Source of the DNA: Bradyrhizobium elkanii USDA 76
Lineage (GTDB): Bacteria; Pseudomonadota; Alphaproteobacteria; Rhizobiales; Xanthobacteraceae
DNA: 64,000 bases
Assembly: GCF_023278185.1 (NCBI RefSeq)
Contig: NZ_CP066357.1
Location: 62,001-126,000, forward strand
Direction of reading: 5' to 3'
Translations under genes and position numbers: made by a program
Notes under the pieces: model-generated
The model's input: the letters and a program-made list of their open reading frames with translations, nothing else
Told to the model about the DNA's origin: nothing
Databases searched by the model: none
Part shown: one piece after another, positions 1 through 64,000 of the stretch
How the letters are laid out: every line of letters starts with the position of its first letter
How positions within the stretch are numbered: position 1 is the stretch's first letter

Positions 1-2306
1 TCGTCCGAGGAGGCTGGCACCGGAGAAAGCCCCTGCGGTGAACCGGGCTGTCGATCGCCCTGGTGATGACCCGGTACTGTCCCGGCAAACAGCGGCCGAA
101 AGTCAGGCGTCGGGACGAGGTCGTCACGCAACTCGAACGGATTCGGATGAACCATTGCCTCAATCCGGCCCTCCTGCCGGCTCGGCAGGAGATTGCGCCC
201 GGTCATCTCGTCCAAGGCGCCTTGGTGATTGTGCGGCCAGTTAAGGGGATGGACGGCCTCTCTGGAATCCGGTGCCTGGGGATGGCTCGCGCTTGTCTCG
301 CGAGACGGCGGTGAGGCGGCCTCGTCCGCGCCCCCCCAAAGCAGATCCTGATCGTAATTTTCCGCTGGAATGACCACTGGCGAACTGACAGCTTCCTGCG
401 GAGCACTGTGCTGCGCGGCGGCGTCCCATGGCCGTGCGCCCACCTGGTGGATGGGGGCCTGCATCAGCACGCGGCCGCCTGAATTGCCGTTTCCGATCAG
501 CATCCCCTGAATTGCGACCTCTTGCGGATTATCTAGAGTCCTGGGCCTCTTCGCTGGTCTCAGTTCCGCTGTGCCATGCTCATCGTTAATGAGAACCTCC
601 TCGCTTGGCAGGAAGTTGCTCCACTCAAGCGCCCCCATCAGCTCGTGCGCGGCCTGTTGGAGGTCGCGGTGTCCGCTCAAGTCAGGAAAGGACTCTGCGG
701 GCTCCGGCGCATGGTCGTCGCGCACGCTTGGCTCGAGAGCCGACAAGGGGCCGGATTGATGATCCCGCGGTCCCTGAGTCTCCTCCGGAAGCTCTTGTTC
801 CGGTGGCAGAAGCTCTGGATCGTCAGCCATGATCGGCGGCTCGTCGGCCTCATCATCCAACAGCTGCCGAAGCTCCTCGGGATCGACGTCTACCATCGGC
901 GACTGGGTAGCCTCACCTGCGCCCTGCTGAGAGCCGCCTGCGCCCGAAGCCCCCTCCACCGAGGGGCCTGAAGCCTTCGCCTGACGATACTCACGAAGCG
1001 CTTTCAGCCCGCCGTCCAAGACCATTTTCCACCCGACGTTGCGAAACAATCTGTCCGCGTTGGCACGTAGGGCTACGTGATCGAGTGCAGAAAGCGAATC
1101 GCCGTCAAGCCCTAGCTCTCGGGAGAATTTGCGAAGCGCCCAATCGTAACTCTGGGCGGTAGTCGAACTCAACTTGTTGCTCTCAAGGGCGTGGCTTATG
1201 GCGCCCTTAATAAGCCCTTCGTCACCATCGGCAGGAGGAAGCGGTGGGCGCCCACCAATAGATGAAGCGCCCGGAGCGTTGGGGGCACGATGTTCTCTAA
1301 GCGCCCCCACCGCGGCCCGCATGAGTTTATCACCCTTGAAGATTTCTTTAGCATGGGCGAGCAAGAAAGCGTCGCTACTCCCGTCAAGCGATAGACCGCG
1401 CTCCCCGAGATCATTCGCCAACCTGTTAAGATTGCGCGTATAACCGTTAGCCACCGCGTCTTTCAGCTTCCGACTTGCAATAACGCCCTGAGCCACCTCC
1501 CTGATAAGCTCCCGGTCGCACCCAGACACATGGGGATAGACAGTGGATGCTTTTTGGCGCTTGCGCACGGGAGCTGGACGGGGAACGCGCCCCGTCGACC
1601 GCCAGGTCCGGAGATGGTCTAGTGCCAATATGAGATCACTGTTTCCGTTGTGCTGGAACACATCACCGCCATCGGTCAGCGAATTGTTGTCTAGCCGAGC
1701 AACAATGCCCATCTTGTTATTTACGCAGAGCCAGCGGCCAAAGCTAAGAAGAGGACCTACAATCCTCTGGACGAAGGATTCGGCGAGCTTGCCCTCGATG
1801 AGGGCCTCCCTAAACCCCAAAACAACGAGAGCATCCTTGGAATAAAGAGGCTGTTTCCTTTTTGTGCCCGCTATTGAAACCAGAGTTAACTGAGCCGGCT
1901 GCGGGGCCGAGGCGCCAGGCATTGCTCCACCACCTCCAACTGAATTGGCGACCTCGCTCAGCTGCCGCTCAATGGCAACGGCTTGCGGATAGTCTGGGGT
2001 CCTCGGCCTGTTCGTTGGTCTCAACTCAGCTGTGTCATGCCCATCTTTGATGAGAACCTTCTCGCTTGGCAGAAGGTTGCTCCCGGCGAGTGCACCTATC
2101 GGTTCGACCGGGGACTGCTGGCCGTCGCTAGACACATTGGGAGGGGTCCCGCGGTCCGGCATCGCGGTATCGGCCTGGCGCGCCTCGTGCAATTGCTGCT
2201 CAAAGGCCTCTTGCCCGGCTTGGCCCGCCTGCTGCTCCTGCAACAGGTCGTGCTGCACCTGCGACGAAGCTGTTACGTTGGTTGGGTCATAATTGTGTCG
2301 GTCCAC
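1..2306 (-). CDS. Type III effector, XopD/NopD/Bel2-5-like (C-terminus beyond window)
   Basis: A reading frame stays open from a stop at 2328-2330 to the left edge, about 768 codons from the GTG at 2306 (GAGG lies 5 nt upstream). The protein is Gln/Glu-rich at its start. It then has a roughly 45-residue unit (nt about 2075-1935) with NLLPSEKVLI...AELRP..RPRT.D.PQ, three degenerate repeats of about 80 residues (nt about 1840-985), and a second copy of the first unit (nt about 620-490) containing RPAKRPRTLDNPQ, a basic nuclear-localisation-like stretch. The middle repeats share YxxxLxxF/LAxxLG and GLxALREYR. Such architecture is known from nodulation-modulating rhizobial effectors that end in a SUMO-protease (ULP) domain, which would lie left of the window. 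No tts box is visible upstream, and an IS remnant abuts the 5' end, so the N-terminus is probably truncated and the start is uncertain. Confidence 0.7.
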   Translation of the reverse strand, partial: MDRHNYDPTNVTASSQVQHDLLQEQQAGQAGQEAFEQQLHEARQADTAMPDRGTPPNVSSDGQQSPVEPIGALAGSNLLPSEKVLIKDGHDTAELRPTNRPRTPDYPQAVAIERQLSEVANSVGGGGAMPGASAPQPAQLTLVSIAGTKRKQPLYSKDALVVLGFREALIEGKLAESFVQRIVGPLLSFGRWLCVNNKMGIVARLDNNSLTDGGDVFQHNGNSDLILALDHLRTWRSTGRVPRPAPVRKRQKASTVYPHVSGCDRELIREVAQGVIASRKLKDAVANGYTRNLNRLANDLGERGLSLDGSSDAFLLAHAKEIFKGDKLMRAAVGALREHRAPNAPGASSIGGRPPLPPADGDEGLIKGAISHALESNKLSSTTAQSYDWALRKFSRELGLDGDSLSALDHVALRANADRLFRNVGWKMVLDGGLKALREYRQAKASGPSVEGASGAGGSQQGAGEATQSPMVDVDPEELRQLLDDEADEPPIMADDPELLPPEQELPEETQGPRDHQSGPLSALEPSVRDDHAPEPAESFPDLSGHRDLQQAAHELMGALEWSNFLPSEEVLINDEHGTAELRPAKRPRTLDNPQEVAIQGMLIGNGNSGGRVLMQAPIHQVGARPWDAAAQHSAPQEAVSSPVVIPAENYDQDLLWGGADEAASPPSRETSASHPQAPDSREAVHPLNWPHNHQGALDEMTGRNLLPSRQEGRIEAMVHPNPFELRDDLVPTPDFRPLFAGTVPGHHQGDRQPGSPQGLSPVPASSD

Positions 2307-2420
2307 GCTAGCCTCGCATCTACAGAATCATCTAAGCAGGTATCTTACTCGGTTACGCGGCGGAACGGCGCATGGCAGCGGCAATCAGGATTGTCGCGCC
2401 ATATCCCTCCGCAAAATCCC

Positions 2421-2580
2421 TCAGTTTGTCTCACAGGCCCTGACGGCGAACACCGCAGGGGCTCCTCTTGGTGGCGGACCGAGTAGACGAAGCACCATTG
2501 TGTTGAGGTTCTGCACAATGGCGGCGAGATGAAACTCGTCGCGGGCGCCGAAGGCGCATTCGCCAGGCTGACCTTCAGGT
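2421..2580 (-). pseudogene. Transposase C-terminal remnant (IS1182-like)
   Basis: The minus strand encodes a transposase-like C-terminus with FGARDEFHLAAIVQNLNTMV, ending at a TGA at 2421-2423. Only about 53 codons remain and there is no N-terminus. It sits directly upstream of the truncated effector frame and next to IS3 copy 1, so it probably marks the junction that removed the effector's native 5' end. The family assignment is by resemblance only. Confidence 0.45.
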
Positions 2581-2839
2581 GAGCTGTGGCTGATTTTGGG
2601 TGACGCGGCCTGATCAGGCGGCGTGGCTTTCAGTGTTCGGAATGACAGAGCTGGCCCCGCAAATTCGGACAGTAGCTTGAGTGGATTTTCTGCCTGACAG
2701 CGGCGAGGATTCTTGCTGCGAATCAGGGTAAGCGCGTATTTTACCGCACAGGCTACGCGCGCGGCTGGCCGCGGCGTCGCGTGACGCCGGGCCCCAGCAG
2801 TGTCATCGGAACGGCTTGGTTGACCTGAGCGTTCGAACG

Positions 2840-4438
2840 TCAGCCGCTATTCTCAGCTGGCAGGTTTTTTTGAGCGGTGCAGTTGAACGGCAACAGATCT
2901 TCGATATCGGCGTCTGGCGCGCGCTGGGGCAATTCGGTGAGCGCGTGACGTAGCCATGCATAGGGATCGACGCCGCATGCCCGGCATGTCAGCACCAAAC
3001 TGTAGATCACGGCGCTTGCCTTGGCGCCGGCAACGGTGTCGCTGAACAGCCAACTTTTTCGTCCGGTGCAAAACGGCCTGATGTCGCGCTCCAGAACATT
3101 GTTATCGATCGGGGCGAGACCGTCACTGGTGTAACGGGTCAGATAATCCCATTGGTTGCGCGCATAGGCGATCGCCTTGCCGGTCAAGCTTTCGGGGAGG
3201 ACCTTCGGCGCCTGGTCGTCGAGCCAGGTCCGGAAGGCGGCCAATACCGGCAGGCTATGCTGCTGGCGCAGCCGCAAGGTGTATGCGGCGCGCGTTTCGT
3301 CGTCGGGCGGCGTCTGGCGCGCCACCCTCTCGACCTCATACAACGCCTCGAAGAACTTGAGCGCCTGCAATGGCGGACCGCCGGGCGTCTTCCTGGCCTT
3401 GAGCGCATCGGTAAATTTCCTGCGCGCATGCGCCATACAGCCAAGATGGGTCGCGCCTGTCAGCGTGCCCCAGGCGTCATAGCCGTCGCTCATCAACAAG
3501 CCGCGATAGCCGGCCAGGAAGGCCTGAGGATGTTCCTGGCCGCGACCGGGCTGGTAATCGAACAGCACGACCGGCTGCGCGCAGTCCTGGCCGCTGCGAT
3601 AGGCCCACATGAAGGATTTGGCCTGCGCATCCCGGCCGTCCTCTTTCAGAACCTGGACCCAGGTTTCGTCGCCGTGGACCAGGGGCTGCGACCTGAGCTT
3701 TTGCTGTAGCGCGTCATAGACCCGATGCAGATGCAACTCGCTCGCCCGGATCACCCAGTTGCCCAGCGTCCCGCGGCTGATGCTGACGTCGGCGCGCCCC
3801 AGCGCGTCCGCCACACGGTACAGCGGCGTGCCGTCGACGTATTTGTTGGCGAGCACCAGCGCCAGCGTCGATGGCGTGGCGACGCTACCCGGCAGCGGCT
3901 GCGCCGGCATCGGCGCGGTCACGATCGGGGTGTTCAGCGCGGTGCGCTCGCAGTGACGGCAGGCATATTTGAACCGCACATGTTGCAGCACCGACGCCTT
4001 CACCTCGACGTGCAACTGCTCGGTGACGGTCTCGCCCATCCGATGCATCCGATTGCGGCAGCACGGACAGTCCTTTTGATCCTCACCCAGATCATGTTCG
4101 ACGCGTTGGCGCGGCAGATCGTCAGGCAGCGGCTTGCGGCCGCGTGTCTTCGGTGCCGGCTTTGGAGCCTCCGGCAATCCCGTGTCCGGCACGGCGACCG
4201 CCTCGACATCGTCGTCGTCCCGGCTTTCAGCGGCGGCCTGCTCGGCTTCGTTGAAGATGCGCTCCTTGAGCTTTTCGCTCTTCGGCGCGTAGCGGCGCAA
4301 GCGCTCCAGGCGCAACTGCTCCTCAAGATGCAGGACGCGTTGCGCGAGTTTCTCGTTCTCCGCCTTCAGCGCCGCGAGCTCGGCCGCGTGCGCCGCGATC
4401 AAGGCTTCCAGCTCGTGCGTCGTGGGCCTGCGACTCAT
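2840..4438 (-). CDS. tnpC: IS66 transposase TnpC
   Basis: This 532-aa protein is the main transposase of the IS66 element. It begins with a coiled-coil and leucine-rich segment (residues about 5-60, EALIAAHAAELAALKAENEK), followed by a zinc-binding Cys cluster (DCPCCRNRMHRMG, and a second CRHC). The DDE-type catalytic region includes VHGDETWVQV (first acidic residue), GLLMSDGYDAW (second) and the C-terminal IDNNVLERDIRPFCTGRK carrying the Glu. Length and domain order are normal for IS66 TnpC. It is the last gene of the tnpA-tnpB-tnpC order and looks functional. Confidence 0.95.
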   Translation of the reverse strand: MSRRPTTHELEALIAAHAAELAALKAENEKLAQRVLHLEEQLRLERLRRYAPKSEKLKERIFNEAEQAAAESRDDDDVEAVAVPDTGLPEAPKPAPKTRGRKPLPDDLPRQRVEHDLGEDQKDCPCCRNRMHRMGETVTEQLHVEVKASVLQHVRFKYACRHCERTALNTPIVTAPMPAQPLPGSVATPSTLALVLANKYVDGTPLYRVADALGRADVSISRGTLGNWVIRASELHLHRVYDALQQKLRSQPLVHGDETWVQVLKEDGRDAQAKSFMWAYRSGQDCAQPVVLFDYQPGRGQEHPQAFLAGYRGLLMSDGYDAWGTLTGATHLGCMAHARRKFTDALKARKTPGGPPLQALKFFEALYEVERVARQTPPDDETRAAYTLRLRQQHSLPVLAAFRTWLDDQAPKVLPESLTGKAIAYARNQWDYLTRYTSDGLAPIDNNVLERDIRPFCTGRKSWLFSDTVAGAKASAVIYSLVLTCRACGVDPYAWLRHALTELPQRAPDADIEDLLPFNCTAQKNLPAENSG

Positions 4439-4538
4439 CGTAGTCTTGAATCGAAGTCATGCCGCCGCGTCAACCGAGTTCCATGCGGTGGCCGGCGTCA
4501 TCCGATAGCGCTGATGACGCCGCCCGCATCGAACACGC

Positions 4539-4892
4539 TCAGCCCACGCTGTGATATTGCCGCACCGGATGACGACGCACCGCCGCGATGTTGATGCCGT
4601 CAAGCAGCCAGTGCAGCTCCTCCGTCGTCAGCGTCAGCACCGCCTCCTGACTTCGGGGCCAGTGGAATCTGTCGGCCTCCAGCCGCTTCAGCAGCATCCA
4701 AAATCCTGACCGGTCATAAATCAGCAGCTTGATCCGGTCGCGGCGACGATTGCAGAACGCGAACACCGCGCGCTGGAACGGATCCAGCCCCATCGACTGC
4801 TCGACCACGATCGCCAGGCTGTTGATGCCCGCCCGGAAGTCAATCGGTTCGCGGTGAAGGTAGACCCGAAGATCAGACGCCAGCCGGAACAT
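4539..4892 (-). CDS. tnpB: IS66 accessory protein TnpB
   Basis: This 117-aa IS66 Orf2 protein has the family signature FRAGINSLAIVVEQ and the segment FAFCNRRRDRIKLLIYDRSG. It is required with TnpA and TnpC for IS66 transposition, although its biochemical role is not settled. I chose the start at MFRLAS; an upstream in-frame ATG at 4913 would add seven residues. It overlaps the 3' end of tnpA by about 20 bp, so the genes are probably translationally coupled. Confidence 0.92.
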   Translation of the reverse strand: MFRLASDLRVYLHREPIDFRAGINSLAIVVEQSMGLDPFQRAVFAFCNRRRDRIKLLIYDRSGFWMLLKRLEADRFHWPRSQEAVLTLTTEELHWLLDGINIAAVRRHPVRQYHSVG

Positions 4893-5313
4893 CGCAACGC
4901 CCCAGCGCTTCAATCACCGCCGACAGCAACTGCGCGTCGCCGCCTTCCAGCGAAAGCGTCACGCCGTTGGGCATCGATGCCGTCAGCCGCCCTGCACAGG
5001 ATCGCTCCGTCGCGCAAACCGCGATCGCGCCAGCAGATCGAGTTGGCGACGGCGACGGCGCGCGAACCGGAACAAAGGCTGGCGCAATCGGCGCCTCCGG
5101 CTGGCCATCCCCGTTCTGACGTTGTCGCTTGGCCACCCATTTGCGCAGCAGGTTCGCGTTCACGCCGTGTTGCAACGCCAGCCCCGCCAGCGACACGCCA
5201 GGCTGCAGACAGGCCTCGACCAGCCGCTGTTTGCTGGCCGGATCATAGCGACGCCGCCCATTGCGCAACACGCCGACCGTCTCAAGTCTCAAAAGTTCTT
5301 CTGGAGTGATCAT
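4873..5313 (-). CDS. tnpA: IS66 accessory protein TnpA
   Basis: This 146-aa IS66 Orf1 protein has an N-terminal helix-turn-helix of the transposase_8 type (RRRYDPASKQRLVEACLQPG, then SLAGLALQHGVNANLLRKWV). This region is presumed to bind the element ends. The C-terminal half is a less conserved Pro/Ala-rich region. It is the first gene of the IS66 operon and overlaps tnpB. Nothing suggests damage. Confidence 0.92.
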   Translation of the reverse strand: MITPEELLRLETVGVLRNGRRRYDPASKQRLVEACLQPGVSLAGLALQHGVNANLLRKWVAKRQRQNGDGQPEAPIAPAFVPVRAPSPSPTRSAGAIAVCATERSCAGRLTASMPNGVTLSLEGGDAQLLSAVIEALGRCDVPAGV

Positions 5314-5411
5314 CGATGGTGTCCACCTCGTTCATGGTGGACACCTCATCCCATCCCCGCGCTCAACTGCATAGGTGCGTAGAAAGGAGCGCTTACGAAT
5401 CAGGAGCGAAG

Positions 5412-5717
5412 ATGACGAAGAAGAGCCGCCGGACGCATTCTCCGGCATTCAAGGCGAAGGTTGCTTTGGCTGCGGTCAAAGGCGACAAGACACTGGCGGA
5501 GCTGGCGCAACTGTTTGATGTTCATCCGAACCAGATCACGATCTGGAAAAACCAGCTCCTGGAAGGCGCCGCCGGCGTGTTTGGGCATGACAAGACATCG
5601 GCCGAGACGCCGGTCGATTTGAAGGCGTTACATGCCAAGATCGGCGAGCTGGCGTTGGAAAACGATTTTTTGTCCGGCGCGCTCACCAAGGCGGGCCTGC
5701 TGAGCGCAAAGCGATGA
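5412..5717 (+). CDS. IS3-family OrfA (copy 1)
   Basis: This protein of about 101 aa has an N-terminal helix-turn-helix (HSPAFKAKVALAAVKGDKTL, then LFDVHPNQITIWKNQLLEG) and a short leucine-zipper-like tail. It is the DNA-binding subunit of an IS3-family transposase. Its ATG is the MTKKSRR start shared with copies 2 and 3; the IS66 insertion lies 8 bp upstream of that start and has replaced the native leader. The stop overlaps the orfB start as ATGA (5714-5717), so orfB is expressed by coupling or by the frameshift used in this family. Confidence 0.93.
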   Translation: MTKKSRRTHSPAFKAKVALAAVKGDKTLAELAQLFDVHPNQITIWKNQLLEGAAGVFGHDKTSAETPVDLKALHAKIGELALENDFLSGALTKAGLLSAKR

Positions 5718-6541
5718 TCGACCGCGGTCATGATCTTTCTATCGTGCGCCAGGCGAAGGTCCTGAAGCTGGCTCGCAGCACGGTCTACTATGAACCTCGG
5801 CCAGTTTCGGCCGAGGACCTTGCCTTGATGCGTCGGCTCGATGAGCTGCATCTCGATTATCCCTTCGCGGGAGCGCGTATGCTGCGATCGTTGCTGCGGC
5901 GGGAGGGGGTATACGCCGGTCGCCGCCACATCGCGACGCTGATGAAGCGCATGGGGATCGAGGCGGTCTATCGTCGCCCGAACACGAGCAAGCCGGCTCC
6001 GGGTCACAAGATCTACCCGTACCTGTTGCGCGGATTGAAGATCGAGCGGCCCGACCATGCGTGGGCAATGGACATCACCTACATTCCGATGCGGCGTGGC
6101 TTCGTCTATCTCGCGGCGGTCGTCGATGTGTTCAGCCGACGGGTCCTGGCCCATCGCGTCTCGATCACAATGGAGGCGGCCTTCTGCGTCGAAGCGGTCC
6201 AGGAGGCGTTGGCGAAGCACGGCAGGCCCGAGATTTTCAACACGGATCAGGGCAGTCAGTTCACCAGCCTCGAGTTCACCGATGTGCTGCTGGACGCGAA
6301 GATCGCCATCAGCATGGACGGCAAGGGCGCCTGGCGCGACAACGTGTTTGTCGAGCGGCTCTGGCGCACGGTCAAATACGAAGAAGTTTATCTCCGCGCC
6401 TACGACAGCGTGTCCGAGGCGCGAGCGTCAATTGCCAAGTATCTGGCCTTCTACAATCAGGGACGCCCTCACTCGAGCCTTGACGGGCGCACGCCCGACG
6501 AGGCTTACTTCGGCACGCAAGCTATGGTGATGGCCGCATGA
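5714..6541 (+). CDS. IS3-family transposase OrfB (copy 1)
   Basis: This 275-aa catalytic subunit has an HTH_21 region near residues 40-100 (LDYPFAGARMLRSLLRREG) and an rve integrase core with the DDE triad: HAWAMDITYIPM (D), FNTDQGSQFTS (D) and DNVFVERLWRTVKYEEVYL (E). The C-terminal FYNQGRPHSSLDGRTPDEAYF is typical of the family. It is near identical to the copies at 22148 and 45730 and appears intact. Confidence 0.95.
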   Translation: MIDRGHDLSIVRQAKVLKLARSTVYYEPRPVSAEDLALMRRLDELHLDYPFAGARMLRSLLRREGVYAGRRHIATLMKRMGIEAVYRRPNTSKPAPGHKIYPYLLRGLKIERPDHAWAMDITYIPMRRGFVYLAAVVDVFSRRVLAHRVSITMEAAFCVEAVQEALAKHGRPEIFNTDQGSQFTSLEFTDVLLDAKIAISMDGKGAWRDNVFVERLWRTVKYEEVYLRAYDSVSEARASIAKYLAFYNQGRPHSSLDGRTPDEAYFGTQAMVMAA

Positions 6542-6687
6542 CCGTCGCCGACGGTTTTGTCGTCGCTCTGGTCGGGCTACGCCCTCCCGACGCAACGACA
6601 AAACCGTAAAGCCCCGCGTTCAGCATAACCCGGCAGGAATCCACTTAAATCCAGCGGGGCGCTGTCCAAACAACCGGGGCCAGCTCT

Positions 6688-7035
6688 GCCGGTGTATCGA
6701 GCAACGGCATCAGTGATGCGGGCCTGTTTCCGGCTCGCGGCGACCTCCGCGCGGTAGCGGTCGGTCAGATTGCCGGCAGGCTGATCTTGGCTTCGCTGGC
6801 TACTGGCGAAGAAACGCTTGCCCGCATCCGCGTCGGCATGAAGTGCTCGCAGGGCATCGATCAGCGGCTTGCCCTCAAACGACACAACACCGTGGCCGAT
6901 CACGATTCCGGTTTCGAACTTCGCTGACAAGGCGTCTACGCCTTCAGCGGTAAGGTCCGGCAGACCATGTTGTTGAAGCAGCCCTTTCAGCACGACGCTG
7001 GCGTTTGTCTGCCCTTTGACCATCAGGACGCTCAT
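6688..7035 (-). CDS. Unknown protein, 3' end cut by IS3 copy 1
   Basis: About 116 native residues survive (MSVLMVKGQTNASVV to ARYTGRA) before the frame enters IS3 copy 1. I do not recognise the family. The start codon overlaps the stop of the ribbon-helix-helix gene upstream (ATGA), so the two form an operon. This arrangement of a small RHH protein and a partner of unknown function is common in plasmid stability or mobilisation loci, but that role is inference from context. Confidence 0.55.
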
Positions 7036-7238
7036 TTGCTGGCACCGTCCTTCAGGACAGATGGTTCCTCGCTCGGGCAGGCGTTATCCAATGCGGCCAA
7101 GAGCGCGCGACGCACCCAAGAGGATTTGGCGATCAACTCGGATTTCGCCCGCTGCTCGATGGCATCGGCGAGGGAAATGGGCAGCACGACGCCAATCGTG
7201 CGGGTGCGCTCGAATCTAGCGCGGTCTAAATCAATCAT
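7032..7238 (-). CDS. Small ribbon-helix-helix protein
   Basis: This 68-aa protein carries a CopG/Arc-type RHH region: a short strand (TRTIGVVLPISL) followed by two helices (ADAIEQRAKSELIAKSSWVR and RALLAAL). Such proteins bind DNA as dimers and act as repressors or antitoxins. It is followed by a partner gene with a 4-bp overlap. The 22-bp iteron array lies about 450 bp upstream and might include its binding sites, although this is not shown. Confidence 0.65.
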   Translation of the reverse strand: MIDLDRARFERTRTIGVVLPISLADAIEQRAKSELIAKSSWVRRALLAALDNACPSEEPSVLKDGASK

Positions 7239-7693
7239 GTTGGTTCCTTCGCAAACGGATATCGGCCCGGCGCACCGCGTGAGCGGTCCAGGCGAATTGT
7301 CGGTGCGATCGTGTTGAGAGGGGCTAGAATCGCAAAGGCCGCCCGGGTGGATCCCCGAGACGGCCTTCGCGCAAGCTATGCACTCTTGTACTCACATATT
7401 CAGCCGCTGTCAATTCGTGTTGGAAGCTCCAACTCTCTGCGAGGCAATGTCAGAGATTTACAGGGACTTTCAGATGAGCGATTTAGCCTACAAAACATGG
7501 GTATTTTGCATCATCCGCCTCCGAGGCATGCAAATCCGATCTTTATGGATCGGGCAAGGCCCGGGCGATCGAACATCTCCACCATCTGCCTCAACGTCGG
7601 CTCTGCGACCGATCGAAAGAGGTTTGGACTCGGTTCTCTTTCGTTTCATTGATGGGTTCAGTGTTGGTTCATTGATAGGCTAGGCGGCACGTC
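7239..7693. other. Non-coding stretch upstream of the RHH operon
   Basis: No convincing gene was found here. A GC-rich inverted repeat near 7335-7370 (aaggccgcccgggtg...cgagacggcctt) could be a terminator. Several short frames cross the region but none shows family resemblance or a good ribosome-binding site. The RHH operon promoter should lie near 7240-7330. Confidence 0.4.
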
Positions 7694-7803
7694 GTTCCGG
7701 TGGTACCGGCACCACGTTCCGGTGCTACCGGAAAGAGATTCCGGTGGTACCGGCACCACATGCCGCTGGTACCGGCACCACGTTCCGCAGGTCCGTAAAT
7801 CGT
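7694..7803. repeat. Tandem 22-bp iteron-like repeats
   Basis: Four contiguous 22-bp units start at 7694, 7716, 7738 and 7760, with a degenerate fifth from 7782. The consensus is roughly RTTCCGGTGGTACCGGCACC plus AC, and each unit contains the partly palindromic core CCGGTGGTACCGG. The exact 22-bp period equals about two helical turns, the usual spacing for replication-initiator or partition-protein iterons. A HTH protein with replication-like features lies 2.3 kb away at 10107-10971. Confidence 0.8.
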
Positions 7804-8140
7804 CTGTAGTGGTCACCCGTGCGTTTTGAGCCGTGTCCGCTGTCGCGTAGCGGTCATCTCACGGCAGCGCATGCACGGCGCTGTGTGCGGCCTATGGATG
7901 GGTTCAATGTTGAGTGGGACCGGCTACCTGTTGGAGTGCCGGTCCCTCGCTTTGATCAGCAGCTTAGAACGGCGGATCATTCGCCCAATCGATGCCGCCG
8001 ACCTTGGGCTCCGGCCGTTCATGGGGCGCGGAGCGGGCGGGCTGATCGGCCTGACATGACAACCAGTCGTCCAGATACTCGGAAAAGGACATGACCTTCG
8101 TTCGGTCGACCGGTTCGCGCTGGTCAACTCCACGTTCTAA
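7804..8140. other. No recognisable gene
   Basis: This stretch between the iterons and the IS1380 end fragment holds only short frames without recognisable similarity. It may be the remains of a plasmid-like leader. Confidence 0.35.
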
Positions 8141-8281
8141 CCCGTCTTATTCGCGAGAGGGCGCCTGAGAGGCTGGCGAGCGTGGTGTAAAGCGCTGATG
8201 CGGCGTAGGATTCGGTTGTGAAGCCAACCCCATCACCTCAACCGCGAACGCCACGCCCGCCATGACCGATGATACGATTTC
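8141..8281 (+). mobile_element. IS1380 left-end fragment
   Basis: The segment repeats the left end of the IS1380 element (CCCGTCTTATTCG) through the transposase start codon (MTDDTI) and then stops matching. It is preceded by CTAA, which fits the YTAR tetranucleotide seen next to the other IS1380 ends here. About 208 bp of unrelated DNA separates it from the intact copy A. Confidence 0.75.
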
Positions 8282-8489
8282 AGACCACTATCGAGAAGCA
8301 AGAATTCAACACAAATAAAACCTCTGCCTCGCGCTCGATCTCTTCATGCTTGATAGTCTCGTTTCGGAGGCTGATCACCTACCGCGTCTAATAGGCCGCT
8401 CGCGCCGGTTTCTTTGGACGCGGCACGACCGCGACTCCACGTTTCGGCACAGAAATGATCGGGAGTCACTCAATCTTTCTTCAACTTAA

Positions 8490-10106
8490 CCCGTCTTATT
8501 CGTAAGAGTGCGTCTGAGGGGTAAAGCGCTGATGCGGCGTAGGATTCGGTTGCGAAGCCAACCCCATCACCTCCAACCGCGAACGCCACGCCCGCCATGA
8601 CCGACGATACGATTCCGCCCTTCTCGTTTCCAGCCGTTCACGCCAAGAAAGTCACAGCTGCCTTCGATGGTGGGCGCCTAACCTCGAACGGGGGCGTGAT
8701 GCTTCTGGCGATGGCCGAGCGGCGTCTCGGTTTGGCCAACAATCTGGCCCGGGTGTTCCCGGATCGGCGCGATCCGACGCGGGTCGTGCACAGCCTTGTC
8801 GATATGTTCCGCGCGCGCATGTTCGCGATCTGCTGCGGCTACGAGGACGCCGACGACCTCGATCATCTGCGGTCCGATCCCGCATTCAAGCTGGCCTGCG
8901 GACGGCTGCCGGACACGGGCCGCGATCTGTGTTCCCAACCGACGCTGTCGCGGCTGGAGAATGCTCCGCGCCTGCGCGACGTGATCCGACTGACCTACAT
9001 TTTGGTCGACGCATGGATGGATAGCTACCCGCGCGAGCCGGCATCCGTCACGCTCGACATCGATGATACCTGCGATGTCGTCCACGGCCATCAGCAGCTC
9101 TCGCTGTTCAACGCTCATTATGACGAACGCTGCTTCCTGCCGATCCACGTCTACGACACGGAGAAGAGCCGGCCCGTGGCCGTCGTGCTGCGGCCCGGCA
9201 AGACGCCGGGCGGCGTCGAGGTGCGTGCCCATCTGCGCCGCCTGGTACGGCATATCCGGACGCGATGGCACAACACGCAAATTACGTTCCGTGGCGACGG
9301 GCACTATGCCCGGCCGGAGGCAATGGCGTGGTGCGAGACCAACGGCATCGACTACATCTTCGGTCTGTCCGGCACCAAGCCTCTCGCCAGAAAAGTCGAC
9401 GAGGTCGCCGACGACATCCGCACCCGACGCGCCATCGAGAACCTGCCGGTTCTGCGTGGCTATACCGAGACGCGCCACAAGGCAAAGTCCTGGGATCGCG
9501 AACGGCGCACCGTCGCCCGTATTGAGGCGACGATGCTCGGCCTCGACATCCGCTTCGTCGTCACCAGCCTCGATGTCGGCTCGGCCGAGTGGATCTACGA
9601 CAGCCTGTATTGCGCGCGCGGCCAAGCCGAGAATCTGATCAAGCTGCATAAGACGCAGCTCGCCTCCGACCGCACCAGCTGCCGTTCGGCGCTCGCCAAC
9701 CAGGTCCGTCTCGTGCTCCATACGGCCGCTTATTGGCTGATGCTGACCGTGCGCGACGCCATTCCCAAAGTCCGGGAATTGGCCGCTGCCGAGTTCGCGA
9801 CGCTGCGTCTTCGGCTCTTGAAAATCGCCGCCCGTGTCGTCGAGACCACGAGCCGCATTCGCCTTGCGTTTGCCGCGGCATGTCCCGAAGCCGACCTGAT
9901 CTGCGGCTTGCCCGGCGCGCTGCTGCCGCTCGGTCCTTGACCGGCGGGGCGTCCGCCCCCGTTCGCCCAACCCATCCCTCAAGCGCGTTGCAAAGTACCG
10001 GTCGTCAGGCGGCGAAAAGCCGAAGGCAATCCTGTGCGCCTCGTCAGACAAGATGTGCGGCCGCATCAATCGGGCCCAAAAGCCGCACTCTCACGAATAG
10101 GACGGG
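8490..10106 (+). mobile_element. IS1380-family element, copy A
   Basis: This 1617-bp element has inverted ends CCCGTCYTATTCGYRAGAG. It is flanked by TTAA on the left and CTAG on the right. Both match a YTAR target pattern but they are not identical, so the two ends may not come from a single insertion. Copy B (11798-13429) lies in the opposite orientation and the two bracket 1.7 kb of plasmid-like DNA. Confidence 0.9.
8597..9940 (+). CDS. IS1380-family transposase (copy A)
   Basis: This 447-aa DDE transposase opens with FDGGRLTSNGGVMLLAMAER. The catalytic region has TLDIDDTCDVVHGHQQLSLF (first Asp), ITFRGDGHYARPEAM (second Asp) and the C-terminal YCARGQAENLIKLHKTQL, which supplies the Glu in the YREKG-like segment of the family. 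Length and motifs match complete IS1380 enzymes. It is nearly identical to copy B. Confidence 0.95.
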   Translation: MTDDTIPPFSFPAVHAKKVTAAFDGGRLTSNGGVMLLAMAERRLGLANNLARVFPDRRDPTRVVHSLVDMFRARMFAICCGYEDADDLDHLRSDPAFKLACGRLPDTGRDLCSQPTLSRLENAPRLRDVIRLTYILVDAWMDSYPREPASVTLDIDDTCDVVHGHQQLSLFNAHYDERCFLPIHVYDTEKSRPVAVVLRPGKTPGGVEVRAHLRRLVRHIRTRWHNTQITFRGDGHYARPEAMAWCETNGIDYIFGLSGTKPLARKVDEVADDIRTRRAIENLPVLRGYTETRHKAKSWDRERRTVARIEATMLGLDIRFVVTSLDVGSAEWIYDSLYCARGQAENLIKLHKTQLASDRTSCRSALANQVRLVLHTAAYWLMLTVRDAIPKVRELAAAEFATLRLRLLKIAARVVETTSRIRLAFAAACPEADLICGLPGALLPLGP

Positions 10107-10971
10107 CTAGGTCGATGTCCTGAAGCATCATGACGAAGTCCCCGGCGCCTGTGCGATGATCCATCGCTTCAACGGCTCGAAATTGGTGCCACACAGACTC
10201 ATCTTCCCCAGGGCGCGCACCGAATGTACCCCAAACGCTCTTCAGGAACTCGAAGCGTTCGCGTTGCGACATGTTGCGATAGTTTACCGGCACTGCTGTC
10301 TCCATCGGCTCATCACCGGTCAGAGGGCTATCGGCGCGGCAGCCGGTGTGTGTGTCTTTGAAGATGGGTTCAGAAGCGGGGTAAGAAGAAGAGTCGGGTG
10401 AACCGGGTTCACTGTTTACGTGCGTGCCGTTCACCGTTTCATGTGTCGCGTTCACCGTTTCTTGTGCGCCGTTCACCGTTTCCTCAGAACAGTGATCGCG
10501 GTTCACCGTTTCCCGTTCACCGTTTTCAATTCGGCCAAACTCATTCCATCCGTGGAGGAAGTACATGTTGGATTTGTTCCGGCCGCCTCCGCCACCCCGG
10601 TCTTTCTTGCCGGATGCGCGCTGCCCGGCGGACCTCTTTACGGTCAGGGCTTTCTTTTGTTCCAGCTTAGCGATGTTCTCGATGACGGCGCGGCGAGTGC
10701 AGCCGCATTCGGCCGCCAGACGATCGAATCCGGGATAAGCGTAGCCCCACTTCGACCGCTCGCTACCGAAACCCTCATTCGTCGAGTCGATGAGGATCGT
10801 CATGATGTCTTTCTGGAGCCTCGAATAGAGTCCCGTGACATCACGCTGGACGGCGCGATTGAACTTCCATTTGTTGCCGGCCGTGATCTGGATTCGCACG
10901 CCGTCCGGCGAGGTGATGACGGAGTTGGTATTGCTGTCGGTGCGATTGTTTTCGCGGGATTTGTGTGTCAT
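10066..10971 (-). CDS. HTH replication-initiator-like protein with ETVN repeats
   Basis: This protein is about 301 aa, of which residues after about 288 (SAAFGPD) are read from the IS1380 copy A end, so its native C-terminus is lost. Residues about 20-120 look like a winged-helix/HTH domain: NKWKFNRAVQRDVTGLYSRL, then YPGFDRLAAECGCTRRAVIE. A linker rich in Gly/Lys follows. Residues about 150-190 hold five ETVN/HVN-type repeats, encoded by five GTTCACCGTTT direct repeats (10430-10523). The organisation resembles helix-turn-helix proteins near plasmid replication functions, but I cannot assign a named Rep family. The 22-bp iterons at 7694 support a replication or partition role by context. Confidence 0.6.
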   Translation of the reverse strand: MTHKSRENNRTDSNTNSVITSPDGVRIQITAGNKWKFNRAVQRDVTGLYSRLQKDIMTILIDSTNEGFGSERSKWGYAYPGFDRLAAECGCTRRAVIENIAKLEQKKALTVKRSAGQRASGKKDRGGGGGRNKSNMYFLHGWNEFGRIENGERETVNRDHCSEETVNGAQETVNATHETVNGTHVNSEPGSPDSSSYPASEPIFKDTHTGCRADSPLTGDEPMETAVPVNYRNMSQRERFEFLKSVWGTFGARPGEDESVWHQFRAVEAMDHRTGAGDFVMMLQDIDLARPIRESAAFGPD

Positions 10972-10997
10972 AGTCTTTCGTGATTGTTGAACTGATT

Positions 10998-11035
10998 AAG
11001 CCCCTTGGCGTTGGCGCGCCTTGGGGCTTTTGCTT
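10998..11035. terminator. Hairpin terminator
   Basis: The sequence AAGCCCCTTGG...CCTTGGGGCTTTT forms a strong GC stem followed by a T run on the plus strand. It lies between two minus-strand genes, so it may act mostly against plus-strand read-through, or in both directions. Confidence 0.6.
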
Positions 11036-11061
11036 TGCTTAACGTCGCTGTGAGTTGGTGT

Positions 11062-11235
11062 TTACGTCGCGTCGCGAACGGCCCTCTCAAGAACCTCGCG
11101 GGCGAAGTCACTGCGAGATCGACCCTGACTTTTCGAGACGCGATCGATCTCGAACTTGAGCGCCTCCGGCATCACAAAGCTGGTGGTGATGCCATTCTCC
11201 AGCACGGGCGGCCGGCCACCCTTGTTTCTATGCAT
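11062..11235 (-). CDS. Small ribbon-helix-helix protein
   Basis: This 57-aa protein begins at ATG 11235 with GGAG about 8 nt upstream. It has an RHH fold signature: the strand GITTSFVMPEALKFE, then IDRVSKSQGRSRSDFAREVL. It is probably a DNA-binding repressor, antitoxin or plasmid accessory protein. It precedes the HTH gene on the same strand, with the hairpin between them. A hairpin-forming CCGCCGGGCGG repeat lies upstream (11268-11292). Confidence 0.65.
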   Translation of the reverse strand: MHRNKGGRPPVLENGITTSFVMPEALKFEIDRVSKSQGRSRSDFAREVLERAVRDAT

Positions 11236-11289
11236 TCGATTTTCTCCATGATTTAGACGCAAAAAAAACCGCCGGGCGGATTGCCGGGC

Positions 11290-11479
11290 GGCTTGTACAC
11301 TTCGGTGATGTTGCATTTTTCAATAGCTCCATATGGCCAGGACGTCAATAGGTCGCGCCGGGCGATGCAAGACAAACACGCCCGTTACTCCTATTCGCTA
11401 AGCGGCGGCCTGCATGTCGTTCGTTTGTGCCGGCCGGTCTCCAATAAGGCTTTCACGACCGGCCGAGTGAGCGGCTCTG
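11290..11479. other. Non-coding or decayed DNA
   Basis: No gene was recognised. The stretch links the RHH gene leader to the IS5 remnant. Confidence 0.35.
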
Positions 11480-11640
11480 TGCGAGATCGCGGGAGCTGTA
11501 ATCCAAAAAGTTGGCGCAAGCCTGTCGTACCGCGTCGCTACGCGACGGCACTGTTTGATCCTGTTGAAGAACCGCTCCACCCGGTTGCTGAGCGCGGTAG
11601 AGGTATGAGCAGATCGGATCTCTACCGAAGTTGGACGGCG
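11480..11640 (-). pseudogene. IS5-family transposase C-terminal fragment
   Basis: The frame contains NRVERFFNRIKQCRRVATRYDRLA, the C-terminal hallmark of IS5/IS427-group transposases (the Glu of the DDE triad lies in this block). Both flanks are unrelated and the frame continues without the usual FLA ending, so it is a dead remnant. Confidence 0.7.
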
Positions 11641-11797
11641 AGGGTGCGGCGGTCGAGCTGCCAAGAAAGATAGTAGCTACGCAGGGTTGCATACTCAACG
11701 AAGGCCATTGATAATGGCCGGAAGTCTTAAATGATATCTAAGGCGCCTTGGATCGCAGGAGGATTGCTCGTGCAGGTTATGAAGGTGATTGCTTTAG

Positions 11798-13429
11798 CCC
11801 GTCCTATTCGTGAGAGTGCGGCTTTGGGGCCCGATTGATGCGGCCGCACATCTTGTCTGACGAGGCGCACAGGATTGCCTTCGGCTTTTCGCCGCCTGAC
11901 GACCGGTACTTTGCAACGCGCTTGAGGTATAGGTTGGGCGAACGGGGGGCGGACGCCCCGCCGGTCAAGGACCGAGCGGCAGCAGCGCACCTGGCAAGCC
12001 GCGGATCAGGTCGGCTTCCGGACAGGCCGCGGCGAACGCAAGGCGAATGCGGCTCGAGGTCTCGACCACACGGGCGGCGAGCTTCAAGAGCCGAAGACGC
12101 AGCGTCGCGAACTCGGCAGCGGCCAATTCCCGGGCTTTGGGAATGGCGTCGCGCACGGTCAGCATCAGCCAATAAGCGGCCGTATGGAGCACGAGACGGA
12201 CCTGGTTGGCGAGCGCCGAACGGCAGCTGGTGCGGTCGGAGGCGAGCTGTGTCTTATGCAGCTTGATCAGATTCTCTGCTTGGCCGCGCGCGCAATACAG
12301 GCTGTCGTAGATCCACTCGGCCGAGCCGACATCGAGGCTGGTGACGACGAAACGGATGTCGAGGCCGAGCATCGTCGCCTCAATACGGGCGACAGTGCGC
12401 CGTTCGCGATCCCAGGACTTTGCCTTGTGGCGGGTCTCGGTATAGCCACGCAGAACCGGCAGGTTCTCGATGGCGCGTCGGGTGCGGATGTCGTCGGCGA
12501 CCTCGTCGACTTTTCTGGCGAGAGGCTTGGTACCGGACAGACCGAAGATGTAGTCGATGCCGTTGGTCTCGCACCACGCCATGGCCTCCGGCCGGGCATA
12601 GTGCCCGTCGCCACGGAACGTAATTCGCGTGTTGTGCCACCGCGTCCGGATATGCCGTACCAGGCGGCGCAGAAGGGCACGCACCTCGACGCCGCCCGGC
12701 GTCTTGCCGGGCCTCAGCACGACCGCCACGGGACGGCTCTTCTCCGTGTCGTAGACGTGGATCGGCAGGAAGCAGCGTTCGTCATAATGAGCGTTGAACA
12801 GCGAGAGCTGCTGATGGCCGTGGACGACATCGCAGGTATCATCGATGTCGAGCGTGACGGATGCCGGCTCGCGCGGGTAGCTATCCATCCATGCGTCGAC
12901 CAAAATGTAGGTCAGTCGGATCACGTCGCGCAGGCGCGGCGCATTCTCCAGCCGCGACAGCGTCGGTTGGGAACACAGATCGCGGCCCGTGTCCGGCAGC
13001 CGTCCGCAGGCCAGCTTGAATGCGGGATCGGACCGCAGATGATCGAGGTCGTCGGCGTCCTCGTAGCCGCAGCAGATCGCGAACATGCGCGCGCGGAACA
13101 TATCGACAAGGCTGTGCACGACCCGCGTCGGATCGCGCCGATCCGGGAACACCCGGGCCAGATTGTCGGCCAAGCCGAGACGCCGCTCGGCCATCGCCAG
13201 AAGCATCACGCCCCCGTTCGAGGTTAGGCGCCCACCATCGAAGGCAGCTGTGACTTTCTTGGCGTGAATGGCTGGAAACGAGAAGGGCGGAATCGTATCG
13301 TCGGTCATGGCGGGCGTGGCGTTCGCGGTTGGAGGTGATGGGGTTGGCTTCGCAACCGAATCCTACGCCGCATCAGCGCTTTACACCACGCTCGCCAGCC
13401 TCTCGGGCGCCTCTTACGAATAAGACGGG
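11798..13429 (-). mobile_element. IS1380-family element, copy B
   Basis: This 1632-bp element has the same ends as copy A but lies in inverse orientation. It is flanked by a perfect 4-bp duplication TTAG (11794-11797 and 13430-13433), so it is a genuine single insertion. It has removed or separated the upstream part of the metalloprotease gene that follows at 13448. Confidence 0.93.
11965..13308 (-). CDS. IS1380-family transposase (copy B)
   Basis: This 447-aa protein differs from copy A at only a handful of residues (for example ALLRRL for AHLRRL, KLAARVVETSS for KIAARVVETTS). All catalytic segments described for copy A are present: TLDIDDTCDVVHG, FRGDGHYARPE and ARGQAENLIKLH. It is likely active. 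Confidence 0.95.
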   Translation of the reverse strand: MTDDTIPPFSFPAIHAKKVTAAFDGGRLTSNGGVMLLAMAERRLGLADNLARVFPDRRDPTRVVHSLVDMFRARMFAICCGYEDADDLDHLRSDPAFKLACGRLPDTGRDLCSQPTLSRLENAPRLRDVIRLTYILVDAWMDSYPREPASVTLDIDDTCDVVHGHQQLSLFNAHYDERCFLPIHVYDTEKSRPVAVVLRPGKTPGGVEVRALLRRLVRHIRTRWHNTRITFRGDGHYARPEAMAWCETNGIDYIFGLSGTKPLARKVDEVADDIRTRRAIENLPVLRGYTETRHKAKSWDRERRTVARIEATMLGLDIRFVVTSLDVGSAEWIYDSLYCARGQAENLIKLHKTQLASDRTSCRSALANQVRLVLHTAAYWLMLTVRDAIPKARELAAAEFATLRLRLLKLAARVVETSSRIRLAFAAACPEADLIRGLPGALLPLGP

Positions 13430-13447
13430 TTAGTTTTTGCGTTTTTC

Positions 13448-14488
13448 GTGCCGGGAGCGCCGCGCGAGGGTCTTGCACAAAACGCGATCAGTCCAACGGT
13501 TTCTTCAGCTCGGTTCGCGTGTAATTTGAAGTGGCTGAAGATATACTTTCACTATCGAAACGGATTGCCTGCAGAGGTGACCAATATACTTCAGTCGGTC
13601 AGTAATTATTACAACTGCCAATTTACCGAAGACATTACCGTCCACATCAATTTCGATTATCAGCCGCTCGCCAGTGGCATCTTGGCGCAAGCGTCCCGTG
13701 ACACTGTTATGATGCCTTATAAATCGGTTCGTTCAAAACTTCTGAACAAGACAAACTTTGAAGCTAAGCTCATGCAGCTTCATCCCGTGGATGACACGAT
13801 TTCGCTTTTCAGCACCGGGGGAGTCCGAATTGTATCGCAACTACAATTAACGAGGGCGAATGCGAAAGCCCTAGGGCTTCTTAATCCGAATGATGGCGCG
13901 GAGGATTCCGCGATCACGTTTTCGAGTAGCTTCGCTTGGTCCTTTGATGAATTTCAAGGAATTCCCAATACCTATAGCCTCTTCTCTGTAATCGTTCACG
14001 AGGTGGGTCACGCATTGGGATTTGTAAGCGGAGTCGATTCGAGCGAAGTTCCGACCCTCCTGGACGCTTATAGGCACTCCGATGAGAGCCTGACTACTGG
14101 CCGTCCCTCGATATCGTGGCTACCAGATGAGCGTGAGCCAACCTGCGACGTGCCGAAGTATTTCTTTACAAGCCCTATCGACATGAATCCGAATAGCAAG
14201 ACCTGTGTCCTTGCTGGTGGCTGTAACAAGTTTGTCGAGTATTCGAAAGGCAAAAAGAACGGTTGCGACTCGCAGGGGAGCCACTGGCGCGACGGTCAAA
14301 ACATTGGAATAATGGATCCGACCTTCGCGCCACAAGAATTCAATGGCCTATCGGGAAACGATATTCTTGCGTTCTTCTACATGGGCTGGACTCCGTCAGA
14401 CATCACCATCCTTTACAAACCGGGTCAGCTGCCGGGTCCGGTATTTGATTGCTCAGCGCCCGGGGCGAACTGCGTTGAGTTGCCCTGA
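13448..14488 (+). CDS. Zinc metalloprotease with HExxHxxG motif, probably 5'-truncated
   Basis: The 346-aa frame has a metzincin-like zinc site HEVGHALGF at about residue 183, followed by an extended C-terminal region rich in Cys (CDVPKYFF, CVLAGGCNK, CSAPGANC) and ending in a Pro-rich tail. It resembles the NF038122-type family of bacterial metalloproteases, which are usually exported. Here no signal peptide is visible, and the N-terminus begins only 18 bp after the IS1380 end, so the native start and leader have probably been lost. Its AT content and codon use are higher than those of its neighbours, pointing to transfer. Activity is uncertain. Confidence 0.65.
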   Translation: MPGAPREGLAQNAISPTVSSARFACNLKWLKIYFHYRNGLPAEVTNILQSVSNYYNCQFTEDITVHINFDYQPLASGILAQASRDTVMMPYKSVRSKLLNKTNFEAKLMQLHPVDDTISLFSTGGVRIVSQLQLTRANAKALGLLNPNDGAEDSAITFSSSFAWSFDEFQGIPNTYSLFSVIVHEVGHALGFVSGVDSSEVPTLLDAYRHSDESLTTGRPSISWLPDEREPTCDVPKYFFTSPIDMNPNSKTCVLAGGCNKFVEYSKGKKNGCDSQGSHWRDGQNIGIMDPTFAPQEFNGLSGNDILAFFYMGWTPSDITILYKPGQLPGPVFDCSAPGANCVELP

Positions 14489-15015
14489 GTTTGGCCGCAA
14501 TGGGAGCACGGACGACCTCGGGCGCGTCAAAGCACGCATGGCGAACTCGGGGGCCCCTGACGAATAGCCGAGCGGCCTGACAGCGAGTGGCATAACGACT
14601 ATGATGCCGATGCACGACCAAATATAAAACGCGAGGTTTCGTTCGCGCCGAAAAGCTCAAGCAGGAATGGCCGGTCTCCCTGACAAGACATCTTTAGAGC
14701 TGAAGGCTGCTTGAAGTTGCAGCATGAAAGGAGAAGCCGTGGACGCCGCCGCCGGAAGCCTAAGTAGGCCGCAAGGTCATTTTCGGCCTCATGGCTCGGC
14801 GTGAACGACATGAAGTGCACGCTCGAAGCCCCGCATCGTGTATAAGAAAAAGCCCGCCGTTCTCATGATGAACCAGAGCGAGCCGCGCCGATTCGCTGCC
14901 TTGGAAGATACCGCCGCTGGGGTGATGCGCACGCGGGCAACGCCGAAGCCAACCCATCGCAGCAAGAAAGACCGCAAAGCTGACCTGGTCGGGCAGGGGC
15001 TCGGCACCGCGCTGG
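14489..15015. other. No supported gene
   Basis: Several overlapping short frames exist on both strands but none is convincing. A frame on the plus strand near 14838-15074 lacks a recognisable domain. The stretch should contain the promoter of the HNH gene. Confidence 0.35.
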
Positions 15016-16296
15016 ATGCGGGAAGAGATGAAGTCGCTGAAGTTGAAGCCCGACGCATTTTTGATCAGGAATAGCCGCGTGAGCCGGATCGACCGACAGC
15101 AGCCCGGCATGAGGGCAGAGCCTGATAGCGGCACCAACAGGACCGACCTTGCGCTAATTAGCCTCGGCGTCGCTACGACCAAGGCCTTAAAGCTCAGGGA
15201 GGCTGGCCACACGGTCACCAAGCTCAAGCAGATGACCCGCGCTGAGCTGATGAAGCTTGGGCTGAACAAGCTAGTCGTTCACAATATCCTGGGAAGCGGC
15301 CGCCCGCCTGTACCTCCCAAGAATCTGATCGAGGTGTTGTATGCCAACCGCTTCACATGCTGTGTCTGCCGAAAGCAGAAGCGTGGCGTGATTGTCCATC
15401 ACATCAGGAAATGGTCCGAAACGCGCGATCACGGGATGGACAATCTGTCCGTCCTCTGCACGCTCGATCACGCGAAGGTCCATACTAAGAGCGAGCTGAC
15501 GCAGAACATCGATGAAGCGGCTCTCCGCGGCTTCAAGCAGCGGTGGGAATCTGACATTGCCCAGATGGATGCCGAGGCCATCCTCGATCAATCGCGCCAG
15601 CATCATGACGCGTGGGTCTACTTCAATCACCAGCGGCTCTTCAACCTAGCCGTGCAGAACAAGGTGAAATTCAGTGATCTCGACGCTTTCGAGGTAGCCA
15701 AGAGGCAGCAGCTCTGTGACAGAAATGGCTTTCTTGTGCCCCGGAACCTCGATACCGGCTGGATGTACAATGACGGCTACGGCCCCGTTCTCTATGCCTA
15801 CGTCCGGGACGTCCTGCACGCCACGCTTGAGAAGATGACCATCGCCAATATCTCCGACGACCTGGAGAGAGGCGTGCTGTCGGCTCTACTCAAGCCCGGC
15901 GACTTCATCCTGGTGCAAGGCCTGCACAGCTTCGCGAAACAGAACTCGGTAGACAAGGGTCCTGGGCAGACCACTGATGGCATCAGGAAGGCAAACAGCG
16001 TGAGCGTGGAGTTCACGCTCGACCGGTTCGAGGCCACGTCATCTTCAGCTCACGGTCGTTGGGTTTCCGGCACCGTGGACGTGAGCAGCGTGATCCGGGT
16101 TGGCACGACCATGTCTGAAGGGGGCAAATTGCGGATACAGGGGACCGTCCTCGCTATCGCGATGGGGTTCTCCGGGTTCAAGACGCGGGAATACGCCAGC
16201 TTCCCATATCGCGCGGGTGTCTATCGAGTCGACGACTTCGACGAGGACGACGATTCCTGGCTGGACGACGATGACGATGATGACGACGAGGAGTGA
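15016..16296 (+). CDS. HNH nuclease with helix-hairpin-helix and poly-Asp tail
   Basis: This 426-aa protein has a possible helix-hairpin-helix near residues 45-85 (SLGVATTKALKLREAGHTVT), then a zinc-type HNH nuclease core at about residues 110-155: RFTCCVCRKQKRGVIVHHI (CxxC and HH) and DNLSVLCTLDHAKVH. A long unassigned region follows. The C-terminus is extremely acidic, with DEDDDSWLDD running into eight consecutive Asp residues. An acidic tail next to a DNA nuclease may mimic DNA or restrain activity (inference). The gene converges tail to tail, 3 bp apart, on a HEPN-like gene. A defence function is plausible but not shown. The start is uncertain, as a later Met could be used. Confidence 0.65.
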   Translation: MREEMKSLKLKPDAFLIRNSRVSRIDRQQPGMRAEPDSGTNRTDLALISLGVATTKALKLREAGHTVTKLKQMTRAELMKLGLNKLVVHNILGSGRPPVPPKNLIEVLYANRFTCCVCRKQKRGVIVHHIRKWSETRDHGMDNLSVLCTLDHAKVHTKSELTQNIDEAALRGFKQRWESDIAQMDAEAILDQSRQHHDAWVYFNHQRLFNLAVQNKVKFSDLDAFEVAKRQQLCDRNGFLVPRNLDTGWMYNDGYGPVLYAYVRDVLHATLEKMTIANISDDLERGVLSALLKPGDFILVQGLHSFAKQNSVDKGPGQTTDGIRKANSVSVEFTLDRFEATSSSAHGRWVSGTVDVSSVIRVGTTMSEGGKLRIQGTVLAIAMGFSGFKTREYASFPYRAGVYRVDDFDEDDDSWLDDDDDDDDEE

Positions 16297-16299
16297 GCC

Positions 16300-16881
16300 T
16301 TACTTCTCGATCAGGCTGATGGTGTAGTTGGTCTGCTCGATCGTATCGAACAGCTTGAGGCCGGATTTCTCCAGCAGCTGCTTGAACAGGTCGTCCATGT
16401 CCTTGTAGGCCGTCATAATAGGCTCGTGGGTCAGCGCCTTCTGCCAGTCGGCTTTCAGATTATCGATGATGTTCTGCTGATCGCGCGTTGCGCTGGTCAC
16501 GTTGTCGTACCGGATCTCCGCCGGCTTGCCGTGGGCGAGGGTGTCTCGCAGGTTCTTCATGGCCCGGAATGAACTCAGCGGCCGGGTCTCCCAGACGATC
16601 GGCATCTTGAAGGCGTTGAACACCACGGCGACCTTGCTCTCGATCGGGTCGCGCTCGACGTAACCCTTGACGCACTTCATGCCGAAGAAATTGATGTGCG
16701 CCTCGTTGGTGAACGCAATCGAGGTCGCGCAGGCGAGATAGTCGAAGGCTATGCCGGTTCTGTCGCCTGACTCGATCTTCTTCTCAATCTGGCGTTTGAA
16801 CCAGTAAGCTGAGTTCGCGAGATGGTTATGCAGGTAGACGTCAGCCTTGCCGGTGACCTTGGCCTTGAGATCCTTGTCCAT
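16300..16881 (-). CDS. HEPN-like protein convergent with the HNH nuclease
   Basis: This 193-aa, mostly helical protein has an RDTLAHGKP segment at about residues 116-124, which fits the Rx4-6H motif of HEPN ribonuclease domains. HEPN proteins occur in toxin-antitoxin, abortive-infection and other defence loci. The ATG at 16881 (MDKDLKAKV) is preceded by GGGCGGGAA. The gene ends 3 bp from the stop of the HNH gene on the opposite strand, with no room for a shared terminator. It could instead be a general Cthe_2314/AbiV-like HEPN protein. The assignment is by motif only. Confidence 0.55.
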   Translation of the reverse strand: MDKDLKAKVTGKADVYLHNHLANSAYWFKRQIEKKIESGDRTGIAFDYLACATSIAFTNEAHINFFGMKCVKGYVERDPIESKVAVVFNAFKMPIVWETRPLSSFRAMKNLRDTLAHGKPAEIRYDNVTSATRDQQNIIDNLKADWQKALTHEPIMTAYKDMDDLFKQLLEKSGLKLFDTIEQTNYTISLIEK

Positions 16882-17304
16882 TTCCCGCCCCTTTATACAC
16901 CCAAGCCAACTTGGCCGTTTTCGGCGCAAAGCGTCTCCAACTGGAGGCCGAGATCAAGGTGCTGGGCTTCAAGCCGGGCGAAGGCAAGGCATCCACCTTC
17001 GGTCTTAGTCAAGTTTCGCAGCCTCCGCGACCCGACCAAGACGTGGGCGGGCCGTGGTGCTGAAGGCGCGCGGTGTTGATGAATTGCTGTTGGAGCTCGG
17101 CCGGCCAAACCTTGTCCGCGCGTTCGCTCTTGTAGAGCCGTTCAAACGTCGGGATGGGGTGGAATTTGATGCGGCGCTTTGCCACCCTCGAACACTGTCA
17201 CCTTCAACGAAGTACTTCGCACCTTGAATAAGGGCGCAGCTTCACCATCGCGTTAAACCAGCCGAAGTTCATCACCGCGCGGAAGATACTGTTGCACGCT
17301 AAGG
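16882..17304. other. No recognisable gene
   Basis: A plus-strand stretch reading LEAEIKVLGFKPGEGKA is broken by stops and frame changes, so it is probably debris. No repeat or RNA feature is evident. Confidence 0.35.
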
Positions 17305-17514
17305 TCATACGTCGTCGACCGCGGCAAAATAGGCATCCGGTTCCGATGTGTCGGCCCCGATCTCATCGCAGAGGATTTTCGTCCCTTGGAAGTGCACGTC
17401 GCATCTTACTAGATTCCTGCCCAGCAACGGTTTCATTGCCAATGAGTAGACAGAAGGATTACCTGGGAAACGGCGAAATCGCTTTTCAGGCACCCTGAAC
17501 TCGGAGGCCGTCAT
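17305..17514 (-). CDS. Small protein overlapping the L,D-transpeptidase-like gene
   Basis: This 69-aa frame starts with an ATG that overlaps the TGA of the preceding gene (ATGA at 17511-17514), a strong sign of translational coupling. The protein (MTASEFRVPEKRF to FAAVDDV) is not recognised. It has no signal peptide and mixed charge. In effector-immunity pairs the small downstream gene is often the immunity protein; that is a hypothesis from gene order alone. The 3' end could be truncated, as what follows is unrelated. Confidence 0.5.
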   Translation of the reverse strand: MTASEFRVPEKRFRRFPGNPSVYSLAMKPLLGRNLVRCDVHFQGTKILCDEIGADTSEPDAYFAAVDDV

Positions 17515-18152
17515 TTCTGTCGAACGGTGAAATGAGTTGTTCTCCACGCGGTAAAAGTTGATGGGCTAACCGGTTTGCCTCTACCTCTTTTTAGGGGGCG
17601 GATGACCTTACTATCCGGACCTAATCTCTTCGCGATATTCTTCTTTATCAAACTCTCCAAGTCGAAGTTCTCACCACCAGAAACAATCACGTCGATAGCG
17701 GCTGGCGGCGATGTTAGGTCCCACAGGTAATTCAAGATGACCTCGGATCGATCGCATATGCAGCCGTGCGTCCAATCTTTTGCCCGCTGCTTTCCATGGA
17801 TGTAGTCGCCATGATCGGTTCCGCCCGTTGGATTCAAGCGGGCCCGAATCGTGCCCCACTCGACCTGCATGTTGTAGGAATTACCTTGATCGTCCTGCAC
17901 GGCCCGGCCGACTTTCTGAATACCAAAGAATGGCTTCAGCGTTCCGTCAGTGTTCGCTTGGTTCGTCTCTTCACCGCCACTAACGTCGAGTCGCAAACGG
18001 TATTTGCCATCGTCCATCGGATTGAATGAATTGCCGCCAGAAAAAGCGGTCGATTGTTTTATGACCGTTGTGCCTTCTAGTAGAGTTAGATCACCAGTCA
18101 CTCCGTTTTCGGAGTTCGTCGCTAATTTGACGAAAGTAATCTTAAGCGTCAT
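17511..18152 (-). CDS. L,D-transpeptidase/tlde1-like protein
   Basis: This 213-aa protein carries a YIHGKQRAKDWTHGCICDRS segment at about residues 118-137, a His followed by THGC as in the catalytic block of YkuD-like L,D-transpeptidases and of Tlde1/DUF2778 secreted effectors. The N-terminal part is beta-rich (MTLKITFVKLATNSENGVTG). No Sec signal is visible, which fits a protein delivered by a secretion system better than a housekeeping periplasmic enzyme. The downstream overlapping small gene would then be a candidate immunity factor. The family call rests on this motif and general size. Confidence 0.5.
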   Translation of the reverse strand: MTLKITFVKLATNSENGVTGDLTLLEGTTVIKQSTAFSGGNSFNPMDDGKYRLRLDVSGGEETNQANTDGTLKPFFGIQKVGRAVQDDQGNSYNMQVEWGTIRARLNPTGGTDHGDYIHGKQRAKDWTHGCICDRSEVILNYLWDLTSPPAAIDVIVSGGENFDLESLIKKNIAKRLGPDSKVIRPLKRGRGKPVSPSTFTAWRTTHFTVRQK

Positions 18153-18300
18153 GACTGCGCTCCTTGAACACTAAAAACACCTACGCAGGTATTACACTTG
18201 GCGGGAGCCGCTGAAATTGCCTCCCGGTAGTCCAAGTTCGGCGATAAGTTTTCGCCGAGTACGCAAGGTGGGATCCGAGGGCGTTGGGCGTTTTCCTTAC

Positions 18301-18979
18301 GCGCCATCGAGAACCTGCCGGTTCTGCGTGGCTATACCGAGACCCGCCACAAGGCAAAGTCCTGGGATCGCGAACGGCGCACTGTCGCCCGTATTGAGGC
18401 GACGATGCTCGGCCTCGACATCCGTTTCGTCGTCACCAGCCTCGATGTCGGCTCGGCCGAGTGGATCTACGACAGCCTGTATTGCGCGCGCGGCCAAGCC
18501 GAGAATCTGATCAAGCTGCATAAGACACAGCTCGCCTCCGACCGCACCAGCTGCCGTTCGGCGCTCGCCAACCAGGTCCGTCTCGTGCTCCATACGGCCG
18601 CTTATTGGCTGATGCTGACCGTGCGCGAGGCCATTCCCAAAGTCCGGGAATTGGCCGCTGCCGAGTTCGCGACGCTGCGTCTTCGGCTCTTGAAACTCGC
18701 TGCCCGTGTGGTCGAGACCACGAGCCGCATTCGCCTTGCGTTTGCCGCGGCATGTCCCGAAGCCGACCTGATCCGCGGCTTGCCCGGCGCGCTGCTGCCG
18801 CTCAGTCCTTGACCGGCGGGGCGTCCGCCCCCCGTTCGCCCAACCTATCCCTCAAGCGCGTTGCAAAGTACGGGTCGTCAGGCGGTGAAAAGCCGAAGGC
18901 AATCCTGTGCGCCTCGTCAGACAAGATGTGCGGCCGCATCAATCGGGCCCAAAAGCCGCACTCTCACGAATAGGACGGG
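18301..18979 (+). pseudogene. IS1380 element, 5'-truncated copy C
   Basis: From 18301 the sequence matches IS1380 from codon about 278 (AIENLPVLRGYTETRH) through the stop at 18812 and the right end CCCGTCC complement at 18979. It is followed by CTAG. The left two-thirds of the element are missing. Upstream DNA (18180-18300) is unrelated and non-coding. Confidence 0.9.
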
Positions 18980-19001
18980 CTAGTTTCTGATCAATTTAGC
19001 A

Positions 19002-19178
19002 ATGTCAAAGGCTTGGCGCTACCCGATTGGAATGGGCGGTACAATGCCGCCTGCAATGGACCGTCCGTGGAAGCATCCGAGAACCGGTATCTATCAGCTC
19101 CGAAAGGCCGTTCCGAAGGACCTTCGTAAGCTCGTAGGAAGGCGCGACGAGGAGGTCAGCCCTGAAACGCGCGATTAA
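19002..19178 (+). pseudogene. Tyrosine integrase N-terminal fragment
   Basis: The frame MSKAWRYPIGMGG...RPWKHPRTGIYQLRKAVP and [15 protein letters not shown] matches the start of site-specific tyrosine integrases that open with this DUF6538-like block. It ends at a TAA after about 58 codons with no core or catalytic domain. It is adjacent to the IS1380 copy C end. Confidence 0.65.
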
Positions 19179-19395
19179 CGATAAAGATGATCTGTCGCCC
19201 GTCTTCCTCGCCGGGCGGAGCATCGTCATAGGGCCTGATCCGATTGCTGATGACGGTTGCGCTCTCAATGACCCGCGAAGCGATTTCCTTGAAAGACAGA
19301 TCATCGTTATCAAGATAGGCCCGTCCCGTGGCCCAAAGCCTTGATGTGTCCCATTCCATTTTGCTGGGCGGTCTAATAATCCGCGCTGCCTTCAT
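19156..19395 (-). CDS. Small hypothetical protein after ftsZ
   Basis: This 79-aa frame ([21 protein letters not shown] to FIVNRAFQG) starts at an ATG overlapping the end of ftsZ by 4 bp. That coupling makes it a likely real gene. I do not recognise a family. It overlaps the dead integrase fragment on the other strand. Confidence 0.45.
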
Positions 19396-20528
19396 ATTCC
19401 AGATCGGTGTTGCCGATCTCCCTTCGGGGAAGCTGGCGGTCGGCGGTTAAATGGCGGCGACAACCGTGCTGCTATGCTCGATATGTCGGAGACGCGAGGG
19501 CTATCGTTGCGCGGCCGGCCGGCGAGTTCCGAAAGGGAGCTCTCCGCGCTTTCCGCTGGTTGCGCCTGGCCGAGATTATCAATGCCGGTCCCCACCACCG
19601 AGACGCGCACCGTACCTTCCAGCTGCTCATCAAAAGTGGCGCCGATGATGATATTGGCATCCTGGTCTGCCTCTTCGCGAATGCGGCTGGCGGCTTGGTC
19701 GATCTCGAACAGTGTCAGGTCCTTGCCGCCAGTAATAGAGATGATGAGGCCACTGGCTCGCTTGAGCGAGGGGTCCTCAATCAATGGATTGGAAATCGCG
19801 GCTACGGCGGCCTTGAGCACACGCGATGGGCCAGAAGCCTCGCCCCTGCCCATCATCGCCTTGCCCTTTTCGCGCATGATCGAGAGAACGTCGGCAAAAT
19901 CGAGATTGATCAAGCCCTCCTTGACTATAAGGTCGCTGATGCAGGCCACACCCGAATGGAGCACTTGGTCGGCCAGGGCGAAAGCTTCGGCGAAGGTGGT
20001 CTTCTCGTTGGTCACTCGAAACAAGTTTTGGTTTGGAATGATCAGCAGGGTGTCCACCGTTTTCAGCAGATCCGCGATGCCGGCTTCGGCAAGGCGCATT
20101 CGGCGCTGGCCCTCGAATTGGAATGGCTTTGTGACAACACCAATGGTTAGAATGCCAAGCTCACGTGCAGTCTTGGCAATAACAGGCGCCGCTCCGGTGC
20201 CGGTGCCGCCGCCCATGCCGGCGGTAACGAACACCATGTGTGCGCCGGTCAAATGATTACGGATGGCATCGGTTGCCTCTTCGGCCGCGGCGCACCCGAC
20301 GTCGGGCTGCGAGCCGGCCCCGAGTCCTTTAGTCACCTGGGTACCCATCTGGATGCGGCTCTTGGCCTTCGACATCGTGAGCGCCTGTGCGTCTGTATTG
20401 GCGACGACGAAATCGACACCCTGCAAGCCGGCCGCGATCATGTTGTTGACGGCATTGCCGCCGGCGCCGCCGACCCCGAACACGATAATGCGCGTTTTCA
20501 GCCCGCGAACATCGGTGATGTTGGTCAT
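19392..20528 (-). CDS. ftsZ: Second FtsZ (accessory tubulin homologue)
   Basis: This cell-division GTPase homologue of about 378 aa has [14 protein letters not shown] at the N-terminus, the tubulin signature [14 protein letters not shown] near residue 105, and a T7 synergy loop [17 protein letters not shown] (the conserved Asp is present; Leu replaces the usual Arg). The globular domain ends near residue 320. A short basic, Pro-rich tail follows and lacks the conserved C-terminal peptide (DIPxFLR type) that docks FtsA, ZipA or MinC, as in the truncated FtsZ2 of rhizobia. I chose the start MTNITDVRG; an upstream Met would add four residues. It may modulate division in bacteroids or be a relic; this is inference. 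Confidence 0.9.
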
Positions 20529-20579
20529 TTTCGGCCTCACGATTGCGCCGGTAAGCTGGGAATGAGATGACTCGAAATG

Positions 20580-21071
20580 CTACCTCCAAGCATTGCGATC
20601 TGCTTTGACCAAGTCCGCGGCTAGATGGCCAAGTCTGGAACCGGCTCGTCCGTGGCCGTCGATCGAGCCGCCAGCTTGGACAGCGGTCCGCAGAGAGCCT
20701 TCAAGCCGCGCCGTCATCTCCTTGGCCGCCGAAGCCTCAGCAGTCGCCCGTAGCACCTCAGCCATTAGGCGATCGGCGCGCTCGCGCTCGCGCTCGAAAA
20801 CCGCCCGATGACCAGCTGCCGTCGCCTCGAGCCGCGCGATCTCTGCCTGCAACGCCAGGATACTTTCCGCTCGCAGGGCGTTGTTTGGCTGTCGACCACC
20901 GGTTCGCCGCGGCTTATGCCGCATTTCGGCGAGATCGACGCACACCAACGCGTTGCCATCGTGTGAAAGTGAGCGCGGCAATTGGCGTCGCTTGGCAAGC
21001 GAACGAGCGGCCCCTGGCGAGATTTTCAGGCGGGCAGCAAGAGCGATATAGGTCAGCCTCTCAATTGGCAT
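20580..21071 (-). CDS. HTH plus coiled-coil protein (KfrA-like architecture)
   Basis: The 163-aa protein has an N-terminal helix-turn-helix (LTYIALAARLKISPGAARSL) and a long Ala/Glu/Arg coiled coil at residues about 70-135 (ALQAEIARLEATAAGHRAVF). This layout resembles plasmid KfrA-type or mobilisation accessory proteins. It lies upstream of ftsZ on the same strand with about 50 bp between them and could share its transcript. The function is unknown. Confidence 0.6.
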   Translation of the reverse strand: MPIERLTYIALAARLKISPGAARSLAKRRQLPRSLSHDGNALVCVDLAEMRHKPRRTGGRQPNNALRAESILALQAEIARLEATAAGHRAVFERERERADRLMAEVLRATAEASAAKEMTARLEGSLRTAVQAGGSIDGHGRAGSRLGHLAADLVKADRNAWR

Positions 21072-21119
21072 CGGCTGTCCTCCTGGGAGCGTACCGGGCA
21101 GTGTGCGCTGATCGCCAAA

Positions 21120-21561
21120 GGCTAGGCCGTCATGGTTAAGAGATTCTTAACGCGCGAGCAGACCGATCTTCCGGCTACGCGCGGGCGGGAGCAATCTTCA
21201 TTCCCCCGTACGCCTCTCCTTTAGCTAACGCGGGATGGGCGCGTATCATGCGGAGTCAATATGGTTTCTGATTACCCGCGTTCACGCAGGAAAAAACCCT
21301 CGCAATGAAGCGAGGGTGTGGACAAAAAGATCGTCCGAGTAAATCCGCACTGGTTGGGCTCTACGGCATCAGGCCGCAAGTCGCGGCCTACCAAGATTCC
21401 CCGCAACGGGCGACCAACCCGCTAGGTGCTTCTTCCGTTGTGTCATGAAGGGAGACTGATAAGGTCCGTGCCTCGCGCGTTGACGCGGCACCCCTCTCTT
21501 GGCCTTTCGGCGTCGGTTACCTCAAGAAACGTCGGCTCGATGCCGCCGTCGATCTCGGGGC
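21120..21561. other. Intergenic region with hairpins
   Basis: No gene was recognised apart from the terminator at 21291-21322. The promoter for the minus-strand HTH/ftsZ genes should lie near 21080-21200. Confidence 0.4.
21291..21322. terminator. Rho-independent terminator-like hairpin
   Basis: ACCCTCGC-AATGAA-GCGAGGGT forms a perfect 8-bp stem. It is preceded by AAAAA on the plus strand, which is a T run on the minus strand, so it probably terminates minus-strand transcription, for example of the small gene at 21562. Confidence 0.65.
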
Positions 21562-21717
21562 TCAGTACTCCGCCGCAAGCATGAGCGTGAGCACGCGCGT
21601 CGTACGTTCCGGGTCGCCGGGATCTTCAGAACGGTTCACCACCTTGTCGTAGTAGATCCTATGAAGCGAGTGGCGCCGAATCGTGCCCTCATTGATGATC
21701 ACTTCGGTGATCAACAT
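21562..21717 (-). CDS. Small hypothetical protein
   Basis: This 51-aa frame (MLITEVIINEGTIRRHSL to LTLMLAAEY) has GGAG 7 nt upstream of its ATG and a terminator hairpin about 240 bp downstream. It has no recognised domain. IS3 copy 2 inserted 41 bp upstream and may have separated it from its promoter. Confidence 0.4.
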   Translation of the reverse strand: MLITEVIINEGTIRRHSLHRIYYDKVVNRSEDPGDPERTTRVLTLMLAAEY

Positions 21718-21845
21718 GGGAGCTCTCCAATGACAACGAACATTGATACGGTCGATGAGAGCTGGCCCCGCAAATTCGGACAGTAGCTTGAGTGGATTTT
21801 CTGCCTGACAGCGGCGAGGATTCTTGCTGCGAATCAGGAGCGAAG

Positions 21846-22151
21846 ATGACGAAGAAGAGCCGCCGGACGCATTCTCCGGCATTCAAGGCGAAGGTTGCTT
21901 TGGCTGCGGTCAAAGGCGACAAGACACTGGCGGAGCTGGCGCAACTGTTTGATGTTCATCCGAACCAGATCACGATCTGGAAAAACCAGCTCCTGGAAGG
22001 CGCCGCCGGCGTGTTTGGGCATGACAAGACATCGGCCGAGACGCCGGTCGATTTGAAGGCGTTACATGCCAAGATCGGCGAGCTGGCGTTGGAAAACGAT
22101 TTTTTGTCCGGCGCGCTCACCAAGGCGGGCCTGCTGAGCGCAAAGCGATGA
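21846..22151 (+). CDS. IS3-family OrfA (copy 2)
   Basis: About 101 aa, identical in sequence to OrfA of copy 1, with the same HTH (HPNQITIWKNQL). Here the native leader is intact, with GGAGCGAAG before the ATG. It overlaps orfB by ATGA. Confidence 0.93.
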   Translation: MTKKSRRTHSPAFKAKVALAAVKGDKTLAELAQLFDVHPNQITIWKNQLLEGAAGVFGHDKTSAETPVDLKALHAKIGELALENDFLSGALTKAGLLSAKR

Positions 22152-22975
22152 TCGACCGCGATCATGATCTTTCTATCGTGCGCCAGGCGAAGGTCCTGAA
22201 GCTGGCTCGCAGCACGGTCTACTATGAACCTCGGCCAGTTTCGGCCGAGGACCTTGCCTTGATGCGTCGGCTCGATGAGCTGCATCTCGATTATCCCTTC
22301 GCGGGAGCGCGTATGCTGCGATCGTTGCTGCGGCGGGAGGGCGTATACGCCGGTCGCCGCCACATCGCGACGCTGATGAAGCGCATGCGGATCGAGGCGG
22401 TCTATCGTCGCCCGAACACGAGCAAGCCGGCTCCGGGTCACAAGATCTACCCGTACCTGTTGCGCGGATTGAAGATCGAGCGGCCCGACCATGCGTGGGC
22501 AATGGACATCACCTACATTCCGATGCGGCGTGGCTTCGTCTATCTCGCGGCGGTCGTCGATGTGTTCAGCCGACGGGTCCTGGCCCATCGCGTCTCGATC
22601 ACAATGGAGGCGGCCTTCTGCGTCGAAGCGGTCCAGGAGGCGTTGGCGAAGCACGGCAGGCCCGAGATTTTCAACACGGATCAGGGCAGTCAGTTCACCA
22701 GCCTCGAGTTCACCGATGTGCTGCTGGACGCGAAGATCGCCATCAGCATGGACGGCAAGGGCGCCTGGCGCGACAACGTGTTTGTCGAGCGGCTCTGGCG
22801 CACGGTCAAATACGAAGAAGTTTATCTCCGCGCCTACGACAGCGTGTCCGAGGCGCGAGCGTCAATTGCCAAGTATCTGGCCTTCTACAATCAGGGACGC
22901 CCTCACTCGAGCCTTGACGGGCGCACGCCCGACGAGGCTTACTTCGGCACGCAAGCTATGGTGATGGCCGCATGA
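22148..22975 (+). CDS. IS3-family transposase OrfB (copy 2)
   Basis: This 275-aa rve-type transposase has the DDE segments MDITYIPMRRG, NTDQGSQFTS and FVERLWRTVKYEE. It differs from copy 1 only at isolated positions (for example Arg for Gly in LMKRMRIEAVYR). It appears functional. Confidence 0.95.
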   Translation: MIDRDHDLSIVRQAKVLKLARSTVYYEPRPVSAEDLALMRRLDELHLDYPFAGARMLRSLLRREGVYAGRRHIATLMKRMRIEAVYRRPNTSKPAPGHKIYPYLLRGLKIERPDHAWAMDITYIPMRRGFVYLAAVVDVFSRRVLAHRVSITMEAAFCVEAVQEALAKHGRPEIFNTDQGSQFTSLEFTDVLLDAKIAISMDGKGAWRDNVFVERLWRTVKYEEVYLRAYDSVSEARASIAKYLAFYNQGRPHSSLDGRTPDEAYFGTQAMVMAA

Positions 22976-23126
22976 CCGTCGCCGACGGTTTTGTCGTCGC
23001 TCTGGTCGGGCTACGCCCTCCCGACGCAACGACAAAACCGTAAAGCCCCGCGTTCAGCATAACCCGGCAGGAATCCACTTAAATCCAGCGGGGCGCTGTC
23101 CAAACAACCGGGGCCAGCTCTATGTG

Positions 23127-23226
23127 TGCTGTGTGGCGCTCGAGCTGAGCAAGACGTCCTGGGTGTGCGCATTTGCGGTTCCAGGCGACAACAAGGCTAC
23201 CGCCCACAAGATCAAGGCCAGGGATG
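23127..23226 (+). pseudogene. IS110-family transposase N-terminal fragment
   Basis: The frame VALELSKTSWVCAFAVPG then DNKATAHKIKARD matches the start of IS110-type transposases (first Asp/Glu of the DEDD site region). It is cut by IS3 copy 2 on the left and fuses after about 33 codons to a tRNA-like 3' end. Confidence 0.6.
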
Positions 23227-23249
23227 TTCGAGTCCCTCTCCCGCTACCA
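23227..23249 (+). other. Possible tRNA 3'-end remnant
   Basis: The segment starts TTCGAGTCC and ends GCTACCA. It spans exactly the 23 nt expected from T54 of the T loop to CCA76, with a plausible acceptor 3' strand TCCCGCT. The T-stem 5' half and the rest of the tRNA are missing, replaced by IS110 sequence. It may be a leftover attachment site of an integrating element. Confidence 0.35.
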
Positions 23250-23344
23250 TCTTTCCCCCACACCCCTTTGACTTGGTTTGGGAAAGCTTTTTCGCCCAAC
23301 AGGGCGTTTAACCGGCCGGATATCTCCACCGTTACGCCACCGAG

Positions 23345-23685
23345 GTTGCATTGAGCGCAAGCTTAATCGGCTTGGGCCGGCGGGCGGATCGATCCGCATG
23401 CCATTGGGCAGTTGTTGCCCGATACTCCAACCCGCCGCCGCGGGTGGCCGCGTTGCGCCGCAGTTCACGGGAGACTGTCGAAGCAGCCCGCCCCAGGCGA
23501 CGTCCAATCTCCTGTATGGAATGGCCCTGCACCTTGAGCAGTGCGATCTCCTCGCGCTCAACCAACGAGTGGTACCGCCCGGAGAGCGCATTTGCCAAGA
23601 TCTGAACATCGCTGGTGGCATGCCGCCCGCTTTCGGAATAATCTGCCTCCGACAGGTTGTGACAATCCCGCTTCCAGCGCAGCAT
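23345..23685 (-). pseudogene. IS30-family transposase N-terminal remnant
   Basis: The frame contains the IS30 HTH_38 segment REEIALLKVQGHSIQEIGRR followed by LGRAASTVSRELRRN. It lacks the DDE integrase core. The C-terminal side is lost at the junction with the tRNA-like and IS110 debris. Confidence 0.75.
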
Positions 23686-23829
23686 CTTCGCTACTTAGCG
23701 GCAATCGCCCGCCAAAATTTATTCTGTTCATTGCGTCCTGCAACAGACGGCCGTCCTGGCGATGGCAATGGGGCTCGTTCTGATTGGGCCGATCGGCGCC
23801 TTACAATGTTCATCGCCGCCTCAAACCTC

Positions 23830-24144
23830 CGAGTGTTGCGACGACCGATTGAATCCGCCCAATACGCATTAATAGCCTATCGCCAAATTCTGGCGGATCG
23901 TGACATCACGATCCGCATGAGCCGGCCGGGCAACCCCTTCGACAACGCCAAGGCTGAAAGCTTCATGAAGACGCTCAAGGCTGAAGAGGTCAACGGGAAG
24001 GCGTTCTCCGACATCCGGGACGCGCGTCGCCGGATCGATAGCTTCATTGCTGACGTCTACAACAAAGAACGCCTGCACTCTGCGCTCAGCTACCAATCGC
24101 CCCTTGAGTTCGAAGCCGCGTTCGCGCAAAACAAAGCACGATAA
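23830..24144 (+). pseudogene. IS3-family OrfB C-terminal fragment
   Basis: About 105 codons of a different IS3-group transposase remain: ITIRMSRPGNPFDNAKAESF with the catalytic Glu, and YNKERLHSALSYQSPLEFE at the end. The first two catalytic Asp residues are absent. Confidence 0.8.
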
Positions 24145-24485
24145 CCGTCGTGGCGACCGCGCCGTCACCGAGATTGTCGTGTCTCATTTGAGGGGTGCAG
24201 TCCATGCCTGTCACTGCAATTTGGCTGACTGATAAGGAAACAGACAGACCTTATCTTGAAAGCAACGCCGTCGAAGCGCCTGGGGCGCAGATAGTGGCCT
24301 AATGGCGCAATGAAAGAAATGAAAATGCGGTCTCCGGAAACGTACGTCCCCGGAGACCAGTCCGGCGAATTACTCGGCGGCCTGCATAATTCCACGCGAC
24401 TTCCCAACCGGGGCCGCCACAGTATCGATCGCCTCCATCGACTTATCGAATTTGACGTGTTCCCCGTCAGCCCCCTTGAGACCAA
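24145..24485. other. Non-coding IS debris
   Basis: No gene was recognised. The left part probably holds the right end of the IS3 fragment at 23830. The right part leads to the end of the next IS3 remnant near 24486. Confidence 0.35.
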
Positions 24486-24540
24486 GTGAGGGACTTTACG
24501 AAGGGAGGATTTCTGTTCATCGTAGCCGTAAGGAGCTCAG

Positions 24541-24714
24541 ATGAAGCAGAAATCCGTACCGGGCAAAGCGCCTGCAGAATAAGTGCTGACGGACATCCGA
24601 CGCCAAACGCGTCGGCAATACTCTGCGGAGGAGAAGATCCGCATTGTGCTGGAAGGTCTGCGTGGCGAGGAGAATATCTCCGAGCTGTGCGTTCGGAAGC
24701 GATGTATTTGATCG
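24541..24714 (+). pseudogene. IS3 OrfA remnant (same family as the nested element at 34.3 kb)
   Basis: The frame MKQKSVPGKAPAE is followed by a stop, then VLTDIRRQTRRQYSAEEK and IRIVLEGLRGEENISELC. It parallels OrfA at 34394 with an in-frame TAA and then diverges. The leader TGAGGGACTTTACGAAGGG resembles the left end of that element. It is a dead copy. Confidence 0.8.
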
Positions 24715-25064
24715 CCGCTGTTCCATGCGAGTACGAGGTCCAGCGCCAAGGCCGCTGCCGACATCGATGCTGAGACCGGGAAGGGGCGTAGAGCCCATCT
24801 CTGCACGCTGGATTGCGCCGCAACTCGTTTTCGGAGTCCAGACACATGACCCGGTGCCGTGGCTCGCCGGCAGGTCTAGGCTTGAGGCATTCGAAGTACC
24901 CATACTCCGGTCCGTCGCAGAGCAATACCTGGGCCGCACGGCCATTGCCGGCGATCCAAGTGTGAAGAAACGGAGGATAGTTCGGACGTTGCGACACTGC
25001 ATGATGATTCAGGACGATCGAGAACGGCCCCGGCGGACTTCATGTTCGCAGACGGGCGCCAAAT
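24715..25064. other. Unassigned stretch before the sdaA fragment
   Basis: Overlapping frames on the minus strand (for example LLCDGPEYGYFECLKP) show no family that I can name. The native 5' part of sdaA is not present here. Confidence 0.35.
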
Positions 25065-25706
25065 TTGCGCCGCAAGCTCGACGCCGCCTTCGGTTCGAAC
25101 AATCGCTCCGCGCACGAGGTGATGGATTGGGTCAGCCTCTATGCCATCGCCGTCAATGAAGAGAATGCCGCCGGCGGGCGTGTGGTGACGGCGCCGACCA
25201 ACGGTGCGGCTGGTATCGTTCCGGCGACGCTGCGCTATTTTCGCGACCATTGCTGCGACGCCTCACCCGAGGCGATGCGCAACTTCCTCCTGACGGCCTG
25301 TGCGATCGGTACGCTGTTCAAGCTCAATGCATCAATCTCGGAAGCGGAAGTCGGTTGTCAGGGCGAAGTCGGCGTCGCCTGCTCGATGGCCGCGGCCGGT
25401 CTCGCCGCCGTGCTCGGCGGTTCGAACCGGCAAGTCGAGAACGCCGCCGAGATCGGCATGGAGCATCATCTCGGCATGACCTGCGATCCGATTGGCGGTC
25501 TGGTGCAAATTCCCTGCATCGAACGCAACGCCTTCGGCGCCGTCAAGGCGATCAGCGCCGCCTCGCTGGCGCTCGGAGGGGACGGCTCTCATGTCGTATC
25601 ACTGGACAAGGTAATCGCGACCATGCGCCAGACCGGCAAGGATATGCAGTCCAAGTACAAGGAGACCTCGCTGGGAGGCCTCGCGGTCAATCTCTCGGAA
25701 TGCTGA
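25065..25706 (+). pseudogene. sdaA: L-serine dehydratase, C-terminal part
   Basis: About 213 codons match the C-terminal catalytic half of iron-sulfur L-serine dehydratases, which convert L-serine to pyruvate and ammonia: [17 protein letters not shown], then [20 protein letters not shown] and [15 protein letters not shown] with the cluster-ligand Cys residues, and [17 protein letters not shown]. Full enzymes have about 455 residues, so the N-terminal half is missing and upstream DNA is unrelated. It ends 11 bp before glyA, suggesting an ancestral serine/glycine operon. It is unlikely to be active alone. Confidence 0.85.
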
Positions 25707-25717
25707 AGGAATCTTCG

Positions 25718-27010
25718 ATGAACCATGTACTGATGGATAAGTTCTTCACCGACGACATCGCCAACACGGACCCTGCCGTCGCTGCCGCGATCGCGAGCGA
25801 ACTCGGGCGCCAGCGCGATGAAATAGAACTCATTGCGTCCGAGAACATCGTCTCTCATGCGGTGCTGCAGGCACAAGGTTCGGTCCTGACCAACAAATAT
25901 GCAGAGGGCTATCCCGGTCGGCGCTACTATGGCGGTTGCCAGTTCGTCGACGTCGCCGAAGATCTCGCGATCACGCGCGCCAAGGAGCTGTTCGGATGCG
26001 CCTACGCCAATGTGCAGCCGAATTCAGGGAGCCAGGCCAACCAGGCCGTGTTCATGGCCCTGATGAAGCCCGGCGACACCTTCATGGGTCTCGACCTCGC
26101 CGCGGGTGGCCATCTGACGCACGGCGCCAAACCGAACGTGTCGGGCAAGTGGTTTAATGTGGTCAGCTATGGCGTGCGCAAGCACGACCATCGCGTCGAC
26201 ATGGAGACGCTCGAGCGTCTCGCGAACGAACACCGCCCGAAATTGATCGTCGCGGGAGGCTCGGCTTACTCGCGGTTCTGGGATTTCGCCGAATTTCGCA
26301 GGATCGCGGATTCGGTCGGAGCCTATCTCTTCGTCGACATGGCGCATTTTGCCGGATTGGTTGCCGGCGGCGTTCATCCTTCGCCTTTCCCACATGCACA
26401 TGTGGTCAGCTCGACCACCCACAAGACGCTGCGCGGACCCCGCGGCGGGCTCATTCTGACCAATGACGAAGAGCTGTCACGGAAGATCGACTCAGCCATC
26501 TTCCCCGGCCTGCAGGGTGGTCCGTTGATGCATGTGATCGCCGCAAAGGCGGTCGCTTTCGGCGAGGCGCTTGACCCGCAATTCCGCGTCTATGCTCGCG
26601 ACGTCGTGGAGAACGCCAAGGTATTGGCGGCGGCATTGGTCGCGGAGGGGTTCTCCATCGTATCGGGCGGGACCGACAACCATCTCATGCTGGTCGACGT
26701 CAGGGGCAAAAACCTGACCGGTAAAACCGCCGAAGCGGCGCTGGGCCGCGCCAACATCACCTGCAACAAGAACGGCATCCCATTCGATCAGGAGAAGCCT
26801 ACCGTGACCTCCGGGATCCGGCTCGGCACGGCGGCGGCCACCTCGCGCGGCTTCGGCAGGCATGAATTCGAAACCGTGGGGCGGTTGATCGCAACCGTAC
26901 TCAACGCGGTGTCGGCCTCGAACGACGGTACGGCTGCTGCAGTCGAAGCGGCTGCCAAAGCGAAGGTCGCGGAACTCACGGCTTCATTTCCTGTGTATCA
27001 GGCAAGGTGA
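25718..27010 (+). CDS. glyA: Serine hydroxymethyltransferase
   Basis: This 430-aa PLP enzyme interconverts serine and glycine with transfer of a one-carbon unit to tetrahydrofolate in the cytosol. The N-terminal [20 protein letters not shown], the middle GGHLTHGA, the Asp of [15 protein letters not shown], and the PLP lysine in [14 protein letters not shown] (residue about 235) are all present. The C-terminal [19 protein letters not shown] is normal. Length is typical (about 430). It follows the sdaA remnant by 11 bp and precedes a flavin hydroxylase remnant, so it is the only intact gene of this block. Genomes of this type normally keep a housekeeping glyA elsewhere, so this is probably a second copy. 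Confidence 0.96.
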
Positions 27011-27065
27011 GTACCGAGGCGGAAGCTTAAGCGACAGGCGGATGCGCCGTGCGAAGCGAGGTGTC

Positions 27066-27797
27066 ATGCGGATAGTTTGTATCGGTGGAGGGCCGGCTGG
27101 GCTCTATTTCGGCCTGCTGATGAAGTTGCGGCACCAGCAACATCAGATCACGGTGGTCGAGCGTAACAGGCCCTACGACACCTTTGGCTGGGGAGTTGTC
27201 TTCTCCGACGCCATGATGGAGGCAATGAAGGCTGCCGATCCGGAGAGCGCCGACGAGATTGAGGGTGCATTCAATCATTGGGACGATATCGAACTCGTCT
27301 TCAAGGGCACGCGCCAAAGGACTTCTGGCCATGGCTTCGTCGGTATCGGGCGTAAGCATCTATTGAACATCTTGCAGAAGCGTTGCGAAGCTTTGGGAGT
27401 CGAGTTGGTATTCCAGCGTGAGGTCGGCTCCGATCTCGAGTTCACCGATGCCGATCTCGTGGTTGCTTGCGACGGCGTGAATTCACGGATCCGCGATCGT
27501 TACGTCGATCATTTTAGGCCCGACATGGTGGTGCGCCCGAACCGTTTCATTTGGCTCGGCACCAAGAAGGCTTTCGACGCATTCACCTTCGATTTCGAAA
27601 AGACCGAGCACGGCTGGTTTCAGGCGCACATCTACAGGTTCGACAACGAGACCTCGACGTTCATCGTCGAGACCACGGAAGAGGCGTTCAACGCGCACGG
27701 GCTCGGGACGATGGATCAGGAGGAAGCAATCGCATTCTGCGAGGGGCTCTTCGCGGAAACACTGGACGGTGCCAGCTTGATGACCAATGCACGTATG
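27066..27797 (+). pseudogene. Salicylyl-CoA 5-hydroxylase-like monooxygenase, N-terminal part
   Basis: About 244 codons match the FAD-dependent N-terminal half of salicylyl-CoA 5-hydroxylase: [20 protein letters not shown] (Rossmann dinucleotide motif), [35 protein letters not shown] and [15 protein letters not shown]. The complete enzyme is about twice this size or more, often fused to an oxidoreductase. The match ends near MTNARMR, after which the frame enters unrelated sequence. The start Met follows 7 codons after an alternative upstream Met. Confidence 0.85.
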
Positions 27798-27829
27798 CGA
27801 CGGCGCGCGCCTAGCGGGCGCGCGCGAGC

Positions 27830-28017
27830 ATGGAAGCTGCCTTTGAAGACGCCATGGTTACAAATTTTGACAGCTTCTTGCCGGTTGCGGCGGGTCTGCC
27901 CGATCCCGGCCATCATCACGTGATTGCTGCGGCGACCAGGACGCAAGCCGCGACGATTGCAACTGAAAATCTTAGAGACTTTCCGGCGGCAGTTCTTTCC
28001 GACCTGAACATGGAGTC
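27830..28017 (+). pseudogene. PIN-domain toxin C-terminal fragment
   Basis: The frame [20 protein letters not shown] then [20 protein letters not shown] and IATENLRDFPAAVLSDLNME matches the second half of VapC-like PIN ribonucleases (D..H.xAAA and T.N..DFP). The catalytic N-terminal Asp is missing. It abuts the truncated hydroxylase. Confidence 0.65.
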
Positions 28018-28124
28018 AAGCTGGACAGTCCTTGGCAGCTGCGATTCTGGTACAAACTTCGCTTTCGAATATTCCATAATGAAGGTTATGATGAGCGGCG
28101 CGCGCCGGCGAAGAACGCAGGGGG

Positions 28125-28370
28125 ATGATCCACCGTATCATCACCTCCGATGGCCTGTCGCCGGGTCTCAGCTTCCAAGTGGCGCGGACAGACGCGATCC
28201 GCGACAAGCTGGACGGCCACGCCGAGACCTGGGGCAAGCTGACCGCAAAACTGGCTATCGCGCGCAAAGACCAGGATCGCGCCGATCGACAACGGCGCGG
28301 TCGCGGACGAGCAGGGCAGTCCGATGGGGTCTCATTCAACCAGAATATTGATGCCGTCGAGATCGCGTAG
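28125..28370 (+). CDS. Unrecognised 81-aa frame
   Basis: MIHRIITSDGLSPGLSFQVA then a charged helix (KLTAKLAIARKDQDRADRQ). I cannot assign a family. The 5' neighbourhood is debris, and this may itself be a fragment of a larger protein. Confidence 0.3.
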   Translation: MIHRIITSDGLSPGLSFQVARTDAIRDKLDGHAETWGKLTAKLAIARKDQDRADRQRRGRGRAGQSDGVSFNQNIDAVEIA

Positions 28371-29150
28371 GGCGGATACGCACCCCGCTGGAATAGAAGC
28401 TCTCTAGATCCTTGATCATTTGTGTTATGGAGCTTAGCAGCGCTATCCAGGTGATTCTATTTAACTATCTGCGTTCGCATAACATAGATTATGGAATATA
28501 TTCCTATTTCCCGAAAGCTCCGAAATCGCTGGTTAATCTTTAACCGACTGACGTTTCTTACGACGCGTTCGCTTGAAGTTGGCGGACAGCGCCGCGTTGG
28601 CGTCGCCTGCGTTCCCGCTTGCGTCGAACTGGCGCTACCGACGGCATCGGTCGCAGCGTCGTGGCCGGCGACGACTCTGACGCAGCCTGCGCCTTGTCGA
28701 CCGCCTGCTGACGACGCTCACGCTCTTTCTGCCTGGCGGCCTCTTCCCTCGCCCGTTCCTGCGCGCGGCGTCCCTCCTCCCGTTCGTAGGCGAGCGCGGC
28801 TTGCGGAGACGGTTCGCACCCATTGATCGATGCCAATGGCGACCGCTGGGAATTCTCGCTCAAGAGCTTCTGCAACAGCTACGATCTGCTCACCTTCGGA
28901 GTGATCAAGCGTCGGTCTCCCATCCTGCTCGTCGGCTGAGCAGGGCCTATTTCACCGACCGCCCGCCGGGCGAAGGTGGGATCGTCGGAGGGCACATCGA
29001 GCTTGTCCGACCTTCGATCCGGGCTCTCTCTTGCGGATTGAACTCAAGCGGCGCAATCCGGCGGTTAAGTGCCAATGGAGCTTCTCTCTTGAGAGCTCTC
29101 GCTTCATGCTCTAAGTGTACAGCTCGCGCAACCACATCTCAGAAAACACA
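28371..29150. other. AT-richer leader upstream of shc
   Basis: The stretch contains an AT-rich segment at about 28420-28560. A minus-strand frame at 28558-28875 encodes a highly charged helix (EREEGRRAQERAREEAARQK) that could be a small coiled-coil protein but has no clear start signal. No sigma-54 type -24/-12 element or nod/tts box was found. The shc promoter presumably lies at 28900-29140. Confidence 0.4.
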
Positions 29151-31166
29151 ATGACTCTCAGCCTCTTAGAAAACTCCACGATCGTTCGACCTCGCTCCGA
29201 TCGACTGTCTCGCTCGATCCAGGCGGCGATCGATTGGCTGTGGGAAACTCAAGATTCGTCTGGATTCTGGGTCGGTATGGTCGAGTCAAATTCGACCATC
29301 GAGGCTGAGTGGTTGCTGGCCAGCTATATTGTTGGCTTCGAGTTACCATCTGAGAAAGATGTCATCGGGGCTCTGCTGCAACGACAGCGGCCCGATGGAT
29401 CCTGGGGAACATACCCTGGCGCCCCGGATGGCGATATCAACTCGACTGTGGAGGTTTACGCAGCACTGCGGGCCAAGGGATTTGATCCCAATTGCGACGA
29501 ACTGGTTCGCGCTCGTGCATGGATCCTGGAGCACGACGCGATTAGAAACCTCCGCGTGTTCACGCGGTATTGGCTGGCTATGGTGGGCGTTTGGCCTTGG
29601 GAGCATACGCCCAATCTGCCCCCAGAGATTATTCGATTGCCGCTTTGGTTTCCATTCAACATCTACAATTTCGCTCAGTGGGCTCGTGCGACCATGGTGC
29701 CTCTCACCGTCGTCGCGGCACGGACCCCTGTTCGGCCGCTCCCCGGCGGCAGCAAACTCGAAGAGCTGTTTCCATGTACCTACGAGGATCTCGACTTTTC
29801 GATTCCGGCGAAGCGCGCGCGCACCTTCTCGCTAGAATGGCTCTTTTTGAAGATTGATCGCGGCCTTCACAAGGCGCAGAGGCTGAAGCTGATCCCCTTC
29901 CGTGAGAATTCGATCAAGCTGTGCCTTGAATGGATGATCCGGCATCAAGATGCGGATGGTGGGTGGGGAGGTATCCAACCCCCCTGGATATATGGATTGA
30001 TCGCGCTGATTAACGAGGGGTACACCATGGACCACCCGGTGGTGTCTAAGGCGATCGGCGCGCTGACCACACACTGGAGCTATGAGCGAAATGGCGCCAC
30101 TCATATTCAGGCGAGTGAATCTCCAGTATGGGATACTCTGTTAGCAATTCTTGCGCTCCACGAGGCAGGAGTATCTTCAGACAAGACCGAAGTTCGCAAG
30201 GCGCTGGAATGGGCTCTCAATCAGCAGGTTCTCGTCCCCGGTGACTGGGCTATCAAGATTAAGAATGTGCGCCCTGGCGGGTGGGCCTTCGAACGCGCCA
30301 ACAACCATTATCCCGACGTTGACGATACTGCCGTTGCTCTCCTTGTTCTCGGAAAGCTACGATCAACGATCGGCGAACTGCGGCCGAGAGTTGAACGTGC
30401 GATTGAGTTGGGCGTCGAATGGACGTTGGCCATGCAGTGCCGCAATGGCGGTTGGGCTGCTTTCGACAAAGACAACGACAAGGAAATTATCTCAAAGATA
30501 CCATTTTGTAATTTCGGCGAGGCAATTGATCCACCAAGCGTCGACGTCACAGGCCACGTTATCGAAGCCTTTGCGGCGCTCGGGTATGACAAGAACCACC
30601 CCGCTATTCGTCGCGCTCTAGACTACATCCGAAGCGAGCAAGAAGAAGCTGGAAGCTGGTTCGGTCGCTGGGGCGTCAATCATATCTACGGCACCGCTGC
30701 CGTTCTGCCGGCGTTAAAAGCGATAGGCGAGGACATGACGCAGCCCTATGTACTGCGCGCCATTGCTTGGATCCTATCGAGGCAGAATGACGACGGAGGA
30801 TGGGGTGAAACCTGCGCATCCTACATGGACCCTGAGCTTCGAGGACGGGGACCAAGCACGCCGTCGCAAACAGCGTGGGGCCTTATGTGCCTGCTCTCTG
30901 TGAATGCCAGCCCCGAAATCAACGCGGCGCTTCGGAATGGTGTCGAGCATCTCTGCTCAACCCAGAAGAGCGATGGAACTTGGGACGAGGATTACTATAC
31001 GGCGACGGGCTTTCCGGGCTATGGGATCGGCGCTCGTACCAACTCGACCAATCGCTTGCAGCAGGGTACGGAGCTATCACGCGGTTTCATGTTGAGCTTC
31101 AACATGTACCGACACTACTTCCCGCTGCTCGCATTGGCGCGAATCGCGACAAATCCTCCTAGGTGA
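29151..31166 (+). CDS. shc: Squalene-hopene cyclase
   Basis: This class II triterpene cyclase of 671 aa turns squalene into hopene/hopanol, the base of membrane hopanoids, and acts as a monotopic membrane enzyme. The catalytic acid motif PDVDDTAVALLVLG (DxDDTA) sits near residue 388. QW repeats are visible throughout: QRQRPDGSWGTYPG, RHQDADGGWGGIQPP, AMQCRNGGWAAFDKD, SRQNDDGGWGETC and STQKSDGTWDEDYYTATGFP. Length is normal. I chose MTLSLLENS because it fits homologues; an upstream ATG at 29115 would add 12 residues. No hpn genes (squalene synthases, HpnH, RND transporter) accompany it, unlike the usual hopanoid cluster, so it is probably an island-borne paralogue. Confidence 0.94.
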   Translation: MTLSLLENSTIVRPRSDRLSRSIQAAIDWLWETQDSSGFWVGMVESNSTIEAEWLLASYIVGFELPSEKDVIGALLQRQRPDGSWGTYPGAPDGDINSTVEVYAALRAKGFDPNCDELVRARAWILEHDAIRNLRVFTRYWLAMVGVWPWEHTPNLPPEIIRLPLWFPFNIYNFAQWARATMVPLTVVAARTPVRPLPGGSKLEELFPCTYEDLDFSIPAKRARTFSLEWLFLKIDRGLHKAQRLKLIPFRENSIKLCLEWMIRHQDADGGWGGIQPPWIYGLIALINEGYTMDHPVVSKAIGALTTHWSYERNGATHIQASESPVWDTLLAILALHEAGVSSDKTEVRKALEWALNQQVLVPGDWAIKIKNVRPGGWAFERANNHYPDVDDTAVALLVLGKLRSTIGELRPRVERAIELGVEWTLAMQCRNGGWAAFDKDNDKEIISKIPFCNFGEAIDPPSVDVTGHVIEAFAALGYDKNHPAIRRALDYIRSEQEEAGSWFGRWGVNHIYGTAAVLPALKAIGEDMTQPYVLRAIAWILSRQNDDGGWGETCASYMDPELRGRGPSTPSQTAWGLMCLLSVNASPEINAALRNGVEHLCSTQKSDGTWDEDYYTATGFPGYGIGARTNSTNRLQQGTELSRGFMLSFNMYRHYFPLLALARIATNPPR

Positions 31167-31423
31167 GCTTGGATCGGCTTCCGTATCTCGCCAGCTCCCG
31201 CAGCGGCACTCCGAGCGTTTCGATGTTCCCAGCCCAGACAGGGACCGAGAAGTTACGCAGGCATGTCATTCGCCAATCTTGCTGCGTAGAATGCTTCGGC
31301 CATGCGCTTTGTCTGCGCATCGGTCAGGGATGGGATGATGGGACGTTCCTTCAGCAGCGCCTCAGCATCCGCAAGCGCCCTGTCGAAGTCTGCGAGGACC
31401 GTGCGTTGCGGCCACGTTCGCCC

Positions 31424-31966
31424 CGAGCGCCTGCAGCCGATGCTCGCTACGCTTACCGACGCGCCGTTCGACGATCCCGGCTGGGTTTTCGAGGACAAGT
31501 ACAACGGCTTCCGCATGATCGCGGAAATCCGGCGGGGCAAGGTTGCGCTCTACAGCCGCAACGGCAAGATCATCAGCCGCAGCTATATCGAAGTCGCCAA
31601 AGCGCTGGAGGGCGCGAAGGGCGACGCCATGATCGACGGCGAGCTCGTCGCGATCGGAAAGGACGGCGTCTCGCATTTCCAGCTGCTTCAAAACGCGCTA
31701 CGCCATGAAGCGAAGCTCATGTATTACGCCTTCGATCTTATGTTTGAGAATGCAGTGGACTTGCGCAAGCAGCCTCTCCTCGAGCGCAAGAAGCGGCTGA
31801 AGGCGATTCTGCCGCGCGACAAGCTGATCGTCTTCGCTGGCTTCACGGCGCCCGGGCGCACCAGGCCATTCTTCGGCGCCCTGGTCCTCGCCGTGCGGGA
31901 AGACGACGCATGGCGCTACATCGGGCATGTCGGCACTGGCTTCAGCCACAAGGTCCTGGAAGGGTA
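31424..31966 (+). pseudogene. ligD: ATP-dependent DNA ligase (LigD-type) with internal deletion
   Basis: The frame has the ligase active-site motif EDKYNGFRMIAEIRRGKVAL (Lys is the adenylated residue) and DGELVAIGKDG. After RDKLIVFAG it jumps to FTAPGRTRPFFGALVLAVRE and IGHVGTGFSHKVL, which in intact LigD is well downstream. So the middle of the adenylation domain is deleted, the N-terminus is missing, and the 3' end is replaced by the IS6 element. LigD acts in bacterial non-homologous end joining. This copy is dead. Confidence 0.75.
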
Positions 31967-32012
31967 CCGTCAAGTTAACGAATTGGAGCGGCCAAGGGGA
32001 TAGACGAGCGGC

Positions 32013-32780
32013 ATGCCGATCGCCCGGGACCCTCTTTATCGCCGCCATCGCTTCCCACCGGAAGTGATCAGCTATGCCGTTTGGTTGTATTTCCGGTTTC
32101 CCTTAAGCTTGCGCATGGTCGAGGAAATGCTGGCGGCGCGTGGCATTGGCGTGACCTATGAAACCGTGCGCCAGTGGGGACGGAAATTCGGCAAGCCGTT
32201 CTCCGATCGGATCCGCCAGCGCGCACCCGCTCGCGGTGACAAATGGCATCTGGACGAAGTCGTTATCTCGATCGCGGGCGAACAACATTGGCTCTGGCGC
32301 GCTGTCGACCAGAATGGCTTCGTTCTCGACGTCTGGATCCAGCGCCGAAGAGACTCGCGCGCTGCCCAGCGGCTCATGAAGAAGCTCTTGAAATCCGCCG
32401 GCACGCCGCCGCGCGTGATGATCACGGACAAGCTCCGTTCGTACGGCGCTGCGAGGGCGAAGATGGGCTTTCACGTCGAACATCGCCAGCACAAAGCTCT
32501 CAACAATCGGGCCGAGAATTCTCATCAGCCGACGCGGCGACGCGAGCGGATCATGAAGCGTTTCAAATCGTCCCGTCAGGCTCAACGGTTTCTGTCAGTT
32601 CACGATCAGGTCGCGAACCTTTTCCACATCCCCTATCCCGGAGCTGTCACCGCCGACTTCCGTCGTGCTTCGCGCGAGCGAGCCTTCGCGACTTGGCGCG
32701 ACATCTCCACGACAAGCGCTATCGCCGAATCTCGAACCTTTGAGAATGGCCTCCTTCGGCTCGGCGGTCGATTAAGTTGA
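32013..32780 (+). mobile_element. IS6-family transposase and element
   Basis: This 255-aa IS6 transposase has the family start YRRHRFPPEVISYAVWLYFR and an HTH (VTYETVRQWGRKFG). The DDE residues lie in KWHLDEVVISIAG, RVMITDKLRSYGAA and NNRAENSHQPTRRRERIMKR. The native end is near codon 240 (ATWRDIST); the last residues may run beyond the usual stop. It sits between the broken ligD and the parA remnant, whose 3' end it cut. I could not define its terminal inverted repeats with confidence. Confidence 0.88.
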
Positions 32781-32969
32781 AGATGCCACCCGAACGACCG
32801 GGGGATCGGGATGGCCGCGCCGCTCTTTCCATTTTGAAATCGTGCCTTGTGGATCCGCCTCGACAATTGCGACGCGCTCCCCGTTCCCCAACGCTGCGAC
32901 TGCAATTTCGACCGCCAGCGTGCGCTTGCCGCTTCCGCCTTTTTGGGTGACCAGAGCAAGGACATACAT
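32772..32969 (-). pseudogene. ParA-family ATPase N-terminal remnant
   Basis: The 65-codon frame MYVLALVTQKGGSGKRTLAV then ERVAIVEADPQGTISKWKER is the start of a ParA/Soj partition ATPase: the deviant Walker A (KGGSGK, with Arg where Thr or Ser is expected) and the A' box with DPQG. It stops where the IS6 element begins, so the rest of the protein is missing. Confidence 0.75.
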
Positions 32970-32980
32970 CTCCTACGCGT

Positions 32981-33404
32981 CCCGGACGACAACGACATGA
33001 AACGCACGAGTCATCGACATTTAGCCTACCCTTCCCGATGGTGGGTCGCATCAAGAGCGAACGTGGAAATCGCAGCCAAATCGGGACCCAGCGGTGCAAT
33101 ACGTCGGCCAACGTCAGGGGGCCGCGAGAATCACCACGACGTGGCTTTGTAAAATAGTTCGTTATTCGGCCGTGTCACGGATCTTCGCGAAAGGATTGCT
33201 GAGCACCGTCGTACAAGTTTGAAAGCAGAGCCTGCTCGCCTCTCTGGAATGGACACGGCAAGAAGCGGCTGTCGCAGTTGCAGCAAGATGCTGCCGCCTA
33301 CCAGATTGGAGAGGTGATTTGCCTGCCAGCTCGAACTATCGAGCTAATCACAACTTGGGGACAAGCTACGCAATATTTTGCGTGCCCTGCAGGAGGACGC
33401 TGGG
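32981..33404. other. Leader region of the outer-membrane protein gene
   Basis: No gene was recognised. The promoter of the porin-like gene is expected here. AGGAGG at 33391-33396 serves as its ribosome-binding site. Confidence 0.45.
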
Positions 33405-34274
33405 ATGAAGTACAACAAGCAATTGTCGCTCGCGGGCATCATTGCGTTCGGAACGATCGCTTTTGGCAGCGAAAGTTTAGCTGCTGATTTGCCTGCGGCA
33501 CCTGTCGTCGAAGCACCGGCTCCCGTTTATCCTCTCTTCAGCTGGACTGGAGGTTACATCGGAGGCAGTGTAGGCGCGGGTTGGGGTACCAGCCAGACCG
33601 ACCTCGCTGTGGGCAATACATTCATCGGCGCCCCCGTCAACCAGACTGTAAACCAGCTCATCGGCGGCACTGCCGATTTGAATGTGCCATTGCCGCAGGT
33701 GCAGACGAACGGCTTCCTCGGCGGCGTACAAGCCGGTTACAACTTCCATTCCGGTTTGATGGTCTACGGCGTGGAAGGCGATTTTTTATGGAGTGGTATC
33801 AAGGGGCGCAATGGCTGCATTGTCGTCTTGAACTGCACGAACGACACCAAATGGATTGCCGATATCACCGGACGGGTCGGCGTCACGGTGGGCGACCGCG
33901 GCCTAGTCTACATCAAGGGCGGCGCGGCTTGGGCCGATTCCAGCATCGGCATCAACCAGTCCTTTGCCGTTACATCGAACTTGGGGGCTGGCTTTGCTGC
34001 TAACGGTGCTGCCGATGGCAGAGCGAGCAAGAACTTATTTGGCGGCACATTGGGTGCCGGCGTCGAGTATGCCTTCCTGCCCGGCTGGTCAGCCAAACTT
34101 GAGTATGACTACTTCGATTTCGGCAGGCAAGACGCAAGGCTGCCGGTTTCGGTAGCGGGCCGTGTGCAGACGGGCGAAGGTGCGCCTGGTGCCCTCGCTG
34201 TTGGCGTCACGACGCCCGTCTCCTTCAAGCAGCAGCTTCATACGATCCGGGTTGGCGTAAACTACCACTTCTGA
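33405..34274 (+). CDS. Outer-membrane beta-barrel protein (Omp25/RopB-like)
   Basis: This 289-aa protein has a Sec signal peptide (MKYNKQLSLAGIIAFGTIAF, cleaved after SLAA) and then the family start ADLPAAPVVEAPAPVYPLFSWTG. It continues as an eight-stranded-type barrel with alternating aromatic and Gly-rich strands (GGVQAGYNFHSGLMVYGVEG, AKLEYDYFDFG) and ends RVGVNYHF, with the terminal Phe needed for BAM-dependent insertion. It would sit in the outer membrane as a structural or small porin protein. An AGGAGG site 8 nt upstream fixes the ATG at 33405. It is intact and just outside the nested IS3 element. Confidence 0.93.
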   Translation: MKYNKQLSLAGIIAFGTIAFGSESLAADLPAAPVVEAPAPVYPLFSWTGGYIGGSVGAGWGTSQTDLAVGNTFIGAPVNQTVNQLIGGTADLNVPLPQVQTNGFLGGVQAGYNFHSGLMVYGVEGDFLWSGIKGRNGCIVVLNCTNDTKWIADITGRVGVTVGDRGLVYIKGGAAWADSSIGINQSFAVTSNLGAGFAANGAADGRASKNLFGGTLGAGVEYAFLPGWSAKLEYDYFDFGRQDARLPVSVAGRVQTGEGAPGALAVGVTTPVSFKQQLHTIRVGVNYHF

Positions 34275-34308
34275 CAGGCAGGAGCTTTGATCTGCAGTTC
34301 TGTTTCTT

Positions 34309-34340
34309 CTGTTCCTCGTCAGCACCCATGAGACAAATTG
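34309..34340. repeat. 32-bp sequence shared with 57779-57810
   Basis: The sequence starting CTGTTCCTCGTCAGCACCCA and ending GACAAATTG occurs identically at 57779-57810. It includes the start of the IS3 element's left end. It may be target DNA plus terminus of an element that once sat at both places. Confidence 0.7.
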
Positions 34341-34393
34341 AGGGTCTTCACGGAGGGAGGATTTCTGGTTCATCGTAGCCGCAAGGAGCGAAG

Positions 34394-34741
34394 ATGAAAC
34401 AGAAATCCGGGCCGGATAAAGCACCGGCAGAGCAAGTGCTGAAGAACATTCGGCGTCAGACCCGCCGGCAGTACTCGGCGGAAGAGAAGATTCGCATCGT
34501 GCTGGAAGGGCTGCGCGGCGAGGAGAACATCTCGGAGCTTTGCCGCCGCGAAGGTATCGCCGCCTCGATGTATTACGGCTGGTCGAAGGAGTTCCTGGAG
34601 GCCGGCAAGCGCCGGTTGGCAGGCGACACGGCCCGCGCCGCGACGTCCGGCGAGGTGAAGGACCTTCGTCGTGAGGCCACCGCCTTGAAGGAGGTCGTGG
34701 CCGATCTCACCCTGGAGAACCGCTTGCTTAAAAAACGTATG
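34394..34741 (+). pseudogene. IS3 OrfA (5' part) interrupted by IS110-b
   Basis: The frame MKQKSGPDKAPAEQVLKNIR continues through the HTH (EENISELCRREGIAASMYYG) and a leucine-zipper-like segment to ENRLLKKRM, where the IS110 element is inserted. The final codons (NGDGEDEA, stop) are found at 38789-38815, overlapping the OrfB start. So the gene was intact before insertion. Confidence 0.9.
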
Positions 34742-34989
34742 GCCCGCCCCGTCTGCAAGGGGGTCTGCAATTTGACACTGATCAGTCTGCGTCAACGTAT
34801 CCGGCCTCGAAGCGTAGCTTCCGGCCATGATGGAGATACGCGCGCTCCGGTCCTCATAAAGCGTCCGGCATTGAGCCGCCATCTTTTTGACCAGGCTTCC
34901 GAAGCGCCGTTCGACTGTCAGGCCATCTCGTCGTCACCCTCTCGCAAACATCCGCGACAGCCCGACACTTGGCCGGACCGCCAAACCTT
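34742..34989 (-). ncRNA. 3' non-coding segment of IS110-b (bridge-RNA position)
   Basis: In IS1111-type elements the bridge RNA is encoded downstream of the recombinase. This 248-bp stretch contains a strong hairpin (GGCCTCGAAGC-GTA-GCTTCCGGCC, about 34803-34830) flanked by loop-like sequences. I could not find a guide match to its insertion site as clear as that of IS110-a. The assignment is by position only. Confidence 0.35.
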
Positions 34990-35731
34990 CTAAGCCGCCA
35001 TGGTCCTAGTATCCGTGAAGCGCTCTCCGTTTCTCAGCACCGCCCAGGCGATCCGGGCGAGCTTGTTTGCGAAAGCGACAACGGCGACATTGTGATGGGC
35101 GCGCCCTATGAGCGCTTTCGCCCACCGTCCCAGCGGCGTGTCCCGCTCAGCTATATGGGGCAACGCCGCGCGCGCTCCATGGATCAGCTGCTTGCGGAGA
35201 TATGTATTACCGCGCTTACTAATTCCCAGCAGCTTCGGTTTGCCTCCGGTGGTAAACTGACGTGGGACCACGCCAAGCCAGGCCGAAAGATCGCGGCCCC
35301 GATCAAAGAGCTCCGCCCGTCCAATCGCCGCGACAAGCGCAGTTGCCACAATCACGCCGATGCCGGGGATCGTGGTCAGCCGGCGAGCGTCTTCGTTCTC
35401 CTTCGCACAACGGACAAATTCCGCGTCGAAAGCCGCAATCCGACGGTTGAGCTCAGCCCATTGCGTGCGCGCGTCGGCGACCAGCGCGATCATCCGCGGG
35501 CTCAATCCCTCTCCGCCCTGTTCGTCCATCAGTACGCCCAGGAACTGTTCAAGCTTCTGCTTGCCCTGCGGCGCGACCAGGCCGCGCTCAAGCAGAATCG
35601 AGCGCAGCTGGTTGATCAGTGCTGTCCCCGTGGGTCGGTCAAAATCCCCCGGTATGGTCACTTGAAACTCCCCCACCTGATGATCGCCGTCAGCGCCGCT
35701 GAACAGCAGTAGCCGGTCAGGCAGGACGTTT

Positions 35732-37471
35732 ATGTTCGACCCCTTTAGCCAGCAAGGGGCCGGGGAGTTGAACGTCTTGAAGCGACATCTGCAAAGCACC
35801 GTACTTACATTACTTGATCGCAACACCAGCCAGCGCGAGATTCACCGGCTGACGGGTGTCGATCGCAAGACGATCCGGCGTTATCAGGCGCTGCGGGCCG
35901 GTGCGGAGGCAAATTCCCCCGGGGAAGTGACCACCGGCTCGGTGAGCGCGGACGGCCAAATTCCTCCACCCCGACCGGAAGCGACGGTCACCAGCAGCCT
36001 GGCCCGTTCGGCTTGCGAAGCGCATCGGACGTGGATCGAAGAACAGGTCCGGCTGAAGCGGAACGCGCAGGCGATTTACCAGGACCTGGTTGATCAATTT
36101 GGCTTTCCGTCCAGCTACCAGAGTGTCAAGCGGTTTGTGCGCCGGTTGCGGCACGCTGATCCTGAGCAGTTTGATCGTCTTGAGTTCCTCCCCGGCGAGG
36201 AAGCTCAGGTCGACTATGGCGAGGGCGCGCCGACGGTTGATCCGAAGAGCGGGCGGTACCGTCGTCCCCGCCTGTTCGTGATGACGCTACGCTACTCGCG
36301 GCGCAGCTTCCGGCGGGTAGTCTGGAAGTCCAGCCAACAAGTCTGGGCGCAGCTCCACGAAGAGGCGTTCCGGTATTTTGGCGGGGTCCCCAGCTATGCC
36401 GTGCTCGACAACCTGAAGGAAGGCGTCCTCAAGCCGGATTTGTACGAGCCCCAGCTCAACCCGATTTACAGCGCGATGCTGGCTCATTACGCCGTGGTCG
36501 CCGATCCCGCGCGCGTGGCCGATCCAAATCGGAAAGGATGCGTCGAGAATGCGATTCAACATACCCAGGGCACTGCGCTGGCCGGACGGCGCTTCGAGAC
36601 GCTGGAGGCGCAAAACGAGTTCTTGAGGCACTGGGAGGAGAACTGGGCTTCCAAACGCATCCACGGCAGCACGCGCCGTCAGGTCGAGGCGATGTTCCAG
36701 GAAGAGAAGCCGCACCTGCGGCCGCTGCCTGTCGCTCCCTTCCGCATCTTCACCGAAGTCGTCCGGACTGTCTGCGACGACACCACCGTACGCGTCGACA
36801 ACAGCTATTACGCCGCGCGGCCCGCGCCGATCGGCAGCCAGGTCGTCGTGCGCATCTACACCACCACGATCGAGATCCGTGATCGCCACACCCGTGCGCT
36901 GCTGCGTGTTCATTCCCGGATGGCGCACCCCGGTTCTGTCGTCCTGCCGACCAGCGAACGGCCGTTCAACCCGTCGCGGCAAACCGCCGTGCTGCTGGCG
37001 AGCGCCGAGCGCATCGGACCGCAGACCAGGGCCTTGTGCCAGCAGGTGTTCGACACCGAAGGGCGCCCCGGACAGCGCGCGATGTGGGGCATTGTCGGGC
37101 TGGGCCGGAAGTATCCGGCGCGGCTGGTCGAGCAGGCCTGCGCGCACGCCATCGATAACCGCATCTACCGCTACAAGCACGTGCGTGCGACCGTCGAGCG
37201 GTTGTTCGAACAGGCGATCGAGCAGGTTGGAGTGACGCCACAGCCGGCATCGCCGCTCACCCAGGATCATCCGCTGATCCGTACCCCCGCGGAATACGGC
37301 GACCTCTTCAGCCGCGCTGTGCGGCGCGACGCCGACGACAATGGTCGGCAGGCCGAGGCTCACGACGATCACGCCACGGCAATCCGCGCTCGTGTCGCCT
37401 GCGCAACCCCGGCCAACTCCGGCGCCACGAGCGCTCCCGCTGCACCTTCTCACCTTAAACTGGAGACCTAG
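35732..37471 (+). CDS. istA: IS21 transposase IstA (element c)
   Basis: This 579-aa transposase starts with an HTH (NTSQREIHRLTGVDRKTIRR) and has a DDE core with EAQVDYGEGAPTVDPKSGRY (D), SYAVLDNLKEGVLKPD (D) and NRKGCVENAIQHTQGTALAG (E). A beta-barrel region (VDNSYYAARPAPIGSQVVVR) and a basic tail follow. It belongs to a different IstA subgroup from elements a, b and d. It is separated from istB by 4 bp. Confidence 0.94.
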   Translation: MFDPFSQQGAGELNVLKRHLQSTVLTLLDRNTSQREIHRLTGVDRKTIRRYQALRAGAEANSPGEVTTGSVSADGQIPPPRPEATVTSSLARSACEAHRTWIEEQVRLKRNAQAIYQDLVDQFGFPSSYQSVKRFVRRLRHADPEQFDRLEFLPGEEAQVDYGEGAPTVDPKSGRYRRPRLFVMTLRYSRRSFRRVVWKSSQQVWAQLHEEAFRYFGGVPSYAVLDNLKEGVLKPDLYEPQLNPIYSAMLAHYAVVADPARVADPNRKGCVENAIQHTQGTALAGRRFETLEAQNEFLRHWEENWASKRIHGSTRRQVEAMFQEEKPHLRPLPVAPFRIFTEVVRTVCDDTTVRVDNSYYAARPAPIGSQVVVRIYTTTIEIRDRHTRALLRVHSRMAHPGSVVLPTSERPFNPSRQTAVLLASAERIGPQTRALCQQVFDTEGRPGQRAMWGIVGLGRKYPARLVEQACAHAIDNRIYRYKHVRATVERLFEQAIEQVGVTPQPASPLTQDHPLIRTPAEYGDLFSRAVRRDADDNGRQAEAHDDHATAIRARVACATPANSGATSAPAAPSHLKLET

Positions 37472-37475
37472 CCAC

Positions 37476-38243
37476 ATGATGACCATGCCGGAAATTGAGC
37501 GTTGCCTACGACAGCTGCGCCTGTCGGGTGTCCGCGACACGCTGCAGACGCGCGTGCTCCAGGCGCAGGGCGCCAACCAGCCCTTCCTCGAGACCTTCTC
37601 CCTTATCCTGCAGGATGAACTGGACCGTCGTCAGTCCCGTCTTATCGAGCGGCGATACCAGCAATCCGGGCTCGACGAAAAGCTGACGCTCGCCGAGTTC
37701 GACTGGTCCTTCAATCCCAAACTGCCACGTCAGACCTGCTTCCAGCTCCACACCCTGGCGTTCATTGCCGCTGGCGAGAACGCTCTGCTTGTTGGCAAAC
37801 CTGGCACCGGGAAGTCGCACATCGCCAAGGCGATTGCCTATCAGGCGATCCTGCAAAGCCACAAGGTCCAGTATCTTGAGACCGACGACTTCTTCCACCG
37901 CTACGCCCTGAACTCTCCGGCACAACGCGAGGTCCGGCTGCGAACCATCATCGACTGCGATCTCCTCGTGCTGGACGATCTATTCCTCGCACGCGCCATC
38001 CCCGACGACGCCGGCACTTTGCTGCAGACCCTGATCCATCAGCGTTACAAACTGCGCCGCAGCGTCATCGTCACCTCCAATCGCGTCGTGCAGGATTGGG
38101 GGGCACACCTTGGGGACAACACTATGAGCACGACGATCCTCGATCGCCTTATGCATCATTGCCATCTGCTTGAGTTCGACGGACGCAGCTATCGGCTCAA
38201 AGAAGCCGCTGAAGCTCTTGCCCGGGAAACAAACTCAAACTAA
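37476..38243 (+). CDS. istB: IS21 helper ATPase IstB (element c)
   Basis: This 255-aa AAA+ protein assembles on target DNA and activates IstA. Walker A is GENALLVGKPGTGKSHIAKA and Walker B is DCDLLVLDDLFLARAIPDDA, with the sensor segment RRSVIVTSNRVVQDWG. Unlike IstB of elements a and b, its Walker B block is uninterrupted. I chose the ATG at 37476 (MMTMPEIERC), 5 bp after istA. Confidence 0.94.
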   Translation: MMTMPEIERCLRQLRLSGVRDTLQTRVLQAQGANQPFLETFSLILQDELDRRQSRLIERRYQQSGLDEKLTLAEFDWSFNPKLPRQTCFQLHTLAFIAAGENALLVGKPGTGKSHIAKAIAYQAILQSHKVQYLETDDFFHRYALNSPAQREVRLRTIIDCDLLVLDDLFLARAIPDDAGTLLQTLIHQRYKLRRSVIVTSNRVVQDWGAHLGDNTMSTTILDRLMHHCHLLEFDGRSYRLKEAAEALARETNSN

Positions 38244-39125
38244 CAGTCCCTTGTCCTGCCTCGCGGGTGGAGGAATTTGACTGACCACACCCGGAGGAAT
38301 TTGAAGTGACCCGCGGGGCTGTCCGCTCACCGACCAGCCGGTCCCGGGATCGGTGAAGCGTCTGCATGTCGAGCTGGTCCTGGCTCTTCAGTCCTACAAA
38401 GCGCATCGTCGGCCGCGTCGCTGCCTCCGCGATCCCTTCGGCGTCACGATCGTCGTTCTTCTGCGCTTTGACGTGCGGCCGGACATATTCGGGCGACATC
38501 AGCCGAACATCATGACCATGGGCGGCGAACAACCTGCCCAGATGATGAGACCCGCAGCACGCCTCCATCCCGACGACGCACGGAGGAAGCTTCGCCACAA
38601 GAGCAACCAGCGTCTCGCGCCTCACGCTACGCCGCACCACGACTGCGCCAGACGCATCGAGCCCGACGACACTGCAGAAGTTCTTGCCAAGATCGATACC
38701 AAGCACTGCAATATCCATTTCCGTTCCTCCTTTTGTACGTCGGCGACCCTACACTCCGATGGAGGGGCGGGCCATTCCATAACGTATGAACGGAGATGGG
38801 GAGGACGAGGCATGAGGTATCCCGCCTCCGAGAAGGCCGAGATCATCCAGCTGGTCGAGCAATCGCATCTGCCGGCCAAGCGCACCTTGGACAAGCTCGG
38901 GATCCCCCGCGCCACGTTCTACCGCTGGTATGCGTGTTCCAGCCGATCGTGATCACCGATTCCAGGCCATCGTGATCACTCATTCCAGAGCATCGTGATC
39001 ACCGTTTCCACCCGATCGTGATCGCTATTTCCAGCGATCATGATCGGGGGCAATGGGGAGGCGCGCACCGCTGACAGTCTGCAACCCGGCTACCTTGGTC
39101 TTTTGCCCAACCGCAGAGGATCGAG

Positions 39126-40664
39126 ATGCCGACCGAGAGACTGTCCATGCGCCACATTCGTGAAGTTCTACGCCTGCACTACAGCGTCGGCATGTCGCAA
39201 CGCGCCGTTGCCCGCAACCTCGGCTTGGCCCAGGGCACGGTCAGCAAGTACCTCAATCGAGCCCGCCGCGCCGGCCTGACCTGGCCGTTGCGGCCAGAGC
39301 TGGATGACGATGCCCGGCTCGAGAACCGCCTGTATCCGCCACCCTCCGATCGACCCAGCGACGAGCGTCCGCAGCCGGATTGGGCGCTCGTGCATCGCGA
39401 GCTGCGGCGCCCGAACGTCACGCTGATGCTGTTGTGGGAGGAGTATTGCGACGCAAGCTCCGACAGCTTCAGCTATTCGTGGTTCTGCGAACGCTACAAG
39501 GAATGGGCCGGCCGCCTCAAACCGACCCTGCGCCAGGTTCACGTCGCCGGCGAGAAGCTGTTCGTCGACTATTCCGGCCACACGATGGAGGTGGTTGACG
39601 GGCTCACGGGTGAGGTGCGCAGCACGCAGATCTTCGTCGCCGTGCTCGGCGCCTCGAACTACACCTACGCCGAGGCCAGCCTCAGCCAGAGCCTGCCGGA
39701 CTGGATCGCCTCGCACGTTCGGGCCTTTGCCTTTTTCGGCGGTGTGGCCCGGCAGACGGTGAGCGACAATTTGAAGGCCGGCATCACCCGGGCCTGCTTT
39801 CACGAGCCGATGGTCAACCGGACCTATGCCGATCTCGCCCGCCATTACCGCACCGCCATCGTCCCGGCGCGGCCGTATCGGCCGCGCGACAAAGCCAAGG
39901 TCGAGGTCGGGGTCCAAATCGTCGGGCGATGGATTCTGGCGCGTCTGCGCAACCGCCGCTTCTTCTCGCTCGCCGCCCTCAACGAGGCGATCCACAGCCT
40001 CCTTGTCGAGCTGAACGATCGACCTCTCCGGAGCTGGGGGCGAAGTCGGCGCGACCTGTTCGAAGAGCTCGATCATCCGGCGCTCACCCCCTTGCCGGAT
40101 GAACCGTACGAGTATGCCGAGTGGAAGCGCTGCCGGGTCAACCTCGATTATCACGTCGAGATCGCCAAGCATTACTACAGCGTCCCTCACAGCCTCGTTC
40201 ATCAGGAGGTTGAGGCCCGCATCACCCAAAAGACCGTCGAGATATTTCTCCGCGGCAAGCGGGTGGCGTCGCATCTGCGCAGCACCTTGCCGCATCGCCC
40301 GACCACGATTCCCGAGCATATGCCGAGCTCGCATCGCCGCTATCGCGACTGGACCCTTGAGCGCATTCGTTCGGAAGCCGCCAAGGTCGGTCCCGATGCC
40401 CAGACGCTGATCGACGTCATCCTGCGATCGCGGCCACATCCGGAACAGGGCTTCCGCTCGGCCATCGGCATTCTCGGGCTGGTCAAGCGCTACGGCCAGG
40501 AACGCGTCGATGCCGCTTGTGCCCGGGCCCTCCTGCTCAACGCCCGTTCGTGCAAATCGGTCGCCGCCATCCTCAAGAACGGCACTGACAGAACTGCTCC
40601 TCCCGCCGAGGAGGCGCCCATCCTCTTCCACACCAACATCCGTGGCCGCAGCTATTACAATTGA
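39126..40664 (+). CDS. istA: IS21 transposase IstA (element a)
   Basis: This 512-aa protein has an N-terminal HTH (MRHIREVLRLHYSVGMSQRA, then NLGLAQGTVSKYLNRA). The DDE core has GEKLFVDYSGHTMEVVDGLT (D), RQTVSDNLKAGITRACFHEP (D) and RDKAKVEVGVQIVGRWILAR (E). The C-terminal part is a beta-rich domain and a basic end. It is full length and is related to IstA of element b (49276-50817). It is followed by istB 15 bp downstream. Confidence 0.95.
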   Translation: MPTERLSMRHIREVLRLHYSVGMSQRAVARNLGLAQGTVSKYLNRARRAGLTWPLRPELDDDARLENRLYPPPSDRPSDERPQPDWALVHRELRRPNVTLMLLWEEYCDASSDSFSYSWFCERYKEWAGRLKPTLRQVHVAGEKLFVDYSGHTMEVVDGLTGEVRSTQIFVAVLGASNYTYAEASLSQSLPDWIASHVRAFAFFGGVARQTVSDNLKAGITRACFHEPMVNRTYADLARHYRTAIVPARPYRPRDKAKVEVGVQIVGRWILARLRNRRFFSLAALNEAIHSLLVELNDRPLRSWGRSRRDLFEELDHPALTPLPDEPYEYAEWKRCRVNLDYHVEIAKHYYSVPHSLVHQEVEARITQKTVEIFLRGKRVASHLRSTLPHRPTTIPEHMPSSHRRYRDWTLERIRSEAAKVGPDAQTLIDVILRSRPHPEQGFRSAIGILGLVKRYGQERVDAACARALLLNARSCKSVAAILKNGTDRTAPPAEEAPILFHTNIRGRSYYN

Positions 40665-41261
40665 TCAGGAGAGATCAGCATGCTCATTCACCCCACCGTC
40701 GATCGCTTGCGCGCACTCGGCCTCGCCGCCATGGCCGATACCTGCGTCGAACTGCAGAACAATCCCGAGGCGGCCGAGATGCCGCACGCCGATTGGCTCG
40801 GCCTCCTCGTCGATCGCGAGGTCACCGCCCGCGACAACCGCCGCCTCACGCGCCGCTTGACCGGGGCCAAGCTCCGTCAAGCCGCCACCATCGAGAACGT
40901 CGACTATCGCACCGCCCGTGGTCTCGATCGTTCGCTCTTCCAGAACCTCGTCACCTGTCAATGGATCCGTGACAGCAACCACCTGGTCATTGTCGGCCCA
41001 ACCGGCACCGGCAAGTCCTGGCTTGCCTGCGCGCTCGGCAACAAGGCCTGCCGCGACGGCTTTTCCGTCCTCTACAAGCGAACATCCCGCCTGTTCGCCG
41101 ATCTCGCCCAGGCGCGCGGCGAAGGCCGTCTGGCGCGCCTGATCGCGGCCCTGGAGCGCGTCAATCTCCTCATCCTTGATGGTGTGGACGGCCTCACTCA
41201 ACGGCATCATAGTGCCAAGGCGTGGTCGCCAGAGCGCCACAAAGAAGGGAGACCGTCCGAG

Positions 41262-42284
41262 ATGAAGTTTATCAGAATAGGCGTTGATCTCGCCAAGAAC
41301 TATTTTCAGATTCATGCGCTGTCTAGTGAGGATGCACCAGCCGTAAAGCGCAAGCTGACGCGCCGGACGATGCGCGAGTTCTTCTTGAAGATCGAGCCGT
41401 GCCGCATTGGCATGGAGGCTTGCGGTTCAGCGCACTATTGGGCGCGCGAACTGAAGGCCATGGGACACGATGTTTCTCTGATGCCGCCGGCCTACACAAA
41501 GCCCTATGTCAAACGAGGTAAGAACGATGCCGTCGATGCGGAAGCCATCTGTGAAGCGGTCTCGCGTCCTGCCATGCGTTTTGTGCCGATCAAGAGCGCT
41601 GATCAGCAAGCGACCCTGATGTTGCACAAGACACGCGAGCTGCTGGTCAAACAGCGAACGATGAGCGTGAACGCTCTACGCGGCCACTTGGCCGAATTCG
41701 GTCTTGTCGTCGCCAAGGGCAGCGGCCGCGTCGACGAGCTTTTAGGCCTCGCAGAAGGCGACGCGACTCTTCCCGACGCTGCTGTCTTGGCCGCGAAGGT
41801 TCTCGGTCAGCAAATTGATGCGCTCGGAAGCGCGCTCGATGATTTGGAGAGCGAGATCGCCAAGGCTCACGCGCTCAGCGAGACGAGCCGTTCGCTCGAA
41901 GAAATTCCCGGCGTTGGCAAGCTTGTTGCCTCGGTAATTGCAGCCAGTGTACCAGACCCAAGCGTATTCCATTCGGGACGGGATTTTGCTGCCTGGCTGG
42001 GTCTGACGCCCAGGCAAATTTCGAGCGGGGGTAAACCAACTCTCGGAACCATCACCAAGGCGGGTAATCGATATATAAGGAAGCTACTCGTTCTCGGAGC
42101 AACATCGCTTCTAAACGTTGTGGAAAAACGCCGCGGCGGCTTGCGCGACTGGATTGTCGGGCTTTTGGCTAAAAAGCCGGCGCGGCTTGTGACCGTCGCC
42201 CTCGCCAACAAGCTTGCTCGGATCATCTGGGCAATGATGAAAACCGGAGAATGCTTCCGCACCGAGATGTTCGCCAAACCTTGA
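41262..42284 (+). CDS. IS110-family transposase (bridge-RNA-guided recombinase type)
   Basis: This 340-aa protein has a RuvC-like DEDD N-terminal domain: FIRIGVDLAKNYFQIHAL (D), PCRIGMEACGSAHYWAREL (E), and KRGKNDAVDAEAICEAVSRP (D..D). A coiled middle follows, then a helix-hairpin-helix (SLEEIPGVGKLVASVIAASV) and the C-terminal Tnp domain with the serine block GRDFAAWLGLTPRQISSGGK. Full length and intact. The start MKFIRIGVD has GAGA upstream; a longer frame reaches back through istB but is an artefact of insertion. The enzyme family recombines donor and target DNA using an RNA guide. Confidence 0.94.
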   Translation: MKFIRIGVDLAKNYFQIHALSSEDAPAVKRKLTRRTMREFFLKIEPCRIGMEACGSAHYWARELKAMGHDVSLMPPAYTKPYVKRGKNDAVDAEAICEAVSRPAMRFVPIKSADQQATLMLHKTRELLVKQRTMSVNALRGHLAEFGLVVAKGSGRVDELLGLAEGDATLPDAAVLAAKVLGQQIDALGSALDDLESEIAKAHALSETSRSLEEIPGVGKLVASVIAASVPDPSVFHSGRDFAAWLGLTPRQISSGGKPTLGTITKAGNRYIRKLLVLGATSLLNVVEKRRGGLRDWIVGLLAKKPARLVTVALANKLARIIWAMMKTGECFRTEMFAKP

Positions 42285-42558
42285 GTGTCGGCCAGCCGCA
42301 TCCGAATCGAAGAGTTATAAGCTTGGTAAGTGCAAGAAAGGCATGATGAAAGACAACGGTCGCCACCGAAAACCAGGAAAACCCGACCAGTCGTGTGAGC
42401 TTTAAAGCTCGCATCCTTGATGTGACCCCCTGGTTGTCGGACTTCATCAGGGCCAGCGGAGATATGATCCGCGCTAAAGGCCGGACATACGATCGCAGCC
42501 GTCCAAGTCGTTCGAAGTGCCAAATTGTGCTTGCCATCAGAGGCCGTCCACATACGAC
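42285..42558 (+). ncRNA. Candidate bridge RNA of IS110-a
   Basis: The 3' non-coding region holds a stem AACCAGG/CCTGGTT (42371-42377 with 42429-42435) enclosing an internal loop and an apical hairpin GTGAGCT-TTAA-AGCTCGC (42395-42412). The 3' side of the loop contains CATCCTTGATG (42412-42422), identical to the left istB junction at 41171-41181. The 5' side contains CCAGTC (42387-42392), complementary to GACTGG just right of the element (42559-42564). One guide complementary to each half of the target is the arrangement described for IS110 bridge RNAs. A further ACATACGA (42485-42492) matches the element's own right end (42550-42557), as a donor guide might. Confidence 0.65.
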
Positions 42559-42801
42559 GACTGGGGACCCGAACCGCTCACCGCCGACCAGCGCCGTGAT
42601 CTGCTTGAGATCGTCGATGATCGCTACGACAAGGGGTCCTTGTTGACCACAAGTCAGGTCCCCGTGTCGCAATGGCATGACGTCATTGCCGATCCCACCC
42701 TCGGCGATGCGATATTGGACCGCATCATTCACAATGCGCACCGCATCGAGCTCAAAGGCGACAGCCTGCGCCGTCAGGCCGGCGAAAAGAAAAAACCGTG
42801 A

Positions 42802-43067
42802 GCACCTCACGCGCGATCGCCCCGCCGGCCCACAGGCCCCTCCCGCGCGCGTCGCTCCGTCGCTCGTGGCGGCACTTCGCGCCGCGCACGGGGCCCTCCC
42901 ATGGACCGCCGGGACGATCTCCAAACCAACCCGCCAACCTTGACGAGGAGGCTATTTCCAGCCCAGATGCAATCGTCAGCCGTGTTCGTCTCCGAACCTG
43001 ATCGCGATCACTGGAATCCGTGATCACCATCGCCTGGAACACCTGATCACCATCCCTGGAATGCGCA
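42802..43067. other. Right end of IS21-a with terminal repeats
   Basis: This is non-coding sequence after istB. It includes degenerate IstA-binding-type repeats TGATCACCATCnCTGGAA at 43021-43062. Confidence 0.6.
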
Positions 43068-43922
43068 GCTGGTATGACCGATACCGTGAAGGCGGCCCTG
43101 GGGCGCTGGATGACCGCCGTTCCCGACCAGACCGTGTCTGGAACCGGATCCCGGACAATGTCCGCCGCCAGATCATCGACCTGGCGCTGGATCTTCCAGA
43201 ACTGTCGCCGCGAGAGCTGGCGGTACGGTTCACCGACGAGAGGAAATATTTTGTCTCGGAGGCATCGGTCTATCGGCTGCTGAAGGCGCATGATCTCATC
43301 ACCAGCCCAGCGTACGTTGTGATCAAGGCGGCGAACGAGTTCAGGGATAAGACCACCGCCATCAACCAACTGTGGCAGACGGACTTCACCTACCTCAAGA
43401 TCACCGGTTGGGGATGGTACTATCTCTCGACCGTGCTCGACGACTTCTCGCGCTACATCGTGGCCTGGAAGCTCTGTGCCACGATGTGCGTCGATGACGT
43501 TACTGCAACCCTCGACCTGGCGCTGTCGGCCTCGGGCCTAGATCGCATCACCGTCGTGCACCGGTGCGGATTTCACGGATCGTGAGCATCGATTTCGCGC
43601 GATCGTGAGCACTGAATTCAGACGATCGTGAGCAGCCCGCTACGGCCGATGGGAGATAGAGTCAGTGTTCTGGTTGGCCGTCAAGGGTGATGGTTTTGGC
43701 GCTGCGTTTTCGCATGCTTTCTCCGGTGAGCTGGAGGCGGTGGGCGTTGTGGACGAGGCGATCGAGAATGGCGTCGGCGACCGTGGGGTCCCCAATGGCT
43801 CCATGCCAGGTGTCCACGGGGAGCTGACTTGTGACGATGGTGGATGCGCGGCCATGGCGGTCCTCGAGGATTTCGAGCAGATCGCGGCGTTCCGCGGCGG
43901 TGAGCACCGATAGTCCCCAATC

Positions 43923-43954
43923 ATCCAATCACGTTGAGCTCAACGTGATTGGAT
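43923..43954. repeat. Perfect 32-bp palindrome at the RIT left end
   Basis: The sequence reads ATCCAATCACGTTGAG followed by its exact complement CTCAACGTGATTGGAT. It joins the istB 3' part to the RIT inverted repeat and contains TTGGAT in both orientations. It could be a recombinase binding or attachment structure of the element. Confidence 0.85.
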
Positions 43955-44049
43955 TTATGTGCAGCACGCAGTGATGTGGAGTTGAGGGTTGACAATCGGC
44001 GCTGGTCCGGTTTTTGACAGCCCCAACTCCACATAATTTACCCTGTAGG

Positions 44050-45075
44050 TCATAGCCTCTTAAGCCAATCAACAATGTTGATCGCCGCAGAAGAGACGTG
44101 CCCAGCGCGAGGCGGTGCGAGGATCTCGGGGAACACCTGCATAAGCGCTTGGCGTTTTAGATCGATGTCCGCCCCTGCATAGGTCATGGTTGTGTTCAGC
44201 GACGAATGCCCAAGCCATTGGCTGATGGTCGCGAAGTCAACTCCCGCCTTCAGGAGAAAGATGGCGGTCGTATGCCGCAAGGAATGGGGATGGATCCGCT
44301 TCTGCTGCAGCGTGCGGGTTGCGTTTGCTCCGGCCGTGATGTGCTTCTTGAGCAGGTAACGAACGCCAAAGCGGGTCAACTTGCTGCCCTGGCGGTTCAC
44401 GAACAGCGGAGCGTCGCGGCCTCCCGAATGAGCATCACTGTTCGACAGTTCTTGCAGAAGTCGTGCGGTTTGCGGCCAAATTGGACACAATCGCGTTTTG
44501 TCGCCCTTGCCGCGCAGCCGGATTTGATGAGGAGGATCAGTGCGGATGTCGCACAGCCTCAGATCGAGGATCTCCTGAACACGGGCTCCCGTGTTGAGCA
44601 TCAATGCGAACAAGGCATAGTCGCGTTTGCCCCGTTCTGTGGACCGGTCGATCGATTTGAGCAACGCTTCTACTTCCTGCGGCTCAAGGTATTCGATCGG
44701 CTTGCTTCGCGCGCCGCGTTTGAACGGTACGCCTAGCACGCGCTGCAGTTCGGCGAGATAGGCGGGCTGTTCGGTTGCGAGAAAGCGAGAGAACGTATGC
44801 AGCGCCGCCAGCCGCGCATTGCGAGTGGCTACTCCATTGTGACGCTCAGCCTCTAGAAACGCCAGGAAGTCCTGAACCTGCTTCGCCGTGAAATCGACGA
44901 GATCGAGATCCTCGATAGCCTTGGCCGTTTGCGACGAAGTAAAGCGCAGGAACAGAACGAGCGCATCCCGGTAGTTGCGTATGGTGTGTCGGCTGGTACC
45001 CCGGAGCGTCGGCAGATACTCTCGGAAGAAGCGCTCGATGCTCTTGCCGAGCTCGTTAGGTCTTTGGGATCTCAT
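44050..45075 (-). CDS. ritC: RIT tyrosine recombinase C
   Basis: This 341-aa protein has an N-terminal SAM-like core-binding domain (GKSIERFFREYLPTLRGTSR) and the catalytic domain with LNTGARVQEILDLRLCDIR (Arg I), HPHSLRHTTAIFLLKAG (HxxR), LGHSSLNTTMTYAGAD (H and Tyr nucleophile). The ATG at 45075 overlaps the ritB stop as ATGA, which fixes the start. It is intact and is the third gene of the trio. Confidence 0.9.
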   Translation of the reverse strand: MRSQRPNELGKSIERFFREYLPTLRGTSRHTIRNYRDALVLFLRFTSSQTAKAIEDLDLVDFTAKQVQDFLAFLEAERHNGVATRNARLAALHTFSRFLATEQPAYLAELQRVLGVPFKRGARSKPIEYLEPQEVEALLKSIDRSTERGKRDYALFALMLNTGARVQEILDLRLCDIRTDPPHQIRLRGKGDKTRLCPIWPQTARLLQELSNSDAHSGGRDAPLFVNRQGSKLTRFGVRYLLKKHITAGANATRTLQQKRIHPHSLRHTTAIFLLKAGVDFATISQWLGHSSLNTTMTYAGADIDLKRQALMQVFPEILAPPRAGHVSSAAINIVDWLKRL

Positions 45076-45427
45076 GCGGCACCTCCTGTGATGAGGTGGC
45101 CGAAATGCCTCTCGAGCCGATCGCTGGCCGCAGCAGAAAGTTGTGGAATCCAGCGGAGGTAATAGGCAGTCGAAACAATTGAGACGTGCCCCATGTACAT
45201 CGCAAGCTTTGGCAGATTGGATTGGACATCCGCCCCTTGCTGGTACCATCGCAACAGCGATCCGACCGCAAAGCTATGGCGAAAGTCATGCACCCGCGGG
45301 GTTCGCCCGTCGGGGCCTCGAACGTCGGCGACTTGGAATAGAGCTGGCCCCGCAAATTCGGACAGTAGCTTGAGTGAATTTTCTGCCTGACAGCGGCGAG
45401 GATTCTTGCTGCGAATCAGGAGCGAAG

Positions 45428-45733
45428 ATGACGAAGAAGAGCCGCCGGACGCATTCTCCGGCATTCAAGGCGAAGGTTGCTTTGGCTGCGGTCAAAGGAG
45501 ACAAGACACTGGCGGAGCTGGCGCAACTGTTTGATGTTCATCCGAACCAGATCACGATCTGGAAAAACCAGCTCCTGGAAGGCGCCGCCGGCGTGTTTGG
45601 GCATGACAAGACATCGGCCGAGACGCCGGTCGATTTGAAGGCGTTGCATGCCAAGATCGGCGAGCTGGCGTTGGAAAACGATTTTTTGTCCGGCGCGCTC
45701 ACCAAGGCGGGCCTGCTGAGCGCAAAGCGATGA
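45428..45733 (+). CDS. IS3-family OrfA (copy 3)
   Basis: About 101 aa, identical to OrfA of copies 1 and 2 (HTH at HPNQITIWKNQLLEG). It has a GGAGCGAAG ribosome-binding region and overlaps orfB by ATGA. Confidence 0.93.
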   Translation: MTKKSRRTHSPAFKAKVALAAVKGDKTLAELAQLFDVHPNQITIWKNQLLEGAAGVFGHDKTSAETPVDLKALHAKIGELALENDFLSGALTKAGLLSAKR

Positions 45734-46557
45734 TCGACCGCGATCATGATCTTTCTATCGTGCGCCAGGCGAAGGTCCTGAAGCTGGCTCGCAGCACGGT
45801 CTACTATGAACCTCGGCCAGTTTCGGCCGAGGACCTTGCCTTGATGCGTCGGCTCGATGAGCTGCATCTCGATTATCCCTTCGCGGGAGCGCGTATGCTG
45901 CGATCGTTGCTGCGGCGGGAGGGGGTATACGCCGGTCGCCGCCACATCGCGACGCTGATGAAGCGCATGGGGATCGAGGCGGTCTATCGTCGCCCGAACA
46001 CGAGCAAGCCGGCTCCGGGTCACAAGATCTACCCGTACCTGTTGCGCGGATTGAAGATCGAGCGGCCCGACCATGCGTGGGCAATGGACATCACCTACAT
46101 TCCGATGCGGCGTGGCTTCGTCTATCTCGCGGCGGTCGTCGATGTGTTCAGCCGACGGGTCCTGGCCCATCGCGTCTCGATCACAATGGAGGCGGCCTTC
46201 TGCGTCGAAGCGGTCCAGGAGGCGTTGGCGAAGCACGGCAGGCCCGCGATTTTCAACACGGACCAGGGCAGCCAGTTCACCAGCCTCGAGTTCACCGATG
46301 TGCTGCTGGACGCGAAGATCGCCATCAGCATGGACGGCAAGGGCGCCTGGCGCGACAACGTGTTTGTCGAGCGGCTCTGGCGCACGGTCAAATACGAAGA
46401 AGTTTATCTCCGCGCCTACGACAGCGTGTCCGAGGCGCGAGCGTCAATTGCCAAGTATCTGGCCTTCTACAATCAGGGACGCCCTCACTCGAGCCTTGAC
46501 GGGCGCACGCCCGACGAGGCTTACTTCGGCACGCAAGCTATGGTGATGGCCGCATGA
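45730..46557 (+). CDS. IS3-family transposase OrfB (copy 3)
   Basis: This 275-aa rve transposase has all three catalytic residues (MDITYIPM, NTDQGSQFTS, VERLWRTVKYEE). It differs from copy 1 by rare changes such as GRPAIF for GRPEIF. It is intact. Confidence 0.95.
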   Translation: MIDRDHDLSIVRQAKVLKLARSTVYYEPRPVSAEDLALMRRLDELHLDYPFAGARMLRSLLRREGVYAGRRHIATLMKRMGIEAVYRRPNTSKPAPGHKIYPYLLRGLKIERPDHAWAMDITYIPMRRGFVYLAAVVDVFSRRVLAHRVSITMEAAFCVEAVQEALAKHGRPAIFNTDQGSQFTSLEFTDVLLDAKIAISMDGKGAWRDNVFVERLWRTVKYEEVYLRAYDSVSEARASIAKYLAFYNQGRPHSSLDGRTPDEAYFGTQAMVMAA

Positions 46558-47413
46558 CCGTCGCCGACGATTTTGTCGTCGCTCTGGTCGGGCTACGCCC
46601 TCCCGACGCAACGACAAAATCGTAAAGCCCCGCGTTCAGCATAACCCGGCAGGAATCCACTTAAATCCAGCGGGGCGCTGTCCAAACAACCGGGGCCAGC
46701 TCTGAATAGCGTTTGGACTCCTTCCCGCAGGCCGGTACCTGTGTAGCCGCGCACGCACCCCTTGGTATTGCAAAGCAAGGGTGAATCCGCCGAATGGCTC
46801 AGAGGTGATCGCAACCGCTTCCTGAGGTACAACCTCAGCTCCCGACAGGCATCCGGCGACAACGGGACGATCCGCGACTTGTGGAACTTCGACGCACGAA
46901 TGTGCAAAATGCCATGGCGGGCATCGACGTCGGCCAAGGTGAGACGCAGCAGCTCGCCCCTACGGAGCCCCGCGGTGTAGAGCAGGACCACGGCAAGTCG
47001 CATCACCGCTGGCCGCAGCGGCGAACTTGACGTCGGAGCCAAATGATCGGCTATGGCCAACATCCTGGCGACTTCGGCCGCCCCAAAGATGACCGGCGGT
47101 GCATGGGGGCTCCGACGTGGGAAGCGATTGATATCCGGAACGAAGCAACTTGGCTCGGTACGCTGACGATAGAGACAAAAGTTGCGCACGATACGCTGGC
47201 GATTGCGCCTCGTGTTTGCAGAAAGATGACCTTGTGACACGCACCATCCCTCGAAGAGCGCTTGGTCGAGGTCAGTACAGGTGTTCTTCTCCAGAAATTG
47301 ACGCAGAGCGTCGATTACGCGCTCCTCATGAACATAGCCGCGCCCGAGTGAACGTTGCCTCTGCAAATAACGGTCCACCACTTGGTTGAACGGGATCGCC
47401 GATAAGGTCGCGC

Positions 47414-48631
47414 TCATGCCGCGTCCTCCTCGATGCCGATGGTCGCCGTTGGCAGAGGAAGCGCGACCTCTCGCAGGGCCCCGGTCTGCAGCCGGAGATA
47501 GACACAGGTGCTCTCCAGAGTTCGATGGCCGAGCAGATCACCGATCACCTTGACGCCGACACCACGATCGAGCAGACGCATCGCAAACGAATGGCGCAGG
47601 CAGTAGGAGGATGTATCCTGCAGCGGCAGACCGCTCTGACGTGCGCGCTTCTGGTAGAGATCGCCTATGGCGTAGTGCGTGAGGGGACCGACCGGGGGGC
47701 TTGCGCGGAGGAAAAGTTCGCGGTGCGCCCCGCCGGGCCGGCCGCGGCGCAGATAGCGCCTGAGGATGCGTATGGTTTGTTCGGCTAGAGGAAGCGCCAG
47801 ATCTGATCTGGTCTTGCACTGCTTGACGCGGAGCGTGCGGCTATCCCAATCGATTGAGCCAAGCGTCAGTGCGATGATCTCGGAGGGCCGCAGGCCGTAA
47901 TGCGCCATCAAATGGAGGATCGCATAGTCTCGCCAGCCAAGCCGCTCCGATCGGTCGATGGAGCGCAGCAGCCGCTTTACAAGCGGCCAAGCCAGAGCTC
48001 GAGGCGGTCGTTCACCTCGGTAGGCGCGCGGCGCGTCAATTGCGTCGAGCCGTTGCCGAATCTCGCCGTGGTCGAAGCAAAACCTAAGAAAGGCGCGGAG
48101 GCGAGCGACAACGTGCTGTAGGGTTTGTCGCTTAATGCGCCGCGCTTTGGTCATTACGAACCGATCGACTGTGGCAGCTGACAACGCATGCAGCGGGGCG
48201 CCAGCTGGCAAAGCGTACGCGAGCAAGCTCTTCACTGTTGCGATGTGCTGTTCCAGGGTCGCGCCGGTAAGGCCACGCACCTCCGATAGATACCGTCTGT
48301 AGCGACCAAGAAGTGCTGAGAACGGCTCGGGTACTGCTTCTTTGACGAACAGCCGCCTCGCGATGAGAAAACGTTCAACGGCGCGTCGGGTGCCTTGCAA
48401 TGACGCGGGGGCAAATGCTTGCGACAAGAACCGTCCTGAAACGCCGGTATCGCAATCAAGCCGCGCTGAACACATCCGGTCGAGAGCTTCCTTTAGGCCT
48501 CGTACGTGGTGGCAGGCCGTAGATCGGGCGTAGCCAGCCGAGATGAGCCAAGTAGCGAAATCTTCCAACAAAGTGCCATTGGGCGATGCCGTGTAACCCG
48601 CGTGAACCTTCCGGAATAAGTGTTCGAGCAT
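47414..48631 (-). CDS. ritA: RIT tyrosine recombinase A
   Basis: This 405-aa protein has an N-terminal arm and core-binding region (GLTGATLEQHIATVKSLLAY) and the catalytic part with LMAHYGLRPSEIIALTLGSI (Arg I), SYCLRHSFAMRLLDRGVGV (HxxR motif) and LGHRTLESTCVYLRL (H and Tyr). It is first in the operon, with the ritB start overlapping its stop. It is intact. Confidence 0.9.
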   Translation of the reverse strand: MLEHLFRKVHAGYTASPNGTLLEDFATWLISAGYARSTACHHVRGLKEALDRMCSARLDCDTGVSGRFLSQAFAPASLQGTRRAVERFLIARRLFVKEAVPEPFSALLGRYRRYLSEVRGLTGATLEQHIATVKSLLAYALPAGAPLHALSAATVDRFVMTKARRIKRQTLQHVVARLRAFLRFCFDHGEIRQRLDAIDAPRAYRGERPPRALAWPLVKRLLRSIDRSERLGWRDYAILHLMAHYGLRPSEIIALTLGSIDWDSRTLRVKQCKTRSDLALPLAEQTIRILRRYLRRGRPGGAHRELFLRASPPVGPLTHYAIGDLYQKRARQSGLPLQDTSSYCLRHSFAMRLLDRGVGVKVIGDLLGHRTLESTCVYLRLQTGALREVALPLPTATIGIEEDAA

Positions 48632-48736
48632 GGTTGCCTCCTTCGGATGAACGAGAGAGAACCACGCTACCGTCGTCAGTTATGTTGAGTAGGGACGGTC
48701 GAAGCGGCTGTTAATAGCGGGGAGAATCTAGATCGC

Positions 48737-48768
48737 TCCACATCACTGCGTGCTGCACATAAATCCAA
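48737..48768. repeat. RIT right terminal inverted repeat
   Basis: An exact 32-bp reverse complement of 43949-43980. It starts TCCACATCACTGCGTG on the plus strand and abuts the istB N-terminal part. Confidence 0.92.
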
Positions 48769-49275
48769 AATCAGAAGCTGAGCGCGGCCGAGGCTTTTGA
48801 GGAGCCGGGCGTAACGTCCGTCTCCGCGCGCGAGCGCCTCGAACAGCCTTGGAACGCGATGATAGAGGACTGATCGGTTGTCGCGGCAGGCCTTGTGGCC
48901 GAGCGCGCAGGCTAACCAACTTTTGCCCAGGCCGGTTGCCCCGGTGACGAGCAAATTCTCGTGGCGATCGATCCAGCGACCTTCGACGAGTTTGGCGAAA
49001 ACGGCGCGGTCGATGCCCCGCGGGGTGCGCAGATCGACGTCCTCGACGCAAGCAGTCTGGCGCAGTGCGGCGATCTTGAGGCGCGTGGTGAGCCGCCTGG
49101 TGTCGCGTTCGGCGGCTTCGCGGTCGACCAACAGGCCGATGCGATCTTCGAACGGCAGGGCTTCGAGATCGGGCGATCGGCGCTGCTCCTCGAAGGCCTT
49201 GGCCATTCCGGTCAGGCCAAGCTCGATCAGCCGTTCGTGGGTTGGGTGGTTAAGCATGCCGGGTCTCTCCTTGCT

Positions 49276-50817
49276 TCAGTGGAAGTAGTCGCGTCCGCGG
49301 ATGTTGCCGTGGCGCAGGGGCTGGTGCTCGAAAGATTCGTCGAAGAACGTGCGATCGAGGCCGTTCTGGAGGATCGATCTAATCGAGGCGACGGAGCGCG
49401 CCTTGATGAGGATGCCCCTCCGGCAGGCTGCGTCGAGGCGTTCGGCGCCGTAGCTTTTGACGAGCGCCAGAATGCCAAGGCAGGTTCGAAAGCCTTGTTC
49501 TGGATGGGGCCGGGCGTCGATCACGGCCTGGAAAAACGCTGCTGTCGAAGGACCGATCCGCTCGCCGGCGGCGATCACCGCGGCGGGGGTCCATTTGCCG
49601 TAGCGGCGATGGGCGCTGGGCATGTGGTCGGCGACGGTGGTGTGTCCGCGTCGGTTGGGCGCGCGGGCATGGCTGGCGATCCGCTGGCCCTTGTGGAAGA
49701 TCTCGACCGTCCGATCGTCGATACGGGCATCGACCAGCTCGCCAATCAGACGATACGGCGCGGAGTACCAATGGCCGTCGACCTCGACATGATAATCGGG
49801 AGCGAGGCGGCAGCGCTTCCAGCGTGCGAAGGCATAAGGCTGATCTGGCAGCGGGGTTAGCTTGGGTTTGTCGAGTTCGGCAAACAGTTCGGCGCGGCTT
49901 GAGCCGAAGCCACGCATTTGACGAGCATTGAGTTCGTCGACGAGTGTCTTGATGGCGGCGTTGAGCTCGGCCCGGGAAAAGAAGCGCTGATTGCGCAGCC
50001 GGGCCAGAATCCAGCGCTGGGCGATTTGCACCGCGACCTCGACCTTCGCCTTGTCTTTTGGGCGCCGCGGCCGTGCGGCGAGAATGGCCGTGCCGTAATG
50101 GCTCGCCATCTCGGCATAAGTGCGATTGAGGCCGGGATCGTAGCGGTCGGGGTTGCTGACGGCGGCTTTGAGGTTGTCGCAGACCACGAACGTCGGCGTT
50201 CCGCTCAAAAACGTGAACAAGTTGACGTGGGCCCGGATCCAGTCGGCCAAGCTCTCGCTGGGGCAGGCCTCGGCGTAGGTGTAGTTCGAAGCGCCCATCG
50301 CCGCGACGAACAGCTTCATCGGCTGCACTTCCCCGGTCAGGGGATCGACGATGTCGATGGTGTCGCCGGCGAAATCCACGAACACCTTCTCGCCGCCCAG
50401 ATGAATCTGCCGCATCGAAGGTCGGACCCGCCCCTTCCAGGCCTCGTAGGTAGTGCAGAACCACGTGTACCCGAAACCGTCGGGATTAACGGCGCGATAC
50501 TCCTCCCAGAGCAGGCGACGGGTTACGTTGCGCCGGCGGAGCTCTTTATCGATGTAGCTCCAGTCGGGCACCGGCCGCTGCGGGCTCTGAGACGCTGGTC
50601 GTGGGGCCGGGAAAAGCAAAAGCTCCAGGTCTTCATCGGTCATTCCCTCCGGAAGCGGCCAGCTCAACCCAGCAGAGCGGGCGCGGCTCAGGTAGCTGTG
50701 CACAACGCCGTTGCTGACGCCCACGCTCCGCGCGATGGCCCGCTCTGGCAGGCCTTGAAAATGTTTTAACCGAAGGACTTCCTTGATCCGGCGCATCGAC
50801 AATCTCTGGGTAGGCAT
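49276..50817 (-). CDS. istA: IS21 transposase IstA (element b)
   Basis: This 513-aa protein has an HTH at the start (MRRIKEVLRLKHFQGLPERA, then VGVSNGVVHSYLSRA). The DDE core has GEKVFVDFAGDTIDIVDPLT (D), PTFVVCDNLKAAVSNPDRYD (D) and KDKAKVEVAVQIAQRWILAR (E). It ends with a basic segment (GNIRGRDYFH). It is full length, related to IstA of element a, and lies 18 bp upstream of istB on the minus strand. Confidence 0.95.
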   Translation of the reverse strand: MPTQRLSMRRIKEVLRLKHFQGLPERAIARSVGVSNGVVHSYLSRARSAGLSWPLPEGMTDEDLELLLFPAPRPASQSPQRPVPDWSYIDKELRRRNVTRRLLWEEYRAVNPDGFGYTWFCTTYEAWKGRVRPSMRQIHLGGEKVFVDFAGDTIDIVDPLTGEVQPMKLFVAAMGASNYTYAEACPSESLADWIRAHVNLFTFLSGTPTFVVCDNLKAAVSNPDRYDPGLNRTYAEMASHYGTAILAARPRRPKDKAKVEVAVQIAQRWILARLRNQRFFSRAELNAAIKTLVDELNARQMRGFGSSRAELFAELDKPKLTPLPDQPYAFARWKRCRLAPDYHVEVDGHWYSAPYRLIGELVDARIDDRTVEIFHKGQRIASHARAPNRRGHTTVADHMPSAHRRYGKWTPAAVIAAGERIGPSTAAFFQAVIDARPHPEQGFRTCLGILALVKSYGAERLDAACRRGILIKARSVASIRSILQNGLDRTFFDESFEHQPLRHGNIRGRDYFH

Positions 50818-51366
50818 TGGACTTCCTCGTTAACCACGAGGTCATCCCTAAGCCGGTTGAGTTGTCGGCCGAAGCGCTGCAAGGCTCCGAAAGCCTTGCT
50901 CACGATCCCGCGAAATCGTTGCTCACGATCGTCTGAAATCTCTGCTCACGATCCCCTGAAATCCGCGCTCACGATCACGCGAAACGCGCATGCACCGGCC
51001 AAGGCTTCTCTCAGACAATGGCTCGTCTTACGTTGCCGGCGATCTGGCCAAGTGGCTTGAGGTTAAGGGCATCGAGCATGTGCGCGGGGCGCCGTATCAT
51101 CCTCAAACTCAGGGAAAGATCGAACGCTGGCACCAGACTCTGAAGAACCGCATTCTACTCGAGAACTACTACCTGCCCGGCGATCTCGAACGGCAGATCG
51201 AAGCCTTCGTCGAGCACTATAACAACGTCCGCTATCACGAGAGCCTGAACAACCTCACGCCGGCTGACGTCTACTTCGGCAGGGGGGAGATAATCCTCGC
51301 CGAGCGTGAACGCATCAAGCGTACAACCATCGCAAACCGCCGCTTGCAGCATCAACTGCAGGCCGC

Positions 51367-52146
51367 TTAAACTCTAACCCCTGATGAGCCAGAGCCTCCC
51401 TTCTCGAAACGCCTGATCAGTCTCAAATCATCTGCCGACGGACACACATTGTCTTCAAGACCCGTGCGACAGTGGCCGCCCAGCTCAAGCGACCAGCGAT
51501 TGAGCGTGATCTGGTCGCGCCCAATGCCAGCGCCCGTCCAGGTCGCGTCCGGGGCGAGGCGCTTCAGCGTGGCAATGTAGAAGTCGAATACTTCGCGATC
51601 GACCGGCATGGCGTTCTTCACGCCCATCACAAACTGAACGTGCAGCGAACCTCTTATTTTGTCGACTTTTTGCATCTCGACGGCCTTGAAGATCATCGAC
51701 AGATCAAATGCCTCGATCTCGGGCTTCACACCATACGTGCGCATCTCGGATGCGAGCCACTCCACCAAGTCAGGGCTATTCTCGTAGACCCGTGTCGGGA
51801 AGTTGCACGAGCCGGTGGAAAGCGAGCACATATCAGGCTTGAGCGGGATCATGCCACCACGCTCGCGCCCGGCGCCGGAGCGGCCACCCGTCGAGAGCTG
51901 GATGACCATGCCGGGACAGTGCTTACGCAGGCCCTCGACCAGCCTTCGAAAGCGCTCGGGGTCGGATGTGGGTGAACCATCGTCCTTGCGCATATGCGCG
52001 TGGACCAAGGTGGCGCCGGCCTCGAAAGCCGCCTGCGTCGACTCGATCTGCTCGCTAACGGTTATGGGCACCGCCGGGTTGTCGGACTTCTGCGGGAGTG
52101 AGCCGGTGATGGCGACCGTAATGATGCAAGGCGTGGTCATCGTCAT
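51367..52146 (-). CDS. BKACE-family enzyme (3-keto-5-aminohexanoate cleavage type), 3' end replaced
   Basis: This TIM-barrel enzyme family cleaves a beta-keto acid with acetyl-CoA. Seen here are PCIITVAITGSLPQKSDNPA, the zinc-site segment GATLVHAHMRKDDGSPTSDP (HxH), LSTGGRSGAGRERG, the middle EIEAFDLSMIF, and LELGGHCRTGLEDNVCPSAD near the end. The usual C-terminal helix is missing: after RLIRRF the frame reads through the right end of the nested IS3 element (GGSGSSGVRV). About 10-20 native residues are lost. It lies at the 3' side of the minus-strand cluster 51.4-57.3 kb. Activity is possible but uncertain. Confidence 0.85.
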   Translation of the reverse strand: MTMTTPCIITVAITGSLPQKSDNPAVPITVSEQIESTQAAFEAGATLVHAHMRKDDGSPTSDPERFRRLVEGLRKHCPGMVIQLSTGGRSGAGRERGGMIPLKPDMCSLSTGSCNFPTRVYENSPDLVEWLASEMRTYGVKPEIEAFDLSMIFKAVEMQKVDKIRGSLHVQFVMGVKNAMPVDREVFDFYIATLKRLAPDATWTGAGIGRDQITLNRWSLELGGHCRTGLEDNVCPSADDLRLIRRFEKGGSGSSGVRV

Positions 52147-52179
52147 CCCACAACACATATTAGCAGTTTCGTCTCATGC

Positions 52180-52442
52180 GTGATTACGTCGGCGACAATA
52201 CTCCCGGGAGCTAGTTGCGAGGCATCGAGTGGCAACATGTCCAGATCACCCATAGCTAACGCGACTGCTTCTTCGCCGAATTGGTTCACCGTCTCCGACC
52301 CAAAGATCACTCTCGAAGGCAAAGGTTGGTAGACAACCCGATTGCATGAGCACCCCGGAAGGATGGCAGCTGCGCTAGCGGCTAAGCCGCGAGGCGCGGC
52401 GTCTCGGCGTCGATCACTTCGATTGATTCGCCCTTCAGCCAA
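52180..52442 (-). pseudogene. Chimeric debris: maleylacetate reductase start joined to an AroE-like end
   Basis: The frame reads RVVYQPLPSRVIFGSETVNQ, like the N-terminus of iron-type maleylacetate reductases. It then reads DLDMLPLDASQLAPGSIVAD, like the end of shikimate/quinate dehydrogenases. Neither is complete and the two do not belong together, so this is a deletion scar. It overlaps the 3' end of the SnoaL-like gene. Confidence 0.5.
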
Positions 52443-53023
52443 TGAGCGCCTTTAATATAAAGCGCATCGACTTCCGGCCCCGTCAGGCCCGGCATGTCGG
52501 CCTTGACCGAATAACCGATGCCTACCTGCAGGTAGGCAAGGTGGCGATATCCCTCGGGGAAGCTCATCAATCGCGTCCAATCGAGCTTTAACGTCGCCGT
52601 CGGATCAACGGGGTCAATACGATCTTTTTCATAAATCGGCTGGCGTAGAACAAAGCCCCAACGTTCCGCTCGCTTTTCAAGAAAATCGTAAAAGCGTCCC
52701 GTGCAGACGACATCACAAACTACGCTTTCCACTTTGGCGCGTTGGCTAATTCTCATTCTTGTCTGCGCAATTGCGCGATCACCTGCGATATCAATGGAGC
52801 TGCCTCCCAAAAAATGCAGGATGCGAACGCCGCCATTGAATCGTTCTCGGCTCACCTTGATGAATTCGTCACCGGTGCCTTGGAACCAGGTGGTTATCAT
52901 TCGTCCCCCCTCATGCCAGACCGTGCTCAATCGCTCCCAATCGGCCGCGTCGCGCCACACGGTCCAGTTTTCAAGAAGATCCCTGATAGCCAGGCGATCA
53001 ATGAGCTCTTCTGTGACTGCCAT
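52382..53023 (-). CDS. SnoaL-like/NTF2-fold protein
   Basis: This 213-aa protein starts with an NTF2-type helix (MAVTEELIDRLAIRDLLENW) and WERLSTVWHEGGRMITTWFQ, the pattern of SnoaL_4 polyketide-cyclase or dehydratase-like enzymes. It is longer than a minimal SnoaL domain (about 140), with a C-terminal extension ending in ETPRLAA. Such proteins isomerise, cyclise or dehydrate small molecules. It lies 145 bp downstream of the adenylation-thioesterase synthetase and is probably co-transcribed. The substrate is unknown. Confidence 0.75.
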   Translation of the reverse strand: MAVTEELIDRLAIRDLLENWTVWRDAADWERLSTVWHEGGRMITTWFQGTGDEFIKVSRERFNGGVRILHFLGGSSIDIAGDRAIAQTRMRISQRAKVESVVCDVVCTGRFYDFLEKRAERWGFVLRQPIYEKDRIDPVDPTATLKLDWTRLMSFPEGYRHLAYLQVGIGYSVKADMPGLTGPEVDALYIKGAHWLKGESIEVIDAETPRLAA

Positions 53024-53168
53024 CGAAACTTCCTCCTCTCTTTATTTGCAAGAACAGATCACGTAGGACCAGCTCGCCCGCGTCGTCATTCAACTGAAAT
53101 AACCCTCATAATCAGCATCGCCGAAAGATTTGTCCCTTTCATGAGTACGATTCGCCGACCGCAGGTTT

Positions 53169-55904
53169 TCAGTAGGTCGCGATCAGAGCTCGCTCGATCA
53201 GCGGTTGATTGATCGATAAGTGTGGCTCGATCATTAGGTTCAGATGTTCACCGCTGATGGGAATGACTTCGAGCTGCTCGACCAGCCGATCCCAACCGAG
53301 CCGGGGAGAGAGGCGCGGGCGTCTGCAGGAAAACACTGTCCCGGCAATCGGCAGTTGATGATGAGCTTGCTTGGTCCAGTTTCGGAAGGCTCGCATGCGC
53401 AGAACTTCCTCGCCTTCAAGTTTAAGCATGAAGCGGGTGGCCGGGAAATATTTCCATATCTTGCGCTCGAGAACGCGCGCGAGTAGCTGCCCCCGACCCG
53501 GGCGTATGATTGCCTTGGAAAGAGAACGGCACGCCACTCTATAGACGGTGACCCTGTGATCCCAGATCCGTTGAACGAGTCTGCTGATCGCTTCTCCAAA
53601 ACCGCCTCGCTCACTTCCCAAATTGGTGTCCAATACCCCAAAGAACGCGACCGTCCTGCCCTCGGCTATCGATTGCCTGGCGATCTCGAAAGCAACCGCG
53701 CCGCCAAGCGAATAGCTCACGAGTCTGACGTCGCCGCTGGGCTGGATTTGGCGGATCTGATCCATGGCGTACGCTGCCATGTCCGCAATCGTTGATTGCC
53801 CGGCGATCATCGCACCGAGATCCGGATATCTGATCGTGTTGACGTGAGCAATCCCGCTAAATGTAGCGCCGAAGGCGCTCAGGCTGGGACCATATCCGAT
53901 TGAACCGGGCACGAGAAACAGCGGTGGCCGGGTTGCTTGGAGAAGATCGGGATCCGTGTTCTGCCCGAGCGCGTCTGTCACTGCCGCAGCCATGCGGTCG
54001 GCATCGGCGTCTATGGTGAACGCCTTAAGATCAAGCTGCCTGCCGACCAGACCTTCCAACTCCATCACAAAACGGAGAAGGCTGAGGGAATCGCCTCCCG
54101 CTTCATCCCATCGGCCCGCCGCGTTCCGTGTGTTGAGGACCCTTCTCCAGATCTGCTCAACGGCCAATTTCGCATGACGCGAGTCATCGGCTGAATGAGG
54201 TGCCGGCAAGACAGGAGGACTCTCCGCAAGCGCCGCATCGCGGGCAAGCAAGCTGACCGCATCAGCCTTTCCGCTTCCGAGGCGCGGGATGTTCGCGACT
54301 TGGTGCAGCCGCTTGGGGTGAAGCGAGGCCGGGACGGCGTTGCGGATGAACTGCCAAATCGCGCCTGGAAATTCAATGCCGGAGTCGGCGTCAAGAGCGA
54401 TGAAGACCACTAATGCGCCCGCCGCCGAGACGAGGGCGACCGCGTCGGCGACGCCACGGATCTTACGGACCGCAACCTCCAGCTCGGCAGGCTCAAGGCG
54501 TCTTCCGTTGATCTTGATCTGCCGGTCTTTGCGACCGACGACATGCATAACTCCTTGATCATCAAGAAAGACGAGATCACCCGTGGCATGTATTCGGCGT
54601 GTATGGTCATTGGGATCGATGCGAGACGGAACCAACGAACCCTTTTCCCATCGCCCAAGCGATACGAAGGGGCTGGATATCACAAGCTCGCCGCACTCGC
54701 CTTGCGGGACAGAAGCGCCATCGCCGTCGACTACAGCATAACAAATCCCCGGCAGCAGGTAGCCTGCCGGCGCCGTGACGGCCGCGTCGGCAAATCGGGC
54801 CGGGGGGAACCACTGAGAGCCGGTGGTCTCCGTGGAGGAATAGCCGATCTGAACATAGCAGTCGGACGGCATCGCCTGGCGAAAGAACTCAATGTCGGCC
54901 GTCAGGACCTTCTCGCCGCCAATCCTGAGAATTCGCACCGACTGGAATTCGTCGCGTTGTCCTGCAGAGATCATCGCGCGGAGCAGCGTCGGAACGGAAT
55001 AGATGACCGTCGCGCGTTCCGATGCGATCGCTCGGCGCGTGCCGCCAAGACCAATGGTTTCGATGTCCACAACAAATAGCTTTGCGCCGATTAACAGCGA
55101 AGTCAGCATCTCCCTGCAGCCCGCGATCGTGGCAGGTCCGCTTAACGGGAAGAAGACATCGTCCGCGGCTATATGAGCGGAGTTCACATACTGCAATACG
55201 CGCTGGAGAAGCGCGCGCTGGCTATTTACGATACCTTTCGGACGGCCCGTGCTTCCGGATGTGTAGAGTATCAGGGCCGGGTCATCGACAGAGCCTGGAA
55301 GTGGCGGGACGGCGGAGTCATTCCCCGGATCCGGGACGTCTGTGATATCGATCCAGCGCATATGCGCGAACTCTGCCGCCGCATTCGGCCCGCAGCCGAC
55401 TAGGGTCGCAAGGGCTGCGTCTGTCGAGAATTCCAGGTTCCGGCCGTTCGGATCGCGATAGTTGAGCGGAATGCACGGTCGCATCGCCGCCATGCAGGCG
55501 AGCATCGCAACGGGACCCCAGATGCAGTTCGGCATCAGCAAGCCAACCGCTTGCCCCGGAGGTACATGCGCCGAGAGGACTTTGGCTAACTTAACCACCG
55601 CCGCATGAAGTTGTCCAAATGTGAGCTGCTGCTTTCCGTCGTCAATGCAGATCTTGTCAGCATAACGCTCAACGATGCGGCCCAGATGTTCGATCGTTGG
55701 CACGCTGGAAAATTCGAGCGGCAGCGCCTCGAAGGCAGTCTTTGGGCCGCCATCATCCAGAAGCCGTTCCGGTACCGTCTTCCACTCGATGCCTTTGACA
55801 ACACTCTCGCCTGACCGAGGTGTGAAACGGACTATCCCAGCGTCAGAGTCTTCCAACACCTTCAAAGGCATCTGAGCATCCAGCTCTGCACCGCGTGTCG
55901 CCAT
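53169..55904 (-). CDS. Single-module synthetase: adenylation, carrier, thioesterase
   Basis: This 911-aa NRPS-like enzyme has an adenylation domain (about 70-560) with core motifs LYTSGSTGRPKG (213-224), YSSTETTG (355-362), ATGDL (440-444), GRKDRQIKINGRRLEPAELE and LGSGK (Lys about 546). The carrier domain (570-645) has AGGDSLS, with Ser about 606 for the phosphopantetheine arm. The thioesterase (655-911) has YSLGGA (Ser about 732), Asp about 759 and GEHLN (His about 887). There is no condensation domain. The segment FFPLSGPATIAG lacks the Asp that binds the alpha-amino group in amino-acid A domains, so the substrate may be an aryl or keto acid (inference). The A-T-TE layout matches enzymes that dimerise or release acyl units. 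Confidence 0.92.
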   Translation of the reverse strand: MATRGAELDAQMPLKVLEDSDAGIVRFTPRSGESVVKGIEWKTVPERLLDDGGPKTAFEALPLEFSSVPTIEHLGRIVERYADKICIDDGKQQLTFGQLHAAVVKLAKVLSAHVPPGQAVGLLMPNCIWGPVAMLACMAAMRPCIPLNYRDPNGRNLEFSTDAALATLVGCGPNAAAEFAHMRWIDITDVPDPGNDSAVPPLPGSVDDPALILYTSGSTGRPKGIVNSQRALLQRVLQYVNSAHIAADDVFFPLSGPATIAGCREMLTSLLIGAKLFVVDIETIGLGGTRRAIASERATVIYSVPTLLRAMISAGQRDEFQSVRILRIGGEKVLTADIEFFRQAMPSDCYVQIGYSSTETTGSQWFPPARFADAAVTAPAGYLLPGICYAVVDGDGASVPQGECGELVISSPFVSLGRWEKGSLVPSRIDPNDHTRRIHATGDLVFLDDQGVMHVVGRKDRQIKINGRRLEPAELEVAVRKIRGVADAVALVSAAGALVVFIALDADSGIEFPGAIWQFIRNAVPASLHPKRLHQVANIPRLGSGKADAVSLLARDAALAESPPVLPAPHSADDSRHAKLAVEQIWRRVLNTRNAAGRWDEAGGDSLSLLRFVMELEGLVGRQLDLKAFTIDADADRMAAAVTDALGQNTDPDLLQATRPPLFLVPGSIGYGPSLSAFGATFSGIAHVNTIRYPDLGAMIAGQSTIADMAAYAMDQIRQIQPSGDVRLVSYSLGGAVAFEIARQSIAEGRTVAFFGVLDTNLGSERGGFGEAISRLVQRIWDHRVTVYRVACRSLSKAIIRPGRGQLLARVLERKIWKYFPATRFMLKLEGEEVLRMRAFRNWTKQAHHQLPIAGTVFSCRRPRLSPRLGWDRLVEQLEVIPISGEHLNLMIEPHLSINQPLIERALIATY

Positions 55905-55945
55905 GCATTGCTCCGTACCAAGAATACGTGAGGTGGCACGAAAGG

Positions 55946-56146
55946 TTAATTGAATGGTATCGGGTAAACATCATTCGTTTGCATGATGAGCGTGTCTTCG
56001 GCTGAAAGATCGCCTTGCGAGCCGGTGATGCTCACCGACACGAGCAGGCCGCCGAAGCAGAACAGCGCGAGCGATACGAGCGTCTCAATCTCAGCAATCG
56101 CCTCGACCGACGCCTTGGCAATAATACGAGTAGCCAATGCCGTCAT
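55946..56146 (-). CDS. Small membrane protein between synthetase and reductase
   Basis: This 66-aa frame starts at ATG 56146 with GGGAGGG 4 nt upstream, a strong ribosome-binding site. The middle is one hydrophobic helix (LVSLALFCFGGLLVSVSITG), with a charged N-terminal helix and a short C-terminal tail ending PIPFN. It lies 41 bp upstream of the synthetase gene on the same strand. It has no recognised family. It could be a membrane anchor, a small transporter subunit or a leader. Confidence 0.55.
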   Translation of the reverse strand: MTALATRIIAKASVEAIAEIETLVSLALFCFGGLLVSVSITGSQGDLSAEDTLIMQTNDVYPIPFN

Positions 56147-56205
56147 GTCACCCTCCCGATTCCGGATGACCACCATCGGTGGGCCAAAAGGCGTTAGACA
56201 GCCGT

Positions 56206-56289
56206 CTACTTCACCGCATCGACCCGCGGCATCTCGTCCAAAACTGCCTGGCAGTACTCTTCATAAAGAGCGTTGATGATGATCCACAT
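56206..56289 (-). CDS. Very short ORF (27 aa)
   Basis: MWIIINALYEEYCQAVLDEM then PRVDAVK. It starts 14 bp after the aldo/keto reductase stop, with GGGGA 9-13 nt upstream of ATG, and precedes the small membrane protein. Its size and position resemble leader or precursor peptides, but coding is unproven. Confidence 0.35.
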   Translation of the reverse strand: MWIIINALYEEYCQAVLDEMPRVDAVK

Positions 56290-56302
56290 GACTCGAAATC
56301 CC

Positions 56303-57328
56303 CTATTCTCGCGAAACGTGATGGGATCCTCCTTTCTTTTGAGAAAGCGGCGAGTGCGGCATTGGATCGGCCCTCGGCACTCCCTCCAGGAGGGCGGCAA
56401 CGACGGGATCGAGCTGCTCGCGTGTCAGATGATTCCCTAGTCGCGACAGATTGAAATCGAGGTGCTCCTTGTGAAGCATCGAAAACAGCGTGATTCCGGC
56501 TGAATTTGTTGCGAACGCGTAGTCCACAACAAATGTGGCAGCGACTTCAGCGGGATTGCCACGGTACCCGAGGTCGTGAAGCGCCCTCGAGATTTCCTCC
56601 TGCGCATTTATTCTTGCGACCAGTCGATTGAGGGACGAGAATGTCCCGTACGTTACAAACGTTCTGCCCGGGAGCGCGCGCTCCTTCAATTTCTCGAGGT
56701 TCGGCATGAACAGGCCGTTAGCGATCTGCACAAGCCGATAGGGTAACGATTCATCGAGACCTCTCATTCCTGCCTCGATATCTCCCGCGATCGAGACGGC
56801 ACGAGCCTTCCCATCCCGGATCACGCGTTCCACCGCCCGGACGATATCCTCGCGAACGACTTCTTCGGCGGTTGGTCGATGCAGGGCAAGGACATCGACA
56901 TAGTCCGTGCGAAGACGCCTCAGGCTCTCCTCGACGCTTGTAGTTATCAGCTCCCCGGACAGCGGCACCTTGAATGGCGCGGGCCGCATTCCGTAGACGT
57001 ACCTTTGGAGCGCAGGAAATGTCGTAATGGCGGCTCGTGCCAACGGCATGAGCACTCGCATGGCGGCGGACGTATTCGTCGGGCGCATGCCGACCTTTGT
57101 GCAGACGTAGATGCTATCACGCTTCCTGGATACAAATTCGCCACAGATCGATTCAGCCGTCCCGTCGCCATACGAAGGCGCTACATCGTACCAGGTTATT
57201 CCGGCCTCGTATGCGCGTTCGAGCGTCTTGAGCCCCTTGCGAACACCAATGCGCGAACCAAGCGAAGCGGAGCCGAATCCGATGCTTGATACTCGACTGT
57301 CCAGAGCTTCAACAAAGACCAGCTTCAT
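56303..57328 (-). CDS. Aldo/keto reductase family protein
   Basis: This 341-aa (alpha/beta)8-barrel NADPH-dependent oxidoreductase has the tetrad DVAPSYGDGTAE (Asp and Tyr), YVCTKVGMR (Lys) and DVLALHRPTAEE (His). The C-terminal part ends in a Lys/Ser-rich tail. It is the first gene of the minus-strand cluster; the region upstream (57329-57480) should hold the promoter. It probably reduces a carbonyl or acts on the sugar or polyketide product of the cluster (inference). Confidence 0.9.
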   Translation of the reverse strand: MKLVFVEALDSRVSSIGFGSASLGSRIGVRKGLKTLERAYEAGITWYDVAPSYGDGTAESICGEFVSRKRDSIYVCTKVGMRPTNTSAAMRVLMPLARAAITTFPALQRYVYGMRPAPFKVPLSGELITTSVEESLRRLRTDYVDVLALHRPTAEEVVREDIVRAVERVIRDGKARAVSIAGDIEAGMRGLDESLPYRLVQIANGLFMPNLEKLKERALPGRTFVTYGTFSSLNRLVARINAQEEISRALHDLGYRGNPAEVAATFVVDYAFATNSAGITLFSMLHKEHLDFNLSRLGNHLTREQLDPVVAALLEGVPRADPMPHSPLSQKKGGSHHVSRE

Positions 57329-57817
57329 CCCTTTACTTTTTCTCTTTTGCGCTCCTTATTAGGCTCCGGGCTTATTACGTCTTTTGTCTGACGATTCGAA
57401 ACGCTCATCGGTCTCATTGTAGGTACCTATTTGGTGCTACCTGTCTTCAAGCCACTGAAACAAGAGAGCCTTGTATGTTCCAGTGAGGCCAGCAGCTTGC
57501 AACAAGTCGGCGCACCTGAATTTAGGCGTCATCCGTGTCTGCCCCCTCCGGGCATGAACACAGGTCCCGATTGCGCACTGTGCCGGATGTGAATTGCCTC
57601 CGCTGCGATGACACCGCGAGGCGACCTGTAGCCATGTTGCTATCACGCTAAGCGTTTAAGCGCGACCGATGCCAGATGAGACTGATAGGTTCTTAGCTGT
57701 TAGTTACCTTACTGACGCGACCCAATATAGACGGGCTGCAGAGGTACTTCATGCCGCTCAATTTGCTGAACTGAGCAGCTGTTCCTCGTCAGCACCCATG
57801 AGACAAATTGTACGCAT
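57329..57817. other. AT-richer intergenic region
   Basis: No gene was recognised. It contains the presumed promoter of the reductase-synthetase cluster on the minus strand and, at 57779-57810, the 32-bp repeat shared with 34309-34340. A weak tts-box-like sequence at 57386-57409 is on the wrong strand for that cluster. Confidence 0.4.
57779..57810. repeat. 32-bp sequence shared with 34309-34340
   Basis: Identical to the sequence at the left border of the nested IS3 element. Here it is followed by unrelated DNA and the target site of the IS4 element. Confidence 0.7.
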
Positions 57818-57826
57818 ACGACGAAG

Positions 57827-59390
57827 CTTACGATTACCCACATTTTTTGAGGTGCAGTGAGCCGAAAAACTTGAGTCGCCAGAATCGCTTGTGATTCTTT
57901 GATGGGCACCTGATTGGTGCTCTATGGGACTGACTTCACGCGCCCGGGATGAGAAGGCGCATCGGTTGGCGTCTGACGCGGTGACCTGGTTTGACCGTGA
58001 AGCTGCGCTGTGCGAATTCCAGGACGCTCGACTTGGCGAGAGATTTCGCATGCTGCTAAAGCAGATTGGTGGAGACATCGGACAGAGCATTCCGATGGTT
58101 TGCCAAGACTGGGCGAATACTAAGGCGGCCTATCGTTTCTTCTCCAATGAACGAGTAAGCGAGGCCGATATCCTATCTCGTCATTTTAAATCGACGCGGG
58201 AACGTATCGCGGCTGCGAAAGGGCCTTTTCTTGTCCTGCATGATACGACCGAATTCACCTATCAAAGGGAGCGCCCGGATCTGATCGGGATGATTAAGCG
58301 CATCCCCAAGAGCAACTCTCGAAGATTGGACGGAAAACCCCAAACGTACACGACATGCGGAATATTGATGCATTCGAGCCTTGCGGTGACCCTCGAGGGC
58401 CTTCCGCTCGGGCTCAGCGCCGTGAAATTTTGGACCAGAAAGAAATTCAGAGGGGTCGCGGCACTCAGGCGCGAGGTCAACCTGACACGGATCCCCATTG
58501 AAACCAAGGAGAGCATTCGGTGGCTGGAGAACCTCAAGCAATCCACGGAGCTTTTCGACAAGCCATCGCAGTGCATCCATATCGGTGATCGTGAGGCCGA
58601 TATTTATGAATTGTTTTGCGCCGCCCAAGAGGTTGGAACGCATTTCTTGGTAAGGACCTGTGTCAATCGCCTGGCAGGCGATGGCGATCATACCGTTGCA
58701 ACGATAATGGACGAGGCCAAAGGTCTCCACCGGATCGAAGTCCGGGATAGCAAGGGCAATCCAGACCAGGCTGTTCTAGAAATCCGGTATCGTAAAATCC
58801 GTATTCTGCCACCGACAGGCAAGCAGTCGCGGTATCCAGCCTTGACTTTGACAGTGATCCACGCTGATGAAAGAGGAGCGCCAAAGAACAGAAAGAAGAT
58901 TGAATGGAAACTCCTGACCGATCTTCCGGTGCAATCGCGCGGGGATGCGATCGAGAAACTCGAATGGTATTCTCTGCGATGGAAGATCGAGGTCTTCCAC
59001 AAGATACTGAAATCCGGCTGTCGGGCAGAGGACTCGCAACTGCGGACTGCTCAGCGATTGACGAATCTGATCTCGGTATTTTGCATTGTGAGCTGGCGCA
59101 TTTTTTGGATGACGATGCTTAATCGTTCAGCGCCAAATGCCTCACCGGAATTTGCGCTGACCAAAGCTGAAATCCAATTGCTTGATCAGCTCGTCAAAGA
59201 CAAGAATCCAGCCAGCACACAACGAAAGACATTGTCGCATTATCTCATCAAGATCGCCAGGCTCGGCGGCTATCTCGCCCGCGCCAACGATCCGCCACCA
59301 GGGAATCTGATCATGTGGCGCGGATTATCGCGCTTTATCGATATCGCAACGGGAGCAAAACTCTGACTCAAAAATGTGGGTAATCGTAAG
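57827..59390 (+). mobile_element. IS4-family element (IS50-like), complete
   Basis: This 1564-bp element has inverted repeats CTTACGATTACCCACATTTT at both ends and a perfect 9-bp duplication ACGACGAAG (57818-57826 and 59391-59399). A 9-bp duplication is typical of the IS50 group. Confidence 0.95.
57924..59366 (+). CDS. IS4-family transposase (Tn5/IS50 type)
   Basis: This 480-aa protein has an N-terminal DNA-binding region (DREAALCEFQDARLGERFRM). The DDE core has FLVLHDTTEFTYQRERPD (D), CIHIGDREADIYELFCAAQE (D) and the YREK-type block EWYSLRWKIEVFHKILKSGC with the Glu. A C-terminal helical domain follows. It is full length and intact. Confidence 0.94.
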   Translation: MGLTSRARDEKAHRLASDAVTWFDREAALCEFQDARLGERFRMLLKQIGGDIGQSIPMVCQDWANTKAAYRFFSNERVSEADILSRHFKSTRERIAAAKGPFLVLHDTTEFTYQRERPDLIGMIKRIPKSNSRRLDGKPQTYTTCGILMHSSLAVTLEGLPLGLSAVKFWTRKKFRGVAALRREVNLTRIPIETKESIRWLENLKQSTELFDKPSQCIHIGDREADIYELFCAAQEVGTHFLVRTCVNRLAGDGDHTVATIMDEAKGLHRIEVRDSKGNPDQAVLEIRYRKIRILPPTGKQSRYPALTLTVIHADERGAPKNRKKIEWKLLTDLPVQSRGDAIEKLEWYSLRWKIEVFHKILKSGCRAEDSQLRTAQRLTNLISVFCIVSWRIFWMTMLNRSAPNASPEFALTKAEIQLLDQLVKDKNPASTQRKTLSHYLIKIARLGGYLARANDPPPGNLIMWRGLSRFIDIATGAKL

Positions 59391-59460
59391 ACGACGAAGG
59401 CCGCCTGATAGACGCATGCGCGCGGGCGTGGCGAGCTGTATGACAGCGTTGGGTGAAGGA

Positions 59461-59877
59461 TCAGCCGGCTTGCTGATCGTCGGGGTTGCCCACTTGGCGC
59501 AGAAGCTTCCATTCCCAGGGCAGCAGTTCGTGCAGACGCGATGCAGGAAGATCGGCGATACGGGCTAGGACGTCGGCTAGCCAGGCCTTGGGATCGACGT
59601 CGTTCAGGCGACAGGTCGTGATCATCGTCAGCATGATGGCGGCGCGGTCAGCGCCGCGCAGGCTGCCGGCGAAGGTCCAGTTGCGCCTTCCCAAGGCAAT
59701 GCCGCGCAACGCTCTTTCAGCGGCGTTATTGCTGAGGCAGATCCTGCCATCGTCGAGGAATCGGGCGAAGTCGGCCCAGCGCCTGAGCATGTAATTCATG
59801 GGCTTCAGGACCTCGGAGGATCGCGAGAGGGTTTCTCGCTCGAGCTGCAGCCACGCGTGCATGTCGTCGAGCAGCTG
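59461..59877 (-). pseudogene. IS66 TnpC C-terminal fragment
   Basis: About 139 codons of a second, different IS66 transposase remain: LSRSSEVLKPMNYMLRRWAD, LSNNAAERALRGIALGRRNW with the catalytic Glu, and the IS66_C tail DVLARIADLPASRLHELLPW. The rest is cut off by the end of IS21-d. Confidence 0.9.
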
Positions 59878-60740
59878 TCAATCGGCGTTTGACTGGGACC
59901 CCCTATCGGCCTCCAAAAGGGACCCCTTTGATCGGCGTGCTCTGCTGGTAGCGCTCGGGTCGTCGGAGCTGGTCGGGGTTGCGGAGACGGCGCGAGCGCG
60001 GGTTGTTTGAACATCGTCGCGGCTTTTGAATCGCCAGCTGTCGTTGCCGGTCTCGACGATGTCGCAGTGATGGGTCAATCGGTCGAGTAGCGCGGTGGTC
60101 ATTTTGGCATCGCCGAACACGCTCGGCCATTCGCCGAACGCAAGATTTGTGGTGACAATGACTGAGGTGCGCTCGTAGAGCCGACTGATGAGATGGAACA
60201 AGAGCTGACCGCCGGATTGCGCGAACGGCAGATAGCCCAGCTCGTCGAGGACGATGAAGTCCATGCGGGTCAGATGCTCGGCGAGCCGTCCCTGCCGACC
60301 GTTGCGGGTTTCGGTCTCGAGCCGGTTGACGAGGTCGACGACGTTGTAGAAGCGTCCTCTAGCGCCATTGCGGATGCAACTTCTGGCGACGGCAATGGCA
60401 GGTGTGTTTTGCCTGTACCGGTGCCGCCAACCAGCACGACGTTGCGTTGTTGGGCGATGAAGCCGCCGTCAGCGAGATCATTGACGAGAGTCTGATTGAT
60501 CGGCGTGCCGTCGAACTGGAAGTCGGCGATGTCCTTGGCGAGCGGCAGCTTGGCAATGGTGAGCTGGTATTTGATCGACCTGGCTTGCTTCTCGTTGATC
60601 TCGGCGTTGAGCAGGTCGCCGACAATGCGCTGAGGTTCGTGCTGGCGCTTAACGGCAGTTGCCATGATCTCGTCGAAGGCAGCCTTCATGCCGTAGAGCT
60701 TGAGTTCGCCCATGAGGTCGAAGATTTGGGTTCGTTCCAT
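59878..60740 (-). pseudogene. istB: IS21 helper IstB (element d), frameshifted after Walker A
   Basis: The frame starts at 60740 (MERTQIFDLMGELKLYGMKA), one base overlapping the istA stop, and reads to [14 protein letters not shown] (Walker A). There one base appears to be missing (CACCTGCCATTGCC, where family IstB needs CTG GCC ATT). The correct reading [20 protein letters not shown] continues in another frame and leads to [20 protein letters not shown] (Walker B) and the end. So the gene is a single-base frameshift mutant, unless this is a sequencing error. Confidence 0.88.
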
Positions 60741-62257
60741 CAGATGGTCCTCCGGAGGTTGTCGTAGCGGGCACAATCGGCGATCGGTGCATGACGGAGC
60801 GTCAGTGCGGCCGGCGTCATGATGTTGGCCGGTGGGGCGGGTTCACGTTGACGGGCCAGGATATTGAGAACGACATCGGCGGAATGAACGCCATGAGCGA
60901 CCGCCTCGGCGCAGGCGGCTTCCACCGCGGGCAATCCGTCTGTCAGCACCGCATTGAGGATGTCGACCATCTGTCGATTGCCATCGTCGGCACCGGCGAG
61001 TTTGCGCCGTACACGCTCAATCGCTGCGGGCAGCACCCAGTCCTTGAAGGGAGCGCCATTACGCAAGGCACCGGGCTTGCGCACCAGCACGGGCACATAG
61101 TGCCAAGGGTCGTAGACCGTCTCGCCGCGACCGAATGATCGCGGGTGCTCGGCAACGATACGTCCATCCTGACGGATCACGATGCGATCGGCATAGGCTT
61201 GAACCTCGACCGGTCGTCCGACTGCGCTGGCTGCGACCGAGTACTTGTTGTTGTCGAAGCGCACCAGGCAGGTCTTCGAGACCGATGCCGTCACCGCATG
61301 GAAGCCGTCGAAGCGGCCGGCATAGGGAACGAGTTTGGGGCGTTCGGCTTCGAACACGTCCCAGATCGTCTGATCGGTCAGCTCCGGATGGCGATGAGCC
61401 TTGGCGTAGGCGATGCATTTGTCGAGCAGCCAGGCGTTTAACTCGTCGAGGGTTTTGAACCGCAGCCGCGGCGTGAAGAAGCGTTCCCGGACCAGCCCGA
61501 CCTGGTTCTCGACCTGACCCTTCTCCCAGCCCGACGCTGGCGTACAGGCGACCGGATCGACCAGATAGTGGCTGCACATCTGCAGGAAGCGGCGATTGTA
61601 GAGACGGCCTTTACCGACAAAGATCGTCTCCACCGCGGTCTTCATGTTGTCGTAGATGCCGCGGCTGCAGGTGCCCTTGAACAGGGCGAACGCCCGGTCG
61701 TGGGCGTCGAACACCATCTCCTGCGTCTCTCGCGGATAGGCCCGCACGAACAGCATGCGGCTGTGACAGAGCCGAACATGCGCAGCCTTCACCATCACCG
61801 TGGTGCCGCTCAGCAGGACGACCTCGTGGCTCCAGTCGAACTGGTAGGCTTCGCCTGGGGCAAAGCTCAGCGGCACATACGCCGACGCTGTCGAGGTGCC
61901 GCGTTCCTTGCTCCACCGTCGTGCGTATCGACGAACCGCATCATAGCCGCCGGCATAACCGAGGCCGCGAAGCTCTTCGAATAGCCGGATCAGCGTCAGC
62001 CGTTCCCGCGCCGCCTTACTCTCATTCCCTGCCAGCAACCGGTCAAGCTCGGCACTCCAGGGACCCATCTTCGGGAGCGGCTGTGTCTCGCGCTCATACC
62101 GGAACTCCGTCGCTTGAGAACGAATGACCTTGCGAACCACCTTCCGCGATACGCCAAGTTCTCGGCAGATCGCCTTGATCGGACGACCATCAACAAAGTA
62201 GGCGCGACGGATCTTACCAATCGTCTCCACCACCAGCATCCCAACCTCGGCTTCCAT
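60740..62257 (-). CDS. istA: IS21 transposase IstA (element d)
   Basis: This 505-aa transposase has an N-terminal HTH (RPIKAICRELGVSRKVVRKV). The DDE core has GEAYQFDWSHEVVLLSGTTV (D), SRGIYDNMKTAVETIFVGKG (D) and SGWEKGQVENQVGLVRERFF (E). The C-terminal beta domain has VRFDNNKYSVAASAVGRPVE. It is intact; its stop overlaps the istB start by one base. Confidence 0.94.
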   Translation of the reverse strand: MEAEVGMLVVETIGKIRRAYFVDGRPIKAICRELGVSRKVVRKVIRSQATEFRYERETQPLPKMGPWSAELDRLLAGNESKAARERLTLIRLFEELRGLGYAGGYDAVRRYARRWSKERGTSTASAYVPLSFAPGEAYQFDWSHEVVLLSGTTVMVKAAHVRLCHSRMLFVRAYPRETQEMVFDAHDRAFALFKGTCSRGIYDNMKTAVETIFVGKGRLYNRRFLQMCSHYLVDPVACTPASGWEKGQVENQVGLVRERFFTPRLRFKTLDELNAWLLDKCIAYAKAHRHPELTDQTIWDVFEAERPKLVPYAGRFDGFHAVTASVSKTCLVRFDNNKYSVAASAVGRPVEVQAYADRIVIRQDGRIVAEHPRSFGRGETVYDPWHYVPVLVRKPGALRNGAPFKDWVLPAAIERVRRKLAGADDGNRQMVDILNAVLTDGLPAVEAACAEAVAHGVHSADVVLNILARQREPAPPANIMTPAALTLRHAPIADCARYDNLRRTI

Positions 62258-62410
62258 GACTCGATGGAAGCCACTGTGGACCCTTATCCCGGGGTCCCGA
62301 TTGGATGCCGATCACCCCGAAAACGGGGCGCATTGCCTCACCCAGAATGTTACTGGACAACTTCTCGCCGATGATTGGGTCGGTGCCATCGAATTGGTTC
62401 GGTGGCGTCT

Positions 62411-64000
62411 ATGGCGGGAAAGATCAGCATGGGCGCGCGGCGCGAGGTGGTGTCGGTGGTAACGGAGCGTTACCGATCGGCCAAACGAGCGGAGAAGGGA
62501 CGGATCCTCGACGAGCTGTGCGCGACGACTGGCTGGCATCGCAAGCATGCGGTGCGCGCGCTCAGGCGACGCGAGGCGGTTGGACCGGGCGAGGTCGAGG
62601 CAACAAGAAAGCGAAGACGCAGATATGGCGCGACGATCAAGGACGCGCTGACTGCGCTGTGGGAGGCGTCGGATCGGGTGTGCGGCAAGCGGCTCAAGGT
62701 GATGATCCCGACCTTGCTGCCTGCCCTTGAGCGACATGGCCGATTGCAGCTTGGCCAGTCGGACCGTGACCGTGTTCTGGCTATCAGCGCCGCCACCATC
62801 GATCGCCTGCTCGTCGATGTGAAGATCGCGGCGAGCGGCGGCAGGCGGCGCCGTGCCGGGTTCCATTCGGCAATCCGGCGCGAGGTCCCGATCCGCACCT
62901 TCAATGACTGGAACAGCCCGCCGCCGGGCTTCTGCGAGGTCGACATGGTCGCCCATGGCGGCACGTCGGTGGCTGGCTCGTTCATCCAGACCCTGACGAT
63001 GGTCGATATCGCCACGGGCTGGACGGAGTGCCTGCCGTTGCTGACGCGGGATGGCTCGCTGGTTGCCGAGGCGATCAACCGCGCACAGAGCCTGTTCCCC
63101 TGGCTCTTGCGCGGCGTGGACTTCGACAACGACAGCGCCTTCATGAACGATGTCGTCGTGCCAGGGTGCCGCCAACAGAAGCTCGAGGTGACGCGCTCGC
63201 GTGCCTATAAGAAGAACGATCAGGCGTTCGTCGAGCAGAAGAATGGTGCCGTCGTCCGCCGCCTCATGGGCTATGGCCGCTTCGATGGCGTCGAGACGGC
63301 GCGTATGATGGGCCGCCTTTATGCTGCGGCACGGCTCTACGTCAACTTCTTCCAGCCGTCGTTCAAGCTGAAGGAGAAGCGTCGCGAAGGGGCTAAAGTG
63401 ATCAAGCGTTATCATGCTCCGTTGACGCCCTATCAGCGCGCGCTGGCCCATCCCAAGGTGACCGCGGCTGTAAAGCGGCGGCTACGCGATCAGTATCGCT
63501 CGCTCGATCCGGTCGCGCTGTTGGCCGAGATTCGCGCAACCCAGGACGAACTCGGCAATCGCGTCGATCGTCGTGCCGGACAGGCGCGCTGCCTGCAACG
63601 CGCTTGCACGAGCACCGCGCCGGCGACCGCGGCGACGTTTGCGAAGACGCTCGGCAAGACGGTGACGGCCGGCGAGCCGCGTGCCACGCACCGGCGAAGC
63701 CGTCGGCCCTATAAGACCAGGGTTCGCATGCCGTCCAAGCTCGACCCGCATCTTGCTGCGATCGAAGCCTGGCTCGCAGAGCAGCCGCAGCTGACTGCAC
63801 TCGCCATCGTCGGCCGGCTGAGCGAGAAACACCCCGAGGAGTTCGGGACGAGACAGCATTCGATCGTGCAGCGTCTGCTGAGGGCGCTTAGACGGAGGGC
63901 TGCCGAGCAGTTGGTCGCGGAGGAGTCGCTCGGCGACGCCACCACCGCTGCCCCATTGTCCGGGGTTGTGGACGGCTCGGGCTATGTAGGGCCCGACCCG
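62411..64000 (+). CDS. DDE integrase-core transposase (ISNCY-like), 3' end beyond window
   Basis: A frame of 530 codons opens at ATG 62411 (MAGKISMGARREVVSVVTER) and continues to the right edge without a stop. The N-terminal region has HTH character (KGRILDELCATTGWHRKHAV). The rve core has GFCEVDMVAHGGTSVAGSFI (D), WLLRGVDFDNDSAFMNDVVV (D) and NDQAFVEQKNGAVVRRLMGY (E). The C-terminal third is basic with a second HTH-like part (LTALAIVGRLSEKHPEEFG). It follows the right end of IS21-d by about 85 bp. The family call is by resemblance. Confidence 0.85.
   Translation, partial: MAGKISMGARREVVSVVTERYRSAKRAEKGRILDELCATTGWHRKHAVRALRRREAVGPGEVEATRKRRRRYGATIKDALTALWEASDRVCGKRLKVMIPTLLPALERHGRLQLGQSDRDRVLAISAATIDRLLVDVKIAASGGRRRRAGFHSAIRREVPIRTFNDWNSPPPGFCEVDMVAHGGTSVAGSFIQTLTMVDIATGWTECLPLLTRDGSLVAEAINRAQSLFPWLLRGVDFDNDSAFMNDVVVPGCRQQKLEVTRSRAYKKNDQAFVEQKNGAVVRRLMGYGRFDGVETARMMGRLYAAARLYVNFFQPSFKLKEKRREGAKVIKRYHAPLTPYQRALAHPKVTAAVKRRLRDQYRSLDPVALLAEIRATQDELGNRVDRRAGQARCLQRACTSTAPATAATFAKTLGKTVTAGEPRATHRRSRRPYKTRVRMPSKLDPHLAAIEAWLAEQPQLTALAIVGRLSEKHPEEFGTRQHSIVQRLLRALRRRAAEQLVAEESLGDATTAAPLSGVVDGSGYVGPDP

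Follow-up and report, generated by a model that had tools for sequence, protein, structure and literature searches.

In the 64,000-nucleotide stretch of DNA analyzed here (the window), which comes from a 403-kb replicon in a Bradyrhizobium-like genome, an IS21 istB gene is interrupted by an insertion sequence that we are highly confident is an IS1111-group element with a bridge RNA encoded downstream of its transposase gene, aimed at the Walker B site of istB and inserted there by the DEDD recombinase of the element. The site, the junctions, a conserved RNA structure and the covariation of the guides with the flanks and with the terminus of the element were all observed, and copies identical to the element were found on B. 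ottawaense and B. elkanii plasmids. The insertion and its target comprise the following features:

40680..41176, + strand: 5′ part of istB (IS21 helper ATPase), up to the Walker B codons (LLIL); Pfam IstB_IS21, E 6.8e-41, and tblastn
41171..41176, + strand: left half of the target, CATCCT; the intact copies L066 and L067 read CATCCT-CGACGACTGG
41177..42554, + strand: IS1111-group insertion sequence, 1378 bp, ends placed from intact istB and from relatives at other targets
41177..41183, + strand: left terminal extension TGATGGT, the element's own; its last base is the first of the subterminal inverted repeat (sTIR)
41183..41195, + strand: left sTIR TGTGGACGGCCTC, a 13-bp perfect inverted repeat
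41262..42284, + strand: DEDD transposase/recombinase, 340 aa; Pfam DEDD_Tnp_IS110 (PF01548) and Transposase_20 (PF02371)
42540..42552, + strand: right sTIR GAGGCCGTCCACA, partner of TGTGGACGGCCTC
42555..42801, + strand: 3′ part of istB (DDWGPEPLTADQRR...); Pfam IstB_IS21, E 2.2e-22
42555..42556, + strand: two-base core CG, from the target, as given by the empty site
42557..42564, + strand: right half of the target, ACGACTGG, in the istB flank

Two uninterrupted istB genes, L066 and L067, are close kin of the interrupted one and read CTCATCCTCGACGACTGGGG (L067 is intact at the site but frameshifted elsewhere), while interrupted copies read CTCATCCT-TGATGGTGTGG...CCACATA-CGACGACTGGGG. The parsed relatives have TGATG at the left end whatever their target, the exceptions being TGTTG (L030 and L159), TGATT (L043) and TGAAT (L045), and the right end of relatives elsewhere mostly reads ATA-TG or ACA-TG before the target (31 discovery and 42 held-out rows). 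Because of the intact istB reads and the TGATG starts of the relatives, the element is placed at 41177-42554, with CATCCT-CG-ACGACTGG as its target and CG as its core. Comparison with the intact copies showed no target duplication at the istB site. Most parsed relatives have TG as the core; most copies in the istB clade have CG at their right end, as in the donor guide of that clade, the constancy on the right side being partly imposed by our end-finding rule, which demands TG or CG past the right terminus.

A first-pass annotation of this DNA had proposed a bridge RNA whose loop matches the istB sequence at the left junction over the 11 nt CATCCTTGATG. The window contains this string in two places, 41171-41181 and 42412-42422, and lacks it on the other strand, but only CATCCT (41171-41176) is istB; the remaining TGATG (41177-41181) forms the left terminus of the element itself, as judged from intact istB and the relatives. 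The uninterrupted istB target with both half-sites, for which the same annotation had suggested a search, was found in L066 and L067, both of which read CATCCT-CG-ACGACTGG.

In IS21 IstB, these 16 bp code for the Walker B motif (I-L-D-D-W), inside which the insertion cuts the protein. The E167Q mutant of another IstB, altered in Walker B, is described in the excerpted text of PMC11208146 as having reduced ATPase and integration activity. Since the motif is cut here and that mutant is impaired, the host IS21 element has probably lost transposition through the break in istB, and IstB function would be lost with it. In two copies, L001 and L069, istB and the transposase share one open frame, owing to a difference of one base after the left sTIR. 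This in-frame istB::transposase fusion (ORF 40680-42284, 534 aa) was considered as a conserved feature and rejected, because the frame is open in two of the nine copies checked (L001 and L069), and the other seven meet a stop after 12 codons, which closes it.

By the testable traits of the group, which its sequence carries, the element is an IS1111-group member of the IS110 family. The transposase shows the motifs GVDLAKN, GMEACG, DAVDAE and GLTPRQISSGG, the last of which is the C-terminal G--P----S(t)G motif of the group, and its 340 aa fall in the 330-350 aa range. The sTIRs, 13 bp long within a range of 7-17 bp, are set in from the left end by 6 nt and from the right end by 2 nt, and the longer non-coding region (NCR) is downstream, where 255 bp separate the stop codon from the right sTIR, compared with 85 bp between the left end and the start codon. 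The element thus resembles the IS1111 elements described with a seekRNA, ISEc11, ISPa11, ISKpn4 and ISPst6 (Siddiquee et al. 2024, PMC11187229), in its downstream NCR, its sTIRs, its 330-350 aa DEDD transposase and an RNA whose top-strand match lies 5′ of the bottom-strand match. Its target differs, as IS21 istB is not named in the excerpted text of PMC11187229.

The 3′ NCR appears, from its conserved pairing and its matches to the flanks and ends, to encode a bridge RNA (seekRNA) with the following parts:

42357..42368, + strand: 5′ hairpin of the RNA, CGGTCGCCACCG (helix 1; 89.7% of cells paired, 1 of 3 pairs with double changes)
42371..42435, + strand: target-binding loop closed by AACCAGG/CCTGGTT (helix 2; 6 of 7 pairs with double changes)
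42387..42394, + strand: right target guide CCAGTCGT, pairing with ACGACTGG (42557-42564), an 8-nt match to its own flank
42397..42410, + strand: apical hairpin GAGC...GCTC between the guides (helix 4; 100% of cells paired, 3 of 4 pairs double-changed)
42412..42417, + strand: left target guide CATCCT, then TGATG, a 6-nt match to its own flank
42445..42449, + strand: proposed 5′ arm of the donor guide, CATCA, complementary to the left end TGATG
42451..42482, + strand: donor-side hairpin GGCC-GCGG...CCGC-GGCC (helices 5 and 6; 98.9% and 96.5% of cells paired)
42485..42493, + strand: 3′ arm of the donor guide, ACATACGAT, matching the right terminus CACATACG
42531..42536, + strand: TTGCCA, −35-like hexamer of the expected circle-junction promoter, whose −10 is TA + core + AT

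The sequences quoted in the first-pass annotation lie where it had placed them (AACCAGG from 42371, CCTGGTT from 42429 and GACTGG at 42559-42564), and the structure that it had expected homologues to share is conserved among them, with compensatory changes. In our alignment A1 of 23 sequences, which we selected ourselves and which includes L032, whose gene is frame-broken, the fold consists of a 5′ hairpin, a target stem with its apical hairpin and a donor-side double hairpin, a conserved secondary structure as in seekRNAs and bridge RNAs. Changes on both sides affect 14 of its 25 pairs. Over the 23 sequences, 93.9% of the cells are paired, compared with 81.9% after shuffling. The covariation score is 0.398 versus 0.166 for shuffled alignments, a value that none of 500 shuffles reached and below which slid versions stayed (at most 0.083); as the structure was derived from the same alignment, the slide control favors it, and as the sequences are related, the shuffles do not amount to a strict probability. 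A search against Rfam gave no family matches, a scan of the NCR for a promoter-like site found none, and the sole terminator-like site in the NCR is on the other strand and within chance.

Inverted repeats would likewise yield conserved pairing in DNA, and this, together with the lack of a promoter-like site in the NCR, would suit a region acting mainly as DNA, by recombinase binding or as a cruciform structure, and not as RNA. We find this very unlikely, as G-U pairs are retained within the helices and as four published IS1111 elements make such an RNA, which is bound by the transposase (PMC11187229).

The target loop of the putative bridge RNA carries guides for both strands with the top-strand match 5′, as in seekRNAs (CCAGTCGT at 42387 and CATCCT at 42412). 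The complementarity to the right flank noticed in the first-pass annotation, CCAGTC/GACTGG, is present but is 8 nt long (CCAGTCGT/ACGACTGG) and not 6. The core is unmatched in the target loop, because the RNA has TG beside CATCCT where the istB core is CG.

To compare guides and flanks, we took the 10 nt outside each end of an element and recorded the longest piece starting at the junction that was found in the element's own NCR. The discovery set held 30 elements, 23 of them non-redundant once duplicates were collapsed; 13 full-length matches with unrecognised ends were skipped, one of 31 elements without a left flank was left out, and L032 did not enter the permutation test. The mean left match was 4.23 nt for own flanks versus 2.18 when permuted, and the mean right match 5.83 versus 4.15 (0 of 20,000 permutations for each, n = 30). 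The non-redundant elements (n = 23) gave 4.09 versus 2.15 on the left and 5.78 versus 4.12 on the right, again with 0 of 20,000 each. A held-out set of 60 further regions yielded 42 parsed rows and 30 usable non-redundant elements, after removal of rows sharing flanks with the discovery set or with each other and of two whose flanks were cut by a contig end; its matches averaged 3.13 versus 2.05 on the left and 5.43 versus 4.28 on the right (0 of 20,000 permutations each, n = 30). The window element scores 6 on the left and 8 on the right. Weak left matches (2 nt or less) were seen in 4 of the 30 discovery elements (L043, L046, L051 and L062) and in 18 of the 42 held-out rows, mostly in the group with the left end TGATGCT, and weak right matches (3 nt or less) in 3 of 30 (the + element of L024, L061 and L063) and 3 of 42 (L119, L146 and L149).

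Guides and targets also change together between close relatives. L047, L048 and L057 have nearly the same RNA and a common right target, TGACCCA, and their left guides GAAAA, GCTCG and GCGAT equal their own flanks. Between L055 and L062, the right guide differs by one base (ATGGGCCA versus ACGGGCCA) and the flank by the matching change (TGGCCCAT versus TGGCCCGT). Natural retargeting was also found among L024, L032 and L040, whose transposases share 68-79% identity with that of the window. The first-pass annotation had named homologues with the same loop at unrelated targets as evidence that would count against it: all the copies examined with the CATCCT guide lie in istB, at the same codons, also where the istB DNA next to the element is only about 71-75% identical, and relatives that moved to other targets have correspondingly altered guides.

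That close copies occupy one site is also what insertion directed by the protein would yield, if the transposase alone recognised the conserved istB and the RNA match were incidental or a copy of the flank. We hold this to be extremely unlikely, since near-identical relatives elsewhere have guides altered to match their targets, in two sets, and since the structure around the guides is conserved. The earlier proposal that the RNA directs insertion into the Walker B codons of istB is supported by the structure, the istB copies and the guide changes, with expression and transposition as predicted steps.

A second, donor-matching part of the RNA, absent from the first-pass annotation, consists of CATCA (42445-42449) and ACATACGAT (42485-42493). 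CATC stands at the position of the proposed 5′ arm in 19 of the 23 aligned sequences, and the RNA segment after AGGCCGGAC repeats the right terminus of the element. As in seekRNAs, this donor-binding segment matches the terminus at the right end: the terminus triplet equals the guide triplet in 69 of 72 elements (out of 73, one without a recognised donor segment being left out), across the five states ACA, ATA, CGA, AGA and ACG, and in 51 of 54 once similar NCRs were collapsed. Among the parsed elements, CG follows the donor triplet only in the istB-targeting clade (L001 and L021) and the others have TG; the CG of this clade accords with its CG target core. Compared with the work on IS1111 seekRNAs (PMC11187229), the donor guide and its covariation with the right end are traced here too.

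At the predicted circle junction, TGAT joined to the right end would form a −10 box, giving TTGCCA, 16 bp and TA-core-AT. A −35-like hexamer (at least 4 of 6 matches, spacing of 15-19 bp) was present in 41 of 57 distinct elements, compared with ~16% at other positions in the same regions. A circle-junction promoter has been published for ISEc21, in a sentence opening with "As for ISEc11" (PMC11187229).

Insertion by a bridge RNA would then proceed as follows. The target loop would base-pair with both strands of CATCCT-CG-ACGACTGG, the second, multi-branched part of the RNA would match the joined ends of the excised circular element, and the DEDD recombinase would exchange target and donor at the two-base core, so that the element would enter without target duplication and break istB. 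Transcription, the RNA-protein complex, the circle intermediate and strand exchange are all expected by analogy with published relatives. The two-part RNA, with target and donor portions, is like the bridge RNAs of IS621 and the IS110 family (Durrant et al. 2024, PMC11208160), and many IS1111 orthologues have their donor-binding bases in a multiloop, as seems to be so here; IS621, however, belongs to the IS110 group, with its RNA mostly in the left end and an internal donor loop (PMC11208160). Neither istB nor IS21 occurs in the main text of PMC11208160.

All 21 listed plasmid records that match 73% or more of the element at 95% identity or higher have the left half of istB directly adjoining it, as compared by coordinates and, for seven of them, also by sequence; these are the listed records of 22 counted at 95% or more, the remaining one being a shorter match. 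At least two types of istB host the element, with left-flank DNA about 71-75% identical between them. The second type holds many copies, largely of one plasmid lineage, so that independent insertions are few, by our estimate at least three. Such a distribution could be that of an immobile relic, in which the istB::IS copies descend from one ancient plasmid-borne insertion and the guide match is a fossil: most second-type copies have left flanks ~92% or more identical and look like few plasmid lineages, and some copies are truncated (L072 and L074) or lack the right sTIR (L029, L038, L069 and L070). We consider such a relic unlikely, because the histories of element and host disagree. Indeed, L001 and L069 carry an element identical over 1,360 bp in two istB genes with 72% identical left-flank DNA, whereas the RNA of L072 is only 87% identical beside a right flank that is 97% identical. 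Several insertions or exchanges are therefore needed.

In L021, the left istB flank is of one type (93% identical to that of L022) and the right flank is closer to the other (92% identical to that of the window), which suggests an exchange, by recombination, between two istB::IS copies. L069 and L070 are 99.9-100% identical up to window position 42541 and have lost the right sTIR (junction CATCAGACGACTGG), a loss that may have frozen them in place.

Of 195 genomes of the genus, 49 contain the pattern specified by the guides, ATCCTNGACGACTGG, and the window's own genome lacks it. Thirty pattern sites were fetched, and 18 of them lie in istB genes and 12 do not; the 18 genes are 42-100% identical to one intact IstB, and all read LILDDWG. 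One guide pair can serve many diverged IS21 elements, because the Walker B codons are constrained. At E <= 1e-115, a search at the order level (397 genomes) gave no match beyond the window's own genome, and one at the class level (385 genomes) gave a single further match, L063.

For the targets of relatives, we joined the flanks across the element at 30 distinct loci, translated them and confirmed the genes by Pfam. Relatives lie in four other transposase genes, with reading frames that are continuous once the flanks are joined: an IS256/Mutator transposase gene (L024, FPAE^HWTHLRTSNPIES), an IS3-type integrase core gene (L050, NAFIESF^NGRLRDE), an IS91 Y2 transposase gene (L155, LHT^WGQTLQHHPHIHC) and the C-terminus of an IS66 transposase (L159, LLP^WEW). 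By eye, the IS3-type motif is also seen at L115 and L117. We take the IS3 and IS91 names of these genes to be correct, and the IS3 E and the IS91 HPHIH histidines at these targets are presumably catalytic. Most of the other loci among the 30 have no recognised gene at the insertion, and the flanks of some (L039/L040 and L004-L009) look like dispersed palindromic repeats. At about 1220-2613 of L063, an IS1111-group relative with a 56% identical transposase lies at a repeat boundary within a CRISPR-like array (repeat of 29 nt, spacing of 61 nt), and its right guide is partly complementary to the repeat.

The guide of ISEc21, of the IS110 type, is aimed at the second D of DDE in IS3 transposases, and ISEc21 and ISMch6 provide one natural redirection by a few guide changes (PMC11187229). 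As here, catalytic codons of another IS are targeted, redirection is natural and there is no target duplication; unlike here, these elements are of the IS110 type, with an upstream NCR, a reversed guide order and IS3 as the target (PMC11187229). The mechanism and the general strategy are thus already known; what the present case contributes is Walker B of istB as a target, a view of how far natural retargeting extends, and covariation of the donor guide followed within one clade. In the titles and abstract openings of the open-licence literature, we found no published report of an IS110 element in istB or of a RIT element in istB. The element offers a natural, well-resolved case of RNA-guided insertion, with guides, targets, ends and core comparable across dozens of copies, and the retargeting visible between near-identical RNAs provides a ready panel from which the rules followed by the guides of IS1111 recombinases could be learned. 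A further suggestion from this case is that guide RNAs let IS elements parasitise others of their kind and disable them where codons are constrained.

Another istB of the window has three tyrosine recombinases (44053-48631) between its halves. A RIT-like element (window 43662-49257, − strand), with ORFs inside that we read as IS3-like, lies in this istB right after LLILD. The exact pattern of its left end gave 9 matches in 3 of 195 genomes. Adding L064 and L065 brings the left-type ends to seven, all seven in frame after LLILD, the other four being the opposite end; L064 and L065 were found through istB and bias this count, and excluding them and the window leaves 4 of 4 after LLILD, in two genomes. 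Such ends stand at LLILD in several different istB genes (L064, L065, L168, L170, L172, L174 and L175). Though it has no bearing on the RNA, this makes the Walker B codons an attachment site common to the RIT-like and the IS1111 element. We know of no guide RNA for RIT elements. RIT elements have their recombinases in a trio (PMC3414803). In the window and in relatives, the RIT-like element occupies the same istB Walker B codons as the IS1111 element, with tyrosine recombinases that are unrelated to the DEDD recombinase and an insertion that falls between the two D codons.

A joint reading of these targets, which we put forward tentatively as possible rather than probable, is that evolution in this clade has brought bridge RNAs, time after time, to the codons of motifs that are conserved and often catalytic in competing mobile elements (Walker B of IS21 IstB, IS256, IS3 close to NAFIESF, IS91 beside HPHIHC and the IS66 C-terminus). 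Such codons would be the least erasable by synonymous drift, insertion there would disable the rival, and the Walker B codons would be so suited as an attachment site that an unrelated tyrosine-recombinase trio converged on them.

The other end of the RIT-like element (window 43923-43954; L169, L171, L173 and L176) is a palindrome with the constant centre ACGTTGAGCTCAACGT and arms that vary between copies, and the outer bases of the arms resemble the last bases of istB left half-sites (GGAT, GGAC, CGAC and CGAT). Elsewhere in the window, the nesting is reversed: another IS110-type transposase gene (35014-35625 and 38317-38706, − strand) appears to be split by an IS21 element with an istA-like ORF at 35732-37471 and istB at 37341-38243.
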